Shown here: piece by piece, positions 1-64,000 of the stretch
How the letters are laid out: every line of letters begins with the position of its first letter
Position numbering within the stretch: position 1 is the stretch's first letter
Origin: SAR202 cluster bacterium
GTDB taxonomy: Bacteria; Chloroflexota; Dehalococcoidia; Lucifugimonadales; UBA2962
Length of the DNA stretch: 64,000 nucleotides
Assembly: GCA_009392275.1 (NCBI GenBank)
Contig: VFGV01000005.1
Coordinates: 1-64,000, forward strand
Direction of reading: 5' to 3'
Program-made: the position numbers and the translations under genes
Notes under the pieces: model-generated
What the model saw: only the letters and a program-made list of their open reading frames with translations
The model's database searches: none
Told to the model about the DNA's origin: nothing

Positions 1-517
1 TGCCATTTGCTAGTTTAATTAAGCCAAACTTTTCCCTAGCTTGGTTCATGTCAGCAACGATAGTCCATTCACCTGTGGATGGATCCCAAATCTCAGTAAG
101 ATAAGTACTAGTTCTTTGACTTGCAGCGCCACCTGCGAGTAGTACAGTGCCATCGTCTAATTCAACAGCGCTTGTCACAGACCTTATATCGCTCATGCGC
201 CCGGATAATGTCCATTTATCTGCAGCAGGATCATATACTTCTGTCGTATCTGTAGCGCTAACTCCTGATCTTTCACCAACTCCTCTACCACCGATTGAAA
301 GCAGCCTACCATCGGAAAGCGCGACCAATTCGAAATCCTGCCTTTTTTCAATCATCGATGTAAGCAAGTTACCTTTATTGCCATTTACTGAAGATGATTT
401 GTTAGAAGATTCTGAACTACCTGACTCTTTTGTTGCCCCACTATCTCCACATGCAAACACAAACAAAATTCCAGTTACTATCATAAAAATTATAGTTAAT
501 TGAGCAAATCGCGACAT
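1..517 (-). CDS. Kelch-repeat lipoprotein (3' end beyond window)
   Basis: The minus frame stays open from an ATG at 517 to the window edge, giving 172 codons with no stop. The N-terminus is a lipoprotein signal: a hydrophobic stretch, then LFVFAC with the lipobox Cys at residue 23, followed by a Ser/Asn/Lys-rich linker to about residue 50. After that come kelch-type blades with repeated DGRLLSIGG or DGTVLLAGG, then a Tyr/Trp pair such as VYDPAADKW and IWDPSTGEW. Kelch repeats form beta-propellers, so this is probably a membrane-anchored, outward-facing propeller used for binding or adhesion; the ligand is unknown. The gene is truncated only by the window boundary. Confidence 0.8.
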   Translation of the reverse strand, partial: MSRFAQLTIIFMIVTGILFVFACGDSGATKESGSSESSNKSSSVNGNKGNLLTSMIEKRQDFELVALSDGRLLSIGGRGVGERSGVSATDTTEVYDPAADKWTLSGRMSDIRSVTSAVELDDGTVLLAGGAASQRTSTYLTEIWDPSTGEWTIVADMNQAREKFGLIKLANG

Positions 518-633
518 TGGCTACAGTTTAACATTTAAAACAAAGCAATAGGATTTATAGGCGAACTGGTTACTTCCATGACAAATAATGGGTTAATCAT
601 AACCATAAACTCGTATCTATTTTTTTCATGGCA

Positions 634-1773
634 TTAACTCTCAGACTTCATATTTTTGATCAATTCATTTTTCATACCAAATAACAATCTAACCCATTTA
701 ATTCTCTTAACAATTTCGTATGCAAGGAAGCTTACAGCGTATGTACAAGCCAATACAATAATAAGCTTGAAAGAGGCCGTAATAGATAAAGGGAAGATAA
801 GGCTACAAAAGAAAAATTGTATTGGCATATGAACGATATAAACCGGATATACAGCCGAGCTCATATAACTTAATAACTTGGATGGCTTATTTAGGAATGT
901 GGCTCCAAGACCTAAGGCTGCTAGCATCCAATTTGCTGATTCAAAACCAGTTAACAAGTTAACAACTACCCTAGATGATATCAATTCAGAATCGTAGTTA
1001 TAAACTCTAAATCCATACAGACATGCCGCTAAAAGTAAAGTTGCCCACTTTACCTCTTGTACTGCGTTCCAGAACTCTTGCTTAAGAGAAACCAGTACAA
1101 AACCGTTAAAGAAACACACTAGACCTAGCAAAAGGCCGTGAAGCGAGAATGCAAATGCAGGGAATATCTCAGGATTAACTACAACTGACTCTAAGGCTAT
1201 CAGTGATGCAAATAATGGAATGATTCTAAAAGGCTTTGATATTACTTTTTTTAAACATATGTAGAATTTGTTTTCTGGATTTTTTTTTAAAAAATTAAAT
1301 ACATAAATAAATATCAAAACATAAAAAAAGATATTTGCTAAGAACCACAAGTGGCCGGGATGTGAACCATAGAATTGGTCCTTTCCGTAATATTGATTAA
1401 ATATGTAAATATAAATCGGAACAACACAAAGTGTTCCAAAAACCAATGGCAATACAATTCGTAGCGCGCGATCCGAGAGTAATGCTGCCCACTCACGACG
1501 TTCCATTGCAAATCTAAGGCCCATACCTGAAACAAGGAACAATATAGGTATACGCCATATATTTATCAAATTCATTGCAAAATGCCAAAAGGGTTCTAAA
1601 GATTCTTTATTCTCGATAAAAAATATATCAGTTGCCCATGGCTGAAATGAAACAGCGGTGTGGTACAAAATCAATAACATCAAGGCAATTACTCGTATCG
1701 AGTCTACATCGTATCTTCTATGTGAAAAATCGTTTTTCAATCTAATCAAAAACCTCTTGCCTAAGTTGAACAT
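634..1773 (-). CDS. Acyltransferase family 3 membrane protein (OpgC-like)
   Basis: A 379-residue polytopic protein with about ten hydrophobic segments. The family 3 signature is in the first helix: YDVDSIRVIALMLLILYH, with R27 and H38 in the conserved Arg-x10-His arrangement. Members O-acylate surface glycans, lipids or glucans from the membrane, and the 'glucans biosynthesis protein C' group is the closest in feel; the substrate cannot be told from sequence. There is no Shine-Dalgarno before the ATG at 1773. The start lies only four bases from the decayed tRNA-Val copy (1778-1822), so its upstream region was probably altered by whatever made that duplication. Confidence 0.82.
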   Translation of the reverse strand: MFNLGKRFLIRLKNDFSHRRYDVDSIRVIALMLLILYHTAVSFQPWATDIFFIENKESLEPFWHFAMNLINIWRIPILFLVSGMGLRFAMERREWAALLSDRALRIVLPLVFGTLCVVPIYIYIFNQYYGKDQFYGSHPGHLWFLANIFFYVLIFIYVFNFLKKNPENKFYICLKKVISKPFRIIPLFASLIALESVVVNPEIFPAFAFSLHGLLLGLVCFFNGFVLVSLKQEFWNAVQEVKWATLLLAACLYGFRVYNYDSELISSRVVVNLLTGFESANWMLAALGLGATFLNKPSKLLSYMSSAVYPVYIVHMPIQFFFCSLIFPLSITASFKLIIVLACTYAVSFLAYEIVKRIKWVRLLFGMKNELIKNMKSES

Positions 1774-1777
1774 TCAA

Positions 1778-1822
1778 TAGGAGGCAGCACTGGAATCAAT
1801 CCAGTGACCTCTGCGATGTCAA
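1778..1822 (-). repeat. Decayed copy of the 3' half of tRNA-Val (candidate att site)
   Basis: On the minus strand these 45 nt match the intact tRNA-Val from its anticodon loop to its CCA end at 37 positions. A 22-bp block is identical (1801-1822 versus 3054-3075). Similarity stops abruptly at the anticodon loop. Most mismatches read C to T on the tRNA-like strand and fall in the T loop and acceptor stem, so the copy cannot fold as a tRNA. Confidence 0.75.
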
Positions 1823-1934
1823 ATTACAGACCGTCGTCATTTTAATCACTTCAATTATAAATTATGGGTTCTAAAATCGTATGAACTTATTTTTCAGTTA
1901 AAGAATATTAGACATTAATAATATTAAAACCGAG

Positions 1935-1963
1935 AAAAATATAAAAATTATTTTTATATTTTT
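1935..1963. repeat. Perfect 13-bp A/T inverted repeat
   Basis: The left arm 1935-1947 and right arm 1951-1963 are exact reverse complements separated by 3 bp. The arms contain only A and T (A5-TAT-A5 form). It could act as a weak bidirectional terminator or DNA-unwinding site, or be a chance product of low-complexity sequence. Confidence 0.5.
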
Positions 1964-2131
1964 TTATATATATCCTAATATTATTCTTTAGATTAAATAT
2001 ACTTGTAGATTTCATATAAATTAATATTAATATTTATATTACTCTCATATTTAATTGGTTTTTATTTCATTTTTGTTTCAAATTAAACTAATTTTATGTA
2101 CAAATCTTGTAGTTAACTTGAATAACGCCGG

Positions 2132-2167
2132 AACAGGTATTGAATTTAGAGGCCTTAATACCTTGTT
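2132..2167. repeat. Imperfect inverted repeat
   Basis: The arms AACAGGTATT (2132-2141) and AATACCTTGTT (2157-2167) pair with a single bulged T across a 15-nt loop. The hairpin lies about 75 bp upstream of the 92-codon gene and is followed by a T-rich stretch. It could be a terminator, an operator or recombination-site debris. Confidence 0.35.
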
Positions 2168-2240
2168 TCTATTTGTTTCAAGTGAGTTAATAATTGACGC
2201 TGTTTAATGTTAAAGACTAAGGAACTAAGAGAGTTATTAT

Positions 2241-2519
2241 ATGGATGAACTAGTGGATAGATTCGAGTTAGCCCGCAATCGTGTTGATAGCTTCTTCATG
2301 GATTTAATGAATGGAACTAATCAAGAATTTGTAGATGAAGCATTTAAAGTTTTGGATTTAAATAAAGCTGACGTCGAAAATAAATTAATACGCATCAACG
2401 AGGAAGTTAATCCATTCAATCCTGAACAAATGGGGCATAATGCGAGTAAAAAAATCATATACAAAGCAATACTAACTATGATGTGGGAAGATAAAATGGC
2501 AGATAACACAAGTGATTAG
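2241..2519 (+). CDS. Hypothetical protein, small and acidic
   Basis: A 92-residue product I do not recognise. It is rich in Asp/Glu and in predicted helix, with no signal peptide, membrane segment, Cys or known motif. The middle reads like amphipathic helices (EAFKVLDLNKADVENKLIRI). The ATG at 2241 has a weak purine-rich ribosome site about 10 nt upstream. It precedes the QueF-like gene on the same strand by 68 bp and lies in the tRNA-Val-bounded segment, so the two may have arrived together. A non-coding origin is possible but the frame looks protein-like. Confidence 0.55.
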   Translation: MDELVDRFELARNRVDSFFMDLMNGTNQEFVDEAFKVLDLNKADVENKLIRINEEVNPFNPEQMGHNASKKIIYKAILTMMWEDKMADNTSD

Positions 2520-2557
2520 GTTAATAACAGCAATAAAGTATCACTGTCTTATCTTTA

Positions 2558-2587
2558 TATAATATATGCATACAAAGGAGATTAAAA
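2558..2587 (+). promoter_or_regulatory. -10 element and ribosome site for the QueF-like gene
   Basis: TATAAT at 2558-2563 is followed by AAGGAG at 2575-2580, seven bases before a TTG start. No good -35 is seen. The strong Shine-Dalgarno decides the TTG start at 2588 over the internal ATG at 2612. Confidence 0.4.
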
Positions 2588-2977
2588 TTGGCGAACTGGA
2601 GTGAAATCAATATGCTGAAAAGCATAAAAAACCCATCAAGCGAAGCATATGAAATCAAACTTCATGCTCCTGAGATTACATTCATCGGTGCCTCAGAGCA
2701 ACCTGATTTCGCAACAGCAGATATTTTGTTTTATCCAAATAGTAAAGTTGTGGAATTAAAATCATTAAAACAATATTTTTATCAATTTAGAGATAAACAC
2801 ATTTCTTATGAACGAATCATAAATACAGTTTATGATGATTTAATGGAAAAATATTCTCCAAAACGTATCCGAATAGTTATGAAGTTTAATGTTAGAGGAG
2901 GAATAACTAGTCAACTGACAATAGATTCAGACTGGGGTGTTCGTGGCGGTAAAGAGGAATTTAAGGATTGGCTATAA
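2588..2977 (+). CDS. QueF-like T-fold protein lacking the catalytic Cys and His
   Basis: The 129-residue product matches the short (Bacillus-type) preQ0 reductase QueF along its length: QPDFA at residues 38-42, the QueF motif ELKSLKQYFYQFRD at 56-69, and FNVRGGI near 100-106. QueF reduces 7-cyano-7-deazaguanine to preQ1 through a covalent Cys thioimide. Here the SLCP-type Cys is replaced by Gly/Ala (residues 34-35) and the whole protein has no cysteine. The residue aligned to the catalytic His is Tyr74. The conserved Asp (D40) and the substrate-binding Glu (E75) remain. It may bind a deazapurine or pterin without reducing it, or run other chemistry. A TTG start is backed by AAGGAG. No other queuosine gene is nearby. 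Confidence 0.75.
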   Translation: MANWSEINMLKSIKNPSSEAYEIKLHAPEITFIGASEQPDFATADILFYPNSKVVELKSLKQYFYQFRDKHISYERIINTVYDDLMEKYSPKRIRIVMKFNVRGGITSQLTIDSDWGVRGGKEEFKDWL

Positions 2978-2996
2978 TTAACATCTTGCTTAAATA

Positions 2997-3019
2997 ACTT
3001 AAAACACCCGAATTTAAGT
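2997..3019. terminator. Possible weak bidirectional hairpin
   Basis: ACTTAAA (2997-3003) and TTTAAGT (3013-3019) form a 7-bp stem with a 9-nt loop between the convergent QueF-like gene and tRNA-Val. The stem has little GC and no clear T-tract, so termination is only a guess. Confidence 0.25.
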
Positions 3020-3030
3020 GCAAAATTCAA

Positions 3031-3107
3031 TGGTGGGCGGTACTGGAGTCGAACCAGTGACCTCTGCGATGTCAACGCAGCGCTCTGGGCCTCTGAGCTA
3101 ACCGCCC
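3031..3107 (-). tRNA. tRNA-Val(GAC)
   Basis: The cloverleaf is complete. The acceptor stem pairs GGGCGGT with ACCGCCC, the anticodon loop TTGACAT gives anticodon GAC, and the T arm is ACTGG-TTCGACT-CCAGT. The discriminator is A at 3034 and CCA is encoded at 3031-3033. It lies 49 bp downstream of rpoC on the same strand and may be read through from it. Its 3' half is duplicated at 1778-1822. Confidence 0.95.
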
Positions 3108-3156
3108 GCAGCTATACTGAATTAACAAACCAAGCATTACTTAGTTAGCGACGAAT

Positions 3157-6100
3157 TTAAGATTCGTCAGGTTTAGAGTCAGATTCAGTCACTTCAAATG
3201 GATTTTCCATTGAGTCTGTAGAGGTCATTGCTCCAGCTAGAGAAAATTCCTCATCCTCTAATGATTCCATTTCACTAGGATCAGGTAATCCTAATTTTTC
3301 TCTACCTTCCTCTGATTGATCTAGCCTTGCCGGTATTAGTCGACCAATTATGACGTTCTCTTTCAATCCACGTAGATGGTCCACTTCACCATTCATTGAT
3401 GATTCAGTAAGCACCCTAGTAGTTTCTTGGAATGAGGCTGCTGCCAGGAAGCTTTCCATATTCAATGAAGCCCTTGTAATGCCTAAAAGCACCGGACTAG
3501 CTGAAGCTGGTTCCCCACCCTGAGCAATCACTTCCGAATTGACGTCCTCGTATTTGCGTCTATCTATTAACTCTCCAGGCAATAAATCAGTATCACCCAA
3601 GTGATCAATTCTTACCTTGTTCAACATCTGACCACCAATTAACTCGATATGTTTATCATGGATTTTCACGCCTTGCGAACGATAAACAGACTGAACTTCA
3701 TCGACAAGATACTGTTGAACAGCCTCTCTTCCCTGAATCCTTAAAATCTGTTGAGGGTTTTTAGGTCCAGATGTCAAAGCCTGTCCGGCGACAACCTTGT
3801 CCCCTGTTTGAACAATGACATTAGCTGTGGCAAGAACTATATATTCCCTTTGGTCTTCATCAGTCCAAGTAATAGTTACTGATTCTGGTTTCGCCTTGGT
3901 ACCAACTATTTTTAGTTTTCCAGAGACCCTGGCAATAACATCCGATTTCTCCAAGGCATTATTTTCAACATCTGCTGCTTTCTTAGTCTTTTTGGGAGTA
4001 GCTATGCTCGATCCAATAGCAACTTGCTTACCATTTGAAATTAGCAGTTTATGGTTTGGACTAATATCATATTCATCTACGTACTCTTCTCGGTTTGTTA
4101 CCCTGACAATTCGTCCATCAGCATCCTCGATTACTTCAACTTCGCCATCAATCTCAGAAAGAACTGCTTCTCCCTTTGGTGCTCGAGCTTCAAATAATTC
4201 TTCAACTCTAGGCAAACCGCTTGTAATGTCTGCTCCAGCAATTCCTCCAGTATGGAAAGTCCTCATAGTTAACTGAGTTCCAGGTTCTCCAATACTTTGA
4301 GCCGCTATAATTCCTACTGCCTCGCCTCGCATTACCAACTCACCAGTTCCCAATTGAACTCCGTAACATATCCTGCAAATTCCTGGCCTCGAATCACAAG
4401 TGAGCGGCGACCTTACCAAAACTTGATTCACATTAGATTGGCTAATTTTCTCAACCGCTTGTTCATCTAATAGTACGCTTCCTTCGAGAATCACCTCCCC
4501 GGTAGTCGGGTCAGCTACGGGCATAGCAGTATATCTAGTTAACAAGCTGTCTGAAAATGCACTAGCTAATGTAGCATTTGGATCTTCTTGTATCCAAATG
4601 CCCGCTTCAGTAGCGCAATCTTCATCGGAAACTGTTATTTCCTGAGACACATCAATCAGTCTTCTGGTTAGATACCCCGAGTCGGCTGTTCTTAACGCAG
4701 TATCAGCTAATCCTTTTCTCGCGCCATGTGTAGATATGAAGTATTCCAATACAGACAATCCTTCACGGAAATTTGATTTAATTGGCCTGTCAATAATTCT
4801 GCCCTTCGGATCAGACATTAGGCCTCTCATTCCTGCCATCTGTTTAATCTGTGCTATGTTACCCTTGGCGCCAGATTGTGCCATCCAATATATTCCACCA
4901 TAATTGCCCAAATTGTTTTGAATAACTTTCGTTAACTCATCGTTCGCAGCAGTCCATATTTGGACAGTATTCGTATATCTTTCCTGCTGTGTAATGAGAC
5001 CATTCAAATATTGCTTTTCAAGCAAAGCTACCTGTTTTTCAGCATTTTGAATGATTGCAGTTTTATCTTCCGATAAAGCAATATCGCTTATTGCGATTGT
5101 AGTACCGGATTTTGAAGCATAATGAAATCCTAAATCTTTGACCGAATCCAATAGCTTTGCTGCTTCCTCATTACCAAGTTGTGAATAAGCAATCGCTGCC
5201 AAGTCTTTAAGTCCAGATTTATCCATTTCAAAGTTCCAATAACCTAATTCATCTGGAATCACATTATTGATTAATATTCGTCCGGCCGTGGTATCAATAA
5301 ATTTGTTACCTTCGCCGGGTGTTTCAACATCATTACTGGTTGCATCGGTACGAACGGTCAATCCTGCTGGAACTCGAACTTTTATTGGAGCTCTTACTTC
5401 CAACAATCGCATTTCGAAAGCTAACCTTGCTTCATCTAAGCTACCATAAGTTGTCCCTGCTCCCTTTGCTGAATCATCCGAGGAGGTTAAATAATAACAA
5501 CCAAGAACAATATCGAGTGTCGGCGCAACCATCGGCTCACCAGAACTTGGAGACAACATATTGTTCGTACTTAACATGAGTTGGTTAGCTTCAGTAACAG
5601 CCTCTTTAGACAATGGCACGTGAACAGCCATCTGATCTCCATCAAAATCAGCGTTGAACGCAGCACATACCAGAGGATGTACTCTTATAGCACTTCCTTC
5701 AATTAATACAGGTTTAAATGCCTGGATACCTAGCCTATGAAGAGTTGGTGCTCTGTTCAATAATACGGGACGATCCTTTATAACATTCTCCAGAATGTCC
5801 CAAACCTCTGGTCGCACCCTTTCAGCCATTCGTTTTGCACTTTTGATATTGTGTGCGTAGCCTTTAACAACAAGCTGGTTCATTACAAATGGCTTGAATA
5901 ATTCCAAAGCCATTTTCCTAGGGATTCCACACTCATGAAGCTTTAGAGTCGGTCCAACGATAATCACAGATCTTCCGCTGTAGTCCACTCTCTTACCTAG
6001 GAGGTTCTGCCTGAACCTGCCTTGTTTACCTCGTAGAAGGTCTGAAAGACTCTTTAATTTATGATTATGGCTTCCAGAAACAGCACGACCTCTTCTACCA

Positions 6101-7311
6101 TTATCAACTAAAGCATCTACAGCTTCCTGCAACATTCGTTTTTCGTTTCTAATAATAATTTCAGGTGCTTGTAGCTCTATAAGCCTTTTCAGCCGATTGT
6201 TTCTATTTATAACTCTACGGTATAAATCATTTAAATCACTTGTTGCGAATCTACCGCCATCTAACTGAACCATTGGCCTCAACTCTGGTGGTAAAACAGG
6301 CAAAACTGACCAAATCATCCATTCTGGATTATTCCCACTTTTCCTAAATGCTTCAACAATTCTTAAACTTTTGATCAACTTTTTACGTCTCTGACCAGAA
6401 GTGCTTCTTATATCCTTTTGTAAAACATCTCTTTTAGCATCAAGATCTAGCGATCCTAAAACTTCCAATATTGACTCAGCACCCATTCCAGCTTTAAACA
6501 ATTCACTATGCTTAAAACGCAAGTCACGGTATTTACTTTCAGTTAATAATTGACCAACACTAAGATCTTCTAATTCATCTATATTGTCAGATATTTCAAG
6601 TTCCGAATCCAACTTATCTTTTTCTAATTGAGTATATATAGCCAATAATTCAGGAGGCATATTCTCGTCAGAAGTAAATTCATCAGACTCCTGATTCTCC
6701 TGCACCTTTACTTCCTCTTCCACAACACCTTCAACTTCTTTGCTCTCTTTACCGTCACTCACGGGTTCCCCTGAAATCTTTAGCTGCTCAATCCTGGCTT
6801 TAGCAACCTCATCAAGTTGTAATAGTCTTTCTTCTAATTGTAATTTCAGAGCGTCAATCTTTGATTGACGAACATCTTCGTCAACTTCCATAACAAGGTA
6901 CTGTGCAAAATAAAGCACTCTCTCCAAATTCCTAGGACTTATATCGAGCAATAAACCTAATCTACTGGGAGTTGCCTTGGAGAACCATATATGTGCCACA
7001 GGTGCTGCAAGGCCAATATGCCCCATACGTTCTCTACGAACTTTTGACCGAGCTACTTCCACCCCACACCGGTCACAGATAACACCTTTATATCGAATCT
7101 TTTTGTATTTACCGCAGTAACACTCCCAATCTTTAGTAGGGCCAAATATGCGTTCACAAAACAATCCATCTTTCTCGGGCCTAAGTGTTCTATAATTGAT
7201 CGTCTCTGGCTTAGAAACTTCTCCATAAGACCAAGTCCTAATCTGCTCAGGAGATGCTATAGCTATACGTATAGCATTAAACTCGTTCTGCGGTTGTTGC
7301 GCCATGGCCAT
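3157..7311 (-). CDS. rpoC: DNA-directed RNA polymerase subunit beta'
   Basis: At 1384 residues this is the catalytic beta' subunit. The N-terminal zinc ribbon has C64, C66, C79 and C82. The metal-binding active-site motif NADFDGD spans 553-559. The second zinc site is in the CDSRPGICRICYG region, followed by the bridge-helix and trigger-loop region with GEPGTQLTMRTFHTGG. An acidic insertion at about residues 180-250 and an acidic C-terminal tail (after GLPDPSEMESLEDEEF) stand out. The ATG at 7311 follows GAGGAG by about 10 nt; a second ATG two codons later is less well placed. It lies 79 bp behind rpoB and is cotranscribed with it. Confidence 0.98.
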   Translation of the reverse strand: MAMAQQPQNEFNAIRIAIASPEQIRTWSYGEVSKPETINYRTLRPEKDGLFCERIFGPTKDWECYCGKYKKIRYKGVICDRCGVEVARSKVRRERMGHIGLAAPVAHIWFSKATPSRLGLLLDISPRNLERVLYFAQYLVMEVDEDVRQSKIDALKLQLEERLLQLDEVAKARIEQLKISGEPVSDGKESKEVEGVVEEEVKVQENQESDEFTSDENMPPELLAIYTQLEKDKLDSELEISDNIDELEDLSVGQLLTESKYRDLRFKHSELFKAGMGAESILEVLGSLDLDAKRDVLQKDIRSTSGQRRKKLIKSLRIVEAFRKSGNNPEWMIWSVLPVLPPELRPMVQLDGGRFATSDLNDLYRRVINRNNRLKRLIELQAPEIIIRNEKRMLQEAVDALVDNGRRGRAVSGSHNHKLKSLSDLLRGKQGRFRQNLLGKRVDYSGRSVIIVGPTLKLHECGIPRKMALELFKPFVMNQLVVKGYAHNIKSAKRMAERVRPEVWDILENVIKDRPVLLNRAPTLHRLGIQAFKPVLIEGSAIRVHPLVCAAFNADFDGDQMAVHVPLSKEAVTEANQLMLSTNNMLSPSSGEPMVAPTLDIVLGCYYLTSSDDSAKGAGTTYGSLDEARLAFEMRLLEVRAPIKVRVPAGLTVRTDATSNDVETPGEGNKFIDTTAGRILINNVIPDELGYWNFEMDKSGLKDLAAIAYSQLGNEEAAKLLDSVKDLGFHYASKSGTTIAISDIALSEDKTAIIQNAEKQVALLEKQYLNGLITQQERYTNTVQIWTAANDELTKVIQNNLGNYGGIYWMAQSGAKGNIAQIKQMAGMRGLMSDPKGRIIDRPIKSNFREGLSVLEYFISTHGARKGLADTALRTADSGYLTRRLIDVSQEITVSDEDCATEAGIWIQEDPNATLASAFSDSLLTRYTAMPVADPTTGEVILEGSVLLDEQAVEKISQSNVNQVLVRSPLTCDSRPGICRICYGVQLGTGELVMRGEAVGIIAAQSIGEPGTQLTMRTFHTGGIAGADITSGLPRVEELFEARAPKGEAVLSEIDGEVEVIEDADGRIVRVTNREEYVDEYDISPNHKLLISNGKQVAIGSSIATPKKTKKAADVENNALEKSDVIARVSGKLKIVGTKAKPESVTITWTDEDQREYIVLATANVIVQTGDKVVAGQALTSGPKNPQQILRIQGREAVQQYLVDEVQSVYRSQGVKIHDKHIELIGGQMLNKVRIDHLGDTDLLPGELIDRRKYEDVNSEVIAQGGEPASASPVLLGITRASLNMESFLAAASFQETTRVLTESSMNGEVDHLRGLKENVIIGRLIPARLDQSEEGREKLGLPDPSEMESLEDEEFSLAGAMTSTDSMENPFEVTESDSKPDES

Positions 7312-7390
7312 AACCTATTTTCTCCTCACCTAAATTTAGTATTTATTATCGTTACAGTAATTAAATTTATTTGTTCTGTTAATTACTAAT

Positions 7391-10300
7391 TTATTTATCT
7401 GTTGTATCCTCAGCTGATTCAGCATCATCACCGGTGTTCTGCTCAATTTCTTCATCATCAGCATTTATAACTTCTTCAGATATATTTTCATCCGTATCAA
7501 CCTCTAGTTTCGTCGCTTCGGATTCTTCTAACAAAGATGTGCCATCTTCAGTATTTTCCTCATCCTCTTCAGACTCATCAGCCTGTACTTCGGGCAATGA
7601 TTCTGTCATTGACTCTAAGGCTAAATTGAAATCATCTATTGAGAATTCACTTTCATCTAATTGAATCTCTCCACTATCCTCTCTCAACAGTTCAACAGAC
7701 AAGCCTAAACTTTGCAATTCTTTTAATAAGACATGGAATGACTCTGGTATGCCTGGTTGAATTACATCCTCGCCTTTAACTATTGATTCATAGGTCTTAA
7801 CCCTGCCAACAACATCATCTGATTTCACAGTTAACATTTCCTGCAAATTAAATGCTGCGCTATAGGCTTCCAACGCCCAGACTTCCATTTCTCCGAATCT
7901 CTGGCCTCCAAATTGTGCCTTGCCGCCTAAAGGCTGTTGGGTAATTAGTGAGTATGGACCAGTTGACCTGGCATGAATCTTATCCTCTATTAGATGTATA
8001 AGTTTCATCATGTAAATATAACCTGTTGTGACTGGTTGATCAAAAGGCTCACCGGTCAAACCATCATATAAAACTGATTTGCCCATAGTTGGAGCAGATA
8101 TCTGTTTTTCACGGCTTAATCTCATTACCTCAGCATCAATTTCCTCAGATGACATACTTGTGGCGTCTATTCCGACTTCTTCTTTCATCCAAATTTCTAA
8201 ACAAGCTTTTTTCGCAGCACCAGCTACGGCATTTTGACCAACATTAGATCCTATTACCTCTTTAAAATCATAGCCATTATCTTCGAGCCATTTTGATAGA
8301 TGGCCAGCATCTACTTTTTTGGAAAGCTGCCCATCTGAAGTATCATATTTAACTGCACCTGATCTGGAAGTTAACCAAGCCTGAGCAAGTGCATCTTCAA
8401 CAGAGGTGTCAAGTGCTCCTTCAAACACAGGCGTCACAGCCTTGAATCCCAATGCATTAGCTGCCCATCCCAAGTGTGTCTCCATAACTTGCCCTAAATT
8501 CATTCGTGAAGGGACTCCGATTGGGTTTAAGATGATGTCCACTGGGGTGCCATCAGGCAAAAACGGCATATCTGATTCAGGTAATATTCGTGCTACTACA
8601 CCTTTATTACCATGTCGGCCTGCCATTTTATCGCCTTCCGAAATTTTTCTTGTCTGAGCAATCCATAATCTTACTAATTTATTTACACCTGGCGGCAAAT
8701 CGTCCCCATTGGCTCTGCTTAAAACACGTACATCTATCACCTTTCCTCGTTGGCCATGTGGAACCCTAAGAGATGTGTCTTTAACATCTCTGGCTTTCTC
8801 TCCAAATATAGCTCTAAGCAACTTTTCTTCGGCACTTAATTCCGTTTCACCTTTAGGAGTAATTTTGCCAACCAAAATATCACCTGGACCTATCTCTGCA
8901 CCTATACGTATGACTCCATCTTCATCCAGATCCCTCAAGTTATCTTCACCCACATTAGGAATATCATGAGTGATCTCTTCTGCACCTAATTTTGTGTCTC
9001 TAGCCTCGCATTCATGTTTTTCTATATGGATTGAAGTGAATCGATCATCTTTAACTAATCTTTCACTCAATATAATCGCATCTTCAAAGTTATAGCCTTC
9101 CCAGCTCATAAAAGCGACCAAAACATTTTGTCCTAAAGCTAATTCACCCCCACCGGTAGAAGAACTGTCGCATAAGATATCACCGGCTTTAACATAATCA
9201 CCCCTATTTACGATAGGCCGCTGATTAATACAAGTGCCTTGATTTGATCGTAGGAATTTTCTTAATTTAAAGCTATTTTCTGTACCTTCTGAATCTACAA
9301 TCGTAATACGATCTGCAGTGGACTCAACTACTAATCCATCAATTGGTGAAACTAATAGTTGGCCACTATCTTTGGCCACTCTACCTTCCATACCCGTAGA
9401 TACTAAAGGCGGCTGCGGCTTAACTAATGGAACCGCTTGGCGCTGCATGTTAGACCCCATTAACGCTCTATTTGCATCATCATGCTCTAGAAATGGAATC
9501 AATGACGTAGACACGCTAACCAATTGAACAGGAGACACGTCCATAAAACCAACATCTTCTGGAGGTTCCATTCCAACACCTTCGCCTAACCGTATTTCAA
9601 CTCGGTCATCAATAAATTGTCCATTGTGATCGATAGGAGAGTTAGCCTGAGCTATTTTGACAGACTCTTCTTCATCTGCTGATAAATACCTTACATCTGC
9701 ATCATCAAGAGAAACATAAGGCTTAACCTTTAAATCAAAGTCCTTTAGTGCCTGTATACGCTTAATTACCCTCTTACTAATCACATTGCCGGATCTAAGT
9801 ATTGTTTTACCATCTGTTCCAACAATATCTTCAAAGGTTTGCCTACCTAATAATGATTCATCTTTATTGGAAATTGTCTTTTTTACTACCCTATAAGGAG
9901 TTTCAATAAAACCAAACTCATTGGTGCGAGCATAAGTTGCTAGCGAACCAAGTAAGCCAATATTTGGGCCTTCTGGAGTCTCAATGGGGCATATTCTCCC
10001 ATAATGTGAATGATGAACGTCTCTTACATCAAAACCTGCCCTTTCTCTTGATAACCCACCCGGTCCCAAAGCAGAAAGTCGTCGTTTGTGTGTTAATTCA
10101 GCTAATGGATTAGTTTGATCCATGAATTGAGACAGCTGAGATCCGCCAAAAAACTCTCTAACTGAGGCAACAATTGGGCGAATATTAATCAGCGCTGCAG
10201 GAGTTGTAGTTGACGGATCCATTTCCGTGGTCATTCTCTCTTTTATCACTCTTTCCATTCGCAATAGACCAACTCTGACTTGATTCTGGATGAGCTCTCC

Positions 10301-11347
10301 AACGGCCCTTACCCTTCTATTACCCAGATGATCTATATCATCAGCTTCTTGTAAGCCGTTATTGATTTCGATCATTGTTTTCAACAAGCCAATAATGTCC
10401 TCAGGGAATAACGTTCTTTCTTCACTGAATGATCCATCATGCAATTTTCTATTTAGCTTATATCTCCCGACTCTACCCAGGTCATACCTTCTCGGATTGA
10501 AGAATAGATTATTCAAAAGATTTTTAGCATTATCAACAGACGGTGGCTCTCCTGGCCTAAGCCTCCTGTAAAACTCAACCAAAGCCTCATCTTGAGATGA
10601 AATTGGAGTGTCACGGTCAATCGTTGACTGAATAAAGCTTCTATCAGGATCGTTATCTACATCTTCAAACAATGAAATTATTTCTTTATCATCCATAAAA
10701 CCCATTGCTTTAAGAAGCATTGTTACTGGCGTTTTACGCTTACGATCAACCTTTACAGAAATTAAATTCCTAACTGAAGTATCAAACTCCATCCACGCTC
10801 CTCTGTAAGGAATCAATTTCGCAGATGTCAAAAGACGTCCCGAATTAGGATCGGTCAAAGTGGTGAAATATACGCCGGGTGAACGCACTAATTGGCTCAC
10901 AACCACCCGCTCAGCTCCATTTATTATAAATGTACCGCTACTGGTCATCATTGGTATGTCGCCAACAAAAAGCGTTTGCTCTTTCTTTTCCCCTTGAGCG
11001 GGACCTTCGGCCTTAACATATAATTGAACTGTTACATATAGCGGTGCCGAAAATGTAATCTCATTTTCCCTACAATATTCCTCGGAATGCTTCGGTTCAT
11101 CGAAATAATGTCCCTGAAAAGTAAGCTCAAACCTGCCCCCTGGAAGATCCTCAATTGGCGATACTTCATCAAAAAGATCCGCCAAACCTTGGGTTTTAAA
11201 CCATTCAAAGGAATCTATTTGGACCTGAATAAGATGAGGAACCCTTAAAGCAGAAGGTGACCTGGAGTATGACCTCTTGTGAACACCATTACCTTTACCA
11301 TTATGCGAACTTTCCAAACTAGTATAAACGGAGGACGTTGAAGTCAT
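7391..11347 (-). CDS. rpoB: DNA-directed RNA polymerase subunit beta
   Basis: A 1318-residue beta subunit. The rifampicin-pocket region [20 protein letters not shown] begins at S403. D410, H420 and S425 correspond to E. coli D516, H526 and S531 and have the sensitive-type residues. Other family blocks include [13 protein letters not shown] and the late [20 protein letters not shown]. The conserved core ends near residue 1224. It is followed by a 94-residue tail with 38 Asp/Glu, two Lys and no Arg. The start ATG has AGGAG upstream. The usual rplJ-rplL genes do not precede it; a DUF192 gene does, and a good promoter lies between. Confidence 0.98.
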
Positions 11348-11509
11348 ACAATCCCACTCTCCTGAGTATTAATAAATGTTATTTGATAGATCTATAAATT
11401 TGTGCGCATTTCGGCCCATGAGAGTGAAAAACTGACGCGCAAAGAGGTGAAACTAATACATTAAATTTTTGACAAAAAAGGTTGAAGGACATAGTTAGGC
11501 CAAGATTTA

Positions 11510-11538
11510 ATTGTATGCTTAATAACACCCAGAGTCAA
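11510..11538 (-). promoter_or_regulatory. Sigma70-like promoter for rpoBC
   Basis: On the minus strand TTGACT (11533-11538) and TACAAT (11510-11515) are separated by exactly 17 bp. This is the closest match to consensus I found in the window. Transcription would begin near 11503, leaving a leader of about 155 nt before rpoB. Confidence 0.6.
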
Positions 11539-11575
11539 CAGTTAAACAATTCTATAGTACCACTAAGTAGATATT

Positions 11576-12076
11576 TCACTCAGTACAGAAAAGAGTTTTA
11601 CCCATTTTTGTGGTTTCATAAAAAACTAAATCGCCAATTTTTAATCCTAATGAGGAAGCCTGTCCTGAATTTAGTTCCAAAACTGACCCAGTAAGCTCCG
11701 GCGCTGGGTATATTTCCAGTTGATTGAGAGATGATGGTGGAGGAATACCGGCATCTATTTTGATAATTCTGCAATCCTTGCCTATCCATATGATGTCAAT
11801 AGCAAACAACATTCCCTTCATCCAAAAACCGCTAGGACTGGATTCCGAATAATAAAATAGCATTCCAGATCCGTTACGCAGAGATTTTCGCCCAGATAAA
11901 CCTTTGGATTTTTCTTCTGGCGTAAATGCGACCTCAGCTAAAATTATGGTTTCACCCAGCTTGAGATTTGTGGTATCCATGCCAGATATATCGTGGTCGT
12001 TTTCCATCAGATTGCAATTGATAGTAATCATTAAACTCAAGGCAACCACCAGTGATAAAGTCCATATAGATGTCAT
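11576..12076 (-). CDS. DUF192 family lipoprotein or exported protein
   Basis: A 166-residue product. The N-terminal hydrophobic stretch ends in MITINC with a candidate lipid-anchoring Cys21, an imperfect lipobox. The rest is a DUF192 domain with its two hallmark blocks, KGLSGRKSLRNGSGMLF and FWMKGMLFAIDIIWI. The function of the family is unknown; it is a small beta-rich domain often exported or lipid-anchored. It lies upstream of rpoB on the same strand but is separated by 228 bp with its own rpoB promoter, so the genes are probably independent. No clear Shine-Dalgarno is seen. Confidence 0.85.
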   Translation of the reverse strand: MTSIWTLSLVVALSLMITINCNLMENDHDISGMDTTNLKLGETIILAEVAFTPEEKSKGLSGRKSLRNGSGMLFYYSESSPSGFWMKGMLFAIDIIWIGKDCRIIKIDAGIPPPSSLNQLEIYPAPELTGSVLELNSGQASSLGLKIGDLVFYETTKMGKTLFCTE

Positions 12077-12172
12077 AGGATAGATGTCATAGGTTCGTTA
12101 AACTTCACTTCTCGTTTTTACACAAAATATAGGTGAATAACTCTCCGATTTAGGATAGAATACCTCTGCTGA

Positions 12173-12201
12173 CTGACCATAGCAACATTACACTGTATAA
12201 A
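12173..12201 (+). promoter_or_regulatory. Candidate promoter for thrB-ask
   Basis: CTGACC (12173-12178) and TATAAA (12196-12201) are 17 bp apart, in the gap between the divergent DUF192 and thrB genes. The start site would be near 12208. Confidence 0.4.
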
Positions 12202-12286
12202 TTGTATAAATTTCGTTTTTATTTGCTTAAGGTTTTCTGGTTAAGCCTTTCCATCCCAAAAACAATTCCAAGGATTATTTGATATT

Positions 12287-13195
12287 TTGAGTAAAATCAC
12301 TATAAAAACATCTGCAACATCTGCCAATATGGGGCCTGGCTTTGATTGTATGGCTATCGCTTTAGACATCTGGAATACGACCTCAATTGACACTGATACC
12401 AAAGAAACAACATACAAGGTAGTTGGAGAAGGTTCAGAATATCCCGATGATATGTACGCAAAGTTAGTACATCGATCTTTTAAACTGGTTTACGAAGAAA
12501 TTGGCATTGAATCGCCAAGCATTAAAATATCCTGTAACAATGACATACCTGCAGGAAAAGGACTAGGCAGTAGCGCAGCAGCAATTTTGGCTGGACTTAT
12601 GGCTGGCAATACTATCTCTAATGCCAACTTGAATTCGGATAAAATTCTCGAATTGGCGGTGCAAATAGAAGGACATCCAGATAACCTAGTGGCTGCAATG
12701 AATGGAGGTTGCCAAATTGTTGTAGCCAACGATTCAACCTTCACTAGTGCAGCAATACCAATTTCAGATGAACTTAGAGCTGTAATATATGTCCCAGAGA
12801 AAAAAATGCCTACAAAGGAATCCAGAGATTTGCTAAAAGATCAAATAAGTCGCCGCGATGCTGTGTTCAATATAAGCCGAGTTGGATTATTAGTTAGAAG
12901 CTTAATAACAGGTGAATTTGAAAATCTGAAAATTGCCACTGATGATAAATTACATCAACCAGTTCGAATTAATCAATTCTTCGGATTAAAAAACATACTT
13001 CAGGCAGCGAAAAATGCGGGTGCTTTGGGAGTATTCCTATCAGGTTCTGGGCCGTCAATTTTGGCTATAACAAAAGGAAAAGAATTAACGATTGGCTATG
13101 AAATGGCTGATGCAGCAGATAAATCAAGCATTGCTGGCGAAATAAAAATTTCTAAGCCCACCTTGATGGCATCTTACAACCAAACTAATTCCTAA
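12287..13195 (+). CDS. thrB: Homoserine kinase
   Basis: A 302-residue GHMP kinase that phosphorylates L-homoserine on the way to threonine. The ATP-binding GHMP loop DIPAGKGLGSSAAAI lies at about residues 86-100, and the C-terminal glycine-rich motif LGVFLSGSGPS is present. The length matches the family. The start is TTG at 12287, followed by SKITIKTSATSANMGPGFD; no upstream ATG is available, and an AAGG lies about 13 nt before. The aspartokinase gene follows after 11 bp, so the first and a late step of threonine synthesis share an operon. Confidence 0.93.
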   Translation: MSKITIKTSATSANMGPGFDCMAIALDIWNTTSIDTDTKETTYKVVGEGSEYPDDMYAKLVHRSFKLVYEEIGIESPSIKISCNNDIPAGKGLGSSAAAILAGLMAGNTISNANLNSDKILELAVQIEGHPDNLVAAMNGGCQIVVANDSTFTSAAIPISDELRAVIYVPEKKMPTKESRDLLKDQISRRDAVFNISRVGLLVRSLITGEFENLKIATDDKLHQPVRINQFFGLKNILQAAKNAGALGVFLSGSGPSILAITKGKELTIGYEMADAADKSSIAGEIKISKPTLMASYNQTNS

Positions 13196-13206
13196 AAATA
13201 TGTATT

Positions 13207-14436
13207 ATGTCGAAAATAATAGTACAAAAGTATGGAGGTAGTTCCCTCCATGATACAAACGCAATATTAGCTGTTGCTGAACGCATTTCAGCCTCTCATA
13301 GCGATGAAATCTCGATTGTAGCGGTTGTTTCCGCAATGGGTTCTACTACAGACGAACTCACAAGTTTGGCGTCCAAGATAAATAGAAATCCTGATCGAAG
13401 AGAATTGGATTTGCTACTATCTACAGGCGAACTTGTATCATGCACTCTTACCTCAATGGCACTACAGGCAATCGGTGCGCCGTCTAAAAGTTTATCTGGA
13501 TGGCAAGCAGGGATCTATACAGATAACAGATATGGTCGTGCACAAATTAAAAACATCGACATATCTCCAATCCTAAATGAACTGAGTGTTGGCAATATTG
13601 TTATTATTGCAGGGTTCCAAGGCATCGACGGTGGAAGTGATATAACAACTTTGGGCAGGGGTGGATCAGATACTACCGCAGTAGCCATAGCAGCTGCCCT
13701 AGATGCTGACCGGTGTGAAATATACACCGATGTTGAAGGTATATACTCTGCAGACCCACGATTGGTGCCGACTGCTCAAAAATTAAGCCATATAAGTTAC
13801 GAAGAGATGTTGGAGATGGCTTCTTATGGAGCTAAAATGCATCCAAGGTCAATAGAGTTAGCTATGACCTATAATGTACCTATATACGTTGCATCTAGTT
13901 TCAATAATAACGAAGGAACATTAATTCATACAGATTTATTTTCAGAAATGCCAGATATTAACGAACATCGAAAAAAAGTTACCAGTATTGCCACCACCAT
14001 TGGCTATACTAAATTTACTTTGACTAAAGTGCCTAATCGCGCAGGTTTGGCATCACAAATATTTGAACCGCTTTCTGCAAAAAACATTAGCGTAGATGAA
14101 ATATCAATGAATGCTGAACGTGGAAACACTACAGATTTAACTTTTACAGTGGATTCTGCAGACCGCAATAAAACTAATGATGTTTTGGAGCAACTAAAAA
14201 CTGATTTGAATGCGGGCGGAATTATTATTTCTGATGACCTTGCTAAAATCAGTGTTATTGGGACAGGGATGAGAGAAGAGTCAGGATACGCTGCATTAAT
14301 GTTTACAACATTAGCAAGTAGAAATATAAATATTGATTTAATTACTACCTCTGAAATAAGAATCACTTGCCTGATAGACACATCTGACCTGGAAGATGCA
14401 GCTAAATCACTACACGAAGCCTTTGAACTCGATTGA
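13207..14436 (+). CDS. lysC: Aspartate kinase
   Basis: A 409-residue aspartokinase, the entry step to lysine, threonine and methionine. The N-terminal motif KYGGSS (K8-S13) and the GRGGSDTTAVAIAAALDADR block define the amino-acid kinase fold. Two ACT domains occupy roughly residues 265-409 (TKVPNRAGLASQIFEPLS and ISVIGTGMREESGYAALMF), so feedback by lysine and/or threonine is expected. It is the monofunctional, beta-subunit-like short C-terminal type. It is cotranscribed with thrB. The start of the following glycosyltransferase overlaps its 3' end. Which effector binds cannot be read from sequence. Confidence 0.95.
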   Translation: MSKIIVQKYGGSSLHDTNAILAVAERISASHSDEISIVAVVSAMGSTTDELTSLASKINRNPDRRELDLLLSTGELVSCTLTSMALQAIGAPSKSLSGWQAGIYTDNRYGRAQIKNIDISPILNELSVGNIVIIAGFQGIDGGSDITTLGRGGSDTTAVAIAAALDADRCEIYTDVEGIYSADPRLVPTAQKLSHISYEEMLEMASYGAKMHPRSIELAMTYNVPIYVASSFNNNEGTLIHTDLFSEMPDINEHRKKVTSIATTIGYTKFTLTKVPNRAGLASQIFEPLSAKNISVDEISMNAERGNTTDLTFTVDSADRNKTNDVLEQLKTDLNAGGIIISDDLAKISVIGTGMREESGYAALMFTTLASRNINIDLITTSEIRITCLIDTSDLEDAAKSLHEAFELD

Positions 14437-15157
14437 ATCTTTTTGCCTTTCAATTATAATCCCTGTCTACAATGAACAAAACAGGATTAGTAAAACTTTA
14501 ACAAATCTCACAAAATACCTTGATGATCAGGACTATAGTTGGGAAATAGTTGTCGCCAATGATGGTAGTGAGGACAATACGGCTGAACAGATAAAGCCAT
14601 ATTTAAAAGACATTAGAATCAAGTTAATAAACTTACCTCATAATGGGAAGGGTTCAGCAATTCAAACGGGAATGCTATCTGCTAAAGGAAACATAAGATT
14701 AATGTGCGACGCAGACATGGCAATGCCGGTTAAACACATATCAGATTTCATATATGAAATAAACGAAAAGAAACAAGATATAGTTATTGGTTCACGTCAA
14801 ATATCTGGCTCCAGGCGTTTTAATGAGTCTCCTTTTAGACACCTAATGGGCAGAATATATAACCGTTGGATAAGGATATTTTTAATATCTGATTACCACG
14901 ATACACAGTGCGGCTTTAAAGCGTTCACTGCATCCGCAGCAGACAAAATATTCCCTTTACAGCAATTAAACGGGTTTGGATTTGATGTAGAAATATTAGT
15001 GATAGCTGGTTTAAAAAAATATAAGTCAAAAGAGTTACCAATTGAGTGGCATCACGACCAGGAAAGTAAAGTTAATCCTTTACTAGATTCAATTTCAATG
15101 TTCATAGATACAATAAAAATAAAATTAGCCTTTTACAGGGGCAAATATAATCAATAA
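14396..15157 (+). CDS. GT2 glycosyltransferase, dolichyl-P-glucose synthase-like
   Basis: A GT-A fold family 2 transferase of up to 253 residues, with LSIIIPVYNEQNRISKTL, VVANDGSEDNT, the metal-site motif MCDADMAMP and DTQCGFKAF. This pattern resembles Alg5-type enzymes that move glucose from UDP-glucose to a polyprenyl phosphate. No C-terminal membrane helices are present. The start is uncertain: the ATG at 14396 overlaps aspartokinase by 41 bp, whereas an in-frame TTG at 14423 overlaps by 14 bp and puts the catalytic domain closer to the N-terminus. Donor and acceptor are inferred. A DPM1-like gene follows. Confidence 0.85.
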   Translation: MQLNHYTKPLNSIESFCLSIIIPVYNEQNRISKTLTNLTKYLDDQDYSWEIVVANDGSEDNTAEQIKPYLKDIRIKLINLPHNGKGSAIQTGMLSAKGNIRLMCDADMAMPVKHISDFIYEINEKKQDIVIGSRQISGSRRFNESPFRHLMGRIYNRWIRIFLISDYHDTQCGFKAFTASAADKIFPLQQLNGFGFDVEILVIAGLKKYKSKELPIEWHHDQESKVNPLLDSISMFIDTIKIKLAFYRGKYNQ

Positions 15158-15262
15158 ACGTAAATTACGAGAAAATTTGAATGCTTTTAAGTTTTTTTAT
15201 TGAATTATTTGCTTTAACAAATTTATTCCTTTTATGAAAATGCATTAATATAAGTTAATGAG

Positions 15263-16051
15263 ATGAATCATCAAAAACTTGACAAAATAACGGCGGTAAT
15301 TCCAACTTACAATGAAGCCGATAACCTACCATCGGTAATAAGACAGTTATTTGCTCTAAAAATTCCATATCTCACAGTTATAGTTGTTGATGATAATTCT
15401 CCAGATAATACTGCCAAAGTGGCAAAGAATCTTCGTGAAGAATTTCATAAGAATATTGAAATTATTGTTCGACCCCAAAAATCAGGATTGGGAACTGCAT
15501 ATAAAGAAGGGTTTAAGCATGCCTTAGACAATGGAGCAGAATTTCTAATTCAACTTGATGCAGACTTATCGCATCCAATATCAGAAATACCTGCGATGCT
15601 TGAAAAGCTGAAAGAAGCTGACATAATTATTGGATCTAGGTACTCATCAAAGTTATTTGATTCAAATAAACAAAGCAACTGGCCATTACACCGTCGTTTA
15701 TTAAGTTCCATTGGTAACTTAGCAATCCGACTCGTCTCTGGCATAGAAGTGCATGATGCAACTTCAGGGTTCAAGGCAATAAGAGGAACCGTTATACGTA
15801 ACATAAAATTAGAAGAGTTCACATGCAGGGGTTTTGGGTTTCAAGCTGAAATGGCCTTTAAATGCCAACATAAAGGATACAAAACTATTGAGCATCCCAT
15901 TCATTTTGTTAATAGAACTAAAGGCCAATCAAAGATGAGTGCATTTATAATTGCCGAATCTATATGGGTGTTATTATGCCTTCGCATTAGCCAAATAAAA
16001 AAATCAATTTTTCTTAATAAAAACCTCAGAAATCACAAGTTTTACGATTAA
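15263..16051 (+). CDS. Polyprenol-phosphate mannosyltransferase-like GT2
   Basis: The 262-residue GT2 enzyme resembles dolichol-phosphate mannosyltransferase (DPM1). Key blocks are TAVIPTYNEADNLPSVIRQL, VVDDNSPDNTAKVA, SGLGTAYKEGF and the donor/metal motif LDADLSHP, then IIGSRY and ATSGFKAI. The C-terminal region LLCLRISQIKKSIF is mildly hydrophobic but is not a full membrane domain. It probably charges a polyprenyl phosphate with mannose or another hexose for cell-surface glycan assembly. Together with the preceding Alg5-like gene it suggests a small lipid-linked sugar pathway. The sugar is not certain. Confidence 0.88.
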   Translation: MNHQKLDKITAVIPTYNEADNLPSVIRQLFALKIPYLTVIVVDDNSPDNTAKVAKNLREEFHKNIEIIVRPQKSGLGTAYKEGFKHALDNGAEFLIQLDADLSHPISEIPAMLEKLKEADIIIGSRYSSKLFDSNKQSNWPLHRRLLSSIGNLAIRLVSGIEVHDATSGFKAIRGTVIRNIKLEEFTCRGFGFQAEMAFKCQHKGYKTIEHPIHFVNRTKGQSKMSAFIIAESIWVLLCLRISQIKKSIFLNKNLRNHKFYD

Positions 16052-16153
16052 TTTTTGTACAAAAACTAGTTTTATTCTAAGACTTGTCCGGATATTATGC
16101 CGTCAAATCGCTAGTTATAAAACTTTATAAGAGATTTCACGGGGTAAATATTA

Positions 16154-16999
16154 ATGAGTATTTCACAAGCTGAAATAGCCATGGGCATTGCATTAGAGAA
16201 AAAGGCCAGGCAAGCTGCCGAATTAGCCATGAAAGGAAAATGGGATGAGGCCGTTGAGCTAAATCGGGAGATTCTTTCAGACCATCCTGACAACGTTGAC
16301 GCCCTTAATCGACTGGGTAAATCTTTATTGGAAACAGGTCTCATAACAGATGCCATAGAAGCCTTCAGAAGTGCCTTAAACCTATCTCCCAACAACCCGA
16401 TCGCAACGAAAAATCTAACTAAATTAACCGGAAAGCATTCTTACAAAACAGGCAAAGACGTTAAGCATAAGACTGTTTCATGGCCCAAATCAGCCAATGA
16501 AGAATATGGAAAGGTCGCTTTAGTAGATTTGGTAAATCAAGTAAACAAGGATACCTTAGAAGAAGTTGAAGATGGTGAGGAAATACAGTTAGCCATCATG
16601 GATAAAATCGTTAAAGCGATAAGGATTAATGGCGAAAGACTTGGGCAAGTTGAACCAAAACTTGGAGCAAGAATTTCGAAACTCATAAAAGCAGGCAATA
16701 AATATAAAGCGTTTATAAGAAAAATTGATGGTAACAGGATCAAATTGTTAATACGGGAAATATATCAGCACCCTTCTCAGATTCGTGTGGTTTCATTTCC
16801 AAATATCAATTCACATGATAACCGCGAGAGTCAACTTTATGAAACATTACAAATATCACAGAAGGGTAATACAGATTTCAATTTTGATTTAAATGAAGAA
16901 TGGTATGAGGATGATCCTGAAAACAGCACAGATCAACAGCTATACCCTCAAGTAAGTAAAATTCTTAATGCACCTAATCAGCTCATCGAAGATTATTAA
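16154..16999 (+). CDS. TPR protein with a possible HIRAN-like domain
   Basis: A 281-residue product. Residues about 15-95 form two to three TPR-type helical hairpins (GKWDEAVELNREILSDHPDN and ITDAIEAFRSALNLSPNNP). After a basic linker, residues about 125-220 contain LGQVEPKLGARISKLIKAG followed by KYKAFIRKIDGNRIKLLIREI. That order, a conserved ligand-type motif then two beta strands, recalls HIRAN domains, which bind DNA or nucleotides. This is a resemblance only. The tail is acidic. The start ATG has GGGG upstream. No specific function can be given. Confidence 0.7.
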   Translation: MSISQAEIAMGIALEKKARQAAELAMKGKWDEAVELNREILSDHPDNVDALNRLGKSLLETGLITDAIEAFRSALNLSPNNPIATKNLTKLTGKHSYKTGKDVKHKTVSWPKSANEEYGKVALVDLVNQVNKDTLEEVEDGEEIQLAIMDKIVKAIRINGERLGQVEPKLGARISKLIKAGNKYKAFIRKIDGNRIKLLIREIYQHPSQIRVVSFPNINSHDNRESQLYETLQISQKGNTDFNFDLNEEWYEDDPENSTDQQLYPQVSKILNAPNQLIEDY

Positions 17000-17256
17000 G
17001 ACTGCTCATCATCTGCCAAAGGCCTCGGGCGAAAATAAATTCCCCACTTCTGCATGGCCTCTTGTATTTTAGGATCCTCTAATTCAATGAGTTGTTTAAA
17101 GAATCCAGACAAGGCATGTACATGCCTCAAATCTTCTGTGCAGACCCAACTAGACTCAGATGGGACCACATAGATTAAGCCGTTCTGATGAACGCATTGC
17201 ACTTCTATCTTGGTTAACTCTGCTTCGGACTTAATTTTTAAACCAAACTCTGTCAT
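16996..17256 (-). CDS. Hypothetical protein
   Basis: An 86-residue product I do not recognise, starting at the ATG at 17256 (MTEFGLKIKSEAELTKIEV). The frame extends a further 30 codons upstream, but that extension is hydrophobic and unlike the rest, whereas AGGAG lies about 13 nt before 17256. The protein is mixed alpha/beta, with SSWVCTEDLRHVHALSGFFKQL in the middle and a Pro/Arg-rich end. Its stop overlaps the stop of the convergent TPR gene by four bases. Its initial region faces the metallo-hydrolase gene. Confidence 0.5.
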   Translation of the reverse strand: MTEFGLKIKSEAELTKIEVQCVHQNGLIYVVPSESSWVCTEDLRHVHALSGFFKQLIELEDPKIQEAMQKWGIYFRPRPLADDEQS

Positions 17257-17328
17257 TAGAAAACGTCCACTCCTAACTAAGTATTCACTAGAACATAATA
17301 AAACGAAGATATCTTGATATACACTAAA

Positions 17329-17364
17329 ATAATAGGGGAAAAACAAAAATATAATAGGGGAAAA
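17329..17364 (+). repeat. Two direct repeats with 22-bp period at a ribosome site
   Basis: The 14-mer ATAATAGGGGAAAA occurs at 17329-17342 and again at 17351-17364, two helical turns apart. The second copy supplies the purine-rich ribosome site immediately before the TTG start of the metallo-hydrolase. It may be a local duplication or an operator pair. Confidence 0.5.
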
Positions 17365-17365
17365 C

Positions 17366-18013
17366 TTGAATTATAAGCCTGAATTTACAGATAAAGACAT
17401 CAGTTTGTACAAATTCATCAGTGGTCCATATGATAATAATGGGTACCTTCTAATATGCAATCATACAAAAAAAAGCGTTATCGTCGATGCTCCTGGAAAT
17501 CCCGTTGATTTAATACGCGCTGCTCAAGAAACGAATACGGATATGATGCTTATTACCCACAACCACTGGGATCACCTTTTGGGTTATAAAGAAATTACCA
17601 GTAAATTAAATCTATCAGTTGGAATTGGTATTAATGATTCAGATGGCATGAAGCCCGCAATACCAGATTTTCAAATTTCCGACGGACAAACCTTACCAAT
17701 TGGAGAAATTTCTCTAACAGCGATACATACTCCTGGTCATACTGAAGGTTCAACTTGTTTTTTAATCAATAACATCTTGTTTACTGGAGACACTTTGTTT
17801 CCAGGCGGACCAGGAAAATCTAAAGATCCTGCTGCTTTTAAAACCATTATAGATAGTATATCTACCAAACTTTTACCTCTCGCACCATCAGTGGTTTTTT
17901 ACCCAGGGCATGGTTTACAAGGCACGATTGCAAAGGCACAGGAAGACTATTCTATATTTAGAAAAAACCCTCAATCAAATGAAATATTCGGAGATATAGA
18001 GTGGTTAAACTGA
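17366..18013 (+). CDS. Metallo-beta-lactamase-fold hydrolase (glyoxalase II-like)
   Basis: A 215-residue MBL-fold enzyme with the full di-metal site: THNHWDH (H65, H67, D69, H70), HTPGHTEGS, FTGDTLFPGG and FYPGHG. This arrangement is typical of small glyoxalase II-like thioester hydrolases. The true substrate is not deducible. The start is TTG at 17366 (MNYKPEFTDK), preceded by AGGGG. It is the first gene of a plus-strand run leading into trpA, with a gap of about 100 bp to the chosen trpA start. Confidence 0.85.
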   Translation: MNYKPEFTDKDISLYKFISGPYDNNGYLLICNHTKKSVIVDAPGNPVDLIRAAQETNTDMMLITHNHWDHLLGYKEITSKLNLSVGIGINDSDGMKPAIPDFQISDGQTLPIGEISLTAIHTPGHTEGSTCFLINNILFTGDTLFPGGPGKSKDPAAFKTIIDSISTKLLPLAPSVVFYPGHGLQGTIAKAQEDYSIFRKNPQSNEIFGDIEWLN

Positions 18014-18115
18014 TCAAAGGTTAGAAATCACCAACACAGAGAGCTGATATCAGTGTCAGGCAATCAGCACTTTCAGATAAAATATTGGTTCGACAGATCA
18101 TACAGTAAGGCTAAA

Positions 18116-18916
18116 ATGCTCAATCGAATAGACAAAACTTTCAATTCAATACAAAATAGCAGTAAGTTCGCTTTGGCTCCGTTCATAACGATCGGATACC
18201 CAGATATTGATTCCTCTGTTGAAATGGCGTTGGCCGCCTTAAATTCAGGAGGAGACATTCTTGAACTTGGAGTGCCTTTTAGTGACCCCCTAGCTGATGG
18301 ACCAACAATTCAGATGACTAGCTCTCATGCTTTAGAAAGCGGTGTAAATCTCAAAATATGCCTCGAAACAATCGAGCGTATCCGACAAAAAAACAATGAA
18401 GCACCTTTAATTTTAATGGGATACATCAATCCATTTTTAAAATACGGTTTACTAAAATTCGTCAAAGATGCTGTATCTGTTGGGGTGGATGGTTTAATAA
18501 TTCCGGATTTGCCCGCAGAAGAATCCACTGAATTTAATGCTTTATGCCAAGAACAAAATCTTTTCTTGATACCATTACTTGCTCCGACTAGTACTGATTC
18601 CAGAATTAGGTTGGCTTGCAAAGGAGCCAACGGATTCATATACTGTGTGAGTTTGACCGGTGTTACAGGTGCCCGTAGCGAAGTATCATCAGGATTAGAA
18701 GATTTAATTAAACGCATTAGAATTTATTCTGATCTTCCCGTTTTAGTTGGATTTGGCATTTCGACCAAATCTCACGTTGCTAAAATTTCAAAATTTGCCA
18801 ACGGAGCAGTATTTGCAAGCGCAATGCTAGACCAAGTGTCTGAAGGACAGAAGGAAAATGCTGGCATAATTGTATCTGAGTTTGTTAATAATTTACGTTC
18901 TGGAATAAAAGGATAA
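18116..18916 (+). CDS. trpA: Tryptophan synthase alpha subunit
   Basis: The alpha subunit cleaves indole-3-glycerol phosphate to indole. The catalytic region ILELGVPFSDPLADGPTIQ carries the acid pair, and YCVSLTGVTGAR and VGFGIST are family motifs. The ATG at 18116, with AAGG five bases upstream, gives about 266 residues, the normal length. The frame also runs back to a GTG at 18053, but that adds an unconserved extension. It joins aroH by a one-base overlap (TAATG). No trpB is next to it, so its partner must be encoded elsewhere. Confidence 0.95.
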   Translation: MLNRIDKTFNSIQNSSKFALAPFITIGYPDIDSSVEMALAALNSGGDILELGVPFSDPLADGPTIQMTSSHALESGVNLKICLETIERIRQKNNEAPLILMGYINPFLKYGLLKFVKDAVSVGVDGLIIPDLPAEESTEFNALCQEQNLFLIPLLAPTSTDSRIRLACKGANGFIYCVSLTGVTGARSEVSSGLEDLIKRIRIYSDLPVLVGFGISTKSHVAKISKFANGAVFASAMLDQVSEGQKENAGIIVSEFVNNLRSGIKG

Positions 18917-19278
18917 TGACTGTTAGAGGAGTTAGAGGAGCAACCACAGCTGACGATAATAGTCGTTCAGCAATTTTGAAAGCGACGTCAGAATTGCTAA
19001 ATGAAATTGTCGATAAAAACGATATATCAGTGGACGACATTGCTTCTGTTTTTTTTACCACCACCGCTGATTTAAATGCTGAATTTCCCGCAGCTGCAGC
19101 TCGAAACATAGGTTGGGAAAATGTAGCCTTAATGTGCGGCCATGAAATGTCGGTCCCCGATGCTCAGAACCGATGCATACGAGTCATGCTATTAATTAAC
19201 ACAGAGAAATCTGCCAAGGATATTAAGAACGTGTACCTAAAAGACGCTATTGGTCTCCGAGACAGACCAACTAATTAA
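18916..19278 (+). CDS. aroH: Chorismate mutase, AroH type
   Basis: The 120-residue product is the trimeric Bacillus-type chorismate mutase that turns chorismate into prephenate. The signature N-terminus VRGVRGATTADDNS has the active-site Arg7; a second conserved Arg is in the CIRVMLLINT segment, and FFTTTADLNAEFPAAAAR is highly typical. It overlaps the trpA stop by one base and precedes DAHP synthase by 19 bp, so these three aromatic-pathway genes are one transcription unit. Confidence 0.95.
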   Translation: MTVRGVRGATTADDNSRSAILKATSELLNEIVDKNDISVDDIASVFFTTTADLNAEFPAAAARNIGWENVALMCGHEMSVPDAQNRCIRVMLLINTEKSAKDIKNVYLKDAIGLRDRPTN

Positions 19279-19297
19279 GTAACAAGGAGATTAAATT

Positions 19298-20317
19298 TTG
19301 ATTGTAGTAATGTCACAAGGAGCTAGTTCAGATGAACTAGAAAATGTTAAAGAACACCTGTCAAAACGTGGCCTAAAAGTACACATGTCTGAAGGGATTG
19401 AAAGGACTGTTGTAGGAGTAATCGGACAGATATATCCGGAATTACAAAGTGAGCTCGAATTGATGGACGGAGTAGGAGAAGTAGTGAGAATATCAAAGCC
19501 ATACAAATTGGCAAGTAAAGAATTCAAATCAGATGATACTGTAATAAGTATCGGAGAGGCTGGAGTGAAAATTGGTGGCGGCGAATTCGTTGTTTTTGGC
19601 GGCCCATGCGCGATTGAAAGTGAAGAGCAAGTAATGGAAACCGCTAGAGCAGTGAAGAAAAGTGGAGCAACAGTGTTGAGAGGTGGAGCTTTTAAACCGA
19701 GAACTTCTCCATATAGCTTTAGAGGCATGGCAGAGGATGGGTTGAAGTTAATGGATTTAGCAAGGAAAGAAACTGGATTACCTTTGATTACAGAGGTGAT
19801 GTCTGAGCGCGATGTTGACCTAGTTGCACAATATACAGATGTTTTGCAAGTAGGAGCAAGAAATATGCAAAATTTCGCATTGCTGGATGAAGTTGGTAGA
19901 ACAACAAAACCGGTAATGGTAAAACGCGGTTTCTCAGCGACATATGAGGACTGGCTATTAGCTGCAGAATATGTAATGGCTGGAGGAAACAAATCGGTGA
20001 TTCTATGTGAAAGAGGTATAAGAACGTTTGAAACGTTTACCCGAAATACTATGGATTTGAATGCAATTCCGGTAATTAAACAATTGAGCCATTTACCAAT
20101 TGTTTCTGACCCGAGTCATGGCACAGGTAAATGGGACTATGTCACACCTTTAGCATGTGCCTCAGTGGCAGCGGGTGCAGATGGTTTAATTATAGAAGTT
20201 CATCCGCGACCTGAAACTGCTTGGTCTGATGGTGCTCAATCATTGACCTTAGAAAACTTTGATGCTCTTATGTCTAAGGTTAGGGCTATTAGATCAGCAA
20301 TGTCAGATCAACCTTAA
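19298..20317 (+). CDS. aroF: 3-deoxy-7-phosphoheptulonate (DAHP) synthase
   Basis: At 339 residues, it catalyses the first step of the shikimate pathway from PEP and erythrose 4-phosphate. Residues about 1-70 form a ferredoxin-like regulatory domain of the Thermotoga/Bacillus group ([20 protein letters not shown]). The barrel follows, with [28 protein letters not shown] and DPSHGTG. The N-terminal domain implies allosteric control by aromatic products or prephenate. The start is TTG at 19298, with AAGGAG at 19284-19289 eight bases upstream, stronger support than for the ATG at 19310. Confidence 0.95.
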
Positions 20318-20329
20318 GTTAGAATCAAA

Positions 20330-21268
20330 ATGCGACCAATCGAGTCCCTTCGCATAACAGAATCTTGTAATAAATCTAATTTAGGTTCTGCAATAACGAT
20401 TGGAGTTTTTGACGGCCTGCATCGTGGCCATATCCAACTCATTAATACACTGAAAGATGTGTCTAAAGACATGCTCTCAGTGGTAGTAACTTTTAGCAAA
20501 CATCCTTTATCAATATTAGATTCTAACTTTGCTCCAAAATATTTGTGCAGTGTAGACGACAGGTTGTTTATGCTGAACGAAACAGGAGTCGATCAAGTTA
20601 TACCGCTTAATTTCGATGAGGAAATCGCATCTTTATCAGCTGAAACTTTTGTTCAATTGCTTTGTAATTACTTAAAATTAAAGCTTTTAATTGTAGGGCC
20701 TGGATTTGCCCTTGGCCGAAAACGAGAAGGCGACGTACCTGCACTAAAAGTGCTCGGTGAAAAATATGGTTTTACTGTTATAGATGTTAATCCTTTAACA
20801 GAAAGTTCGAGTTTAATAACTAGCACCTCAATCAGAGAAGCACTAAAGCACGGTTCCGTAGTCAAAGCCGCAAAGTTACTCGGACGCAATTTCACTCTAA
20901 AAGGCCAAGTGGTTAAAGGCGAGGGTATTGGTCATACTCTTGGATTCCCAACCGCAAACATATTGAGCGAAAATAATATAGTTATTCCTGGAAACGGCAT
21001 ATACGCAACTTGGTCGCATTTCAATGATGGAACATCAATTCATAAATTAAAAAGTGCTACTAGTATCGGAGTGCGACCAACTTTTGGAAAACAGGATAGA
21101 ACTGTTGAATCTTACGTACTAGACTATGAGGGAGATTTATATGGTAAATCAATGACTCTTGAGTTTGTAGAGAGAATTAGGGATGAAATCCAGTATGATT
21201 CAGTTAACCAATTAACCGATCAAATGAAACTAGATGTTCGCGACACAAGAAAAATACTGGATAATTAA
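20330..21268 (+). CDS. ribF: Bifunctional riboflavin kinase / FAD synthetase
   Basis: The 312-residue enzyme makes FMN and then FAD. The N-terminal adenylyltransferase half has IGVFDGLHRGH, a HIGH-type motif, and GPGFALGRKREG. The C-terminal kinase half has GEGIGHTLGFPTANI and the SIGVRPTFG block. The length is typical. It begins 13 bp after aroF, and tyrS follows after 16 bp, so it is embedded in the aromatic cluster. The ATG lacks an obvious Shine-Dalgarno, consistent with translational coupling. Confidence 0.95.
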   Translation: MRPIESLRITESCNKSNLGSAITIGVFDGLHRGHIQLINTLKDVSKDMLSVVVTFSKHPLSILDSNFAPKYLCSVDDRLFMLNETGVDQVIPLNFDEEIASLSAETFVQLLCNYLKLKLLIVGPGFALGRKREGDVPALKVLGEKYGFTVIDVNPLTESSSLITSTSIREALKHGSVVKAAKLLGRNFTLKGQVVKGEGIGHTLGFPTANILSENNIVIPGNGIYATWSHFNDGTSIHKLKSATSIGVRPTFGKQDRTVESYVLDYEGDLYGKSMTLEFVERIRDEIQYDSVNQLTDQMKLDVRDTRKILDN

Positions 21269-21284
21269 CTGAAGGGATTTCGAG

Positions 21285-22487
21285 ATGGCCACAACAGACA
21301 AAATTAATATAGCACTGACCCGAGGTGTTTCTGAAGTAATAGTTGAAAGCGAACTTAACACATTACTATCGACGCAAACTAAATTGCGATTGAAAATGGG
21401 CTTTGACCCAAGTGCTCCTGACATACACCTTGGGCACGTTGTTGGCCTTCGTAAACTTAGAGAATTCCAGCAATTAGGCCACACAGTAGTCTTAATTGTT
21501 GGAGATTGGACTGCTCAAATTGGCGATCCAAGCGGAAGATCATCGGTAAGAAAAATGTTAAGTGCATCCCAAGTAGAAGAAAATGCAGCAACTTATCTAA
21601 AACAATTTTTTAAAATCGTCGATAAAGAAAAAACAGAAGTACGTTGGCAAAGCGAATGGTTTGGCGATTTTGATTTAGCTAATGTAATCAAACTAACTAG
21701 TATGTTTACAGTTGCACAATTTTTGGCTCGAGATGATTTTTCAAAAAGGTTCAAAGAACAAAAACCTATTGCAATTACTGAATTCATGTACCCTTTGCTG
21801 CAAGCATATGATTCTGTAGCAATAAATTCTGATGTTGAGTTTGGTGGTACAGATCAGAAATTCAATTTGCTAGTCGGTAGAGACATGCAAGAAATGATGG
21901 ACCAAAAACCGCAACACTGTTTATTAGTACCCATTCTAGTTGGCACAGACGGTGTCAATAAGATGAGCAAGAGCTTAAATAACTCAATAGATGTTTCTGA
22001 ATCTCCAAATAATATGTTTGGTCAATTAATGTCGATAAACGATGATCTTATATACCCTTATTTTGAGTTATTGACTGATATTTCGGAAAAAGAATTGAAA
22101 CAAGTAAAAGCAGCAATATCGGATACTGATGTTAACCCAATGGACTTGAAAAAAAACCTCGCCTCAAAAATAGTTGCCTATATGCACAGTGAAAAAGATG
22201 CGGATAACGCCGCCATCCATTTCAAAAACACTGTACAATCAAAAGAAGTCCCAGTTGATATACCTGAATTCAGGCTGTCAGATCGCACAACCTTGGAAGG
22301 CCAGCGTTTAAGTTCACTCATAGTTGAGTGTGGATTGTCAAAAAGTGGCGGAGAGGCAAAAAGATTAATTGCTCAAAATGCCGTTACTCTTGATGGCACA
22401 GTGATAGAAAGCAATCTGCTTATCAGCGATATTGACTCAGGCATATTGAAAGTCGGAAAGCGTCAAATAATACGGTTAACAAAATAA
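21285..22487 (+). CDS. tyrS: Tyrosyl-tRNA synthetase
   Basis: A 400-residue class I synthetase. The HIGH motif is HLGH at residues 48-51 inside APDIHLGHVVGLRKL. The signature loop is KMSKS within GVNKMSKSLNN. The C-terminal S4-like RNA-binding domain is at about residues 335-400 (LSSLIVECGLSKSGGEAKRL). The start ATG has AAGGG upstream. The next gene's ATG follows the stop with no gap. It fits the aromatic theme of the operon. No T-box leader was seen. Confidence 0.97.
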   Translation: MATTDKINIALTRGVSEVIVESELNTLLSTQTKLRLKMGFDPSAPDIHLGHVVGLRKLREFQQLGHTVVLIVGDWTAQIGDPSGRSSVRKMLSASQVEENAATYLKQFFKIVDKEKTEVRWQSEWFGDFDLANVIKLTSMFTVAQFLARDDFSKRFKEQKPIAITEFMYPLLQAYDSVAINSDVEFGGTDQKFNLLVGRDMQEMMDQKPQHCLLVPILVGTDGVNKMSKSLNNSIDVSESPNNMFGQLMSINDDLIYPYFELLTDISEKELKQVKAAISDTDVNPMDLKKNLASKIVAYMHSEKDADNAAIHFKNTVQSKEVPVDIPEFRLSDRTTLEGQRLSSLIVECGLSKSGGEAKRLIAQNAVTLDGTVIESNLLISDIDSGILKVGKRQIIRLTK

Positions 22488-23585
22488 ATGAGCACAAGTA
22501 AACCAACAAATCTAAGAATACCTGGACCTACTCCTGTCACTCCTGAAATTTTAAAGGAAATGTCTCGCTTGATGATTAATCATAGGGGAGAAGAGTTCCG
22601 GCATTTAATAGAAAGTGTAACTAAACGATTAAAAGTGATTTATGAAACAAATCAAGATCTGCATATACTAACTGCCTCAGGTACGGGCGCAATGGAAACA
22701 GCGATAGTCAACACCCTATCGCCTGGAGACAATGTACTAGCAATCACAGTAGGTGCATTTGGTGATAGGTTTGCCAAAATAGCAGAAATATATGGTGCAG
22801 ATGTCACGGTACTAAGATCAGCACTGGGAGAATCAGCAGACCCTGACAAAGTAATGTCAGAGCTCAATAATAATCCCAATATAAAAGCGGTTTTGGTAAC
22901 TCATAATGAAACCTCTACTGGTGTTACTAATGACGTCGAGTCGATTGCCAAGATTGTCAAGCAGGATTTTGGAAAACTACTTTTAGTCGATGGTGTAAGC
23001 AGCGTCGGTTCAGTTCCTTTAAAGACCGATGATTGGAAATGTGATGCTGTAGCATCCGCATCTCAAAAAGGGTGGATGGCTCCACCGGGATTGGCTTTCC
23101 TGAGCTTTAGTTTAGAGTCATGGAAAGCTAACGCGTCATCAACTATGCCAAAATTTTATTTTGATTTAAGAGAATATAAAAAATATATGGAAATAGGCCA
23201 GCCACCCTGGACTCCAAATTTATCATTGTTTTTCGCGCTCGATAAAGCTCTAGATTTAATGTTGACTGAAGGCATGCATAATGTACATGCCAGGCACGTA
23301 AAAACTGCTCAGAAATTTAGAGATGGCGTACAAGAATTGGGACTGGAATTATTAGCCAAAACAGAAAGTGCTTCAAACACGATAACTTCAGTAATATTAC
23401 CGGAAGGTATAGATGCTAAAGAATTTTTATATATCGCAAGAACTGAGCATAATGTTGAACTAGCTGGCGGGCAACAGGCCCTAGCAAACAAAATTTTTAG
23501 AATCGGCCATCTAGGTTTAGTTACAGATGATGAGATAACTGAAACTATAAGTGCAATTAAACACTCGTTAGAAAAGCTTAAGTAA
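22488..23585 (+). CDS. Class V aminotransferase (serine-glyoxylate/alanine-glyoxylate type)
   Basis: A 365-residue PLP enzyme that opens with RIPGPTPVTPEI, the hallmark of the PucG/AGXT and soluble-hydrogenase-subunit branch. The cofactor lysine is in ASASQKGWMAPPG, and LLVDGVSSVGSVPLKTDDW supplies the PLP-binding Asp. The C-terminal GGQQALANKIFRIGHLG motif is typical. It probably interconverts serine, alanine or glycine with glyoxylate or pyruvate; the exact pair is not deducible. It abuts tyrS with no gap and ends 20 bp from the convergent ftsH. Confidence 0.9.
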   Translation: MSTSKPTNLRIPGPTPVTPEILKEMSRLMINHRGEEFRHLIESVTKRLKVIYETNQDLHILTASGTGAMETAIVNTLSPGDNVLAITVGAFGDRFAKIAEIYGADVTVLRSALGESADPDKVMSELNNNPNIKAVLVTHNETSTGVTNDVESIAKIVKQDFGKLLLVDGVSSVGSVPLKTDDWKCDAVASASQKGWMAPPGLAFLSFSLESWKANASSTMPKFYFDLREYKKYMEIGQPPWTPNLSLFFALDKALDLMLTEGMHNVHARHVKTAQKFRDGVQELGLELLAKTESASNTITSVILPEGIDAKEFLYIARTEHNVELAGGQQALANKIFRIGHLGLVTDDEITETISAIKHSLEKLK

Positions 23586-23605
23586 CATATCAATCAATGT
23601 CTATT

Positions 23606-25450
23606 TTATGCAGACGAAGGTGATGGGGTTGGAGCTTTGCCTGATTCAGGTGAATCATCATCTAAGATTTTAATCAGTTGATCACCTTCAATAGTCTCAT
23701 TTTGAATCAAATATTTGGCTAACTTATCTAACTTGTCACGATTAGAATTGATGATGCGTGAGGCATTTTTATACGCATTGTCCACCAATTCAAGTACTTC
23801 ATCATCAATTGCTGCCGCAACTCCTTCAGAATAATCTCTTTGTTCTGAAATCTCTTTACCCAAGAAAACCATTTCCTCTCGTTTACCAAAAGTTCTAGGT
23901 CCAAGTTTTTCACTCATGCCATACCTTGTAACCATTGAACGAGCAATATTGGTGGCCTGTTCGAGATCATTACTAGCTCCTGTTGTAACTTCTCCAAAGA
24001 CAATCTCCTCAGCTGCCCTTCCTCCCATAGCTGCTCCAATGCGATCCTTAAACTGTGCCTTACTCCAAAGACTTCTATCCTCTTCAGGTAAAAATCTAGT
24101 ATAACCGCCCATCTGCCCTCTAGATACTATTGTTACTTTGAAAACCGGGTCAGCATTAGCAAGCATATGTCCTACGATTGCATGTCCTGATTCATGATAT
24201 GCAACGATTTCTTTCTCACGAGCACTTATAACCTTACTCTTTCTAGCAGGACCCCCGATAACTCTATCAATAGATTCAGCAAACTCAGCAAATCCAATCT
24301 TCTTTTTATTTAACCTTGCTGCCAATAATGCAGCTTCGTTTGCAAGATTAGCTAAATCTGCACCGGAAAAGCCTGGCGTTTGTTTTGCGATTACTTGCAT
24401 TTCTACATCATCATCTAAGGGCTTTCCTTTAGAATGAACTTCAAGTATTTGAACACGACCCTTTACATCTGGATTATCCAAAGTAACTCGCCTATCAAAA
24501 CGTCCCGGTCTCAATAACGCAGGATCCAAAATATCGGGTCTGTTTGTAGCCGCAACAACGATAACATTTGTCCCGCTATCAAATCCATCCATCTCAACTA
24601 AAATTTGATTCAAAGTCTGTTCTCTCTCATCATGACCGCCACCTAACCCGGCTCCTCTATGACGGCCCACTGCATCAATCTCATCAATAAACACTATACA
24701 TGGAGAGTTTCGCTTTGCCTGTTCAAATAAATCTCTAACCCTAGAAGCCCCAACACCCACAAACATTTCCACAAATTCAGAACCACTTATAGAAAAAAAT
24801 GGTACTCCGGCTTCTCCAGCAACTGCTTTCGCCATCAATGTTTTGCCTGTACCTGGGGGACCAATGAGCAAAACACCTTTTGGGATCTTTGCACCCATAG
24901 CTAAGAATCTTTCTGGGAATTTCAAAAACTCAACAACTTCTTGCAATTCTTGTTTTGCTTCTTCCACCCCAGCAACGTCATCAAAAGTAACATTTGATGA
25001 TTCCCCAGTTCCCATTCTCGCTTTACTTCGACCGAAGCTAAACGTTTGATTTGTGCTGCCTTGGGCTTGCCTGATCATGAATAAAAGAATCGCCCCAAAG
25101 ATAATCAAGGGTAAAAAGTTTAGGATAAGACCAAAGAAATTGCTAAGACCACTCGATCCTTTTACAGTTATATCCGTTCGTGAAACTAGAGGGTCTATTT
25201 CTGCAGCTTCCAGCAATTCAACAATACTTGAGCCTTGCTCTTTTCTAGACTCGAATGTTTCACCAGAATTGGAAAGTATAGTTAATTTATCACCGCCAAC
25301 CTCTATAGACTCTAATTCTCCGCTTCCAGCCATACGAATAACTTCCGAGATGCTAATCTCTTTGTTTCCGCCTATGGAACCAGAGAAAAAAGTAAAGAAG
25401 ATGGCAATTATTGCCACCAAGATTAATAAGTATATGAAACCGTTACGCAT
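23606..25450 (-). CDS. ftsH: ATP-dependent zinc metalloprotease FtsH
   Basis: A 614-residue membrane AAA+ protease. Two membrane segments (residues about 5-22 and 108-130) flank a periplasmic-type domain. The AAA module has the Walker A GPPGTGKT, Walker [12 protein letters not shown] and the SRH region [11 protein letters not shown]. The zinc site is HESGH at 419-423, with the third ligand expected in the NDLEQAT segment. It degrades misfolded membrane proteins and regulators. It is a single-gene unit, divergent from the M16 peptidase. Confidence 0.97.
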
Positions 25451-25600
25451 TTTTAGGGAACTCGCCTTAATACTCGCAGACCGATTTTTAAAAGGGTAGG
25501 AGGGAAAACGGCCATCAAATTTAGTTATAACTTCAATTTATTGCTACAACACTTTTATAATACATTAAACGGTCGGGTTAGGTAAAGGTTAGTTAGAGAT

Positions 25601-25609
25601 TGATATAAT
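25601..25609 (+). promoter_or_regulatory. Extended -10 promoter for the M16 peptidase
   Basis: TGATATAAT is a perfect extended -10 (TGn plus TATAAT) 53 bp before the start codon. No good -35 is seen, as expected for extended -10 promoters. The same 10-mer including the next T occurs before tig. Confidence 0.45.
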
Positions 25610-25661
25610 TTCACTCAACCTATCTAATCAACTAAAAACTAATATTTAATTTTAAAGCTAT

Positions 25662-28316
25662 ATGATTTCAATCAATTATAAAAAACATATTTTAAGTAAT
25701 GGCCTAGAAGTCCTGTTACACAAAGATTCTTCAGTTCCATTCGTTGCAGTCAACATTTGGTACCACGTTGGAAGTAAAAATGAAAAACCTGGCAAAACCG
25801 GATTTGCGCATCTTTTCGAACATGTAATGTTCGAGGGTTCAAAAAATCATAACAAGAGTTATTTTGAACCATTGGAAAAGATAGGTGCGTCTATTAACGG
25901 ATCTACAAATGCCGATAGGACAAATTATTGGGTTAATCTTCCTTCTAATTATCTTGAACTAGCTCTTTGGCTTGAATCGGATCGTATGGGATTCCTCTTG
26001 GATGCATTAGATCAGACCCGATTTGATATACAACGAGAGGTCGTTAAAAATGAACGCAGACAAAGCTACGAAAATCGTCCATATGGAAAAGCTTATTTAA
26101 TGCTACAACCAGAAGTTTTCCCAGCTCCTCACCCATACAACTGGCCGACAATTGGTAGTCAAGAAGACCTGGATAACGCAAGTCTCGAAGATGTACAGAA
26201 CTTTTTCCGGAAATTCTACGTCCCCTCTAATGCAAGCTTATCGATAGCAGGCGACATAGATTTCGATTCAGCTATTAATCTTGTGGAGAAAACATTTGGA
26301 AACTTGGCTCCTGGCACACCAATTAGTCGCATGCATAACATGAATTCACCCTTGTCTGGGACTACCTCTTTAGTGACCGCTGATAACGTTCAGTTGGAAC
26401 GAATATACTACACTTGGCCTACAACCTCCGCATTCGATAAACATGAACCATCACTGGATTTGCTTGCAATCATACTTGGACAGGGTAAAAGCTCAAGGTT
26501 ACACAGAAAATTAGTACATGACACGGAGATCGCCAAAGATGTATCTGTAGCTTCGTATGCTCAAGAAATCTCGGGGGAATTTATCATTCAAGCCACTACC
26601 TCACCAAACAAAACCACTGATGAAATTGCAACATCACTAATGAACGAAATCAATATAATAGCGAATACCATTCCAGAGGAATCAGAAATGGAATTTGCGC
26701 TTAACCAGATAAGATCGCAATTTGTAAGAGGCCTGGAAAAGTTAGGTGGGTTTGGTGGTGTTGCAGATCAATTAAATTACTTTAACGTTATCGGAAATAA
26801 CCCTGACCTGATAAGTGATCATATAAATAAATATGAATCCGTAACTGCAAAAGATGTTTCAAATGCCGCGCAACAGTTTCTCGGTGACACAAAAGTTGAA
26901 CTTAGGGTCATACCTATTAAGAATTTAAAAGAAGCTGAATCTTCATTCAACCGATCCGAAATGCCTTTACCAACAAAGGAATCTTCATTTATTGCGCCAA
27001 CTCCGAGCAGATTAGAACTACAAAATGGTTTACAAATATTGAGTATTCAAAGATTAAAACTACCCATGGTTGCTTTTGGTTTATACCTACCGTTTGGATC
27101 TGTAGATGACCCTAAAGGCTTGCCTGGTTTAGTTAACTATACAGTTTCAATGCTACAAGAAGGAACTTCAAAACATACAAGTAAAGAAATCGCTGAAATA
27201 CTTGAGCACAAAGGAGCCAACATATCAGTTCATGTCAGAGAAAATGGAACGATCATCTGGGCTGAATGTCTGCAAAGTTCACTAGATACAATATTTGAAA
27301 TATTTTCAGAAATAATATTAGATCCTGCGTTTCCAAAAGATGATATGGAGCGCATTAGAAGACAAAAACTAACTGACCTGTCCCGGATTAGTGACGACGC
27401 AAATGCTATTGCAGCACGAGCAGCTAAAAGCCTGCTTTACGGCCTAGACAGCCCTCTGGGTCATCCGATATATGGCGATGAAAAATCTATATCAAAAGTT
27501 AGTAGAGAAGATTTAATGGCATGTCATAAATCTTTATTCGGGCCTAAAGGGTCTGTATTGTTGACTGCGGGAGATTTCGACACAGATTATATGGTAACCA
27601 TAACAAAAGATTTATTTGGTAGCTGGAGATCCAAATCAACTAAACCTGCAAACAAAAATTTGCATTCGGTTAATAGAAACAACAAAGGGAAAATCTACCT
27701 CATAAATAAAGCCGGAGCTCCTCAATCCGTTATTATGGTAGGAAAGGCCATGGTAGAAAGATCAGATCCCGATTTCTTACCTTTAACAATTTTTAATCAA
27801 ATTATAGGTGGTGAATTCTCGTCAAGGCTAAATTCAAATTTAAGGCAGGATAAAGGCTATAGTTATGGATACATGTCATCAATCAAATGGCTTAATGGCC
27901 CTTCTCCATTTTTCGCTGGAGGAGCTGTACAAACTGAAGTCACTCGAGAAGCCATAATTGAGACTTTTAATGAACTTTCAGACATACGTGATAAAAAACC
28001 CATAACGGAAATAGAGTTTAATGACGCCATTAACAACATATTGAGGGGATTGCCGTCTAACTTCGAAACGATCAATCAGCTGATCGATCAAATGTCTAAT
28101 ATTGCTTTGTATCAATTACCAGATGATTATTATGCTTCATATCCATCAGAACTTTTGAAAGTAAAAATTAAAGATGTTCAACGAGTAGCGTATGAATATA
28201 TGGATCAGGGGCCAGATTTAATTTTGATAATTGGAGACATGTCTCAATTAGATTCAAAATTAAATAACCTTGGATATGAAATAGTACATGCAGATAGCGA
28301 AGGTAGGCCCTTATAA
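25662..28316 (+). CDS. M16 zinc peptidase, fused double domain
   Basis: An 884-residue fusion of two M16 halves, each with a catalytic-type and a C-terminal M16 domain. The first half carries the inverted zinc motif HLFEH (H50, E53, H54) and the downstream Glu in VVKNERRQSYENRPYG. The second half (from about residue 450, SRLELQNGLQILSIQRLKLP) lacks HxxEH and is the inactive structural partner. No signal peptide is seen at the ATG, so it is cytoplasmic or uses a non-classical route. Such clam-shell enzymes degrade short unfolded peptides. Its promoter is the extended -10 site upstream. Confidence 0.93.
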   Translation: MISINYKKHILSNGLEVLLHKDSSVPFVAVNIWYHVGSKNEKPGKTGFAHLFEHVMFEGSKNHNKSYFEPLEKIGASINGSTNADRTNYWVNLPSNYLELALWLESDRMGFLLDALDQTRFDIQREVVKNERRQSYENRPYGKAYLMLQPEVFPAPHPYNWPTIGSQEDLDNASLEDVQNFFRKFYVPSNASLSIAGDIDFDSAINLVEKTFGNLAPGTPISRMHNMNSPLSGTTSLVTADNVQLERIYYTWPTTSAFDKHEPSLDLLAIILGQGKSSRLHRKLVHDTEIAKDVSVASYAQEISGEFIIQATTSPNKTTDEIATSLMNEINIIANTIPEESEMEFALNQIRSQFVRGLEKLGGFGGVADQLNYFNVIGNNPDLISDHINKYESVTAKDVSNAAQQFLGDTKVELRVIPIKNLKEAESSFNRSEMPLPTKESSFIAPTPSRLELQNGLQILSIQRLKLPMVAFGLYLPFGSVDDPKGLPGLVNYTVSMLQEGTSKHTSKEIAEILEHKGANISVHVRENGTIIWAECLQSSLDTIFEIFSEIILDPAFPKDDMERIRRQKLTDLSRISDDANAIAARAAKSLLYGLDSPLGHPIYGDEKSISKVSREDLMACHKSLFGPKGSVLLTAGDFDTDYMVTITKDLFGSWRSKSTKPANKNLHSVNRNNKGKIYLINKAGAPQSVIMVGKAMVERSDPDFLPLTIFNQIIGGEFSSRLNSNLRQDKGYSYGYMSSIKWLNGPSPFFAGGAVQTEVTREAIIETFNELSDIRDKKPITEIEFNDAINNILRGLPSNFETINQLIDQMSNIALYQLPDDYYASYPSELLKVKIKDVQRVAYEYMDQGPDLILIIGDMSQLDSKLNNLGYEIVHADSEGRPL

Positions 28317-28340
28317 TATCAATTCTTACACAGTTAAAAC

Positions 28341-29123
28341 ATGCAAGATAACCACTTAAAACTTAAAGATAAAATTGTACTAATTACAAATGCTGCAAGC
28401 GAATCAGGAACCCATACCGCCTTGTATTGTGCTACACAAGGAGCTTCTTTAACATTAAACTTTTCTAATAAAACCGATGAGTCTTTAAAATCAAAAATAC
28501 TTTCGATAACCAAACGGGTTTCATTTACAAATTTTGATGTTTCAATTTATGCAGATGGTGAGAGTTTGGTTTCTGAAACAATTGATAAGTATGGAAAATT
28601 GGATTCTTTAATTAACACTCCTGATAGTGGTATTACTGCATCTATTGAAGATATTAAACCTGATGAATTCTACGATTCTGTTCGTCATGACTTAAAATCA
28701 ACCTTTGTAATGACAAAATTCGCATGTAAAGTGATGCGAACTCAGAGATTTGGGAATATTACAAATATGATCTCAGATGCAGGGTTAGGCATAGAAAATC
28801 TTATAAGTAGCTCTGCCACTTCAGAAGGAATAATTGGAATGACCAGAACTGTATCCCGGGATATGGCGAAGTACGGCGTAATATGCAATGCAATATGTGT
28901 TAGTGACTTTGTATCCGCTTCGGTCTTAGCGGCCAGCTTCTCTCTTAATGCAATGCAGTCAATTAGCGGTCGTACATTTGGAACCAAAGATGGTTCAATA
29001 TTTATATACCAAGAACCGAGACCTATAGATACGATTTCTAAATGGGGTGGATTTGAATTAGAGGAATTACATTCAATAATTCCAAAAACAATCGATAAAA
29101 CATTAAGCGGTACTGAAATATGA
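28341..29123 (+). CDS. Degenerate short-chain dehydrogenase (probably non-catalytic)
   Basis: A 260-residue SDR-fold protein that has lost the enzyme signature. The cofactor motif TGxxxGxG reads TNAASESG (residues 16-23), the NNAG block reads NTPD, and the YxxxK pair is replaced by S157 and S161. The rest of the fold aligns with the next gene, including the C-terminal W...LEEL...IIP extension. It overlaps that gene by ATGA, so the two are translationally coupled. A heterodimer of an inactive and an active SDR is the simplest reading; a structural or regulatory role alone is possible. Confidence 0.8.
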   Translation: MQDNHLKLKDKIVLITNAASESGTHTALYCATQGASLTLNFSNKTDESLKSKILSITKRVSFTNFDVSIYADGESLVSETIDKYGKLDSLINTPDSGITASIEDIKPDEFYDSVRHDLKSTFVMTKFACKVMRTQRFGNITNMISDAGLGIENLISSSATSEGIIGMTRTVSRDMAKYGVICNAICVSDFVSASVLAASFSLNAMQSISGRTFGTKDGSIFIYQEPRPIDTISKWGGFELEELHSIIPKTIDKTLSGTEI

Positions 29124-30034
29124 GACTCAAAGGAAAAATAGCACTTGTCACAGGAGCCGGTGGTGGAATTGGTAGTGGAGTGGCTGAGTTAATGGCAAAA
29201 CAAGGTGCAAGTGTGATTGTAAATGATGCTGGTAGTAATCTTGACGGAACGGGAACATCTCGGAAATCAGCCGATTTAGTGGTGGAAAAAATAAACAAAA
29301 CTGGTGGAGTTGCAATCCCGAATTACGAATCTATAGATAACTACAGTGCATGTAATCAAATTATTAAATCTGCTTTGAATGAATTCGGTAAGCTGGACAT
29401 AATTTGTCATACAGCAGGAATACTAAGAGATAGAATGATTTTTAACATGACAGAAGACGAATGGGATCGGGTTATACAAGTCCATCTGCACGGTGCATTT
29501 AACATTATAAAAAATGCCTTACCTCACATGATTAGTCAAAAATATGGTCGCATCGTTCTGCTAGCTTCTATATCTGGTTTAAGATCAACTGGACAAGCCA
29601 ATTATGCCTCGGCAAAAGAAGCAATGGTTGGTATTGCAAGATCCAGTTCTCTAGAGTTAAAAAAATATGGAATAACAGTTAATGCGGTGTATCCTGGAGG
29701 TTATACAAGGATGGTTGCAAGCATACCTGACTCATCAAAAGACGTCAGACAGGATATGACCGGAGCAGCAAAACTTCTTGGCAATGCAATGCCGGAAGAA
29801 TCTTTAGACCCATATAATAATGCAGCAAAAATTGTTTACTTATGCACCAAAAATGCCAGTAATATATCTGGGCAAGTAATTGAGACACAAGGTTGGGACA
29901 TGTCTCTATACTCCAGTAGAATTCCAACAAGACATATATATTCTGATAAACAATGGACCTTAAATGAACTTGAGAATTTAGTGCCTCGTGCTTTAGGAAA
30001 ACCCGAACCTGACCTAACCGTCAAACTAAAGTAA
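29120..30034 (+). CDS. Short-chain dehydrogenase, MFE-2 hydroxyacyl-CoA dehydrogenase-like
   Basis: The 304-residue SDR is complete: TGAGGGIG (11-18) for NAD(P), AGILRD in place of NNAG, and the catalytic S150, Y162 and K166 (NYASAKEA). The stretch VIVNDAGSNLDGTG and MTEDEWDRVIQVHLHGAF are typical of the hydroxyacyl-CoA dehydrogenase part of peroxisomal multifunctional enzyme type 2 and its bacterial relatives. The substrate is probably a 3-hydroxyacyl-CoA or a steroid-like alcohol. It shares a C-terminal extension with the inactive SDR immediately upstream, which suggests a common complex. Confidence 0.88.
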   Translation: MRLKGKIALVTGAGGGIGSGVAELMAKQGASVIVNDAGSNLDGTGTSRKSADLVVEKINKTGGVAIPNYESIDNYSACNQIIKSALNEFGKLDIICHTAGILRDRMIFNMTEDEWDRVIQVHLHGAFNIIKNALPHMISQKYGRIVLLASISGLRSTGQANYASAKEAMVGIARSSSLELKKYGITVNAVYPGGYTRMVASIPDSSKDVRQDMTGAAKLLGNAMPEESLDPYNNAAKIVYLCTKNASNISGQVIETQGWDMSLYSSRIPTRHIYSDKQWTLNELENLVPRALGKPEPDLTVKLK

Positions 30035-30156
30035 AACTGAAACATTACCGCTGAATTTATTGAAAATATAATATATATCCATTGTCCTGGTAATTAACGA
30101 TGTGTATCGTAACTATGTAGATCGTTATTCAATATACAAAAGGTAGATGAATTAAT

Positions 30157-30759
30157 ATGAATTGGCTAGATATTGTTTTTATTTTGGTGTCAATAGCAGC
30201 GATCTTTTATGGATTTAAGACTGGGCTGTTTAGTGCGGTGTTTATTTTCGCCGGAATAGTAATTGGCTGGCAAATCGCTGGTCACTACTCAGACAATATC
30301 GGTTCAGCTCTGTCCAGCTCAATATCAAGCGACAGAACGGTATCAGTTATATCTTACGTAGTTATCATGATGTTCGCTGTCGTGATAGCAAAACTAGCTT
30401 CAAACCTTATTAAGCCACTAATATCACTAGCAAGTTTTGGAATCTCATCTCTTATAGATAAACTAGGAGGACTAGTCGTTGGGGTTGTGTTAGCCGGGTT
30501 TATCTGTGGTGCAATTATTATGGGTATGACTAGAGTCGCTTACAGTTTCGAAATCCCAGATTTTGCCGGAGATTCAGCTCTAGAAATTTTAAAACTTGAC
30601 TCTTTCGATGCTAACGAGTCGTTGAATAGCCTTTTAAGAGGTTCAAGTTTTGTGAGAACTTTCGTGAAAGTAGTGGAAAATATACCAGCAGACGCCATAG
30701 GATTTGTACCTGATGATTATGACATCTCAGTAAAGATGTTAAGTGAGAAAATAGAGTAA
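30157..30759 (+). CDS. cvpA: CvpA family membrane protein
   Basis: The 200-residue protein has four hydrophobic segments (about residues 5-20, 24-45, 62-85 and 105-125) and the CvpA opening MNWLDIVFILVSIAAIFYGFKTGL. CvpA proteins are small inner-membrane proteins known from colicin V production and cell-envelope maintenance; their biochemical role is unclear. The C-terminal third is soluble, ending with EKIE. It sits 32 bp before the HNH gene on the same strand. Confidence 0.85.
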   Translation: MNWLDIVFILVSIAAIFYGFKTGLFSAVFIFAGIVIGWQIAGHYSDNIGSALSSSISSDRTVSVISYVVIMMFAVVIAKLASNLIKPLISLASFGISSLIDKLGGLVVGVVLAGFICGAIIMGMTRVAYSFEIPDFAGDSALEILKLDSFDANESLNSLLRGSSFVRTFVKVVENIPADAIGFVPDDYDISVKMLSEKIE

Positions 30760-30790
30760 ATTAAACTACAATAACTAACATAAAATTTGA

Positions 30791-31315
30791 ATGATGCTGA
30801 ACAATCCAGTCTTAATATTGAATCAAAATTATCAGCCGCTAAATATTTGTAACACAAAAAGAGCACTTGTATTATTGGACCTTGGTAAAGCAGAGTTAAT
30901 GCAGGACGCAGTCGGTCATATCAACACAGTTTCTAAAGCATTTAAACTACCATCAATAATAAGACTATATCGCATGGTTAAAATTCCCATAGATGTTAGA
31001 AGGCTTTCTAGAATTGGAGTATTTGTTAGGGACAATCACACCTGCCAGTATTGCGGAACTTACTCAAAAACATTGACTTTAGATCATGTTATACCTAGAT
31101 CTAAAGGTGGACAGCATGAATGGAACAATGTGGTTTCAGCATGTAGTAGTTGCAACCATAAAAAGGCAGGAAGAAATCCTTCAGAAGCAAAAATGAACCT
31201 CATTAGAGAGCCCTATGCTCCTAGGCCTAATCCGTTCTATCTAGTTGAAAGAGGTGCTATTTTGTCAGAATGGAAACCATTTATACCTTGGCTAGTCTCC
31301 CAAACAAGCGATTAG
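30791..31315 (+). CDS. HNH endonuclease
   Basis: A 174-residue protein with an N-terminal conserved module (VLILNQNYQPLNICNTKRAL) and a central HNH nuclease. CQYCG and CSSCNHKK provide the zinc ligands, and LTLDHVIPRSKGG holds the catalytic His. The WNN segment completes the motif. This stand-alone HNH family is widespread in Chloroflexota, Actinobacteria and Cyanobacteria. Its physiological role is not established. No methyltransferase or phage gene accompanies it, so a restriction role is not supported here. Confidence 0.88.
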   Translation: MMLNNPVLILNQNYQPLNICNTKRALVLLDLGKAELMQDAVGHINTVSKAFKLPSIIRLYRMVKIPIDVRRLSRIGVFVRDNHTCQYCGTYSKTLTLDHVIPRSKGGQHEWNNVVSACSSCNHKKAGRNPSEAKMNLIREPYAPRPNPFYLVERGAILSEWKPFIPWLVSQTSD

Positions 31316-31371
31316 TCTTAATAATTTTTACTCGTGTTACGGAATTCAGTATTACTAGTTTTGCATGCTTA

Positions 31372-32400
31372 TTAGGTTAAACTTGGCATACTCAACATCA
31401 ATTGCTCAAACGTCAAAGAGGGATTAAAGTTTTTCTGCAGCTTTACCATTGTACTGTTCAATATACGTAAAGTTTGAGCACATTTTGTAGATCCATAGCG
31501 ATCTGCAAAATATGAAATCTTATCAACACGAGACTGATTTATTATAGAGTTATTAATACCATAACTTGATATTAAAACATCTCTCCACCACTCTTGCCAC
31601 AAAGTTAGAATTGCTATTAAGGCATCTCGGTCTTTTAGATAACGTTTAGATAAAGAGCCACCATAAATAAAACGAGCATATGAATCAGCCTCTGCTAAAA
31701 ACTCAACCTCATCAAGCGCGTCTGATCTCCATTTTTTGTAATCCTCATCGTTTAACATTTTGACAGCTATTCCTGGTTTTCCATCACAAGTTTTTGAAAG
31801 CTCTTCTGCGGCAGTATCTTCTAACTGAAAATTCTGAATTAATCCTTTTTGTAATTCGAGCCTATTAACTTTTTTCAAGGATATTAGTTGAGTTCTGGAA
31901 ACAAGAGTCGGTAGAATTTTCTCAGGTACGGAAGATATCAAAATTATTACTACCTGCTCAGGCGGTTCTTCTAAGGTTTTAAGTAATGCATTTGATGCTT
32001 CTTCGCTCATGCGGTGGCTTTGCTCAATAATGTAAACTCTATATTTACCTTCATATGGCTTTAAATAACACTCTCTAATAATTTTTCTCACTTGATCTAT
32101 AGTGATCACAGTTCTCTTATTTCCATCACCATGTAAATATCCGTCAACGTCAATTGAGATAGTTTCGCAATCAGAATGGACTCTCCTAGAAATACGATTA
32201 CACTGAGAGCAAGTGCCACAGGGTGTTTGAGATGCGGTTTCACAATTTAGAGCTGATGCAATATAAAGAGCAACACATTTTTTACCAACACTATCGGGTC
32301 CTGATATCAAATAAGCATGCGAATTTTGACCGTTAGAAATGGCTGTAGATAATCTATCGAGGATCTTTTGATGACCAATTACAGTACTTGAATCAACCAT
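31372..32400 (-). CDS. holB: DNA polymerase III delta' subunit
   Basis: The clamp-loader delta' subunit, about 342 residues from the ATG at 32400 (MVDSSTVIGHQKILDRL). AAA+ features are the loop GPDSVGKK, a zinc module CGTCSQC with an earlier Cys, YIIEQSHRMSEEASNALLKTLEEPP, and the sensor region SRTQ. The P-loop ends in Lys where Thr/Ser would contact nucleotide, as expected for a delta' that does not hydrolyse ATP. A TTG at 32421, two bases after the lysA stop, is an alternative coupled start. It is the distal gene after lysA. Confidence 0.88.
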   Translation of the reverse strand: MVDSSTVIGHQKILDRLSTAISNGQNSHAYLISGPDSVGKKCVALYIASALNCETASQTPCGTCSQCNRISRRVHSDCETISIDVDGYLHGDGNKRTVITIDQVRKIIRECYLKPYEGKYRVYIIEQSHRMSEEASNALLKTLEEPPEQVVIILISSVPEKILPTLVSRTQLISLKKVNRLELQKGLIQNFQLEDTAAEELSKTCDGKPGIAVKMLNDEDYKKWRSDALDEVEFLAEADSYARFIYGGSLSKRYLKDRDALIAILTLWQEWWRDVLISSYGINNSIINQSRVDKISYFADRYGSTKCAQTLRILNSTMVKLQKNFNPSLTFEQLMLSMPSLT

Positions 32401-32423
32401 ATAAGCCCGAATCAGCAGCAATT

Positions 32424-33740
32424 TTATTCAAATTCATCACATCTCATTAAATCAGTATATGTTTCTCTTCTACGAATAACTTTAGATTTTCCATCAGACA
32501 CCATTACCACCGCTGGCCTAGGGTTTAAGTTGTAATTACTGGACATGGACATACCGTATGCACCTGATGCAGGTAAAACAATAAGATCACCACTATCACA
32601 TACCGGTAAATCTGCACTCGACGCTAAAATATCACCAGTCTCACAGTATTTCCCAACTACTCTCACCTCTTCTGTATGCTTTTCATTCAGCTTATTTGCA
32701 ACTATTACCTCATATTGTGAATCATAAAGAGCAGGCCTAATGTTATCTCCCATCCCACCATCTACTGAAATGTATTTTCGTAATCCTGGTATTTCTTTTA
32801 TTGCCCCTACTTTATAAATAGCAATACCTGCTCTTGCTACAATAGAGCGCCCTGGCTCAACCAAAAGACGTGGACTTGGAATATCAAATTCTTCGCAGCT
32901 CTCTGTCAAAGCCTTAACTATTGTTTCAGCATATTCGCCTATCTCTGGTGGTGACTTTTCATAAGTATATCCAACAGCGAATCCACCTCCTGGGCTAAAG
33001 TCACGCATATTAAATCCGTTTTTTATTAACGGATTTAAAAATTCAATCACACCCCTAATAGCTAAATCATATGGTTCCATTTCGAAAATTGGAGACCCCA
33101 AATGAAAATGAATGCCAGTCAAATCAAGGTTCTCACAAGTCAGAACATATTCAATTGCTTTTCTTGCATCGCCGGTTTCTATCGAAAATCCAAACTTTGT
33201 GTCGAGAATGCCTGTAGTAGTTTTTTTATGAGTATGCCCATCTATGCCTGGAGACAAACGAAGCATTATTTTTTGAACTTTATTACTATTAGATGCTAAC
33301 TCATTGATCATATCTATTTCATAGAAACTATCGGCAACAAACTGGCCAACACCATAATCAATCGCTTCATAGACTTCGCTATGGCTTTTATTGTTACCGT
33401 GGAAAAATATATCGTCTGCTGGGAAATCTACCGATGCAGCGACTGCTAATTCACCACCTGAAACAATATCTATACCTAATCCGTGTTCTATGGATAACTT
33501 TGCAATACTTGGATTCATGTATGCTTTTGAAGCATATAAAATCCTGCTGTTTGAATACCTTTCTGTGAATTCTTTGGTAAACAATTCTGCCATTGACCGA
33601 ATTGTCGATTCATCATACACATACAAAGGAGTCCCATGTTTCTCTGATAGCTCCACTAGATCACATCCGCCCACAATTAAGTGGCCATCAGAGTTAATTT
33701 CTGAATTCATGGGTAATATGTTTAATAATTTTGATTCCAT
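32424..33740 (-). CDS. lysA: Diaminopimelate decarboxylase
   Basis: The 438-residue fold-type III PLP enzyme makes lysine from meso-diaminopimelate. PLP lysine K72 lies in ILYASKAYMNP. Substrate and cofactor motifs include GIHFHLGSPI, SPGGGFAVGYTYE and LVEPGRSIVARAG. The catalytic Cys region CETGDILASS and the C-terminal GAYGMSMSSNYN (dimer active-site Tyr) are intact. It is followed by holB, 2-23 bp downstream depending on the start. The VOC gene lies upstream on the same strand after 25 bp. Confidence 0.96.
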   Translation of the reverse strand: MESKLLNILPMNSEINSDGHLIVGGCDLVELSEKHGTPLYVYDESTIRSMAELFTKEFTERYSNSRILYASKAYMNPSIAKLSIEHGLGIDIVSGGELAVAASVDFPADDIFFHGNNKSHSEVYEAIDYGVGQFVADSFYEIDMINELASNSNKVQKIMLRLSPGIDGHTHKKTTTGILDTKFGFSIETGDARKAIEYVLTCENLDLTGIHFHLGSPIFEMEPYDLAIRGVIEFLNPLIKNGFNMRDFSPGGGFAVGYTYEKSPPEIGEYAETIVKALTESCEEFDIPSPRLLVEPGRSIVARAGIAIYKVGAIKEIPGLRKYISVDGGMGDNIRPALYDSQYEVIVANKLNEKHTEEVRVVGKYCETGDILASSADLPVCDSGDLIVLPASGAYGMSMSSNYNLNPRPAVVMVSDGKSKVIRRRETYTDLMRCDEFE

Positions 33741-33765
33741 AACTACTCCAATTGATATACAAAAC

Positions 33766-34215
33766 TTAAGTTAATTTATTGATTGACAGATCTATCTGAG
33801 CTAACTCTATCCAATTTCCATCAACATCTTGTGCATAACTTAAAATTTTACCTGGTTCAGTTTCTGCTGGGTCATTCCATTTAATTCCACCAAACTCGAC
33901 AAGTCTGTCTAAGGTAGCATATATATCTTCAACTATTAAAGCTATATGTGAAGCTCCAGTGACATTTCTTTCGTGTGATTGGGCATCATCACTGCTTGGA
34001 ACAATGTATTGTAATAATTCAACGATGGTGCCATCAGCAATCTCCAATAAGGCTCCTTCCATTTCTACAGGTTCATATGCCACTACACGGGCGGCGGCTC
34101 CTCCCTTACTGTGAAACTTCCTTATTAGTTTCATTCCCAGACCATCTACATAGAATCTAACGGATCGATCTAAATCTTTTACAACGAATCCAGTATGCCA
34201 ATGTCCTAATATCAA
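33766..34215 (-). CDS. VOC / glyoxalase family protein
   Basis: A 149-residue vicinal-oxygen-chelate protein with two beta-alpha-beta-beta-beta modules. Likely metal ligands are the His in WHTGFVV, the Glu in IVELLQY, the His in ASHIALIV and the Glu in WIELAQI, the four-ligand pattern of metal-active VOC enzymes. Lactoylglutathione lyase, dioxygenase and epimerase are all possible. The start is TTG at 34215, supported by AGGAG seven bases upstream. It precedes lysA by 25 bp on the same strand, with no obvious functional link. Confidence 0.85.
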   Translation of the reverse strand: MILGHWHTGFVVKDLDRSVRFYVDGLGMKLIRKFHSKGGAAARVVAYEPVEMEGALLEIADGTIVELLQYIVPSSDDAQSHERNVTGASHIALIVEDIYATLDRLVEFGGIKWNDPAETEPGKILSYAQDVDGNWIELAQIDLSINKLT

Positions 34216-34372
34216 TTTAATCTCCTAAATTTATATTTTTATTAATCCGGTATGAAGATATATTACTAATATTGTCACTGCAACGATATCCGCATCTACA
34301 TTCATTTGAAAAATCCGGTATACTCGCTGAACCTTTAAAAGTTTAGCTCTAAAACTATATAAAAATATTCTA

Positions 34373-35356
34373 ATGAAAAAGATGAGAGCCGCGCACGCAA
34401 TAAAGCTAAAAACCATAATTTGTGAAGAGACCATAATCCCTGAACTAACTGAAAACATGGTTCTTGTTAAAACCAAGTTAGCTTCAATATGTGGAAGTGA
34501 TTTACATGTAGTAAATATGGGTTATACCGCATACGCATCAGATTTCCCCTTACCTTATGGAGCACCTGGCCATGAAGGTGTAGGAGTCGTAGCGGACAGC
34601 AGATCCCCACTTTTTAATATTGGAGAAACTGTATTAACGGTTCCTAATATATATTCATCTAAAACTTTCGCTGACTATCAAGTTATTGACCCCAAGTATC
34701 TGGTGAAGTTACCTCAAAACGGTAATGCAAACAAACTTATGATGGCTCAACAACTAGCGACTGTTGAATATTCTTGCAAATATATTGATGACATCAAAGG
34801 AAAAACGATCGTTGTAATTGGCCAAGGCTCAGCAGGATTATTTCACAATTTTATTTTGAAAAGGTATGGAGCAAAAAAAATCATTGCCATTGAGCCTATT
34901 GATCACAGACGAAAAATAGCTAAGGATTTTGGAGCCGATGTAACAGTCGATTTCACAGGTCAAAAAGCGACAAATGCAGTCTTAGATATAACAAATGGCA
35001 CAGGAGCGGACATCGTAATTGAAGCAGTTGGAAACACAGAAACGTTAAACCAAGCAATGACAATCTGTAAGCCAAAGGGCAGGGTTCAAAGTTTCGGTTT
35101 ACCTACTACTCTTAAGCCTATACCTTTCGACTGGAATACCTTTTTCTCAAAAAGATTAACTATAAATTCAAATTTTGGAAGTCAGGATGAAAAAGATTTG
35201 ACTTCAGTAAAAAAATCCATAGACCTTATTTACAAAAATGAAATCGACATGGATAAAATACTGTCTCACAAATACTCTATTGAAGAAATACAGTATGCTT
35301 TTGATTTTGCAGAAAAAAGAACAGATGGCATGGTTAAGATAACTATAACTTTTTAG
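34373..35356 (+). CDS. Zinc-dependent alcohol dehydrogenase family protein
   Basis: A 327-residue medium-chain dehydrogenase. Catalytic zinc residues are C40 (ICGSDLHV) and H67-E68 (GHEGVGVV). The Rossmann motif VIGQGSAGLF binds NAD(P). The four-Cys structural zinc lobe is absent, as in some sorbitol- and threonine-dehydrogenase-like branches. KPKGRVQSFG and the later FSKRLTINSNFGS are typical of the family. The substrate is unknown. It is divergent from the VOC gene. The ATG at 34373 has no clear ribosome site, and 34382 is an alternative. Confidence 0.85.
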   Translation: MKKMRAAHAIKLKTIICEETIIPELTENMVLVKTKLASICGSDLHVVNMGYTAYASDFPLPYGAPGHEGVGVVADSRSPLFNIGETVLTVPNIYSSKTFADYQVIDPKYLVKLPQNGNANKLMMAQQLATVEYSCKYIDDIKGKTIVVIGQGSAGLFHNFILKRYGAKKIIAIEPIDHRRKIAKDFGADVTVDFTGQKATNAVLDITNGTGADIVIEAVGNTETLNQAMTICKPKGRVQSFGLPTTLKPIPFDWNTFFSKRLTINSNFGSQDEKDLTSVKKSIDLIYKNEIDMDKILSHKYSIEEIQYAFDFAEKRTDGMVKITITF

Positions 35357-35392
35357 AAATTGCCTCACCAGTAAAATCAATTATGTTTGTTA

Positions 35393-35845
35393 TTACCCTA
35401 TGTTTTGAAGCAATTCTGCAACCTTACTACTTATTTCCTTGCCATCAGCTCTACCTCGAGTTTGCGAAATTATTTTACCCATTACTTTCCCCATATCCTG
35501 GGGGCCTGATGCTCCTAGTTCAGTAATTGTTTCTTCGATGATTTGCATTACTTCAGTCTCTGACAGCGGTTCTGGCAAATATAAAACTATAATATCTAAT
35601 TCAGCTTGCTCTTTATCAACTAAATCCTCTCTTTTTGCGGATTTATATGCCTCAATTGATTCTCGCCTCTGCTGAGCTTGCTTGTTAATAACTTGTAATA
35701 CGTCATCTTCTCCCAGTTCTTTTTGCTGTGCTATTTCTTCATTCCGCAATGCTGAGAGCATCAATCGTATTGTGGCCCTTCTAGTCACCTCGCCATTTCT
35801 CATAGCGTCTTTAAGGTCGTCATTTAACTGATTTTTTAATGTCAT
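35393..35845 (-). CDS. GatB/YqeY domain protein
   Basis: The 150-residue protein matches YqeY, the free-standing relative of the C-terminal tail of GatB. Characteristic blocks are LKDAMRNGEVTRRATIRLML, IEAYKSAKREDLVDKEQAEL and YLPEPLSETEV, and near the end GKVMGKIISQTRGRADGK. In amidotransferases this domain contacts tRNA; the stand-alone protein's role is not established. It ends 37 bp from the convergent dehydrogenase and is transcribed after the PPOX gene. Confidence 0.9.
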   Translation of the reverse strand: MTLKNQLNDDLKDAMRNGEVTRRATIRLMLSALRNEEIAQQKELGEDDVLQVINKQAQQRRESIEAYKSAKREDLVDKEQAELDIIVLYLPEPLSETEVMQIIEETITELGASGPQDMGKVMGKIISQTRGRADGKEISSKVAELLQNIG

Positions 35846-35917
35846 TTATATCAATTCCCATATTACATTTTTTAAAATTATTGATTTTGCTTATATATTT
35901 GTCTATCCAGCGAACGT

Positions 35918-36382
35918 TCACTGAGTCTCAGGCGGTCGGCCAAAATCCTTATAGTATTTAGGATGCCAGTCGGCACCATACCAAGAAATCGTTTTTAAAG
36001 GTTTTATTTTTATAAATACTCTACCAATATTTTTAGTCGCATTATAATATTCGTTACCTTTGTCTTCACCCATATATCTAATTGCCATAGATACCCAATC
36101 ACCAAACCAATTATCATCTACTATCTCGGCTGTAGCTGTAATAATGACCCTAGCGTAAGGAGCAACAGAAGTGTCCACACACGCGCCCACCTTAGCTTCT
36201 AACCGTATATTATCAACCCATTTGTTTTGTTTCCTGCCTAAAATATTGAATGACCCTTGAACATAATCAAACCAAACTGGAGTAACATATGGGTGGCCAT
36301 CGGGGTCAATCGTTGAAAGTCTCATTATATTTGCATTTTCTGTCAGAAAAGTGGTTAGTTCAGTGTCGGTAAAATACGGCAT
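35918..36382 (-). CDS. PPOX-class F420/FMN-dependent protein
   Basis: A 154-residue split-barrel flavoprotein of the pyridoxamine-phosphate-oxidase superfamily. The typical opening ANIMRLSTIDPDGHPYVTPV is followed by WFDYVQGSFNILGRKQNKW and the barrel strand ARVIITATAEIV. Related Chloroflexota and actinobacterial proteins bind F420 or FMN and reduce diverse substrates. Which cofactor is used here is unclear. It is divergent from the amidase gene across an 85-bp gap. Confidence 0.82.
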   Translation of the reverse strand: MPYFTDTELTTFLTENANIMRLSTIDPDGHPYVTPVWFDYVQGSFNILGRKQNKWVDNIRLEAKVGACVDTSVAPYARVIITATAEIVDDNWFGDWVSMAIRYMGEDKGNEYYNATKNIGRVFIKIKPLKTISWYGADWHPKYYKDFGRPPETQ

Positions 36383-36467
36383 ATCTGTATCCTCAGTTGA
36401 AATTATTGTATAGTTTCTTAAAATACCAATATTGTACAGAGTTTTATGACAATCACACGGATATCAA

Positions 36468-37817
36468 ATGTCACCCCATGAATTTTCCGCTGCCCAAGCA
36501 GCGAGCCACATCAGAAAAGGCAAACTCAGTTGTGCTGATTTGGCTAAAGATTTAATTAAACGCTCAGAACAACTAAACCCAGAATTAAACCTATGGGCTG
36601 AATTGGACCCAGAAAGAGTGATTGAGGATGCTATAAAAAAGGATCAGCAACTGCAAACACACAATCCTGATGGCCCTTTGCACGGTATTCCTTTAGGGAT
36701 AAAGGACATATTTAATACCAAGGGAATTAAGACGTCACATGGCTCTCCAATATATAAGAGTTCTGTTCCGAAGTTCGATGCCACATCGGTATCTCTTCTT
36801 AAAGCCGCGGGTGCAATAATTATGGGAAAGACTATTACCACTGAATTCGCCTGCGGCGATCCACCTCCAACCTTAAACCCATGGAATAAATCTAGAACTC
36901 CGGGAGGTTCGAGTACAGGATCGGCTGTTGGGGTAGCCTCTAACATCTTCCCTGTTGCTATGGGATCACAGACAGCCGGGTCAGTTCTTCGACCAGCAGC
37001 ATACAACGGAGTTGTTGGAACAAAGCCAACAATGGGTAGAATCAGCAGATACGGCGTTCATCCAGTTTCATGGTCTGTCGATACCATGGGGTTTTTCTCA
37101 CGCAACGTGGAGGATGCTGCTTTAATGTTATCAATATTGGCAAAACCAGATTCTAAAGATCAATATTCTTCATATATTTCTTCAAAAGATCTTGATTTTG
37201 ACCAACATTGTGCATCTAAACCAAAGTCGATTGGAATACTACAATCCTTTTTCTTAGAAGATTGTGATACTGAAATTAAATCACATGTATCAAATTTAAC
37301 AAACTTGATATCAAACGAGGGTGTAAACCTTAAGGAATTGAATTTACCTTTCGACATGGACTTGATACATGCGGCACATCGGATGGTGATGAATGTTAAC
37401 GGAGCTTCTGTTCATGAACAGGGTTTTGACAAAAACCCGCAGAATTATGGACCAGATGTGAGAAGAATGATCGAAATTGGCAAGTTAACCCCATCGACTA
37501 CATATATTAAAGGTGAAAAAGTGCGACAAGTCTATAGGCGCGCATTATTAAAATTAATTGAACCTTATGATGTAGTAATAACAAGTACTACTAAAGAGGC
37601 TGGAGCCCCAGGCACTTCCACTACTGGCGATCCAAGATGGCAAGCAGCAATTACTACTGCTGGTTTGCCAGCTATCAGCTTGCCTTACAGTGTTACAGCA
37701 GACGGGTTGCCGCTAGGAATTCAAATTATTGGCAAACCATTTTCGGATAAAAAACTTTTATCGATAGCCGCTTGGATTGAAGAACTTGTTGGATTTAAGT
37801 TAAAACCTTCCGTTTAG
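36468..37817 (+). CDS. Amidase-signature hydrolase
   Basis: A 449-residue amidase-signature enzyme. The Ser-cisSer-Lys triad is visible: the Lys in GIPLGIKDIFNTKG, the cis-Ser in RTPGGSSTGSAVGVAS, and the nucleophile in GSQTAGSVLRPAAYNGVVG. Members include GatA, 6-aminohexanoate hydrolase and broad amidases. The pairing with neither GatB nor GatC, and the divergent C-terminal half, favour a general amidase over the tRNA amidotransferase subunit. The natural amide is unknown. It is a single-gene unit. Confidence 0.87.
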   Translation: MSPHEFSAAQAASHIRKGKLSCADLAKDLIKRSEQLNPELNLWAELDPERVIEDAIKKDQQLQTHNPDGPLHGIPLGIKDIFNTKGIKTSHGSPIYKSSVPKFDATSVSLLKAAGAIIMGKTITTEFACGDPPPTLNPWNKSRTPGGSSTGSAVGVASNIFPVAMGSQTAGSVLRPAAYNGVVGTKPTMGRISRYGVHPVSWSVDTMGFFSRNVEDAALMLSILAKPDSKDQYSSYISSKDLDFDQHCASKPKSIGILQSFFLEDCDTEIKSHVSNLTNLISNEGVNLKELNLPFDMDLIHAAHRMVMNVNGASVHEQGFDKNPQNYGPDVRRMIEIGKLTPSTTYIKGEKVRQVYRRALLKLIEPYDVVITSTTKEAGAPGTSTTGDPRWQAAITTAGLPAISLPYSVTADGLPLGIQIIGKPFSDKKLLSIAAWIEELVGFKLKPSV

Positions 37818-37880
37818 CAACTAACTCAACAATAGCGTTAAAATAGCATCTGGAATGGTACCAATTTCTATGCATGAGCA

Positions 37881-37889
37881 TGATATAAT
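37881..37889 (+). promoter_or_regulatory. Extended -10 promoter for tig-clpP-clpX
   Basis: TGATATAAT at 37881-37889 is a perfect extended -10 element, 67 bp before the tig start. The 10-mer with the following T is identical to the one before the M16 gene. No -35 match is evident. Confidence 0.45.
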
Positions 37890-37955
37890 TAAACGCATAG
37901 ATCTCAAATATGAAAAGATCTAATTCATGGACAATTCGTCCCGAGAAACCCGTTA

Positions 37956-39353
37956 TTGAATATCACACAACAAGAGGAAGTCGCACGTCAAACTAAACTC
38001 GAAATCGAGTTAGACGATAATGACATTGAACCCTATTTGAATCGTTCGTATCAAAGGGTAGTTCAACGTGTGAACATACCTGGATTCAGAAAAGGGAAAG
38101 CACCTCGTTCTATAGTTGAAAAACAATTTGGAAAACTATACCTAATAAACGAAATTGCAGAATATATGGTTTCAGATGTCACATCAAAAGTAATTGAAGA
38201 AAAAAAACTGGAACTTGGAGGACTACCTCGAATAAGCCTTTTAAGCCTAGATCCCATTAAATTTGAGGCTACAGTGCCTTTAAAACCTGAAATAGAACTT
38301 GGTGACTATACTAAAGTAAATGTAAAAATCCCTGCAGTTAAAGTGAAGGCTAGTGACGTTAACGAGCAAATTGAACGTCTACGAGAAAGTCAATCTTCTT
38401 GGGAACCTGTTACACGTAAAGCCAAAATTGAAGACATTGTGACGATCGATTTTACAGCCGATGTAGAAGGCAATATATTCATCGACAAAAAAGATTCCAT
38501 AATAATATTAGATGATCAACGCGACACGATAGTACCCGGATTTTGTAACGAGATAGTCGGACTAGGCAAAGGGAAAAGTAAAAAGTTTCAAATTATTCTT
38601 CCGGATGACTATAAATCCGAATCGGATGACATCAAAGTAGGTGGCAAAGAAGCTTCATTTGATGTCACAGTTACTGAAATAAAGGAACGATTGTTACCGG
38701 AAGCTAATGACGAATTCGCCAAGTCAGTTGGCAATGGGTACCCAGATCTGAAGGATTTAAAAAAATCAATAAAAGAAGAATTGCAGCAAGAATTGAATCG
38801 AAAATATGAGTCGGATTTCCAAAATGCAGCTGTAAGTGAATTAGTTTCAAAATCGAAAATCACACTGCCTCCATTACTGATTGAACACGAACTAGACCAC
38901 ATCATGGAAGAGCGACAACAGTCTTTGAACAGAATGAACGTAGAATTAAAAGACTTTTTAAGTTATTCAGGTAAAACAGAAGAGGAATTTAAAGAAGAAT
39001 TGCGCCAGTCATCTATCGAACGATTAGAGCGTACATATATTTTGCAAAGCTTTATGGATAAAGAGAAAATAGAGATTGATGATAAACAGGTAAAAGAAAG
39101 GTTGGATCAGTTGAAAGCCTCAATAAACCCAGCCGAGGTCAGAAAATCAGGCATAAAACCTAAAGAACTGCAACAGCGAATTCAAGAGGCGGAAGATAGA
39201 ATAAGAGGTGATGTTCAGTTTGAAGAAGCTGTCAAAAAACTATCAGCTATAGCCAAGACCAATATTAAATCAGAGAAAAAAGTGATTAAAAAGTCGCCTA
39301 GCAAAACGACTAAAACTGCTAAAACTGCGAGGAAAGGCAAAAAAAATGAGTGA
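37956..39353 (+). CDS. tig: Trigger factor
   Basis: A 465-residue ribosome-associated chaperone and prolyl isomerase. The ribosome-binding signature is [21 protein letters not shown] (first half of the N-domain, about residues 40-60). An FKBP-type domain follows ([10 protein letters not shown]-like region, about residues 150-240), then a helical C-domain and a Lys-rich tail. The start must be TTG at 37956, because the frame has a stop at 37911-37913 and no ATG or GTG between. The ribosome site is weak. It overlaps clpP by 8 bp, forming the common tig-clpP-clpX operon. Confidence 0.95.
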
Positions 39354-39984
39354 AGACATAGCTTACCCAGAATCGATGATACCTATGGTAATCGAAACCG
39401 GAGCAAGAGGGGAAAGAGCATTTGATATATATTCATTACTCCTTAAAGAAAGAATTATTTTCTTAGGAACTCCAATAAACGATCAGGTTGCAAATACTAT
39501 AACAGCACAATTGTTGTACTTAGATAGAGAAGATCCTGAGAGAGATATTAGTTTATATATTAATTCTCCTGGTGGAGTTATCCATGCTGGACTGGCCATT
39601 TACGACACGATGCATTTAATCAGACCTGACGTATCAACTATATGCGTCGGATTAGCTGCAAGTATGGCAACTGTTTTACTTACAGCGGGCACTCCTGGTA
39701 AAAGGTATGCTCTTCCTAATTCAACAATCCATATGCATCAGCCATTATCTGGTGCTCAAGGGCAAGCTTCAGACATAGATATAGCTGCACGAGAGATCCT
39801 AAGGTTGCAAGATAAAATGCGACAAATAATATCTCATCATTCTGGTCAGCCATATGACAAAGTAGCAAGGGACACCGATAGAGATTATTATTTAACCTCT
39901 GACAAAGCCCAAGAGTATGGGTTAATTGACAAGGTATTATCGTCTTCAGAGGAAAAAGATAAGAACAAGAAAGAAAAAAAATAA
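39346..39984 (+). CDS. clpP: ATP-dependent Clp protease proteolytic subunit
   Basis: The 212-residue serine protease has catalytic Ser106 (GLAASMA) and His131 (IHMHQPLSG), and the third residue in the DTDRDYYL region. The N-terminal propeptide of about 15 residues is of normal size. It forms the barrel that works with ClpX and possibly ClpA/C. The ATG lies inside the end of tig (8-bp overlap). clpX follows after 54 bp, giving both protease halves from one transcript. Confidence 0.97.
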
Positions 39985-40038
39985 TAAAGTATCCATCTAC
40001 TAGATTGGTACGCAAGTAAAACTTAAAGAGACCTATGT

Positions 40039-41337
40039 ATGACAACTCCAAATTATCAATGCTCATTTTGTGGTAAGGCTCAAGCTCAAGTCAAAAGACT
40101 TATAGCAGGTCCTGACAGGGTATTCATTTGTGATGAATGCGTGACTTTATGTGAACAAATAATCACGGAGGAGGGTCCTGGTAAAACAAATGAATCGTCT
40201 CCGGTTATTACAAAAAGCCTTAATCCAAAGCAGATATTTGAGCGACTGGAAGAATATGTAATTGGCCAAAGCACTGCGAAAAAGGTGTTGAGTGTTGCTG
40301 TATATAATCACTATAAACGCATAACTTCTAATCATGAAAATGAAGGCGTGGAAGTACAAAAATCTAATGTTTTGTTACTTGGACCGGCTGGATCTGGTAA
40401 AACCTTGCTTGCGCAAACATTGGCAAAAATACTTGATGTGCCATTTGCAATAGCTGATGCAACGTCATTAACCGAAGCAGGTTATGTGGGAGAAGATGTT
40501 GAGAATATATTGTTGAGACTAATTCAATCAGCTGATTATGATATAAATAAAGCACAACATGGAATCATATACATTGATGAAATCGATAAAATTGCAAGAA
40601 AAAGCCCAAATCCTTCTATAACAAGAGATGTGTCAGGAGAAGGTGTTCAACAGGCTCTTTTAAAAATCATTGAAGGAACGATCGCGAATGTGCCTCCCCA
40701 GGGTGGTAGAAAGCATCCGCATCAAGACTTTTTACAAATAAAGACTGATGATATTTTATTTATTTGCGGTGGAGCATTTGAAGGGTTAACTGAAATTATT
40801 AATCGAAGAGTTGCAAAAGGAAATATTACAATCGGATTCCGAGACGCTGAAAAAATGGATTCCGCATCCGATGAATCATTAATTGTAGATAATGTAAACT
40901 CAGAAGATCTTTTAGAATACGGCTTTATACCTGAGTTTGTTGGAAGGCTACCAGTAGTAGTGGGGTTAGAGGCACTGGATATAGATTCTTTAGTAAGAGT
41001 CTTAACTGAGCCAAAAAATGCTTTTGTTAAACAATATCAATGTCTATTTGCTATGGATAACGTGGATCTCGAGTTTACAGAAGAAGCACTTACTGCCACA
41101 GCAGAAATTGCTATTGAAAACAAAACTGGTGCCCGTGGATTAAGAACAATACTAGAAAAAACCCTACTGGACACGATGTATCATATTCCTGGTATATCTG
41201 GAATAACCAAATGTGTAGTTGAAGCTGATGCAATCAAAGGAATCTCATCGGTATCAATGACTAATGCAGATGGTAAATTGTTCCAGCAAAGCATGAATAA
41301 TGAAATCGAACTTATCGACGAGCAAAAATCAGCGTAA
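40039..41337 (+). CDS. clpX: Clp protease ATP-binding subunit ClpX
   Basis: A 432-residue AAA+ unfoldase. The N-terminal zinc-binding domain has C8, C11, C31 and C34. Walker A is GPAGSGKT, Walker B is [11 protein letters not shown], and the [10 protein letters not shown] and sensor segments are intact. The ClpP-docking loop region around the IGF-type tripeptide reads TIGFRDAEK. It unfolds tagged substrates into ClpP. It is convergent with the rhomboid gene, 27 bp apart. Confidence 0.97.
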
Positions 41338-41364
41338 ATCACTTATTTAACGCGCAAAACTTTA

Positions 41365-42396
41365 TCATCTCAACTCATTGATTTCTGTCAATAATTCAAC
41401 TGATTTTTCTCTAGTTTCCGAATTTCCATTAACCAAAGCATAACCTATGTCATTTAAGGCAGCGTCAAAGTTGCCATACTGCACCATAATCAATGCCCTT
41501 AAAAAATACGCCCTACCTAAAAAGGCGTCGCCTAATGTTCCGGTTTCTATAGCTTTTTCGATATTGATTATTGCTCCAGGGTAATCACCATCTTTCAAAA
41601 GCTTTTCTGCTTTTATAACCTCTGTAGTAGTGTTGATTGGTAAAGTTGTATTTCCTAACCAAAATCCTCCTAAAATAACGGCAATAATAATTAATATAGA
41701 CAAATACCTAGTAAAGCTATTTTTAAGTTTGTTTATTACGTAAAAACCCTCAAAACCCGGGTGTAAAAAACCACTTACAGGAGTTAAAAAGTATCCCAAA
41801 ACAAATCCTGACGCAAAGCCTCCCATATGTGCCCAATTATCTATCCCTTCGGTTAAAAATCCAAAAATAAGATTCAATGCGGCTAAACCCAAAAGTCCAT
41901 ACAGATTCTTTCGTGCGTTAGGATCTTTATACATAGTTAAGAAAAAAGCGGATAACGCTCCTAGCACCCCAAAGATAGCTCCACTGGCACCCGCTGCAAT
42001 AGCAATAGGATTGAAAATGTAAGATACTACAGCACCGCACAAACCAGCTAAAACATAGATTAATACAAACTTAGGTGACCCAAATAAAGTCTCAGCCATC
42101 CTGCCAAATATCCAAAGTCCAAGGCTATTAAAAACCAAATGAAAAATACCAACATGGATAAACATTGCCGTAACTAATCTCCAATATTGTCCTGCAGCCA
42201 AATACGGTCCATACATAGCCCCAAAATCTATCAAAACCTCAGAATTAGTGGAACCTCCAGCAAAACTCATTGCAATAAAAAATAATATGTTTGCAGACAA
42301 AAGTAAGTATGAAATCCATACTGTATTGCGTGTCCTACCGGGACCGCCAGCATAAATTTCTCTATTGTTTAGTATGTATAATATTCTTCTAATCAT
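41365..42396 (-). CDS. Rhomboid family intramembrane protease with C-terminal TPR
   Basis: A 343-residue protein. Six or more membrane helices span residues about 25-250, with the nucleophile S138 in GASGAIFG and the partner H190 in NWAHMGGF. The N-terminal helix motif HVGIFHLVFN is typical. A soluble C-terminal region (about residues 262-343) contains TPR-like helices (LLKDGDYPGAIINIEKAIE). Rhomboids cut helices inside membranes; TPRs probably bind substrates. It is the last gene of the run coming from topA, after the PHP gene. Confidence 0.9.
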   Translation of the reverse strand: MIRRILYILNNREIYAGGPGRTRNTVWISYLLLSANILFFIAMSFAGGSTNSEVLIDFGAMYGPYLAAGQYWRLVTAMFIHVGIFHLVFNSLGLWIFGRMAETLFGSPKFVLIYVLAGLCGAVVSYIFNPIAIAAGASGAIFGVLGALSAFFLTMYKDPNARKNLYGLLGLAALNLIFGFLTEGIDNWAHMGGFASGFVLGYFLTPVSGFLHPGFEGFYVINKLKNSFTRYLSILIIIAVILGGFWLGNTTLPINTTTEVIKAEKLLKDGDYPGAIINIEKAIETGTLGDAFLGRAYFLRALIMVQYGNFDAALNDIGYALVNGNSETREKSVELLTEINELR

Positions 42397-42520
42397 TTAA
42401 TCATTAATGTATCTAACCAGACACTTCGTATTTTAATTACCTGCCAAGTTTAACAATTAACTAAGATGGTAAATAAACTACAAGCGAACTAAATAGCATA
42501 ATATCTCTGAAACCCTGTTT

Positions 42521-43210
42521 CTACTTAATAAGTTTAGTCAATGTCGTTGCTACGTGTATCATTGGACTAACTTTATTCTCATATAAACGTGCACTACCCA
42601 ATGATTCCAGTAGAGAGCGCGGCGTAATCGCTTCAGACAAGTTGATTGATAGTTCCGTATAACACCTACCCAATTCATAAGACGTATGTGAGTCTGTAAC
42701 CGATGTAATTGGTTTGCCGTTTTCTAAAGCTAAAGTTTTTGCTTTATCATTAGCGGAATTTAGAGTATTCCTCGCATTGAATCCTTCAATAATATCAACG
42801 TCCATTATTATCTCTGAGAGAGCCGATTGAGAGATTACATTACGTCGGAATGTATCAAATGGATGAGGAACTGAGACTAACCCATTTTGTGATTTAATGA
42901 TTTTCACAGTTTCCTTAGCTGTAAGTCCTTTCGGCACTAACTCATTTAAAAACAGTCCCGTTAATTCTCCATCAGCAGTTGTAACTTCTTCCCCAACAAT
43001 TACTGGAAAAGGAGCTATGTCTTTAGCCTCTAAAGCGCCTTGAATAGCATTATGGTCAGTAATCGCAATAAGACCCAACCCCTTTACCACACAACGTCTG
43101 ATTAAAGCATCTATTGAAAGTAGTGAATCCGGCGAGTATTTAGAATGAATATGGAAGTCTGACTTGATCAAAATAATTAAAACTTGTTTACTCAGCCTCA
43201 CTGTTTGCAT
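42521..43210 (-). CDS. PHP-domain phosphoesterase
   Basis: About 229 residues from the ATG at 43210. Metal-binding PHP motifs are DFHIHSKYSPDS (first His pair), ITDHN, and the later VSVPHPFD and SVTDSHTSYE. Such stand-alone PHP proteins are phosphatases or phosphodiesterases. The ATG at 43210 overlaps xseB by 23 bp; GTG at 43201 or TTG at 43171 would shorten the N-terminus to place DFHIH near the start. It probably belongs to the xseA-xseB transcript, which fits a nucleotide or DNA-processing job, though this is inference. Confidence 0.82.
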   Translation of the reverse strand: MQTVRLSKQVLIILIKSDFHIHSKYSPDSLLSIDALIRRCVVKGLGLIAITDHNAIQGALEAKDIAPFPVIVGEEVTTADGELTGLFLNELVPKGLTAKETVKIIKSQNGLVSVPHPFDTFRRNVISQSALSEIIMDVDIIEGFNARNTLNSANDKAKTLALENGKPITSVTDSHTSYELGRCYTELSINLSEAITPRSLLESLGSARLYENKVSPMIHVATTLTKLIK

Positions 43211-43469
43211 CGTACTCTAACTCAAGAGACTCTTGAGTTGCCGAGCTAACTTGTTGACCGTATTCATTGCGTATTTTTGTTATTTTCAATTCTGCAGCTG
43301 AAATTTTTTCAGTGCATTCACGAGCCAGTCTCAAACCTTTTTCATATAAATCAGTAGACTGTTCTAATGATAAACCACCAGCCTCAAGCTTTCTGACTGT
43401 CTCGTCTAATTTGGTGAGTAATTGTTCAAAAGACTCATTTGGATTTTCGTTTTCAAGTTCATTATTCAT
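43188..43469 (-). CDS. xseB: Exodeoxyribonuclease VII small subunit
   Basis: The 93-residue protein is the small subunit of ExoVII, a single-strand DNA exonuclease. The family core is FEQLLTKLDETVRKLEAGGL followed by LEQSTDLYEKGLRLARECTEK, a helical hairpin. The ATG at 43469 has GGAGG six bases upstream. An earlier ATG at 43511 adds an unconserved basic extension lying inside xseA and was rejected. It overlaps the xseA stop by 8 bp, as expected for coupled synthesis of the two subunits. Confidence 0.92.
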   Translation of the reverse strand: MNNELENENPNESFEQLLTKLDETVRKLEAGGLSLEQSTDLYEKGLRLARECTEKISAAELKITKIRNEYGQQVSSATQESLELEYDANSEAE

Positions 43470-44670
43470 TTTTGACCTCCAAAACAGAACTGACCGAAGC
43501 AATAAACGCACCTTGAGCTAAATGAATCCTCGTTTTATCATTCTCTGATAATACTGATGAATCAGTAATTAATTCATTTGTTTCATGATCTTGTACAACA
43601 GCATACCCGCGTTGCATTGTTCCGGCTGGACTCAAAGACGTTAATCTTTTTGCAAGCCCCTGAACATTAATATCAATATTTTTCCTTAAGGAATCTATCT
43701 CATTTGCAGATACCCTAAGCCAATCGTCTATCCTCATTCTTAAAGACACAAAATCAGGCAGCAAATCACTGATTCTTGCATTTTGTAATGAAACTAATTC
43801 TTTAGCCGATTTAGTTATTCGGTCTATTTCTATATTAAAGCGTTGGAAATTTATATTTATAGAATCAAGAATTTCAACTAGGTTTGGTGCAGCGATTTCT
43901 GCAGCTGCAGAAGGGGTGGGTGCTCTGACATCTGCAACCAAATCGACTATAGTTGTGTCCGTTTCATGTCCAATAGCGCTAATAACTGGATAATTTGAAC
44001 TAAAAACAGCTCTAGCCAAATCTTCTTCATTAAAAACAGACAGGTCTTCCTTCGATCCTCCACCACGCGCTAAAATCACCACATCAATGCCCGTATGTAT
44101 GTTCAATTTAGTAAACGAACTAACAATCTCTGGTACAGCAGAATCACCCTGTACAGAAGTAGGGAAAAGCACCAATTCTGCTAATGGATACCTCCGTTGA
44201 AAAACATCTACAATATCATGCCACACGGCGCCGCTTTCTGAAGTAACTACAGCTACTTTAACAGGAAACTTAGGTAATTCACGTTTCCTTGAAGGATCAA
44301 ATAAACCCTCTTGATCTAATCTTGCACGTAGTTGTTCAAACTTTAGCTGAAGTTCACCTGTACCTTCCGGTTGTACTAAATCTACGACCAATTGAAGGTC
44401 ACCTCTTTGAGGATAAACAGACACTTTACCATGAACTATTATGCTATCGCCTTCTCTTAACAACTCAGCTCCCATGCCCGAATATTTAAACATGGCACAC
44501 CGCAAAGTAGAGTCTCCTTCTCTTAAACTAAAGTAACTATGGCCTGAACCGGGTCGTGCCAAATTTGATACTTCGCCAGTAACCCAAATGTCCATCAGAT
44601 TGGAATCGTTTTCTAATAAATCACGAATATACCCGGTCAAATGTGATACTGGAAAAACTTGAGTGTCCAT
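43462..44670 (-). CDS. xseA: Exodeoxyribonuclease VII large subunit
   Basis: The 402-residue catalytic subunit. An N-terminal OB-fold (residues about 1-100, WVTGEVSNLARPGSGHSYFSL) binds single-stranded DNA. The nuclease core has VAVVTSESGAVWHDI, ARGGGSKEDL, and AIGHETDTTIVDLVADVRAPTPS with the catalytic Asp/His set. A helical region ends with QRGYAVV. ExoVII digests single-stranded DNA from both ends in mismatch and damage repair. It starts 6 bp after efp. Confidence 0.95.
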   Translation of the reverse strand: MDTQVFPVSHLTGYIRDLLENDSNLMDIWVTGEVSNLARPGSGHSYFSLREGDSTLRCAMFKYSGMGAELLREGDSIIVHGKVSVYPQRGDLQLVVDLVQPEGTGELQLKFEQLRARLDQEGLFDPSRKRELPKFPVKVAVVTSESGAVWHDIVDVFQRRYPLAELVLFPTSVQGDSAVPEIVSSFTKLNIHTGIDVVILARGGGSKEDLSVFNEEDLARAVFSSNYPVISAIGHETDTTIVDLVADVRAPTPSAAAEIAAPNLVEILDSININFQRFNIEIDRITKSAKELVSLQNARISDLLPDFVSLRMRIDDWLRVSANEIDSLRKNIDINVQGLAKRLTSLSPAGTMQRGYAVVQDHETNELITDSSVLSENDKTRIHLAQGAFIASVSSVLEVKNE

Positions 44671-44676
44671 GAAACC

Positions 44677-45240
44677 CTATACTCTAGAAATATACTCTGC
44701 AGACCTAGTATCTACTTTTACAATATCTTCAACGTCGATAAATAAAGGAACATTAATAACTAACCCAGTTTCTAATGTTGCTGGCTTTGTTCCTCCCTGA
44801 GCAGTATCTCCTTTGAAAGATGGTCCAGTCTCTGTAATTTTCATATCAACAGTAATGGGTAATTCAACCGCAATCGGAACCTCATCATGAAGAATTATTT
44901 CCACTTCAATCTGTTCTACTAGATATTTAATATCGTCACCCAATTGAATAACACTAAGCGGGAATTGTTCAAAAGTTTTCTGGTCCATAAAATAATGTAA
45001 TTCGTCTTCTCGGTATATATATTGACATGTTCTTCTTTCAACTGCAGCTGGCTTGAATTTCACATCAAAACCACTAAAGGATCTATCGACTACTCTACCG
45101 GTTTTTATTGACCTGAATCTAACTCGACTTGTAGGTGCACGTTGCTGCATTTTCGAACGCTCATATTCAACTACTACGTGAGGTTCCCCCTCAAGATCTA
45201 TGGCCATACCCTTTTTTAGATCTCCATAACCAATCGTCAT
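44677..45240 (-). CDS. efp: Elongation factor P with an unusual tip loop
   Basis: The 187-residue three-domain EF-P relieves ribosome stalling at proline runs. Domain I starts with YGDLKKGMAIDLEGEP; domain III ends with the normal VDTRSAEYISRV. The domain I loop that reaches the peptidyl-transferase centre is usually PGKG with a modified Lys. Here it reads SKMQQRAPTS (29-38), which by length-matched alignment puts Gln33 at E. coli Lys34, next to Arg34. Neither lysylation at the usual residue nor a standard Arg32-type tip is obvious. It lies in the pepP-efp-xseA operon. Confidence 0.95.
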   Translation of the reverse strand: MTIGYGDLKKGMAIDLEGEPHVVVEYERSKMQQRAPTSRVRFRSIKTGRVVDRSFSGFDVKFKPAAVERRTCQYIYREDELHYFMDQKTFEQFPLSVIQLGDDIKYLVEQIEVEIILHDEVPIAVELPITVDMKITETGPSFKGDTAQGGTKPATLETGLVINVPLFIDVEDIVKVDTRSAEYISRV

Positions 45241-45253
45241 AGATGTACTCCCA

Positions 45254-46336
45254 TTAAAATGCCATCTTTTTGGCTTTGTTTAATAACTCTACCCCAGTTT
45301 CTTTCATAACGACCACATCTTCAATCCTTACTCCACCCCATCCAGGTATATAAATTCCGGGTTCAATAGTAAAAACCATTCCAGGCTCGATAATATTTTT
45401 TGAATTAGCTGCAATCCACGGTTTTTCGTGCACTTCTAATCCAACACCGTGACCAAGGCTATGCCCAAATTGGTCTCCAAAACCAGCATCACTAATAACA
45501 GATCTAGCAAGATCGTCTATCTCTGCACCTGACATACCGGGCCTCGCTTCTGCCTCAGCATGTATCTGGGCCTTAAGCACCGTTTTGTATACGTGGACAA
45601 ACTGATGATCAGGTTGATCGATAACAATTGTTCTAGTTAAATCACTACAATAATTTTGATATACACATCCCATATCTATAACTACTGAGTCACCCGATTT
45701 TATAATTGAAGAATCGGGTCTATGATGTGGCAACGCTCCATTTGCTCCCGCTGCAACAATGACATCAAATGACATCTTTTCTCCCCCCAGATTTCTCATT
45801 GCCTGTTCTAACAGCCATGACACTTCCTTTTCAGTCATTCCAGCTTCGATGGTGGGAGTTACAACGTCCATGGCTTGATCGGTAATAGAACAGACTTTTT
45901 TCAATATTTGGATCTCATCAATCGTCTTATACTGACGTAATTTACCTACAATATTTGACGTTGCAACCATTTCAATATTTTTATTTTTACCAACATTTAT
46001 TTTATTAACTTCTGATAAAAGTGCCTGATGCATATTAAAGGTAACATCATCTGCTTCAAAGCCAATTCTCTTTACACCTGTACTCTCGATCACATCCCTT
46101 AACCAATCCAGCTTTGAGGAAGCGCGCTTTATGGTAAAGTCCTTTGCTTGAATTGAAGCTTGCTCTGTATATCGTGAATCAGTCACTAAAATTAGCTGTG
46201 AATCCGTGATAAACAAAAAACCTGCTGATCCACTAAATCCAGAAACGTACAGTCTGTTTTCGTACGTCGAAATTAAAAAGGCCTCAAGTCTTTCTTTAGC
46301 CATATCCTGACGCAGTTTTGTAAGTATTTGAGTCAA
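45254..46336 (-). CDS. pepP: Xaa-Pro aminopeptidase / M24 metallopeptidase
   Basis: A 360-residue pita-bread-fold peptidase. The N-terminal creatinase-like domain spans about residues 1-130. The metal ligands are in VIDMGCVYQNYCSDLTRT (two Asp), GHSLGHGVGLEVHE (His), FTIEPGIY (Glu) and GGVRIEDVV (Glu). It removes N-terminal residues before proline. The gene order aroQ-pepP-efp is a very common bacterial cluster. It is 2 bp behind aroQ and 13 bp before efp. Confidence 0.92.
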   Translation of the reverse strand: MTQILTKLRQDMAKERLEAFLISTYENRLYVSGFSGSAGFLFITDSQLILVTDSRYTEQASIQAKDFTIKRASSKLDWLRDVIESTGVKRIGFEADDVTFNMHQALLSEVNKINVGKNKNIEMVATSNIVGKLRQYKTIDEIQILKKVCSITDQAMDVVTPTIEAGMTEKEVSWLLEQAMRNLGGEKMSFDVIVAAGANGALPHHRPDSSIIKSGDSVVIDMGCVYQNYCSDLTRTIVIDQPDHQFVHVYKTVLKAQIHAEAEARPGMSGAEIDDLARSVISDAGFGDQFGHSLGHGVGLEVHEKPWIAANSKNIIEPGMVFTIEPGIYIPGWGGVRIEDVVVMKETGVELLNKAKKMAF

Positions 46337-46338
46337 CT

Positions 46339-46779
46339 TTATAGCTGTTTTCGGAGATGGCTAACTAGTCTTTCAAGCGCCATAATGTAACCATCTCCGC
46401 GATGTCCTTTGATTTGTTCAAATGATAGATCTGATATGAGAGAATGCCGTCGGAACTCCTCTCGTTCATGGATATCAGATAAATGTATCTCAATAAATGG
46501 TGTCTTCACATCTGACAAACAATCACGTAGTGATATTCCGTAATGAGTTAATGCTCCGGGGTTTATCAATATCCCAGACACATTCTCATAATTAGCCTGT
46601 ATGAAATCTATTATGTCTCCTTCATGATTTGACTGAAAAAATTCAAGATTAACATCTAATTCAGCTGCTTTTGCAGACATGCGATGGGAAATTTGATCCA
46701 ACGTTTCAGTTCCATACTGGTCAGCATCACGCTTGCCAAGCATATTCAGATTTGGCCCGTTTATTACTAATAGTTTCAT
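46339..46779 (-). CDS. aroQ: Type II 3-dehydroquinate dehydratase
   Basis: The 146-residue enzyme performs the third shikimate step. The signature start LVINGPNLNMLGKRDADQYG carries the active-site Tyr. QSNHEGDIIDFI, NPGALTHYGISLRD and IEIHLSDIHEREEFRRHS complete the active site, with the catalytic His in the last block. Its ATG overlaps the xerC stop by one base. Other shikimate genes (aroF, aroH) are far away in the 18.9-20.3 kb cluster. Confidence 0.96.
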   Translation of the reverse strand: MKLLVINGPNLNMLGKRDADQYGTETLDQISHRMSAKAAELDVNLEFFQSNHEGDIIDFIQANYENVSGILINPGALTHYGISLRDCLSDVKTPFIEIHLSDIHEREEFRRHSLISDLSFEQIKGHRGDGYIMALERLVSHLRKQL

Positions 46780-47747
46780 TATTTAGACTGATCCTTAATT
46801 GCCCTTGGATGCGCTGACAAATAAATCTGCCTTGCCTCAGAGCTACTAACATGTGTATACAACTGAGTTGTCGATGGACTGGAATGGCCCAATAATTCCT
46901 GTACCACTCTTAAATCAGCTCCCCCATCTAAAAGGTGGGTTGCGAAAGAATGTCGAAGTGTATGAGTATGAACATCTTGTAAGCCAGCTAGTTTACTATA
47001 ATAATTAACCTTTTTTTGAATAGTACGCTGATTAAGACGACCCCCAGTTCGATTCAAAAACAAAGCTTTAGCCTTTCCTGAAAGATCCAATTTTAGCCGT
47101 CCGTATTTAATATATCGCTCGATTGCATGTGTGGCAGGTTTACCAATTAACGCAATCCTTTGCTTAGATCCTTTACCAGTAACCACAAGCTCCTGATTAC
47201 CAACATTAATATCACTAAGGTTAAGCTTCTGAACCTCACTAACTCGTAAACCTGCAGCATAAATTAATTCAAGCAAAGCTAAATCTCTTAAACCTATAGT
47301 AGATTTGTTATCAACAACTTCGAAGATTTTATTTACCTCTTCCTTAGACAAAAACTTAGGAAGCCTACGTGTATTGTTTAACACCCCTCTACGCGGTAAT
47401 GGATCAGTTTTAATAATTCCATCTCGAACCAGCCATTTTAGAAAACTTCTTAAAGTGCTTAGTTTTCTAACCACACTAGACCTCACATAACCAATATCTA
47501 CAAGCCAAGCAAGGTATTCCCTAAGGTTAGTCCGGTTAAGATCAGTTATCGAACTCAATCCTTGAACCTGCATAAAATCAAACAACGGCGCTAGGTCATT
47601 TCTGTAATTACGAATTGTGAAATTAGATAACCCGCGTTCAGTTTTCACATGATGTTCAAATGAATCTAACAATTGTGTCCATTTAGATTCATCATTTTTA
47701 AAAGAGATTGTCTGTTTACTTACAGAAGTCATGATTTTACTTTTCAC
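46779..47747 (-). CDS. xerC: Tyrosine recombinase XerC/XerD type
   Basis: A 322-residue tyrosine recombinase. The N-terminal SAM-like DNA-binding domain covers residues about 25-115 (RGLSNFTIRNYRNDL). Catalytic residues are Arg in AAGLRVSEVQKL, Lys in VTGKGSKQR, His-x-x-Arg in THTLRHSFATHL, His in LLGHSS and Tyr in TQLYTHVS. Position in the topA-aroQ housekeeping operon marks it as the chromosome-dimer resolvase rather than a phage integrase. XerC versus XerD cannot be settled. An ATG at 47732 is an alternative start. Confidence 0.9.
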   Translation of the reverse strand: MKSKIMTSVSKQTISFKNDESKWTQLLDSFEHHVKTERGLSNFTIRNYRNDLAPLFDFMQVQGLSSITDLNRTNLREYLAWLVDIGYVRSSVVRKLSTLRSFLKWLVRDGIIKTDPLPRRGVLNNTRRLPKFLSKEEVNKIFEVVDNKSTIGLRDLALLELIYAAGLRVSEVQKLNLSDINVGNQELVVTGKGSKQRIALIGKPATHAIERYIKYGRLKLDLSGKAKALFLNRTGGRLNQRTIQKKVNYYSKLAGLQDVHTHTLRHSFATHLLDGGADLRVVQELLGHSSPSTTQLYTHVSSSEARQIYLSAHPRAIKDQSK

Positions 47748-47769
47748 AAGTATGTTGAACTAAATAAAT

Positions 47770-49923
47770 TTAAACTACAACTTCGAGCTGTTCAGTCGTT
47801 TTTTCATCTTGTTTTACAGCACCTTTATATGGACATTTAACGCATCTTGCCCTGTTCTGTCCCCACATAACTAACAATCCGCTGCATTCGGGACATGGTT
47901 CCGATATAGGTTTACGACTAGTCGCAAAAGTACATTCAGGGTAACCAGAACACCCATAAAAAGTTTTATTAGCTCTACCCTTCCTCTGCTTCTCAACCAA
48001 ATTATTAGCGCATTCTGGACAATTAATATCTAAAACTGAAACTAACGGACGAGCATTTTTACAGTCAGGAAATCCACTACATGACAGGAATCTACCATAT
48101 CTACCAAGTTTAATTACCATGGGTCTTTCACATATTTCACAAACTTCATTAGATTCTTCATCAATTTCACTTCTCGGTACTCTTTCCACATCGATTTCTG
48201 ACTTTTTTATCAAATTATGAAACGGTACATAGAATTCTTTTATAACTGGAACCCATTCTCGTTCACCGCTCGCAATCTCATCCAAATATGTTTCTAATTT
48301 TGCAGTGAATCCTACATTCATAGTATCGGTAAAGTGCTGAGTCAAAAGCGAATTCACAACTTTACCAAGCTTGGTGGATACGAAACGACTGTTAATTTTC
48401 TGCACATAATATCGATCTTGTATGGTTCCCATTACGGATGCGTAAGTGCTTGGACGTCCAATGCCTTTTTCTTCCAAAAGCTTGATAAGGGTGGCTTCTG
48501 TGTAAAGAGGTGGTGCCTCTGTGAAGTGCTGCTTCTTGGAAATACTTAAACAGTTTAAATGGTCTCCTTTTATTAAATCAGGAAGTCTAGTTTTATCAGG
48601 CAAGACGTCCTTTGTATCATCTTCGGATTCCATGTATACAGTTCTATAGCCATCGAATTTAAGAATTGTTCCCACCGATGTAAATGAATACTGTTTATCA
48701 CTATTTTTGTTTGCAGATATTTCAACTTTTGTTTGGTCAAATAATGCATCCGGCATTTGACTACAAATCATTCTATTCCATATTAATTTATATAATCTAA
48801 ATTGATCATTATTAAGATATTTTCTGATTTTTTCAGGAGTATGAAATATCGAAGTTGGCCTAATCGCTTCGTGTGCTTCTTGAGCTCCTTTGACTTTAGT
48901 TTTATAAAATCTGGGTTTTGCCAAATGGTATTTATCCCCATATTCATTTTTTATAAATTCTGTCGTTTCAATAATCGCAGATTTAGATACATTGGTTGAG
49001 TCAGTTCTCATATATGTGATTAAACCGACTGATCCTTCAGATCCCAGTTCAAGGCCTTCATAAAGTTGCTGAGCAACTCTCATAGTATTGGAAGCACTAA
49101 ACCTGAATCTACGTGAGGCATCTTGTTGTAATGTGCTAGTTATGAACGGCGGAGGTGGCCTACGAATAGTTTGTTTCTTAGTAACATTTTTTACTTTAAA
49201 TTCAGCATTGCCCAAATCACTTAAAACAGACTGGGCGTTTTTCTCATTATCCAACCCTAGATCTTTTTTAGAATCGTCTATAGCAGTTAATTTTGCTTCG
49301 AACGAGGTCTTGGCCGATTTATCTTTTGCCAAATTAGCCGTAATGGTCCAATACTCTTGAGGTACAAAGTTATTGTGTTCAGTTTCTCTTTCGATAACCA
49401 ACTTAACAGCCGATGATTGAACTCTGCCTGCTGACAATCCTGGACGAACTTTTTTCCATAAAACTGGACTTAATTCGTAGCCAACTAATCTGTCTAAGAT
49501 ACGCCTTGCCTGTTGAGCTGCGACTAAGTTGTAATCTACTTCTCTGGGATTATCAAAAGCATGCTGTACCGCATCTTTGGTTATTTCGTGAAAAACTACC
49601 CTTTTGATTTTTGTTGGTTCGATTTTTGCAGCCGCTATCAAATGCCATGATATTGCCTCTCCCTCTCTATCTGGATCGGTTGCCAAATAGACATTGTCAG
49701 CTTTCTTAACAGCCGTCCTTAAATCATCAATAATCTTACGCCGATCAGGTATTAAAGCATATTTTGGGGTAAATGATAAATCATCGACTTTTACTCCCAA
49801 GGTTTTTCTAGGCAAATCTCTAATATGACCCATAGAGGCTTTAGCCACATAACTCTTGCCTAAAAAACGTCCCACAGTACGAGCTTTGGCCGGTGATTCA
49901 ACTATTACTAAATTCTTAGACAT
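47770..49923 (-). CDS. topA: DNA topoisomerase I
   Basis: The 717-residue type IA topoisomerase relaxes negative supercoils. TOPRIM motifs include LVIVESPAKA and the acidic TDPDREGEAI. The catalytic Tyr is in GLITYMRTDSTNVS. The C-terminus has three Cys-rich zinc modules (from about residue 600): CEICERPM, CPECANNL and CPECSGLL blocks. It heads the operon running to rhomboid. A candidate promoter lies 119-148 bp upstream. Confidence 0.97.
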   Translation of the reverse strand: MSKNLVIVESPAKARTVGRFLGKSYVAKASMGHIRDLPRKTLGVKVDDLSFTPKYALIPDRRKIIDDLRTAVKKADNVYLATDPDREGEAISWHLIAAAKIEPTKIKRVVFHEITKDAVQHAFDNPREVDYNLVAAQQARRILDRLVGYELSPVLWKKVRPGLSAGRVQSSAVKLVIERETEHNNFVPQEYWTITANLAKDKSAKTSFEAKLTAIDDSKKDLGLDNEKNAQSVLSDLGNAEFKVKNVTKKQTIRRPPPPFITSTLQQDASRRFRFSASNTMRVAQQLYEGLELGSEGSVGLITYMRTDSTNVSKSAIIETTEFIKNEYGDKYHLAKPRFYKTKVKGAQEAHEAIRPTSIFHTPEKIRKYLNNDQFRLYKLIWNRMICSQMPDALFDQTKVEISANKNSDKQYSFTSVGTILKFDGYRTVYMESEDDTKDVLPDKTRLPDLIKGDHLNCLSISKKQHFTEAPPLYTEATLIKLLEEKGIGRPSTYASVMGTIQDRYYVQKINSRFVSTKLGKVVNSLLTQHFTDTMNVGFTAKLETYLDEIASGEREWVPVIKEFYVPFHNLIKKSEIDVERVPRSEIDEESNEVCEICERPMVIKLGRYGRFLSCSGFPDCKNARPLVSVLDINCPECANNLVEKQRKGRANKTFYGCSGYPECTFATSRKPISEPCPECSGLLVMWGQNRARCVKCPYKGAVKQDEKTTEQLEVVV

Positions 49924-50041
49924 ATTTTTATATTCAGCTTAAATTCCGAAAATTATCCTCTCAGTTCTGTCACCCATAGTCCATAAATTTAGTGGCAAGA
50001 TTTGGAAAAGGACACATTATTTCAGTCTAGCACAAGTTTAG

Positions 50042-50071
50042 TTTATAACTGATTAAAATAAATTAAACCAA
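50042..50071 (-). promoter_or_regulatory. Candidate promoter for the topA operon
   Basis: On the minus strand TTGGTT (50066-50071) and TATAAA (50042-50047) are separated by 18 bp, in the 205-bp gap between tRNA-Ser and topA. Transcription would start near 50035. Confidence 0.35.
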
Positions 50072-50128
50072 AAGATCGACCCTTTTTGCGGAGTTTTTAA
50101 AATATAGGAAATCAAATAGATTTAATTA

Positions 50129-50220
<92 letters not shown>

Positions 50221-50265
50221 GTATAATAATTATAATTCTCCCTATTATTCGTGGGTCAGATCGCA

Positions 50266-50356
50266 TGGCGGAGAGGGCGGGATTCGAACCCGCGATACGA
50301 TTACCTCGCATACTAGTTTTCGAGACTAGCGCCTTAAGCCGCTCGGCCACCTCTCC
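50266..50356 (-). tRNA. tRNA-Ser(CGA)
   Basis: The acceptor stem is identical to the neighbouring serine tRNA. The anticodon stem CTAGT/ACTAG has loop CTCGAAA, anticodon CGA. A long variable arm (TGCGAGGTAATCGTA) is present, and CCA is encoded at 50266-50268. It reads the rare UCG codon. Confidence 0.95.
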
Positions 50357-50461
50357 GAGCAACACAGTAAACTCGAATAAATTGTAAAAGGGAAATTATA
50401 GCATCAGGCCATCAAGACGGCAGATTGAACAATCCTCTTTATCAACTATTACAGGATTTTT

Positions 50462-52255
50462 CTATTCATTATCAAGAACCCTAATTTTTAGTTCATCCAA
50501 ATGGATGTCCTCTACTGGTCCAGGTGAACCAAATAAGGGATCAACCGCACTCTGTGTTTTAGGGAAGGCGATAGTATCTCTGATACTTTCCAGGCCTGCT
50601 AGCACCATGACTAATCTATCAATTCCTGGTGCTATGCCTCCATGAGGCGGTGCGCCATAATCGAATGATTCCAATAATTGCCCAAACCTCTCATTTATTT
50701 GTTCCAAGCTATATCCTAGTACCTTTAGTATTCTTTCTTGTAATTCCCTATCATGTACTCTAATACTACCACTGGCAATCTCTAAACCATTGCATACTAA
50801 ATCATATGAATCTGCTATAACGGAACCTGGATCAGTTTCCAATTTAGCTGCTTGACCTTCTTTTGGCATAGTAAAAGCATGGTGAGCAGCTGTCCACTGT
50901 CCTTCGTTATCACCAGGTTCAAATAAAGGAAAATCAATGATAAAGGCAAATTCCAACTGATTTTGATCCACTAATTCTAGACTCAGGCCAAGCGAGCTTC
51001 GAAGTTGTCCTAATACAGTTTGCGTCAATTTTTTTTCACCCGAAACTATTAACAAAAGGTCATTCGCTGAAGATTTAGTAGCTAATACAACCTTTTTCAA
51101 TTCTTCTTGAGTTATATATTTGGATATCGAAGATCTAGTGTTTTCCAAATCATGGTCTTCAGATGCAAGCTCTTCTGGTAAGCCGATCCAAACCAATCCT
51201 TGAGCACCTAATTGTCGAGCCTGTTCAACCAGCTTGTCCAGTTTTTTCCTAGACATGTTTCCTTGCCCAGGAACTACGATTCCTTGGACAACACCTCCGT
51301 CTTCAATGACCGTCCGGAAGACTTGAAAATCACTAGTAATGAAACATTTTGTAATATCAATAATTTCCAAACCAAACCGTAGGTCTGGTTTGTCTGTTCC
51401 ATATCGATCCATAGATTCATGATAAGTAATTTTTGGAAAAGGCTTGTTGATCTTTTTGTCTGGAATTATAGACTCCACTAAATTAATCATTAATTCCTCT
51501 ATCAAGCTCAGCACATCATCTCTATGAACGAAGCTCATCTCTAAGTCAAGTTGGGTGTGCTCTGGTTGTCTATCAGCTCTTAGGTCTTCATCTCTGAAGC
51601 ATCTTGCTATTTGAAAATACTTTTCGAATCCTGATGCCATTAACAATTGCTTTAATTGTTGCGGAGACTGAGGCAAGGCATAGAACATTCCAGGATGAAC
51701 ACGACTTGGAACAATATAGTCTCGGGCGCCTTCTGGAGTACTTTTAATTAAAATTGGAGTTTCTATTTCGATAAAGTCATAATTATCAAGAAAATCCCGT
51801 ATAAATTTAACCACCTTATGCCGCAAAATCAAAATCTCTTGCATAAATGGACGTCTTAAGTCCATGTACCTATATCTAAGCCGTATTGACTCATCAACAT
51901 CTGATTCTTCATTAATATAAAAAGGCGGGGTTTTCGACCTCGACATAATTTCTATATCATTTGCCAAAATTTCTACGTCGCCGGTCGGCATATCAGGATT
52001 TACAGTGCCTTCGGGTCTGCTTGATACAACACCTTTAATTTTTAAAACCCATTCATTTCGAACGGATTCAGCAATATTGTGAGCCTGAGGGGCAGATTTA
52101 GGATCGAAAACCAACTGAATTAGACCAGATCGATCACGCAAATCTAAGAAAATAATATTACCGTGGTCCCTGCGCCGATGAACCCAGCCAGCCAAGATCA
52201 CATCTTGACTCAAATGTGTTTTGCGAAGCGAGCCACAATCAATACTTTTATGCAA
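50462..52255 (-). CDS. aspS: Aspartyl-tRNA synthetase
   Basis: A 597-residue class II synthetase of the bacterial type. An N-terminal OB-fold anticodon-binding domain (GWVHRRRDHGNIIFLDLRDR) leads, then the catalytic core with motif 2 FRDEDLRADRQPEHTQLD and motif 3 GIAPGIDRLVM. A GAD insertion domain sits in the middle. Discrimination between tRNA-Asp and tRNA-Asn cannot be judged from the sequence alone, and no gatCAB genes are in the window. The Lrp-type regulator lies 92 bp upstream. Confidence 0.96.
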   Translation of the reverse strand: MHKSIDCGSLRKTHLSQDVILAGWVHRRRDHGNIIFLDLRDRSGLIQLVFDPKSAPQAHNIAESVRNEWVLKIKGVVSSRPEGTVNPDMPTGDVEILANDIEIMSRSKTPPFYINEESDVDESIRLRYRYMDLRRPFMQEILILRHKVVKFIRDFLDNYDFIEIETPILIKSTPEGARDYIVPSRVHPGMFYALPQSPQQLKQLLMASGFEKYFQIARCFRDEDLRADRQPEHTQLDLEMSFVHRDDVLSLIEELMINLVESIIPDKKINKPFPKITYHESMDRYGTDKPDLRFGLEIIDITKCFITSDFQVFRTVIEDGGVVQGIVVPGQGNMSRKKLDKLVEQARQLGAQGLVWIGLPEELASEDHDLENTRSSISKYITQEELKKVVLATKSSANDLLLIVSGEKKLTQTVLGQLRSSLGLSLELVDQNQLEFAFIIDFPLFEPGDNEGQWTAAHHAFTMPKEGQAAKLETDPGSVIADSYDLVCNGLEIASGSIRVHDRELQERILKVLGYSLEQINERFGQLLESFDYGAPPHGGIAPGIDRLVMVLAGLESIRDTIAFPKTQSAVDPLFGSPGPVEDIHLDELKIRVLDNE

Positions 52256-52347
52256 TGTCTTTACTCATAGATATAGGTTAGGAAAATGTATATTTATTTT
52301 CGGTCAAGTTCAAGTAAAAACATGTATTAATACTGAAGCTATGTAAT

Positions 52348-52794
52348 TTATTTTACGCCATTACCATTTTGGACTATACCGCCCAAGCTTACAAAAGTCT
52401 CTGAACTTTGCAATCCAGCAATGCAACCTAACTTATCTCTCAAAAACTTACCGAGATCATTTGGATTGCCCAAAGCTACCCAGCAAAATACATCGTATTG
52501 TCCGGTAACCTCCGATAACCATTTGACTTCATTGAATTGACTCAATTGATCGACAATATCTTCAATTTTATCAGCATCTGCCTTTATCCCTACTATTGCC
52601 TGTGAGTCCAGTCCCATTTTAGATAGGTTGGCAACTCCATTAACGTATAGGTAATTATCAGATATAAGCTTCTTCAGTCTACGGCGAATCGTTCCTTCAC
52701 TAACTCCAATTATCTTCGCTATATATGCATTGGACGTACGCCCATCAAGTTCAAGAATTTCAATTATTTTAGAATCAATCTTATCTAATACCAT
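52348..52794 (-). CDS. Lrp/AsnC family transcriptional regulator
   Basis: The 148-residue protein starts with the Lrp-type winged-helix (KIDSKIIEILELDGRTSNAYIAKIIGVSEGTIRRRLKKLI, residues about 5-45, split across the two helices). A RAM/ligand domain follows, with VTGQYDVFCWVALGNPNDL. Members respond to amino acids or similar small molecules and control amino-acid metabolism. The target and effector are unknown. It is in line with aspS downstream on the same strand, but a promoter could lie between them. Confidence 0.88.
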   Translation of the reverse strand: MVLDKIDSKIIEILELDGRTSNAYIAKIIGVSEGTIRRRLKKLISDNYLYVNGVANLSKMGLDSQAIVGIKADADKIEDIVDQLSQFNEVKWLSEVTGQYDVFCWVALGNPNDLGKFLRDKLGCIAGLQSSETFVSLGGIVQNGNGVK

Positions 52795-52909
52795 TTAAGT
52801 TCCAAGTATACAAATTTAACTATGCCAAAATACATCTTTACTATTATATTGTGAATTAATTAACGAATGCATCCTGTTTAACTAAATCAGGTGAGTATTT
52901 TTTAAATTA

Positions 52910-53578
52910 TCAGCTTAATTTCCTTCGCATCCAGGCTTTCCTATCGCGAATATCTCTGTCCCAAATTATACGACAACATAGAACTACAAAAATTGAGCCA
53001 TTCTTGTTATCTATCTTTTCAAAATTGCCGGTCAACCTCTTCAACAACATCACTATACTCATGGCGATGCACAAGTATATATATTCTGAAGGTTGGTTAA
53101 ATATCAAAGCTAATATAGGCAATAAAATCATTGCACACAATGTCCATGCACTCATATCTTTTGATAACACTTTTCCCATTCCACCCATCACTACTGTAAG
53201 CAATAGGATCTCCTTCCACATAAACAATCCGAAAACGACTCCTATAGTAGTAGCAACTCCTCTCCCACCCGTAAATTTCAGGAAAATACTCCAATTATGC
53301 CCCACAACCAAAGCAACACCTACTACAAACATCATCCAAGGATCCGGATATAAATATCGAATTAAAATGATGGTTGCAGTGCCTTTAGCGAATGAATCAA
53401 AAACACCAACTGCTAACCCCATTTTTTTCCCGGAAATTTGCATTATATTGGACGATCCGACATTACCTGAACCATAGCTTCTTATGTCAATACCATGAAA
53501 AAATCGTCCAGCAATATATGAAGTTGGAATAGAACCTATTATATATGCGATGAGTACCACGGCTATTTCAACAATCAA
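52910..53578 (-). CDS. plsY: Glycerol-3-phosphate acyltransferase PlsY
   Basis: A 222-residue polytopic membrane enzyme using acyl-phosphate to acylate glycerol 3-phosphate. The three PlsY motifs are visible: IGSIPTSYIAGRF, the G-rich GSGNVGSSNIMQISGK region and VGHNWSIFLKFTGGRGVATT. About five to six hydrophobic spans occur before a basic, soluble tail (residues about 190-222), longer than usual. It lies 23 bp after the PHP gene on the same strand. Confidence 0.92.
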   Translation of the reverse strand: MIVEIAVVLIAYIIGSIPTSYIAGRFFHGIDIRSYGSGNVGSSNIMQISGKKMGLAVGVFDSFAKGTATIILIRYLYPDPWMMFVVGVALVVGHNWSIFLKFTGGRGVATTIGVVFGLFMWKEILLLTVVMGGMGKVLSKDMSAWTLCAMILLPILALIFNQPSEYIYLCIAMSIVMLLKRLTGNFEKIDNKNGSIFVVLCCRIIWDRDIRDRKAWMRRKLS

Positions 53579-53601
53579 TTTGAACCTTTAGCATCGTTAA
53601 T

Positions 53602-54453
53602 TCATTTCAACCTGTTTTTCAATTCACTAAGAGTCTCAATTGGTGGCCCGATTGTGCCCGGTTGAGGTTCTCCTGGATTTCCTGAGTTATGGAAGTCACT
53701 CCCTCCACATTCGATCAAGTCGTTCTCTTTTGCAATTAAACTAAGTCTCTTAATCTGACTATCTGTGTAATCACCATAATAAACCTCAATTCCTGCTAAG
53801 CCTCTAGGTTTCAGCTCTGATATTAACCCGGGCAAGTTACTTATAGGATTTCGACCAGATTTTACTTTTGATCTCATCGGGTGCGCCAAAACTGGTAAAG
53901 CATTTGATTGCACAAGTAAATCAACTGCTTTACTAGGCGATATTGTGCTACTTGGGTAATAAGATGAGTGCGAGGATCCCAGATATAAATCAAATGCTTC
54001 CTTTGGATAATTCACATACCCAGCATCTACAAGCGCTTTTGCAATATGAGGTCGACCAATAACGGCATTACCTGCTAACTCAGTTACTTTTTCAAATTCA
54101 ATTTCAAGCCCAATAAGCTGCAGCCTTTCAACTATTTTCTTACTGCGTAATAACCTGTTTTTCCTAGCCCTACGACAATATTCAGACAAACTGTTATCTT
54201 CTGGACGAGTGAATAAACCAAGAATGTGTACTTCTATTCCATTCCAATTACTACTAACTTCAATACCTGGAATAAGCTCAATACTACCAATTACTTCAGC
54301 TTGTCTGATTGCTTCATCAATACCATCAAGGGTGTCATGATCTGTAAGAGCAATAGCTTTTAACCCACTTTGAGCACATTTATTTACAAGATCACACGGA
54401 CTTAATGTACCATCCGACGCGGTGCTGTGAAGATGCAGGTCTAAATTAAACAT
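53602..54453 (-). CDS. PHP-domain phosphoesterase (RNase AM / YciV type)
   Basis: A metal-dependent PHP hydrolase with FNLDLHLHSTASDG, IALTDHDTLDG, the GIEVSSNW and HILGLF blocks, then VIGRPHIAKALVDAGY and LAHPMRS, and CGGSDFHNSG near the end. This is the arrangement of the YciV branch, including 3',5'-nucleoside bisphosphate phosphatase and RNase AM. Either function is possible. The ATG at 54453 puts the metal motif at the N-terminus; in-frame GTG 54465 and ATG 54459 are alternatives. It follows rny after about 90 bp. Confidence 0.88.
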   Translation of the reverse strand: MFNLDLHLHSTASDGTLSPCDLVNKCAQSGLKAIALTDHDTLDGIDEAIRQAEVIGSIELIPGIEVSSNWNGIEVHILGLFTRPEDNSLSEYCRRARKNRLLRSKKIVERLQLIGLEIEFEKVTELAGNAVIGRPHIAKALVDAGYVNYPKEAFDLYLGSSHSSYYPSSTISPSKAVDLLVQSNALPVLAHPMRSKVKSGRNPISNLPGLISELKPRGLAGIEVYYGDYTDSQIKRLSLIAKENDLIECGGSDFHNSGNPGEPQPGTIGPPIETLSELKNRLK

Positions 54454-54557
54454 GAACATTGACACATATCTAAATTAATACATAACCACCATATAATTTA
54501 AGGTTTAACAAATTAAACCTTGTGTTAATGTATCAAAATCTTATTATCTTCGCAGCG

Positions 54558-56087
54558 TTATTGAGCTAACTCTATCGATCTGCTTTCTCTAATTACAGTC
54601 ACTTTGATTTGGCCAGGATAAACTAATGTTTCTTCAATTTTTGCAGCTATCTTCCTGGCTAAATCAGATGCCATTAAATCATCCACATTATCTGGTTTTA
54701 CTAAAACCCTAATTTCTCTTCCAGCTTGAATTGCGTAACATTTTTCCACTCCTTCAAAGCCGTCGGCCACTTCTTCTAGTGCCTTTATCCGCTCTATATA
54801 GTGTTCAAGAGTGTCGCTTCTAGCGCCAGGTCTCGCGGCACTAATCGCATCAGCCGCGGCAACAACGAATCCTTCCACAGATCTTGGTTCGTCATCATGG
54901 TGGTCAGCAATACAATCGCAAATCGCCTTAGAAACTTTGTATTTGGCTGCAACATCGGCTCCAATCTTTGCATGCCCGCCTTCGACTTCATGACTTAATG
55001 CTTTTCCTAAGTCATGTAATAGTCCTCCAGTCTTAGCTGTTTTGACGTTGGCACCTAATTCGGAAGCAATCATACCCGCTAAATTACCTACTTCAATACT
55101 ATGAAGTAATACGTTTTCTCCATAACTATACCTGTATTTTAATTTACCAAGTAATTTAACTACTTCAGGGTGCAATCCACGAACGCCGGTTTCAAATACA
55201 GCATCCTCTCCACTCTTCCAAATATTAGACCAAATCTCTTTTTCAGACTTAGAGACAATATCTTCGATCCTAGCAGGATGAATCCTACCATCAGCAATTA
55301 ATTTACTAACTGCCAATTTTGCAATTTCTCTCCTAACCGGATCGAAACAAGATAACGTCACCTGCTCTGGCGTATCATCTATGATCAAATCTACACCCGT
55401 AGCCTTCTCAATAGCTCTTATATTCCGTCCTTCTCGGCCAATCAAACGACCTTTCATATCGTCAGATGGTAATGAAACGGAAGCAATAGTCATTTCAGAA
55501 ACAACATCAGAAGCAAGTCTATGAATCGCCTGGCCGATTATGCTTCGGGCCTTATCATCTGCCTCTTCTTTTATTCGCTCTTCATAATCTCGATATCTAC
55601 GTGTAACTTCATGTTGAATTTCTTCCGAAGCTCTTTCCAGTAAAAGACTTTCAGCCTCCTGGTTGGTCATGCCAGATATATTTTCAAGTTCCTCAAGTTG
55701 CTTGTTTAGAACTTCATCTACTTCATTTCTGGCTAACTCCAACTCCTTTTCTTTTGAATGCCATGTCTTTTCACGTATTTCCAAATTATGATTTCGTCGA
55801 TCAAGTTGTTCTTCTCTTTTACTTAATCTGCGCTCTGAGTCCTTTATCTCAGACCGCTGTTCACGCAGTTCGGATTCAGTAGCTGTTCGAATCCTAAGGC
55901 TTTCTTCCTTAGCCTCAATAATAATAGCTCTTTTACTCTCATGAGCTTCAGACTTTATAAGCTCAGCGTCCTCGTGCGCTTCTTGTAATCGTTTTCGATT
56001 AACGATTTTTTTCCAGTAAAATCCAACTAATGCTCCTGCTCCCAATCCAATCAAGACGGCGATGATAGTAATAACCGTGTTTAACAC
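54558..56087 (-). CDS. rny: Ribonuclease Y
   Basis: A membrane-anchored endoribonuclease that starts mRNA decay. An N-terminal helix ([21 protein letters not shown]) is followed by a long charged coiled coil to about residue 190. A KH domain ([20 protein letters not shown]) comes next, then an HD domain with [10 protein letters not shown] and [16 protein letters not shown] set the start at GTG 56087 (510 residues), because the ATG at 56093 is buried in a full-length Shine-Dalgarno (56092-56102). The older reading from 56096 would add three residues. Confidence 0.95.
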
Positions 56088-56091
56088 GTAC

Positions 56092-56102
56092 ATCACCTCC
56101 TT
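56092..56102 (-). promoter_or_regulatory. Full-length Shine-Dalgarno of rny
   Basis: On the minus strand the 11-mer AAGGAGGTGAT is the complete complement of the usual 16S 3' tail. An ATG overlaps its end at 56093, too close to be used. The GTG at 56087 is nine bases after GGAGG. Confidence 0.6.
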
Positions 56103-56485
56103 ATTAACTTTTTAAATCAACCTAACAGTAATTTGGGTTGATGGAAGCTCAGAAACTTGAGTCGGATTCTATAGTTAGCCATAATTGATGTCAATTTTAA
56201 GAAGATCGTTCCTTAGCCGCATATTAGACTCTCAAAACAAATTTAAATGGCCACCAACTTATTAAAAGTTAATACATAAATCTCGAGGTCTTGTAAAAAA
56301 ATTAGTTGATACCAAAATTCTTTGTTTCGTTACTTTCTTTTTTTAATTGACCCTCTATAATGAGAGCCCGTAGAATAGTAGAAAATGAGACCTTATAATC
56401 AATCAATTATAATTTTCCGCTAATGAGGTTTGGCTCTAACATTTAGTACACATGAGACATATTACGTTCTGCCCGAGCCAATCTA
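56103..56485. other. Divergent intergenic region between rny and purF
   Basis: About 380 bp of AT-rich DNA with no convincing coding frame. It must hold promoters for both divergent transcription units. A purF-side candidate is listed at 56347-56376. I saw no purine riboswitch core and no obvious terminator. Confidence 0.6.
56347..56376 (+). promoter_or_regulatory. Candidate promoter for purF-purM-purH
   Basis: TTGACC (56347-56352) and TAGAAT (56371-56376) are separated by 18 bp. A start near 56383 would leave a leader of about 100 nt. Confidence 0.35.
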
Positions 56486-57916
56486 ATGAATCCTAGTATA
56501 AATAAAAATGATATGACTATTGATTCTGGTATTCATGAAGAATGCGGGGTTGTGGGTGTATATTCACCTGATGAATCAGCTACACGTATCGCATTTTTTG
56601 GCCTATTCGCACTACAGCACCGAGGTCAAGAAAGCGCAGGTTTTGCTTCATGGGATGGTAAAACAATTAAAGTTAAAACCGCGATGGGCCTTATTTCGCA
56701 AGGCATAACCGAAGACCAAATATCTCTGCTTCCCGGCTTTTCAGCAATTGGTCACACACGATACTCAACAACTGGAAGCAGTCATTCCAAAAATGCACAG
56801 CCAATTTTGTCAAAAGGTCCCAATGGAGAGATTGCTCTTGCACATAATGGCAATGTGGTTAACTCCATAGAGCTTCGTAGAGAACTTATAGAATGGGGAT
56901 GTAATTTTGAAACCTCAAATGATTCAGAAATAATCGCGCACATGCTAAGTTATCTACCTGGTTCAGACTGGGGGCAAAGATGCTCTTCCTTGATGAGACG
57001 TTTAAGTGGAGCATATTCATTAACAGTATTAACCAATGAAGGAATTCTGGCTATAAGAGATCCGTTAGGTGTAAGGCCATTATGTGTTGGATCTCTTGGA
57101 AAGGGATGGGTCATCGCTTCAGAAACTTGTGCACTAGATCATGTTGGAGCTGAATTCGTTCGCGAAATAATGCCTGGCGAAGCGATAATGGTAAATTCAA
57201 AAGGTATCAATACAATCTACCAAAAACCCAGTAATGGTCGAACTGCATCCTGTATTTTCGAAAATATCTATTTTGCTAGGCCTGACAGCAACTTAGGCGG
57301 AAAACTTGTCTACACTCAAAGGATGGAGATGGGAGCAGAATTATCACGTAAATATCCTGTCGATGCGGATCTAGTTATAGGCATTCCGGATAGCGCAACT
57401 GCTGCAGCTGTCGGTTATTCTAAAGCTTCTGGAATACCATATGCAGAGGGAGTAATCAAAAACCGCTACGCAGGACGCACATTTATTCTGCCTGACCAAA
57501 GACTTAGAGAGCTTGGGGTGAGAAGAAAACTCAATCCATTGCCGGACATTATTAACAATAAAAGACTTGTTGTCGTTGATGATTCCATTGTTAGGGGTAC
57601 TACAACTCCTCATGTTGTTAATCTCCTAAAAAAGAGCGGCGCCAAAGAAATCCATCTAAGAATATGTGCCCCACCAATAAAATGGCCTTGCCATCTAGGT
57701 GTTGACTTAGCTTCAAAGCGGGAACTCATTGCTGCTAATAAATCGGTCGATGAAATCAAAGAGTACATTGGAGCTGACTCTCTAGGTTATCTAGACATTG
57801 AGAGTTTACTAAGGTCAGTTAATATTTCGAAGGAGAATGTTTGCCTTGGTTGTTTTAATGGCAATCATCCAATACCAGTACAGCTTGAAATGGACAAGCT
57901 AGCTCTCGAATTTTAA
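56486..57916 (+). CDS. purF: Amidophosphoribosyltransferase
   Basis: A 476-residue enzyme for the first committed purine step. A 19-residue leader is cleaved to expose the nucleophile Cys20 (HEECGVVGVY). Glutaminase motifs HRGQESAGFASW and ALAHNGNVVN and the PRPP loop VVVDDSIVRGTT are intact. Cysteines in ASCIFENIYF, PPIKWPCHLG and CLGCFNGNHP match the ligands of the 4Fe-4S Bacillus-type enzyme. An ATG at codon 10 is an alternative start. It heads the purF-purM-purH run. Confidence 0.96.
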   Translation: MNPSINKNDMTIDSGIHEECGVVGVYSPDESATRIAFFGLFALQHRGQESAGFASWDGKTIKVKTAMGLISQGITEDQISLLPGFSAIGHTRYSTTGSSHSKNAQPILSKGPNGEIALAHNGNVVNSIELRRELIEWGCNFETSNDSEIIAHMLSYLPGSDWGQRCSSLMRRLSGAYSLTVLTNEGILAIRDPLGVRPLCVGSLGKGWVIASETCALDHVGAEFVREIMPGEAIMVNSKGINTIYQKPSNGRTASCIFENIYFARPDSNLGGKLVYTQRMEMGAELSRKYPVDADLVIGIPDSATAAAVGYSKASGIPYAEGVIKNRYAGRTFILPDQRLRELGVRRKLNPLPDIINNKRLVVVDDSIVRGTTTPHVVNLLKKSGAKEIHLRICAPPIKWPCHLGVDLASKRELIAANKSVDEIKEYIGADSLGYLDIESLLRSVNISKENVCLGCFNGNHPIPVQLEMDKLALEF

Positions 57917-57941
57917 ATATAAATACGAATACAGGTTAATT

Positions 57942-58961
57942 TTGAGTAATTCATCGGTAGATAAATATAAACTTGCTGGAGTAGATCGCAACTCAGCTGA
58001 AAAACTAAAAAATTCCCTCGCCAGCATAGCAAAATCATCACATGGGCCAGAAGTTTTATCTGGTATAGGCGGGTTTGGAGGATTATATAAGCTAGCCAGT
58101 TATAAAAATCCTGTTTTGGTGTCAAGTACAGACGGCGTTGGCACAAAATTGCTTTTGGGAAAGTTGACAGGCAATTATAAAAACCTAGGTATTGATCTAG
58201 TAAATGCATGTCTAAACGATGTAATCGTTAGCGGGGCAGATCCTCTATTCTTTTTGGATTATATTGCAATCGGCAAAATAGATCAGGTTATTATCAATCA
58301 GTTAGTATCAGGAATGAGCCTCGCTTGTGAATCTGCTGGATGTGCTCTAATTGGTGGCGAAACGGCTGAAATGCCTGGAATATACAGGGAAGAAGATTTT
58401 GATATGGCTGGATTCGCAGTAGGTGCTGTAGAAGAAGATGAATTACTGAATCCAGATGAAATTAATGTAGGTGACTCTCTCGTTGGAATACCATCAAGTG
58501 GAATACACACAAACGGTTTTTCATTAATTAGAAAAGTGTTTAATATTGAAAACAACCATGCCATCTTAACCAAATATTCTGACACTTTAGGTCGTACACT
58601 AGCAGAAGAAATATCTGAACCACATCGTTCATACGTAAAAGAAACCAGCATTATGAAAGGTAGGGTAAAGTCTCTGGCACACATAACTGGAGGTGGATTG
58701 ATAGAAAATATGCCTAGATCTTTACCTCGTGGTATCGGTGCCAAATTCTATAAAGAATCTTGGAAGGTACCTGTTATATTTGATTTGATTCAATCAGAAG
58801 GAGATATCTCTCTCGATGAAATGAACCGTGTTTTCAATATGGGTATTGGCATGATCGCCATATGTGATTCGAAAAACGTGGATTACATACTTGAATCAAT
58901 ACCACATACATCTGTGATTGGAGAAACAATATCCAGCTCAGAATCAAAAATAATAATTTAA
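57942..58961 (+). CDS. purM: Phosphoribosylformylglycinamidine cyclo-ligase
   Basis: The 339-residue AIR synthetase closes the imidazole ring. The phosphate-loop motif VSSTDGVGTKLLLGK, the DLVNACLNDVIVSGADPLFFLDY block, and GGETAEMPGIY are diagnostic. The SGIHTNGFSLIRK and THITGGGL-like (AHITGGGLIEN) segments are also intact. The start is TTG at 57942 (MSNSSVDKYK), with a weak AGG upstream. It sits 25 bp after purF and 16 bp before the chosen purH start. Confidence 0.95.
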   Translation: MSNSSVDKYKLAGVDRNSAEKLKNSLASIAKSSHGPEVLSGIGGFGGLYKLASYKNPVLVSSTDGVGTKLLLGKLTGNYKNLGIDLVNACLNDVIVSGADPLFFLDYIAIGKIDQVIINQLVSGMSLACESAGCALIGGETAEMPGIYREEDFDMAGFAVGAVEEDELLNPDEINVGDSLVGIPSSGIHTNGFSLIRKVFNIENNHAILTKYSDTLGRTLAEEISEPHRSYVKETSIMKGRVKSLAHITGGGLIENMPRSLPRGIGAKFYKESWKVPVIFDLIQSEGDISLDEMNRVFNMGIGMIAICDSKNVDYILESIPHTSVIGETISSSESKIII

Positions 58962-58977
58962 CTATTTGGAAGACTAT

Positions 58978-60507
58978 ATGAGAGCTATATTAAGTGTATA
59001 TGACAAAACCGGAGTAGTCGCATTAGGCAAAAAGCTATCGGACTCGGGAATGGATATCATAAGTACCGGCGGAACGTATAAACAATTAACAGACGCAAAA
59101 ATCAAAGTGACTGCGGTGCAAAAAGTGACGGAATTTCCGGAAATACTTGATGGTCGTGTAAAAACCCTGCATCCGAAAATTTATGGCGGGCTTCTGGCGA
59201 GGCGCAGTAATAAAAATGATATTGCTCAAATATCTGATCATTCGATAGATACAATTGATCTAGTCGCAGTAAATCTATACCCTTTTTCAGATGCAATATC
59301 AAAGGCAAACTGTACTTTAGACAATGCATTAGAAAATATTGATATAGGTGGCCCGTCAATGTTACGAGCTGCTGCTAAAAATTTTAAAGATGTAATTGTG
59401 ATTGTTGACCCAAACGACTATGAAAAAGTTGCGGATGATATTTCCCAAAATGGACTAAATAGTGTTGGATTCAATTATCGAAAGTATCTAGCACATAAAG
59501 CTTTTAAACACGTCTCGGAATATGATGCTATTATCAGTAACTATCTAAATGAAAACCCTATTAATAAAACAGAACACTTTTCAGTCAATCTTACTAAGGT
59601 TTCCACTCTTAGGTACGGTGAAAATCCCCATCAAGCGGCATCGCTATATAAAAGCCCTAAATCTTCCAAGGGGATTGCAAATGCAAATAAGCTACATGGT
59701 AAAGATCTTTCTTTCAACAACATATTAGATGCTGATGCTGCATGGAACATAGTATCCGACTTCGATAATACTGCGGTCGCCATAGTTAAACACAACAACC
59801 CGTGCGGACTATCTGTAAATGAAAATCAGGCCTCCGCATATAAGCTAGCATTTGAAGGGGATCCTGTGTCAGCCTATGGCGGAATTCTAGGTTTCAATCG
59901 TAAAGTTGAACTTGAAACAGTGGAACAATTTAAATCCGTATTCTATGAGGTAATAGTTGCTCCAGGATACGACGAAGCTGCTTTAGAGCTATTAAGGAAA
60001 AGAAAGAATTTAAGAATTTTAGAAATTGAGCAGGATAAGAATCCAGCTAGTCAAATAGAAATACGAAATATATCTGGTGGAGCTTTAATACAAGAAACGG
60101 ATGCAAAACGAGTCGACCCTAACTCGTGGACAGTGGTTACTGAAAAAAAGCCAACTAAAAACCAACTTGACGATCTTGCCTTTGCTTGGACTGCAGTAAA
60201 ACATGTAAAGTCAAATGCAATTGTTTTAGCTAAAAACAAACAGTTACTAGGTATGGGTTCCGGTCAGCCAAACCGCTTAAACTCGATCCACTTAGCTGTC
60301 CGCGCAGCAGGTAATTCTTCATCAGGCAGTGTCCTGGCATCAGACGCATTTTTTCCGTTTGCCGATAACATAGAAATGGCATCTAAAGCTGGGGTTGTAG
60401 CTTTAATACAACCTGGTGGATCTATCAGAGACGAAGATACAATTAAATCAGCAAATGAATTAGGATTGTCGATGATATTTACTCACGTGAGGCATTTCAA
60501 CCATTAA
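58978..60507 (+). CDS. purH: Bifunctional AICAR formyltransferase / IMP cyclohydrolase
   Basis: About 509 residues. The N-terminal IMP cyclohydrolase domain has ISTGGTYKQL, VKTLHPKIYGGLL and the Lys/Tyr block NLYPF. The C-terminal transformylase has the catalytic KHNNPCG motif and the late AVRAAGN segment with ASDAFFPFAD. It makes IMP, the end of the pathway. The ATG at 58978 with GGAAG five bases upstream is preferred over a TTG four codons earlier (58966). It is the last purine gene of the operon. Confidence 0.96.
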   Translation: MRAILSVYDKTGVVALGKKLSDSGMDIISTGGTYKQLTDAKIKVTAVQKVTEFPEILDGRVKTLHPKIYGGLLARRSNKNDIAQISDHSIDTIDLVAVNLYPFSDAISKANCTLDNALENIDIGGPSMLRAAAKNFKDVIVIVDPNDYEKVADDISQNGLNSVGFNYRKYLAHKAFKHVSEYDAIISNYLNENPINKTEHFSVNLTKVSTLRYGENPHQAASLYKSPKSSKGIANANKLHGKDLSFNNILDADAAWNIVSDFDNTAVAIVKHNNPCGLSVNENQASAYKLAFEGDPVSAYGGILGFNRKVELETVEQFKSVFYEVIVAPGYDEAALELLRKRKNLRILEIEQDKNPASQIEIRNISGGALIQETDAKRVDPNSWTVVTEKKPTKNQLDDLAFAWTAVKHVKSNAIVLAKNKQLLGMGSGQPNRLNSIHLAVRAAGNSSSGSVLASDAFFPFADNIEMASKAGVVALIQPGGSIRDEDTIKSANELGLSMIFTHVRHFNH

Positions 60508-60534
60508 ATTCCGTCAACTCTATGATTAATTAAA

Positions 60535-61272
60535 ATGAACCACTCAGTCGAATTCATATTACCCGTATTAAACGAAGAAAAGGTTCTTGCTCCATCTGTG
60601 TCTACTATTTATAACTTTCTGGATACACACTTTAAGGATTACAATTGGCAAATCACAATCGCCGATAATGGATCTACAGACAAAACAGCAGCTATATCAG
60701 AAGCTTTGTCGACCAAATTTGATCGAGTAGAACACCTGAGAATCGCTAAAAAAGGAAGAGGGAGAGCACTAAAGCAATGCTGGATATCTTCTGAATCAGA
60801 TGTGGTTGCTTATATGGATATTGATTTATCGACTCAACTTGATGATATTAGACCTCTATTGGACTCCATCACAAAAAACAATTACGACCTGGCCATTGGG
60901 TCAAGGTTAATCAAAGGATCAGTCGTTGAGGGCAGATCAAGGAAAAGAGAATTTACATCGAGAACATACAACAAAATCATACAGTTGATATTTTCGGTTA
61001 ATTTTAATGACGCACAATGTGGATTTAAAGCGATAAGTAGATCTGCCGCTAACCAAATTGTGCCATTAGTTCAAGATAATGGCTGGTTCTTTGACACAGA
61101 ATTGCTAATTATTGCTGATCAATGTGAGTTCCGTATAAAAGAAATTCCGGTTAGATGGACAGATGATCCGGATACCCGAGTAAAGGTAATAAGTACAGCT
61201 ATATATGACTTATGCGGTTTAGCGAGATTGAAATTTGGCGGACTCCAATTAGCCAAATCGAAATTAAAATAA
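60535..61272 (+). CDS. GT2 glycosyltransferase, dolichyl-P-glucose synthase-like
   Basis: A 245-residue GT-A enzyme with VEFILPVLNEEKVLAPSV, IADNGSTDKT, the metal motif YMDIDLSTQ and DAQCGFKAI. It resembles the Alg5-like gene at 14.4 kb in overall order and the NGWFFDTELLIIA block, and likewise lacks membrane spans. It probably loads a sugar onto a polyprenyl phosphate. It follows purH by 27 bp on the same strand but is unlikely to be functionally tied to purine synthesis. The start ATG has no clear ribosome site. Confidence 0.85.
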   Translation: MNHSVEFILPVLNEEKVLAPSVSTIYNFLDTHFKDYNWQITIADNGSTDKTAAISEALSTKFDRVEHLRIAKKGRGRALKQCWISSESDVVAYMDIDLSTQLDDIRPLLDSITKNNYDLAIGSRLIKGSVVEGRSRKREFTSRTYNKIIQLIFSVNFNDAQCGFKAISRSAANQIVPLVQDNGWFFDTELLIIADQCEFRIKEIPVRWTDDPDTRVKVISTAIYDLCGLARLKFGGLQLAKSKLK

Positions 61273-61341
61273 ACCCCTCAGTTAACGAAACCCAGATAGT
61301 CAATTAATATATTTTCATATTAATGCATCATTAGTTATGGA

Positions 61342-61371
61342 TTGAAAACACATTACGCTTAAGTTTATACC
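61342..61371 (+). promoter_or_regulatory. Candidate promoter upstream of the NAPRTase-like gene
   Basis: TTGAAA (61342-61347) and TATACC (61366-61371) have an 18-bp spacer. The -10 is a poor match. Confidence 0.28.
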
Positions 61372-61445
61372 GTAAATAGAATAGAATAGCCTATGTTAGA
61401 ACAAATGATTATTTTATTAGCAAGAATCTTAGGTCGGAGTACAAT

Positions 61446-62444
61446 ATGGCTAATTCGGAATTTGACATAAAACGCCCCACTATGGTCGGCGATACAGCCG
61501 ATAGCTCGTTACAAAAAACCGTTCAAATCTTACGTGGTGAAGGAATTAATCCTCTAGTAGTGATGGAATTTGCCTCTTCACATTCAGGTATTTTATCTGG
61601 TTTGAATGAGGTCAAGGTCCTACTGGAAAAAATCCTACCCGAAAACGGAAGTGAAGCTTGGGCGATTGAAGAAGGTGCTTCAGTTGATGCTGGAGAAGTG
61701 TCATTAAGAGTCAAGGCACCTTATGGATCTATTGGGCTTTATGAGACAGCTATATCTGGTATTTTATCTTCATCTTCAGGATGGGCCACAGCTGCGAAAG
61801 AATGCGTTGATGCGGCAAATGGCACTCCAGTTTACTCAATCGGAGCAAGAAGCGTACATCCGGATGTTGCAGCCAATATGGACTACGCATCTATAGTAGG
61901 TGGATGTATTTCATGTTCAACAATTCTTGGAGCCAGAATTTCCGGAGTAACGCCTATTTCAATAATGTCTCATCCATTATCGTTAATAATGGGAGATACA
62001 GTAAGGGCTTTACAAGCCTTTGACAAACACACTGCACAGGATGTTCCTAGGATAGCTCTAGTGGATACACATAGAGACGAATCAGAGGAAGCTATTGCAA
62101 GTGCGAGAGCATTAAAAGATAGATTGCGAGGAATAAGAATAGACACAACTAAAGAAAGAGGCGGTGTAACTATTGATCTAGTTAATGAAATTCGCGCCCG
62201 TCTAGACCTTGCTGGATTTCAACACGTAGATATTTCAATTTCGGGCGGCCTAACACCTACGAAAATCAAAGATTTTATTGAAGCAAACTCACCTATTCAA
62301 AGTTTCGGAGTTGGATCTTATATAGCAAACGCCGGGTCAAATACATTTAATGCTGAAATACATGAAATTGATGGCAGGCCTATGGCCAGACGCGGAAAGA
62401 TTCCTGGTATAACATCAAATACGCGACTCAATAGAATTATTTAG
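61446..62444 (+). CDS. Nicotinate phosphoribosyltransferase-like protein
   Basis: A 332-residue type II phosphoribosyltransferase. GARSVHP, ISIMSHPLSLIMGDT and VDTHRDE are the family blocks, and the late ISGGLTPTKIKDF with FGVGSYI binds phosphate. The length and motif order fit short NAPRTases and their quinolinate-PRTase relatives, which make NAD precursors. Which of the two is favoured is unclear, but the HRDE and SHP motifs suit NAPRTase. The ATG has GGAG upstream. Its stop overlaps tilS by 8 bp convergently. Confidence 0.85.
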   Translation: MANSEFDIKRPTMVGDTADSSLQKTVQILRGEGINPLVVMEFASSHSGILSGLNEVKVLLEKILPENGSEAWAIEEGASVDAGEVSLRVKAPYGSIGLYETAISGILSSSSGWATAAKECVDAANGTPVYSIGARSVHPDVAANMDYASIVGGCISCSTILGARISGVTPISIMSHPLSLIMGDTVRALQAFDKHTAQDVPRIALVDTHRDESEEAIASARALKDRLRGIRIDTTKERGGVTIDLVNEIRARLDLAGFQHVDISISGGLTPTKIKDFIEANSPIQSFGVGSYIANAGSNTFNAEIHEIDGRPMARRGKIPGITSNTRLNRII

Positions 62445-63861
62445 TGTGAATTTCTGTTGCCGCAAATTTTAAAGCCTCACTGCCCTTATTAGGAACCTTA
62501 GCCCAGTCTGATATTCCACATCCCGCTACCCATATTATCCCTTTATCAGAGCAAATAACTGGCATCGAGTGGCGTAAAACTTTAGGGATTTTATGATCAA
62601 TAAATATATCCTGTACTTTCTTTGTGCCCATCATTCCAAGCGGTTGCATTCGGTCTCCATTCTGCCAACCCCTAACCCATATATTGCCAGCAGCCAATTG
62701 CTTATCAACCTTTACTGTTTTATTATCTTTATTCAGAAAATCTGAGGCTAGAATTTTTTCAAAAGATGAATTAATAGTCCAACCAGGTATATTTGTAATC
62801 CCAGGAATTTTTATAATATATCTACCGTCTATATTTACTGGCGAAAAATGCTTTTTAAATGAAAGAATAGTAGTATCTTTGAATTTATAAGCTTCCATTC
62901 CGTTCGGCAGATTTACTTCTTTAGCTGTTCCACCGTCCATTAACTTAATAATTTCTTTAACATGGGCCTGTTTTATATTTTTCAAACCATCTCCAAAAGT
63001 TACTAAAGCTTGCATAATTAAGTTACTGGTTAACGCAGGATGCAAGGTCACAACATTGTTTTTTATCACAATTTTATCGTTTTCAAATATTACATATTGA
63101 TCAATTACTTTATTGACAGATAAACGAATAAAATCATTAGCTTCTGCAGCAGTTGAAGCTAAGCGAACAAGAGACTCTTCAACATTAACGTTAAACTCTT
63201 TCAATGATGGTATAAGCTGGTGCCTTATCTTGTTTCTAGTAATACTCTGCAGATTATTAGATGAATCATATCTGGGCTGTAAATCATTATTTAAGCAATA
63301 TTGTAGTGTTTGTTCTCTCGTTATTTTTAAAAGTGGCCTGAATATTGGAACTCTTGAACCATTAATAGACAAAAAAGACATGGTACTCATACCCGATATC
63401 CCCTTTAAGCCAGATCCTCTAATAGCATTAAAAATAACAGTCTCAGATTGATCTGTAAAAGTATGGCCGACAACAACAGCATCCACTGATTTCTCAAGCA
63501 CTGTTTTCGCTAGAAACTCGTATCTCGCTTCCCTTGCCGCCTCTTCCAAAGACAATTTTCTAACTTCTTGTATGGATTTAACGTCGGCATTTCCAACTAC
63601 AAATGGCACATTAAAATTATTACTTAAGTTAACCACAAATTCTGAGTCCAAATCAGAATCAATGCCTCGCAGGTTATGGTTTAAGTGAGCGACAACTAGG
63701 TCAAGAGATAAATCCTTTTTGAGCGAATTCATGATATGAATTAATGCTAAAGAGTCTTGACCTCCTGAAACAGCTATAAGCAAACGTGATTTTTCCAAGT
63801 TAAACTTTAAAATCGACTTATTAACAACGGATTTGATATCCAAAAGGTGATCTTGTGCCAT
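62437..63861 (-). CDS. tilS: tRNA(Ile)-lysidine synthetase
   Basis: The 474-residue PP-loop ATPase converts C34 of tRNA-Ile(CAU) to lysidine. The ATP motif SGGQDSL is at about residues 30-36. It has LVVAHLNHNLRG, VVGHTFTDQSETVIFN and the middle substrate domain RNKIRHQLIPSL. The C-terminal TilS domain contains GWQNGDRMQPLGMMGTKKVQD. Its ATG directly abuts the stop codon of the upstream CorC/HlyC-domain gene, so it is translationally coupled to it. Confidence 0.93.
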   Translation of the reverse strand: MAQDHLLDIKSVVNKSILKFNLEKSRLLIAVSGGQDSLALIHIMNSLKKDLSLDLVVAHLNHNLRGIDSDLDSEFVVNLSNNFNVPFVVGNADVKSIQEVRKLSLEEAAREARYEFLAKTVLEKSVDAVVVGHTFTDQSETVIFNAIRGSGLKGISGMSTMSFLSINGSRVPIFRPLLKITREQTLQYCLNNDLQPRYDSSNNLQSITRNKIRHQLIPSLKEFNVNVEESLVRLASTAAEANDFIRLSVNKVIDQYVIFENDKIVIKNNVVTLHPALTSNLIMQALVTFGDGLKNIKQAHVKEIIKLMDGGTAKEVNLPNGMEAYKFKDTTILSFKKHFSPVNIDGRYIIKIPGITNIPGWTINSSFEKILASDFLNKDNKTVKVDKQLAAGNIWVRGWQNGDRMQPLGMMGTKKVQDIFIDHKIPKVLRHSMPVICSDKGIIWVAGCGISDWAKVPNKGSEALKFAATEIHTK

Positions 63862-64000
63862 TCAATTTATGCCTGTACTGGTATCTTTTGCACTAAAAGG
63901 TTTGATCAATCGTATAGATTCAACTTTGAATTTTCTCATTTCCAATACTTCCAATTTGATTTGATCAAACTCAAATTGTTCTCCTACAACTGGTATATGT
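63862..64000 (-). CDS. CorC/HlyC-domain protein, C-terminal fragment
   Basis: The minus frame entering from the window edge ends with TGA at 63862-63864. The 45 residues seen include IPVVGEQFEFDQIKLEVLEM and KFKVESIRLI. That is the C-terminal transporter-associated (CorC_HlyC) domain of CBS-pair membrane proteins such as HlyC/CorC/TlyC homologues. The upstream CBS and membrane parts lie beyond the window. The stop is immediately followed by the tilS ATG. Confidence 0.7.
   Translation of the reverse strand, partial: HIPVVGEQFEFDQIKLEVLEMRKFKVESIRLIKPFSAKDTSTGIN

Follow-up and report, generated by a model that had tools for sequence, protein, structure and literature searches.

QueF, the unimodular preQ0 nitrile reductase, works through a Cys-bound thioimide and then reduces the imine, consuming two NADPH; its NADPH-binding QueF motif is defined as E(S/L)K(S/A)hK(L/Y)(Y/F/W), and sequences without Cys55 are not counted as QueF (PMC5372742). 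Asp62 has been described as the general acid of this enzyme (PMC5372742, PMC5485725), and the related QueF-L is likewise defined by a conserved Cys that forms a thioimide (PMC5485725). The methylene-tetrahydropterin reductases compared in one study activate their substrate to a 5-iminium cation and transfer one hydride to it, a step that mycobacterial Mfr performs directly, without flavin (PMC11094777). In the open-access literature, no prior report joining QueF with MetF/MTHFR, folate T-folds, or the S-box was found.

The DNA analyzed here is a 64,000-nucleotide stretch of contig VFGV01000005.1 from a SAR202 cluster bacterium (hereafter the window), in which an intact frame with a TTG start encodes a protein of 129 amino acids (Table 1). 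The protein matched the Pfam QueF family (1.4e-22) and scored 99 bits against TIGR03139, above the equivalog cut-off; the top match in a PDB sequence search was B. subtilis QueF, and a Pfam profile search of the protein gave no PF02219 (MetF/MTHFR) match. Its AlphaFold model (pLDDT 90, pTM 0.85) was a T-fold, for which QueF was the best structural match (4F8B/4FGC, TM 0.82, 35% identity), followed by bimodular QueF, QueF-L, and GTP cyclohydrolase I. Judged from sequence and predicted structure, the product is a genuine QueF homologue with a T-fold.

Table 1. Features of the QueF-Y locus in the window.
Feature	Position	Strand	Basis
QueF-Y gene, QueF paralogue without Cys55; proposed methylene-THF reductase (NADPH-dependent)	2588..2977	+	sequence, profile, structure comparison
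Ribosome-binding site AGGAG, 7 nt 5' of the TTG start	2576..2580	+	sequence
Gly34 codon, where QueF has its nucleophile Cys55	2687..2689	+	alignment: Gly in 44/44 of the family, Cys in 16/16 canonical
Asp40 codon, equivalent of the QueF general acid Asp62, invariant; proposed activator of the methylene bridge (to the iminium)	2705..2707	+	alignment
ELKSLKQYF, QueF motif, NADPH-binding helix, kept	2753..2779	+	alignment and motif definition (PMC5372742)
Glu75 codon, equivalent of the substrate-anchoring Glu97, invariant	2810..2812	+	alignment
tRNA-Val (gac), island integration site	3031..3107	-	tRNA search of the window
Decayed, incomplete copy of the 3' part of tRNA-Val, far island boundary	1762..1822		pairs with 3015-3075, 61 bp, 82%
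92-aa ORF directly upstream of QueF-Y	2241..2519	+	ORF call

Transfer to B. subtilis QueF numbering was exact and placed Cys55 at Gly34, Asp62 at Asp40, Glu78 at Glu56, His96 at Tyr74, and Glu97 at Glu75. A sequence-only reading of this ORF had pointed to QPDFA, ELKSLK, and the substrate Glu (E75) and to the lack of any cysteine in the protein, all of which can be read from the translation. Its claim that Cys-based preQ0 reduction should be impossible for this protein also holds, Cys55 being replaced by Gly34. A frame error hiding a Cys was excluded by three further SAR202 MAG copies with 84–93% identity, found in one search, and by the dN/dS of the window copy against its SAR202 relatives (0.06–0.08), which shows that this copy is under strong purifying selection. 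The same reading had placed Tyr74 at the catalytic His. The alignment with His96 was confirmed, but Tyr74 was rejected as a family signature, since Tyr occupies this position in 10 of the 16 canonical, Cys-containing QueFs sampled. His96, supposedly catalytic, is thus not universal among QueFs themselves.

The search that returned the SAR202 copies also yielded four Bacteroidota copies (62–63% identity), and a separate search yielded five viral contigs with copies (62–66% identity). Other homologues without the catalytic Cys then proved numerous: a profile search detected over 80 viral loci (contigs of up to 289 kb), and genome searches raised the number of Bacteroidota carriers to 18. A wider Bacteroidota sample of 395 genomes held two carriers only, both among those already found, and the scores in this sample were sharply bimodal (≥229 versus ≤88 bits). 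The search of phage isolates and of plasmids gave no close member (≤44% identity, as for canonical QueF). We coined the name QueF-Y for this family.

To define the family residues, 44 QueF-Y members were compared with 16 canonical QueFs. The Cys55 position was Gly in 44/44 QueF-Y and in 0/16 canonical sequences, within a loop one residue shorter in QueF-Y; the equivalents of Asp62 and Glu97 (D40 and E75) were invariant, and the E-L-K-S-h-K-x-Y motif was kept in all 44. Residues specific to QueF-Y were F32, S73, R76, Y89, R95, D113, D115, and W116, and the window copy has nearly all the family-conserved residues. The emphasis of the sequence-only reading on a cysteine-free protein therefore stands for the catalytic Cys, which is gone throughout the family, but not for cysteine as such, which is wholly absent from 13/44 members while the rest keep a non-catalytic Cys somewhere. 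In the tree, QueF-Y and canonical QueF formed two groups with 100/100 support and long branches, so that the homologues are not simply conventional QueFs. These comparisons mark Cys55→Gly as the diagnostic change of QueF-Y and point to a widespread, previously unnoticed family of ocean viruses and bacteria.

QueF-Y adjoined methionine-cycle genes in several of its carriers. In two Flavobacteriales-type MAGs (L006 and L007), the order was metH1-QueF-Y-metH2, where metH1 encodes the homocysteine methyltransferase and metH2 the pterin, B12, and activation domains of a split MetH. In other Bacteroidota (L161, L164, and L165), QueF-Y stood between a Cys/Met PLP enzyme of the MetY/MetB type and homoserine dehydrogenase (hom), and in L157 and L167 it was divergent from an adjoining metH. 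The near neighbors in 60 dereplicated viral loci included MetK (9), AhcY (7), and ferredoxin (6), and in most viral carriers methionine genes were not beside QueF-Y. On a 273-kb viral contig (L077 8956–15244), MetK, QueF-Y, a full-length cobalamin-dependent MetH, and AhcY were consecutive, a gene row for a nearly complete viral SAM-regeneration cycle. tRNA genes lay near QueF-Y in some viral loci and were absent in many, and several viral contigs carried tmRNA genes encoding tag peptides of their own (L045 13613–13977, L051 11644–11945, and L052 7745–8057).

S-box switches normally control methionine and SAM genes. An S-box (SAM) riboswitch was located 5' of QueF-Y transcription units, in the same direction, at seven Bacteroidota loci (L006, L007, L161, L163, L164, L165, and L166), and in L166 it was immediately 5' of QueF-Y. 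No riboswitch was found in the window; the methionine context and the S-box were seen in the Bacteroidota and viral relatives.

All 18 Bacteroidota carriers possessed MetH. A search for MetF detected it in 7 of them and not in the other 11, and MetE was absent from all 11, so that these MetH-only carriers need methyl-THF. In one Bacteroidota order represented by 249 genomes (QueF-Y in 15, MetF in 219, and MetH in 229), MetF was absent from 10 of the 15 MetH-positive genomes that carry QueF-Y and from 11 of the 214 that do not (Fisher p = 9e-9, not phylogeny-corrected). A Saprospiraceae carrier outside this sample was also without MetF, and the MetF-less genome G373 is assembled in megabase contigs, making assembly gaps an unlikely cause of the missing gene there. 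The MetF-less carriers fell on about six branches of the MetH tree with weak support, and an independent-pairs test of MetF loss, with only 2 pairs available, was without power. The combination of missing MetF and present MetH was found in one Bacteroidota order and not in SAR202; an early idea that MetF was lost in every carrier was rejected, since 7/18 Bacteroidota keep MetF and SAR202 has an MTHFR homologue. The most telling point was the arrangement of the genes themselves. In eight MetF-positive relatives, chosen for close metF and metH and hence showing that the arrangement exists rather than its frequency, metF and metH were divergent with the S-box on the metH side. In the MetF-less G318 and G364, QueF-Y occupied exactly the place of metF, divergent from an adjoining full-length metH with the S-box between.

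We consider it likely that QueF-Y, a T-fold family descended from QueF but distinct from it, acts as a 5,10-methylene-tetrahydrofolate reductase that uses NADPH and no flavin, a MetF analogue that would supply 5-methyl-THF for methionine and SAM synthesis. The gene context suggests the substrate, and the retained residues suggest the chemistry. Just as preQ0 is anchored by Glu97 in QueF, the 2-amino-4-oxo ring of the pterin would be anchored by Glu75; NADPH would bind at the QueF-motif helix (E56-F64), and the glutamate tail could be held by the extra Arg residues R76, R93, and R95. Asp40, the counterpart of the general acid Asp62, would open the methylene bridge, producing the 5-iminium cation, and one hydride from NADPH would then yield the N5-methyl, in parallel with the last step of QueF, from imine to amine. 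Since an iminium substrate is already reducible, Cys55, which converts the nitrile into the thioimide, would be dispensable. QueF-Y keeps the needs of the second half of the QueF reaction (NADPH motif, acid, and ring-anchoring Glu) and has lost only that of the first; because folate is the one 2-amino-4-oxo ligand in the methionine cycle, this points to a methylene-THF reductase. The earlier suggestion of a pterin binder or an enzyme with new chemistry fits such an NADPH/pterin-type pocket in a methionine-folate context.

An accessory role in the methionine cycle, as a folate-binding chaperone, a sensor, or an aid in reactivating MetH, with an unrecognized enzyme providing the MetF activity, would suit the loss of the Cys, the seven Bacteroidota carriers in which MetF stands alongside QueF-Y, and the ferredoxin gene adjoining it in six viral loci. 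We nevertheless regard this as unlikely, because retention of the acid, the substrate Glu, and the NADPH motif together argues for catalysis, QueF-Y in G318 and G364 fills the metF slot rather than an added one, and nothing would then supply methyl-THF in the 11 MetH-only carriers. The same pocket logic would serve an enzyme that reduces another folate or pterin, replacing dihydrofolate reductase or dihydropterin reductase, and DHFR_1 was indeed detected in 0/4 SAR202 genomes. However, DHFR_1 was found in 16/18 Bacteroidota carriers, which disfavors DHFR replacement, and the S-box together with the linkage to metH, metY, metK, and ahcY fits methyl-THF supply rather than dihydrofolate reduction; this function appears improbable.

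A continued part in queuosine or 7-deazaguanine metabolism, of tRNA or phage DNA and with altered chemistry, is suggested by the QueF homology and by the use of deazaguanines by phages. True QueC was absent from 18/18 Bacteroidota carriers and from 25/26 viral records, where matches of 20–30 bits reflected short motif similarity (real QueC scores ~190–200 bits), and preQ0 is therefore not made there unless imported. The sole exception among the viral records was a genuine QueC of 200 bits in G565 (the record of L075, C1:171145–171777), which counts in favor of such a role. The SAR202 source genome, for its part, has a separate canonical QueF with its Cys in a queF-queC-queE operon. On the QueC absence and this separate QueF, a queuosine or deazaguanine role, and with it the deazapurine role first suggested for the window protein, was rejected; given also the missing catalytic Cys, it seems very unlikely. 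Still less weight can be given to the view that the SAR202 copy is a decaying, functionless remnant of a mobile element: the small AT-rich island and the degraded partial tRNA copy would agree with it, but the frame is open in four MAGs at the low dN/dS given above, and nearly all the family-conserved residues are retained.

The tRNA-Val gene and its decayed partial copy resemble an att duplication and enclose the 1.3-kb AT-rich segment with QueF-Y, in agreement with the tRNA-bounded segment recognized at the outset. The small gene of unknown kind noted beside QueF-Y corresponds to the 92-aa ORF, for which domain and profile searches found no family; a homologue with 33% identity lies near QueF-Y in another SAR202 MAG (L005 1659–1892, within 1617–2021). 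In L003 (5803–6390), QueF-Y is located at this tRNA with its orientation reversed. The order in L004 (4321–6390) is tRNA, inserted gene, second partial copy, QueF-Y, the cargo being a FAD-oxidoreductase-like gene. These partial tRNA copies and differing cargo identify the tRNA-Val next to rpoC as a SAR202 integration hotspot. The nearest sequences outside SAR202 in the tree were viral, and SAR202 probably acquired QueF-Y, perhaps from a virus, via an element that integrates at tRNA-Val.

In SAR202, the MetH activation domain PF02965 was absent, core-MetE-like genes were present, and the MTHFR homologue was of the MetVF type, beside RACo, a corrinoid protein, and UroD-like methyltransferases. 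The L216 cluster (G000:C4:91500-102500) contains RACo, a MetV-like PF12225 protein, MTHFR, a corrinoid protein, a pterin methyltransferase, and two UroD-like proteins, a set suggestive of methyl-group catabolism. The SAR202 MetVF-type MTHFR is probably catabolic and would find its complement in an anabolic NADPH enzyme. Because SAR202 is without MetH and its MTHFR is a MetVF in a methyl-corrinoid cluster, the role of QueF-Y is least certain there, where it is suggested by the family as a whole.

More broadly, we favor, with reasonable confidence, a new non-barrel class of methylene-tetrahydropterin reductases: a T-fold of ~130 residues, descended from a nitrile reductase that lost its nucleophile, which replaces MetF in several bacterial lineages and is carried by marine viruses, at least once in a viral methionine/SAM-regeneration operon. 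If true, methionine and SAM synthesis would gain an MTHFR that differs from the barrel-fold enzymes described to date, the missing metF in MetH-dependent bacteria would be accounted for, and a nitrile reductase transferring four electrons would have become, through loss of its catalytic Cys, an iminium reductase transferring two. QueF-Y is labeled "preQ(1) synthase" by current models, as the TIGR03139 score of the window protein illustrates, and viral "queF" auxiliary genes may consequently be mistaken for genes of DNA or tRNA modification while boosting the methyl cycle.

Compared with B. subtilis QueF (YkvM), the window protein shares T-fold homology (at the structural-alignment identity given above), the QueF motif, Asp62, and Glu97, but it lacks Cys55, has the shorter loop and the family-specific residues, and lies outside the canonical clade; QueF-Y also has a C-terminal RGGxExFxDW tail, and, G565 excepted for QueC, its carriers outside SAR202 are without queuosine genes. 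Like QueF-L, the archaeosine synthase of Pyrobaculum calidifontis (PDB 5JYX; TM 0.65–0.72), it is a T-fold relative of QueF with apparently diverted chemistry; unlike QueF-L, which has the catalytic Cys and thioimide, QueF-Y has lost the Cys by which that group is defined and kept the NADPH motif. GTP cyclohydrolase I (FolE) is a Zn hydrolase that shares the T-fold and the binding of a guanine- or pterin-type ring, but it has no QueF motif and only 11–15% identity. With flavin-dependent MetF/MTHFR, QueF-Y shares the proposed reaction, the genetic neighborhood, and S-box control, and with mycobacterial Mfr the flavin-free direct hydride route proposed here; those enzymes are (beta/alpha)8 barrels (PMC11094777), whereas the window protein is a T-fold of 129 amino acids with no detectable sequence relation to them.
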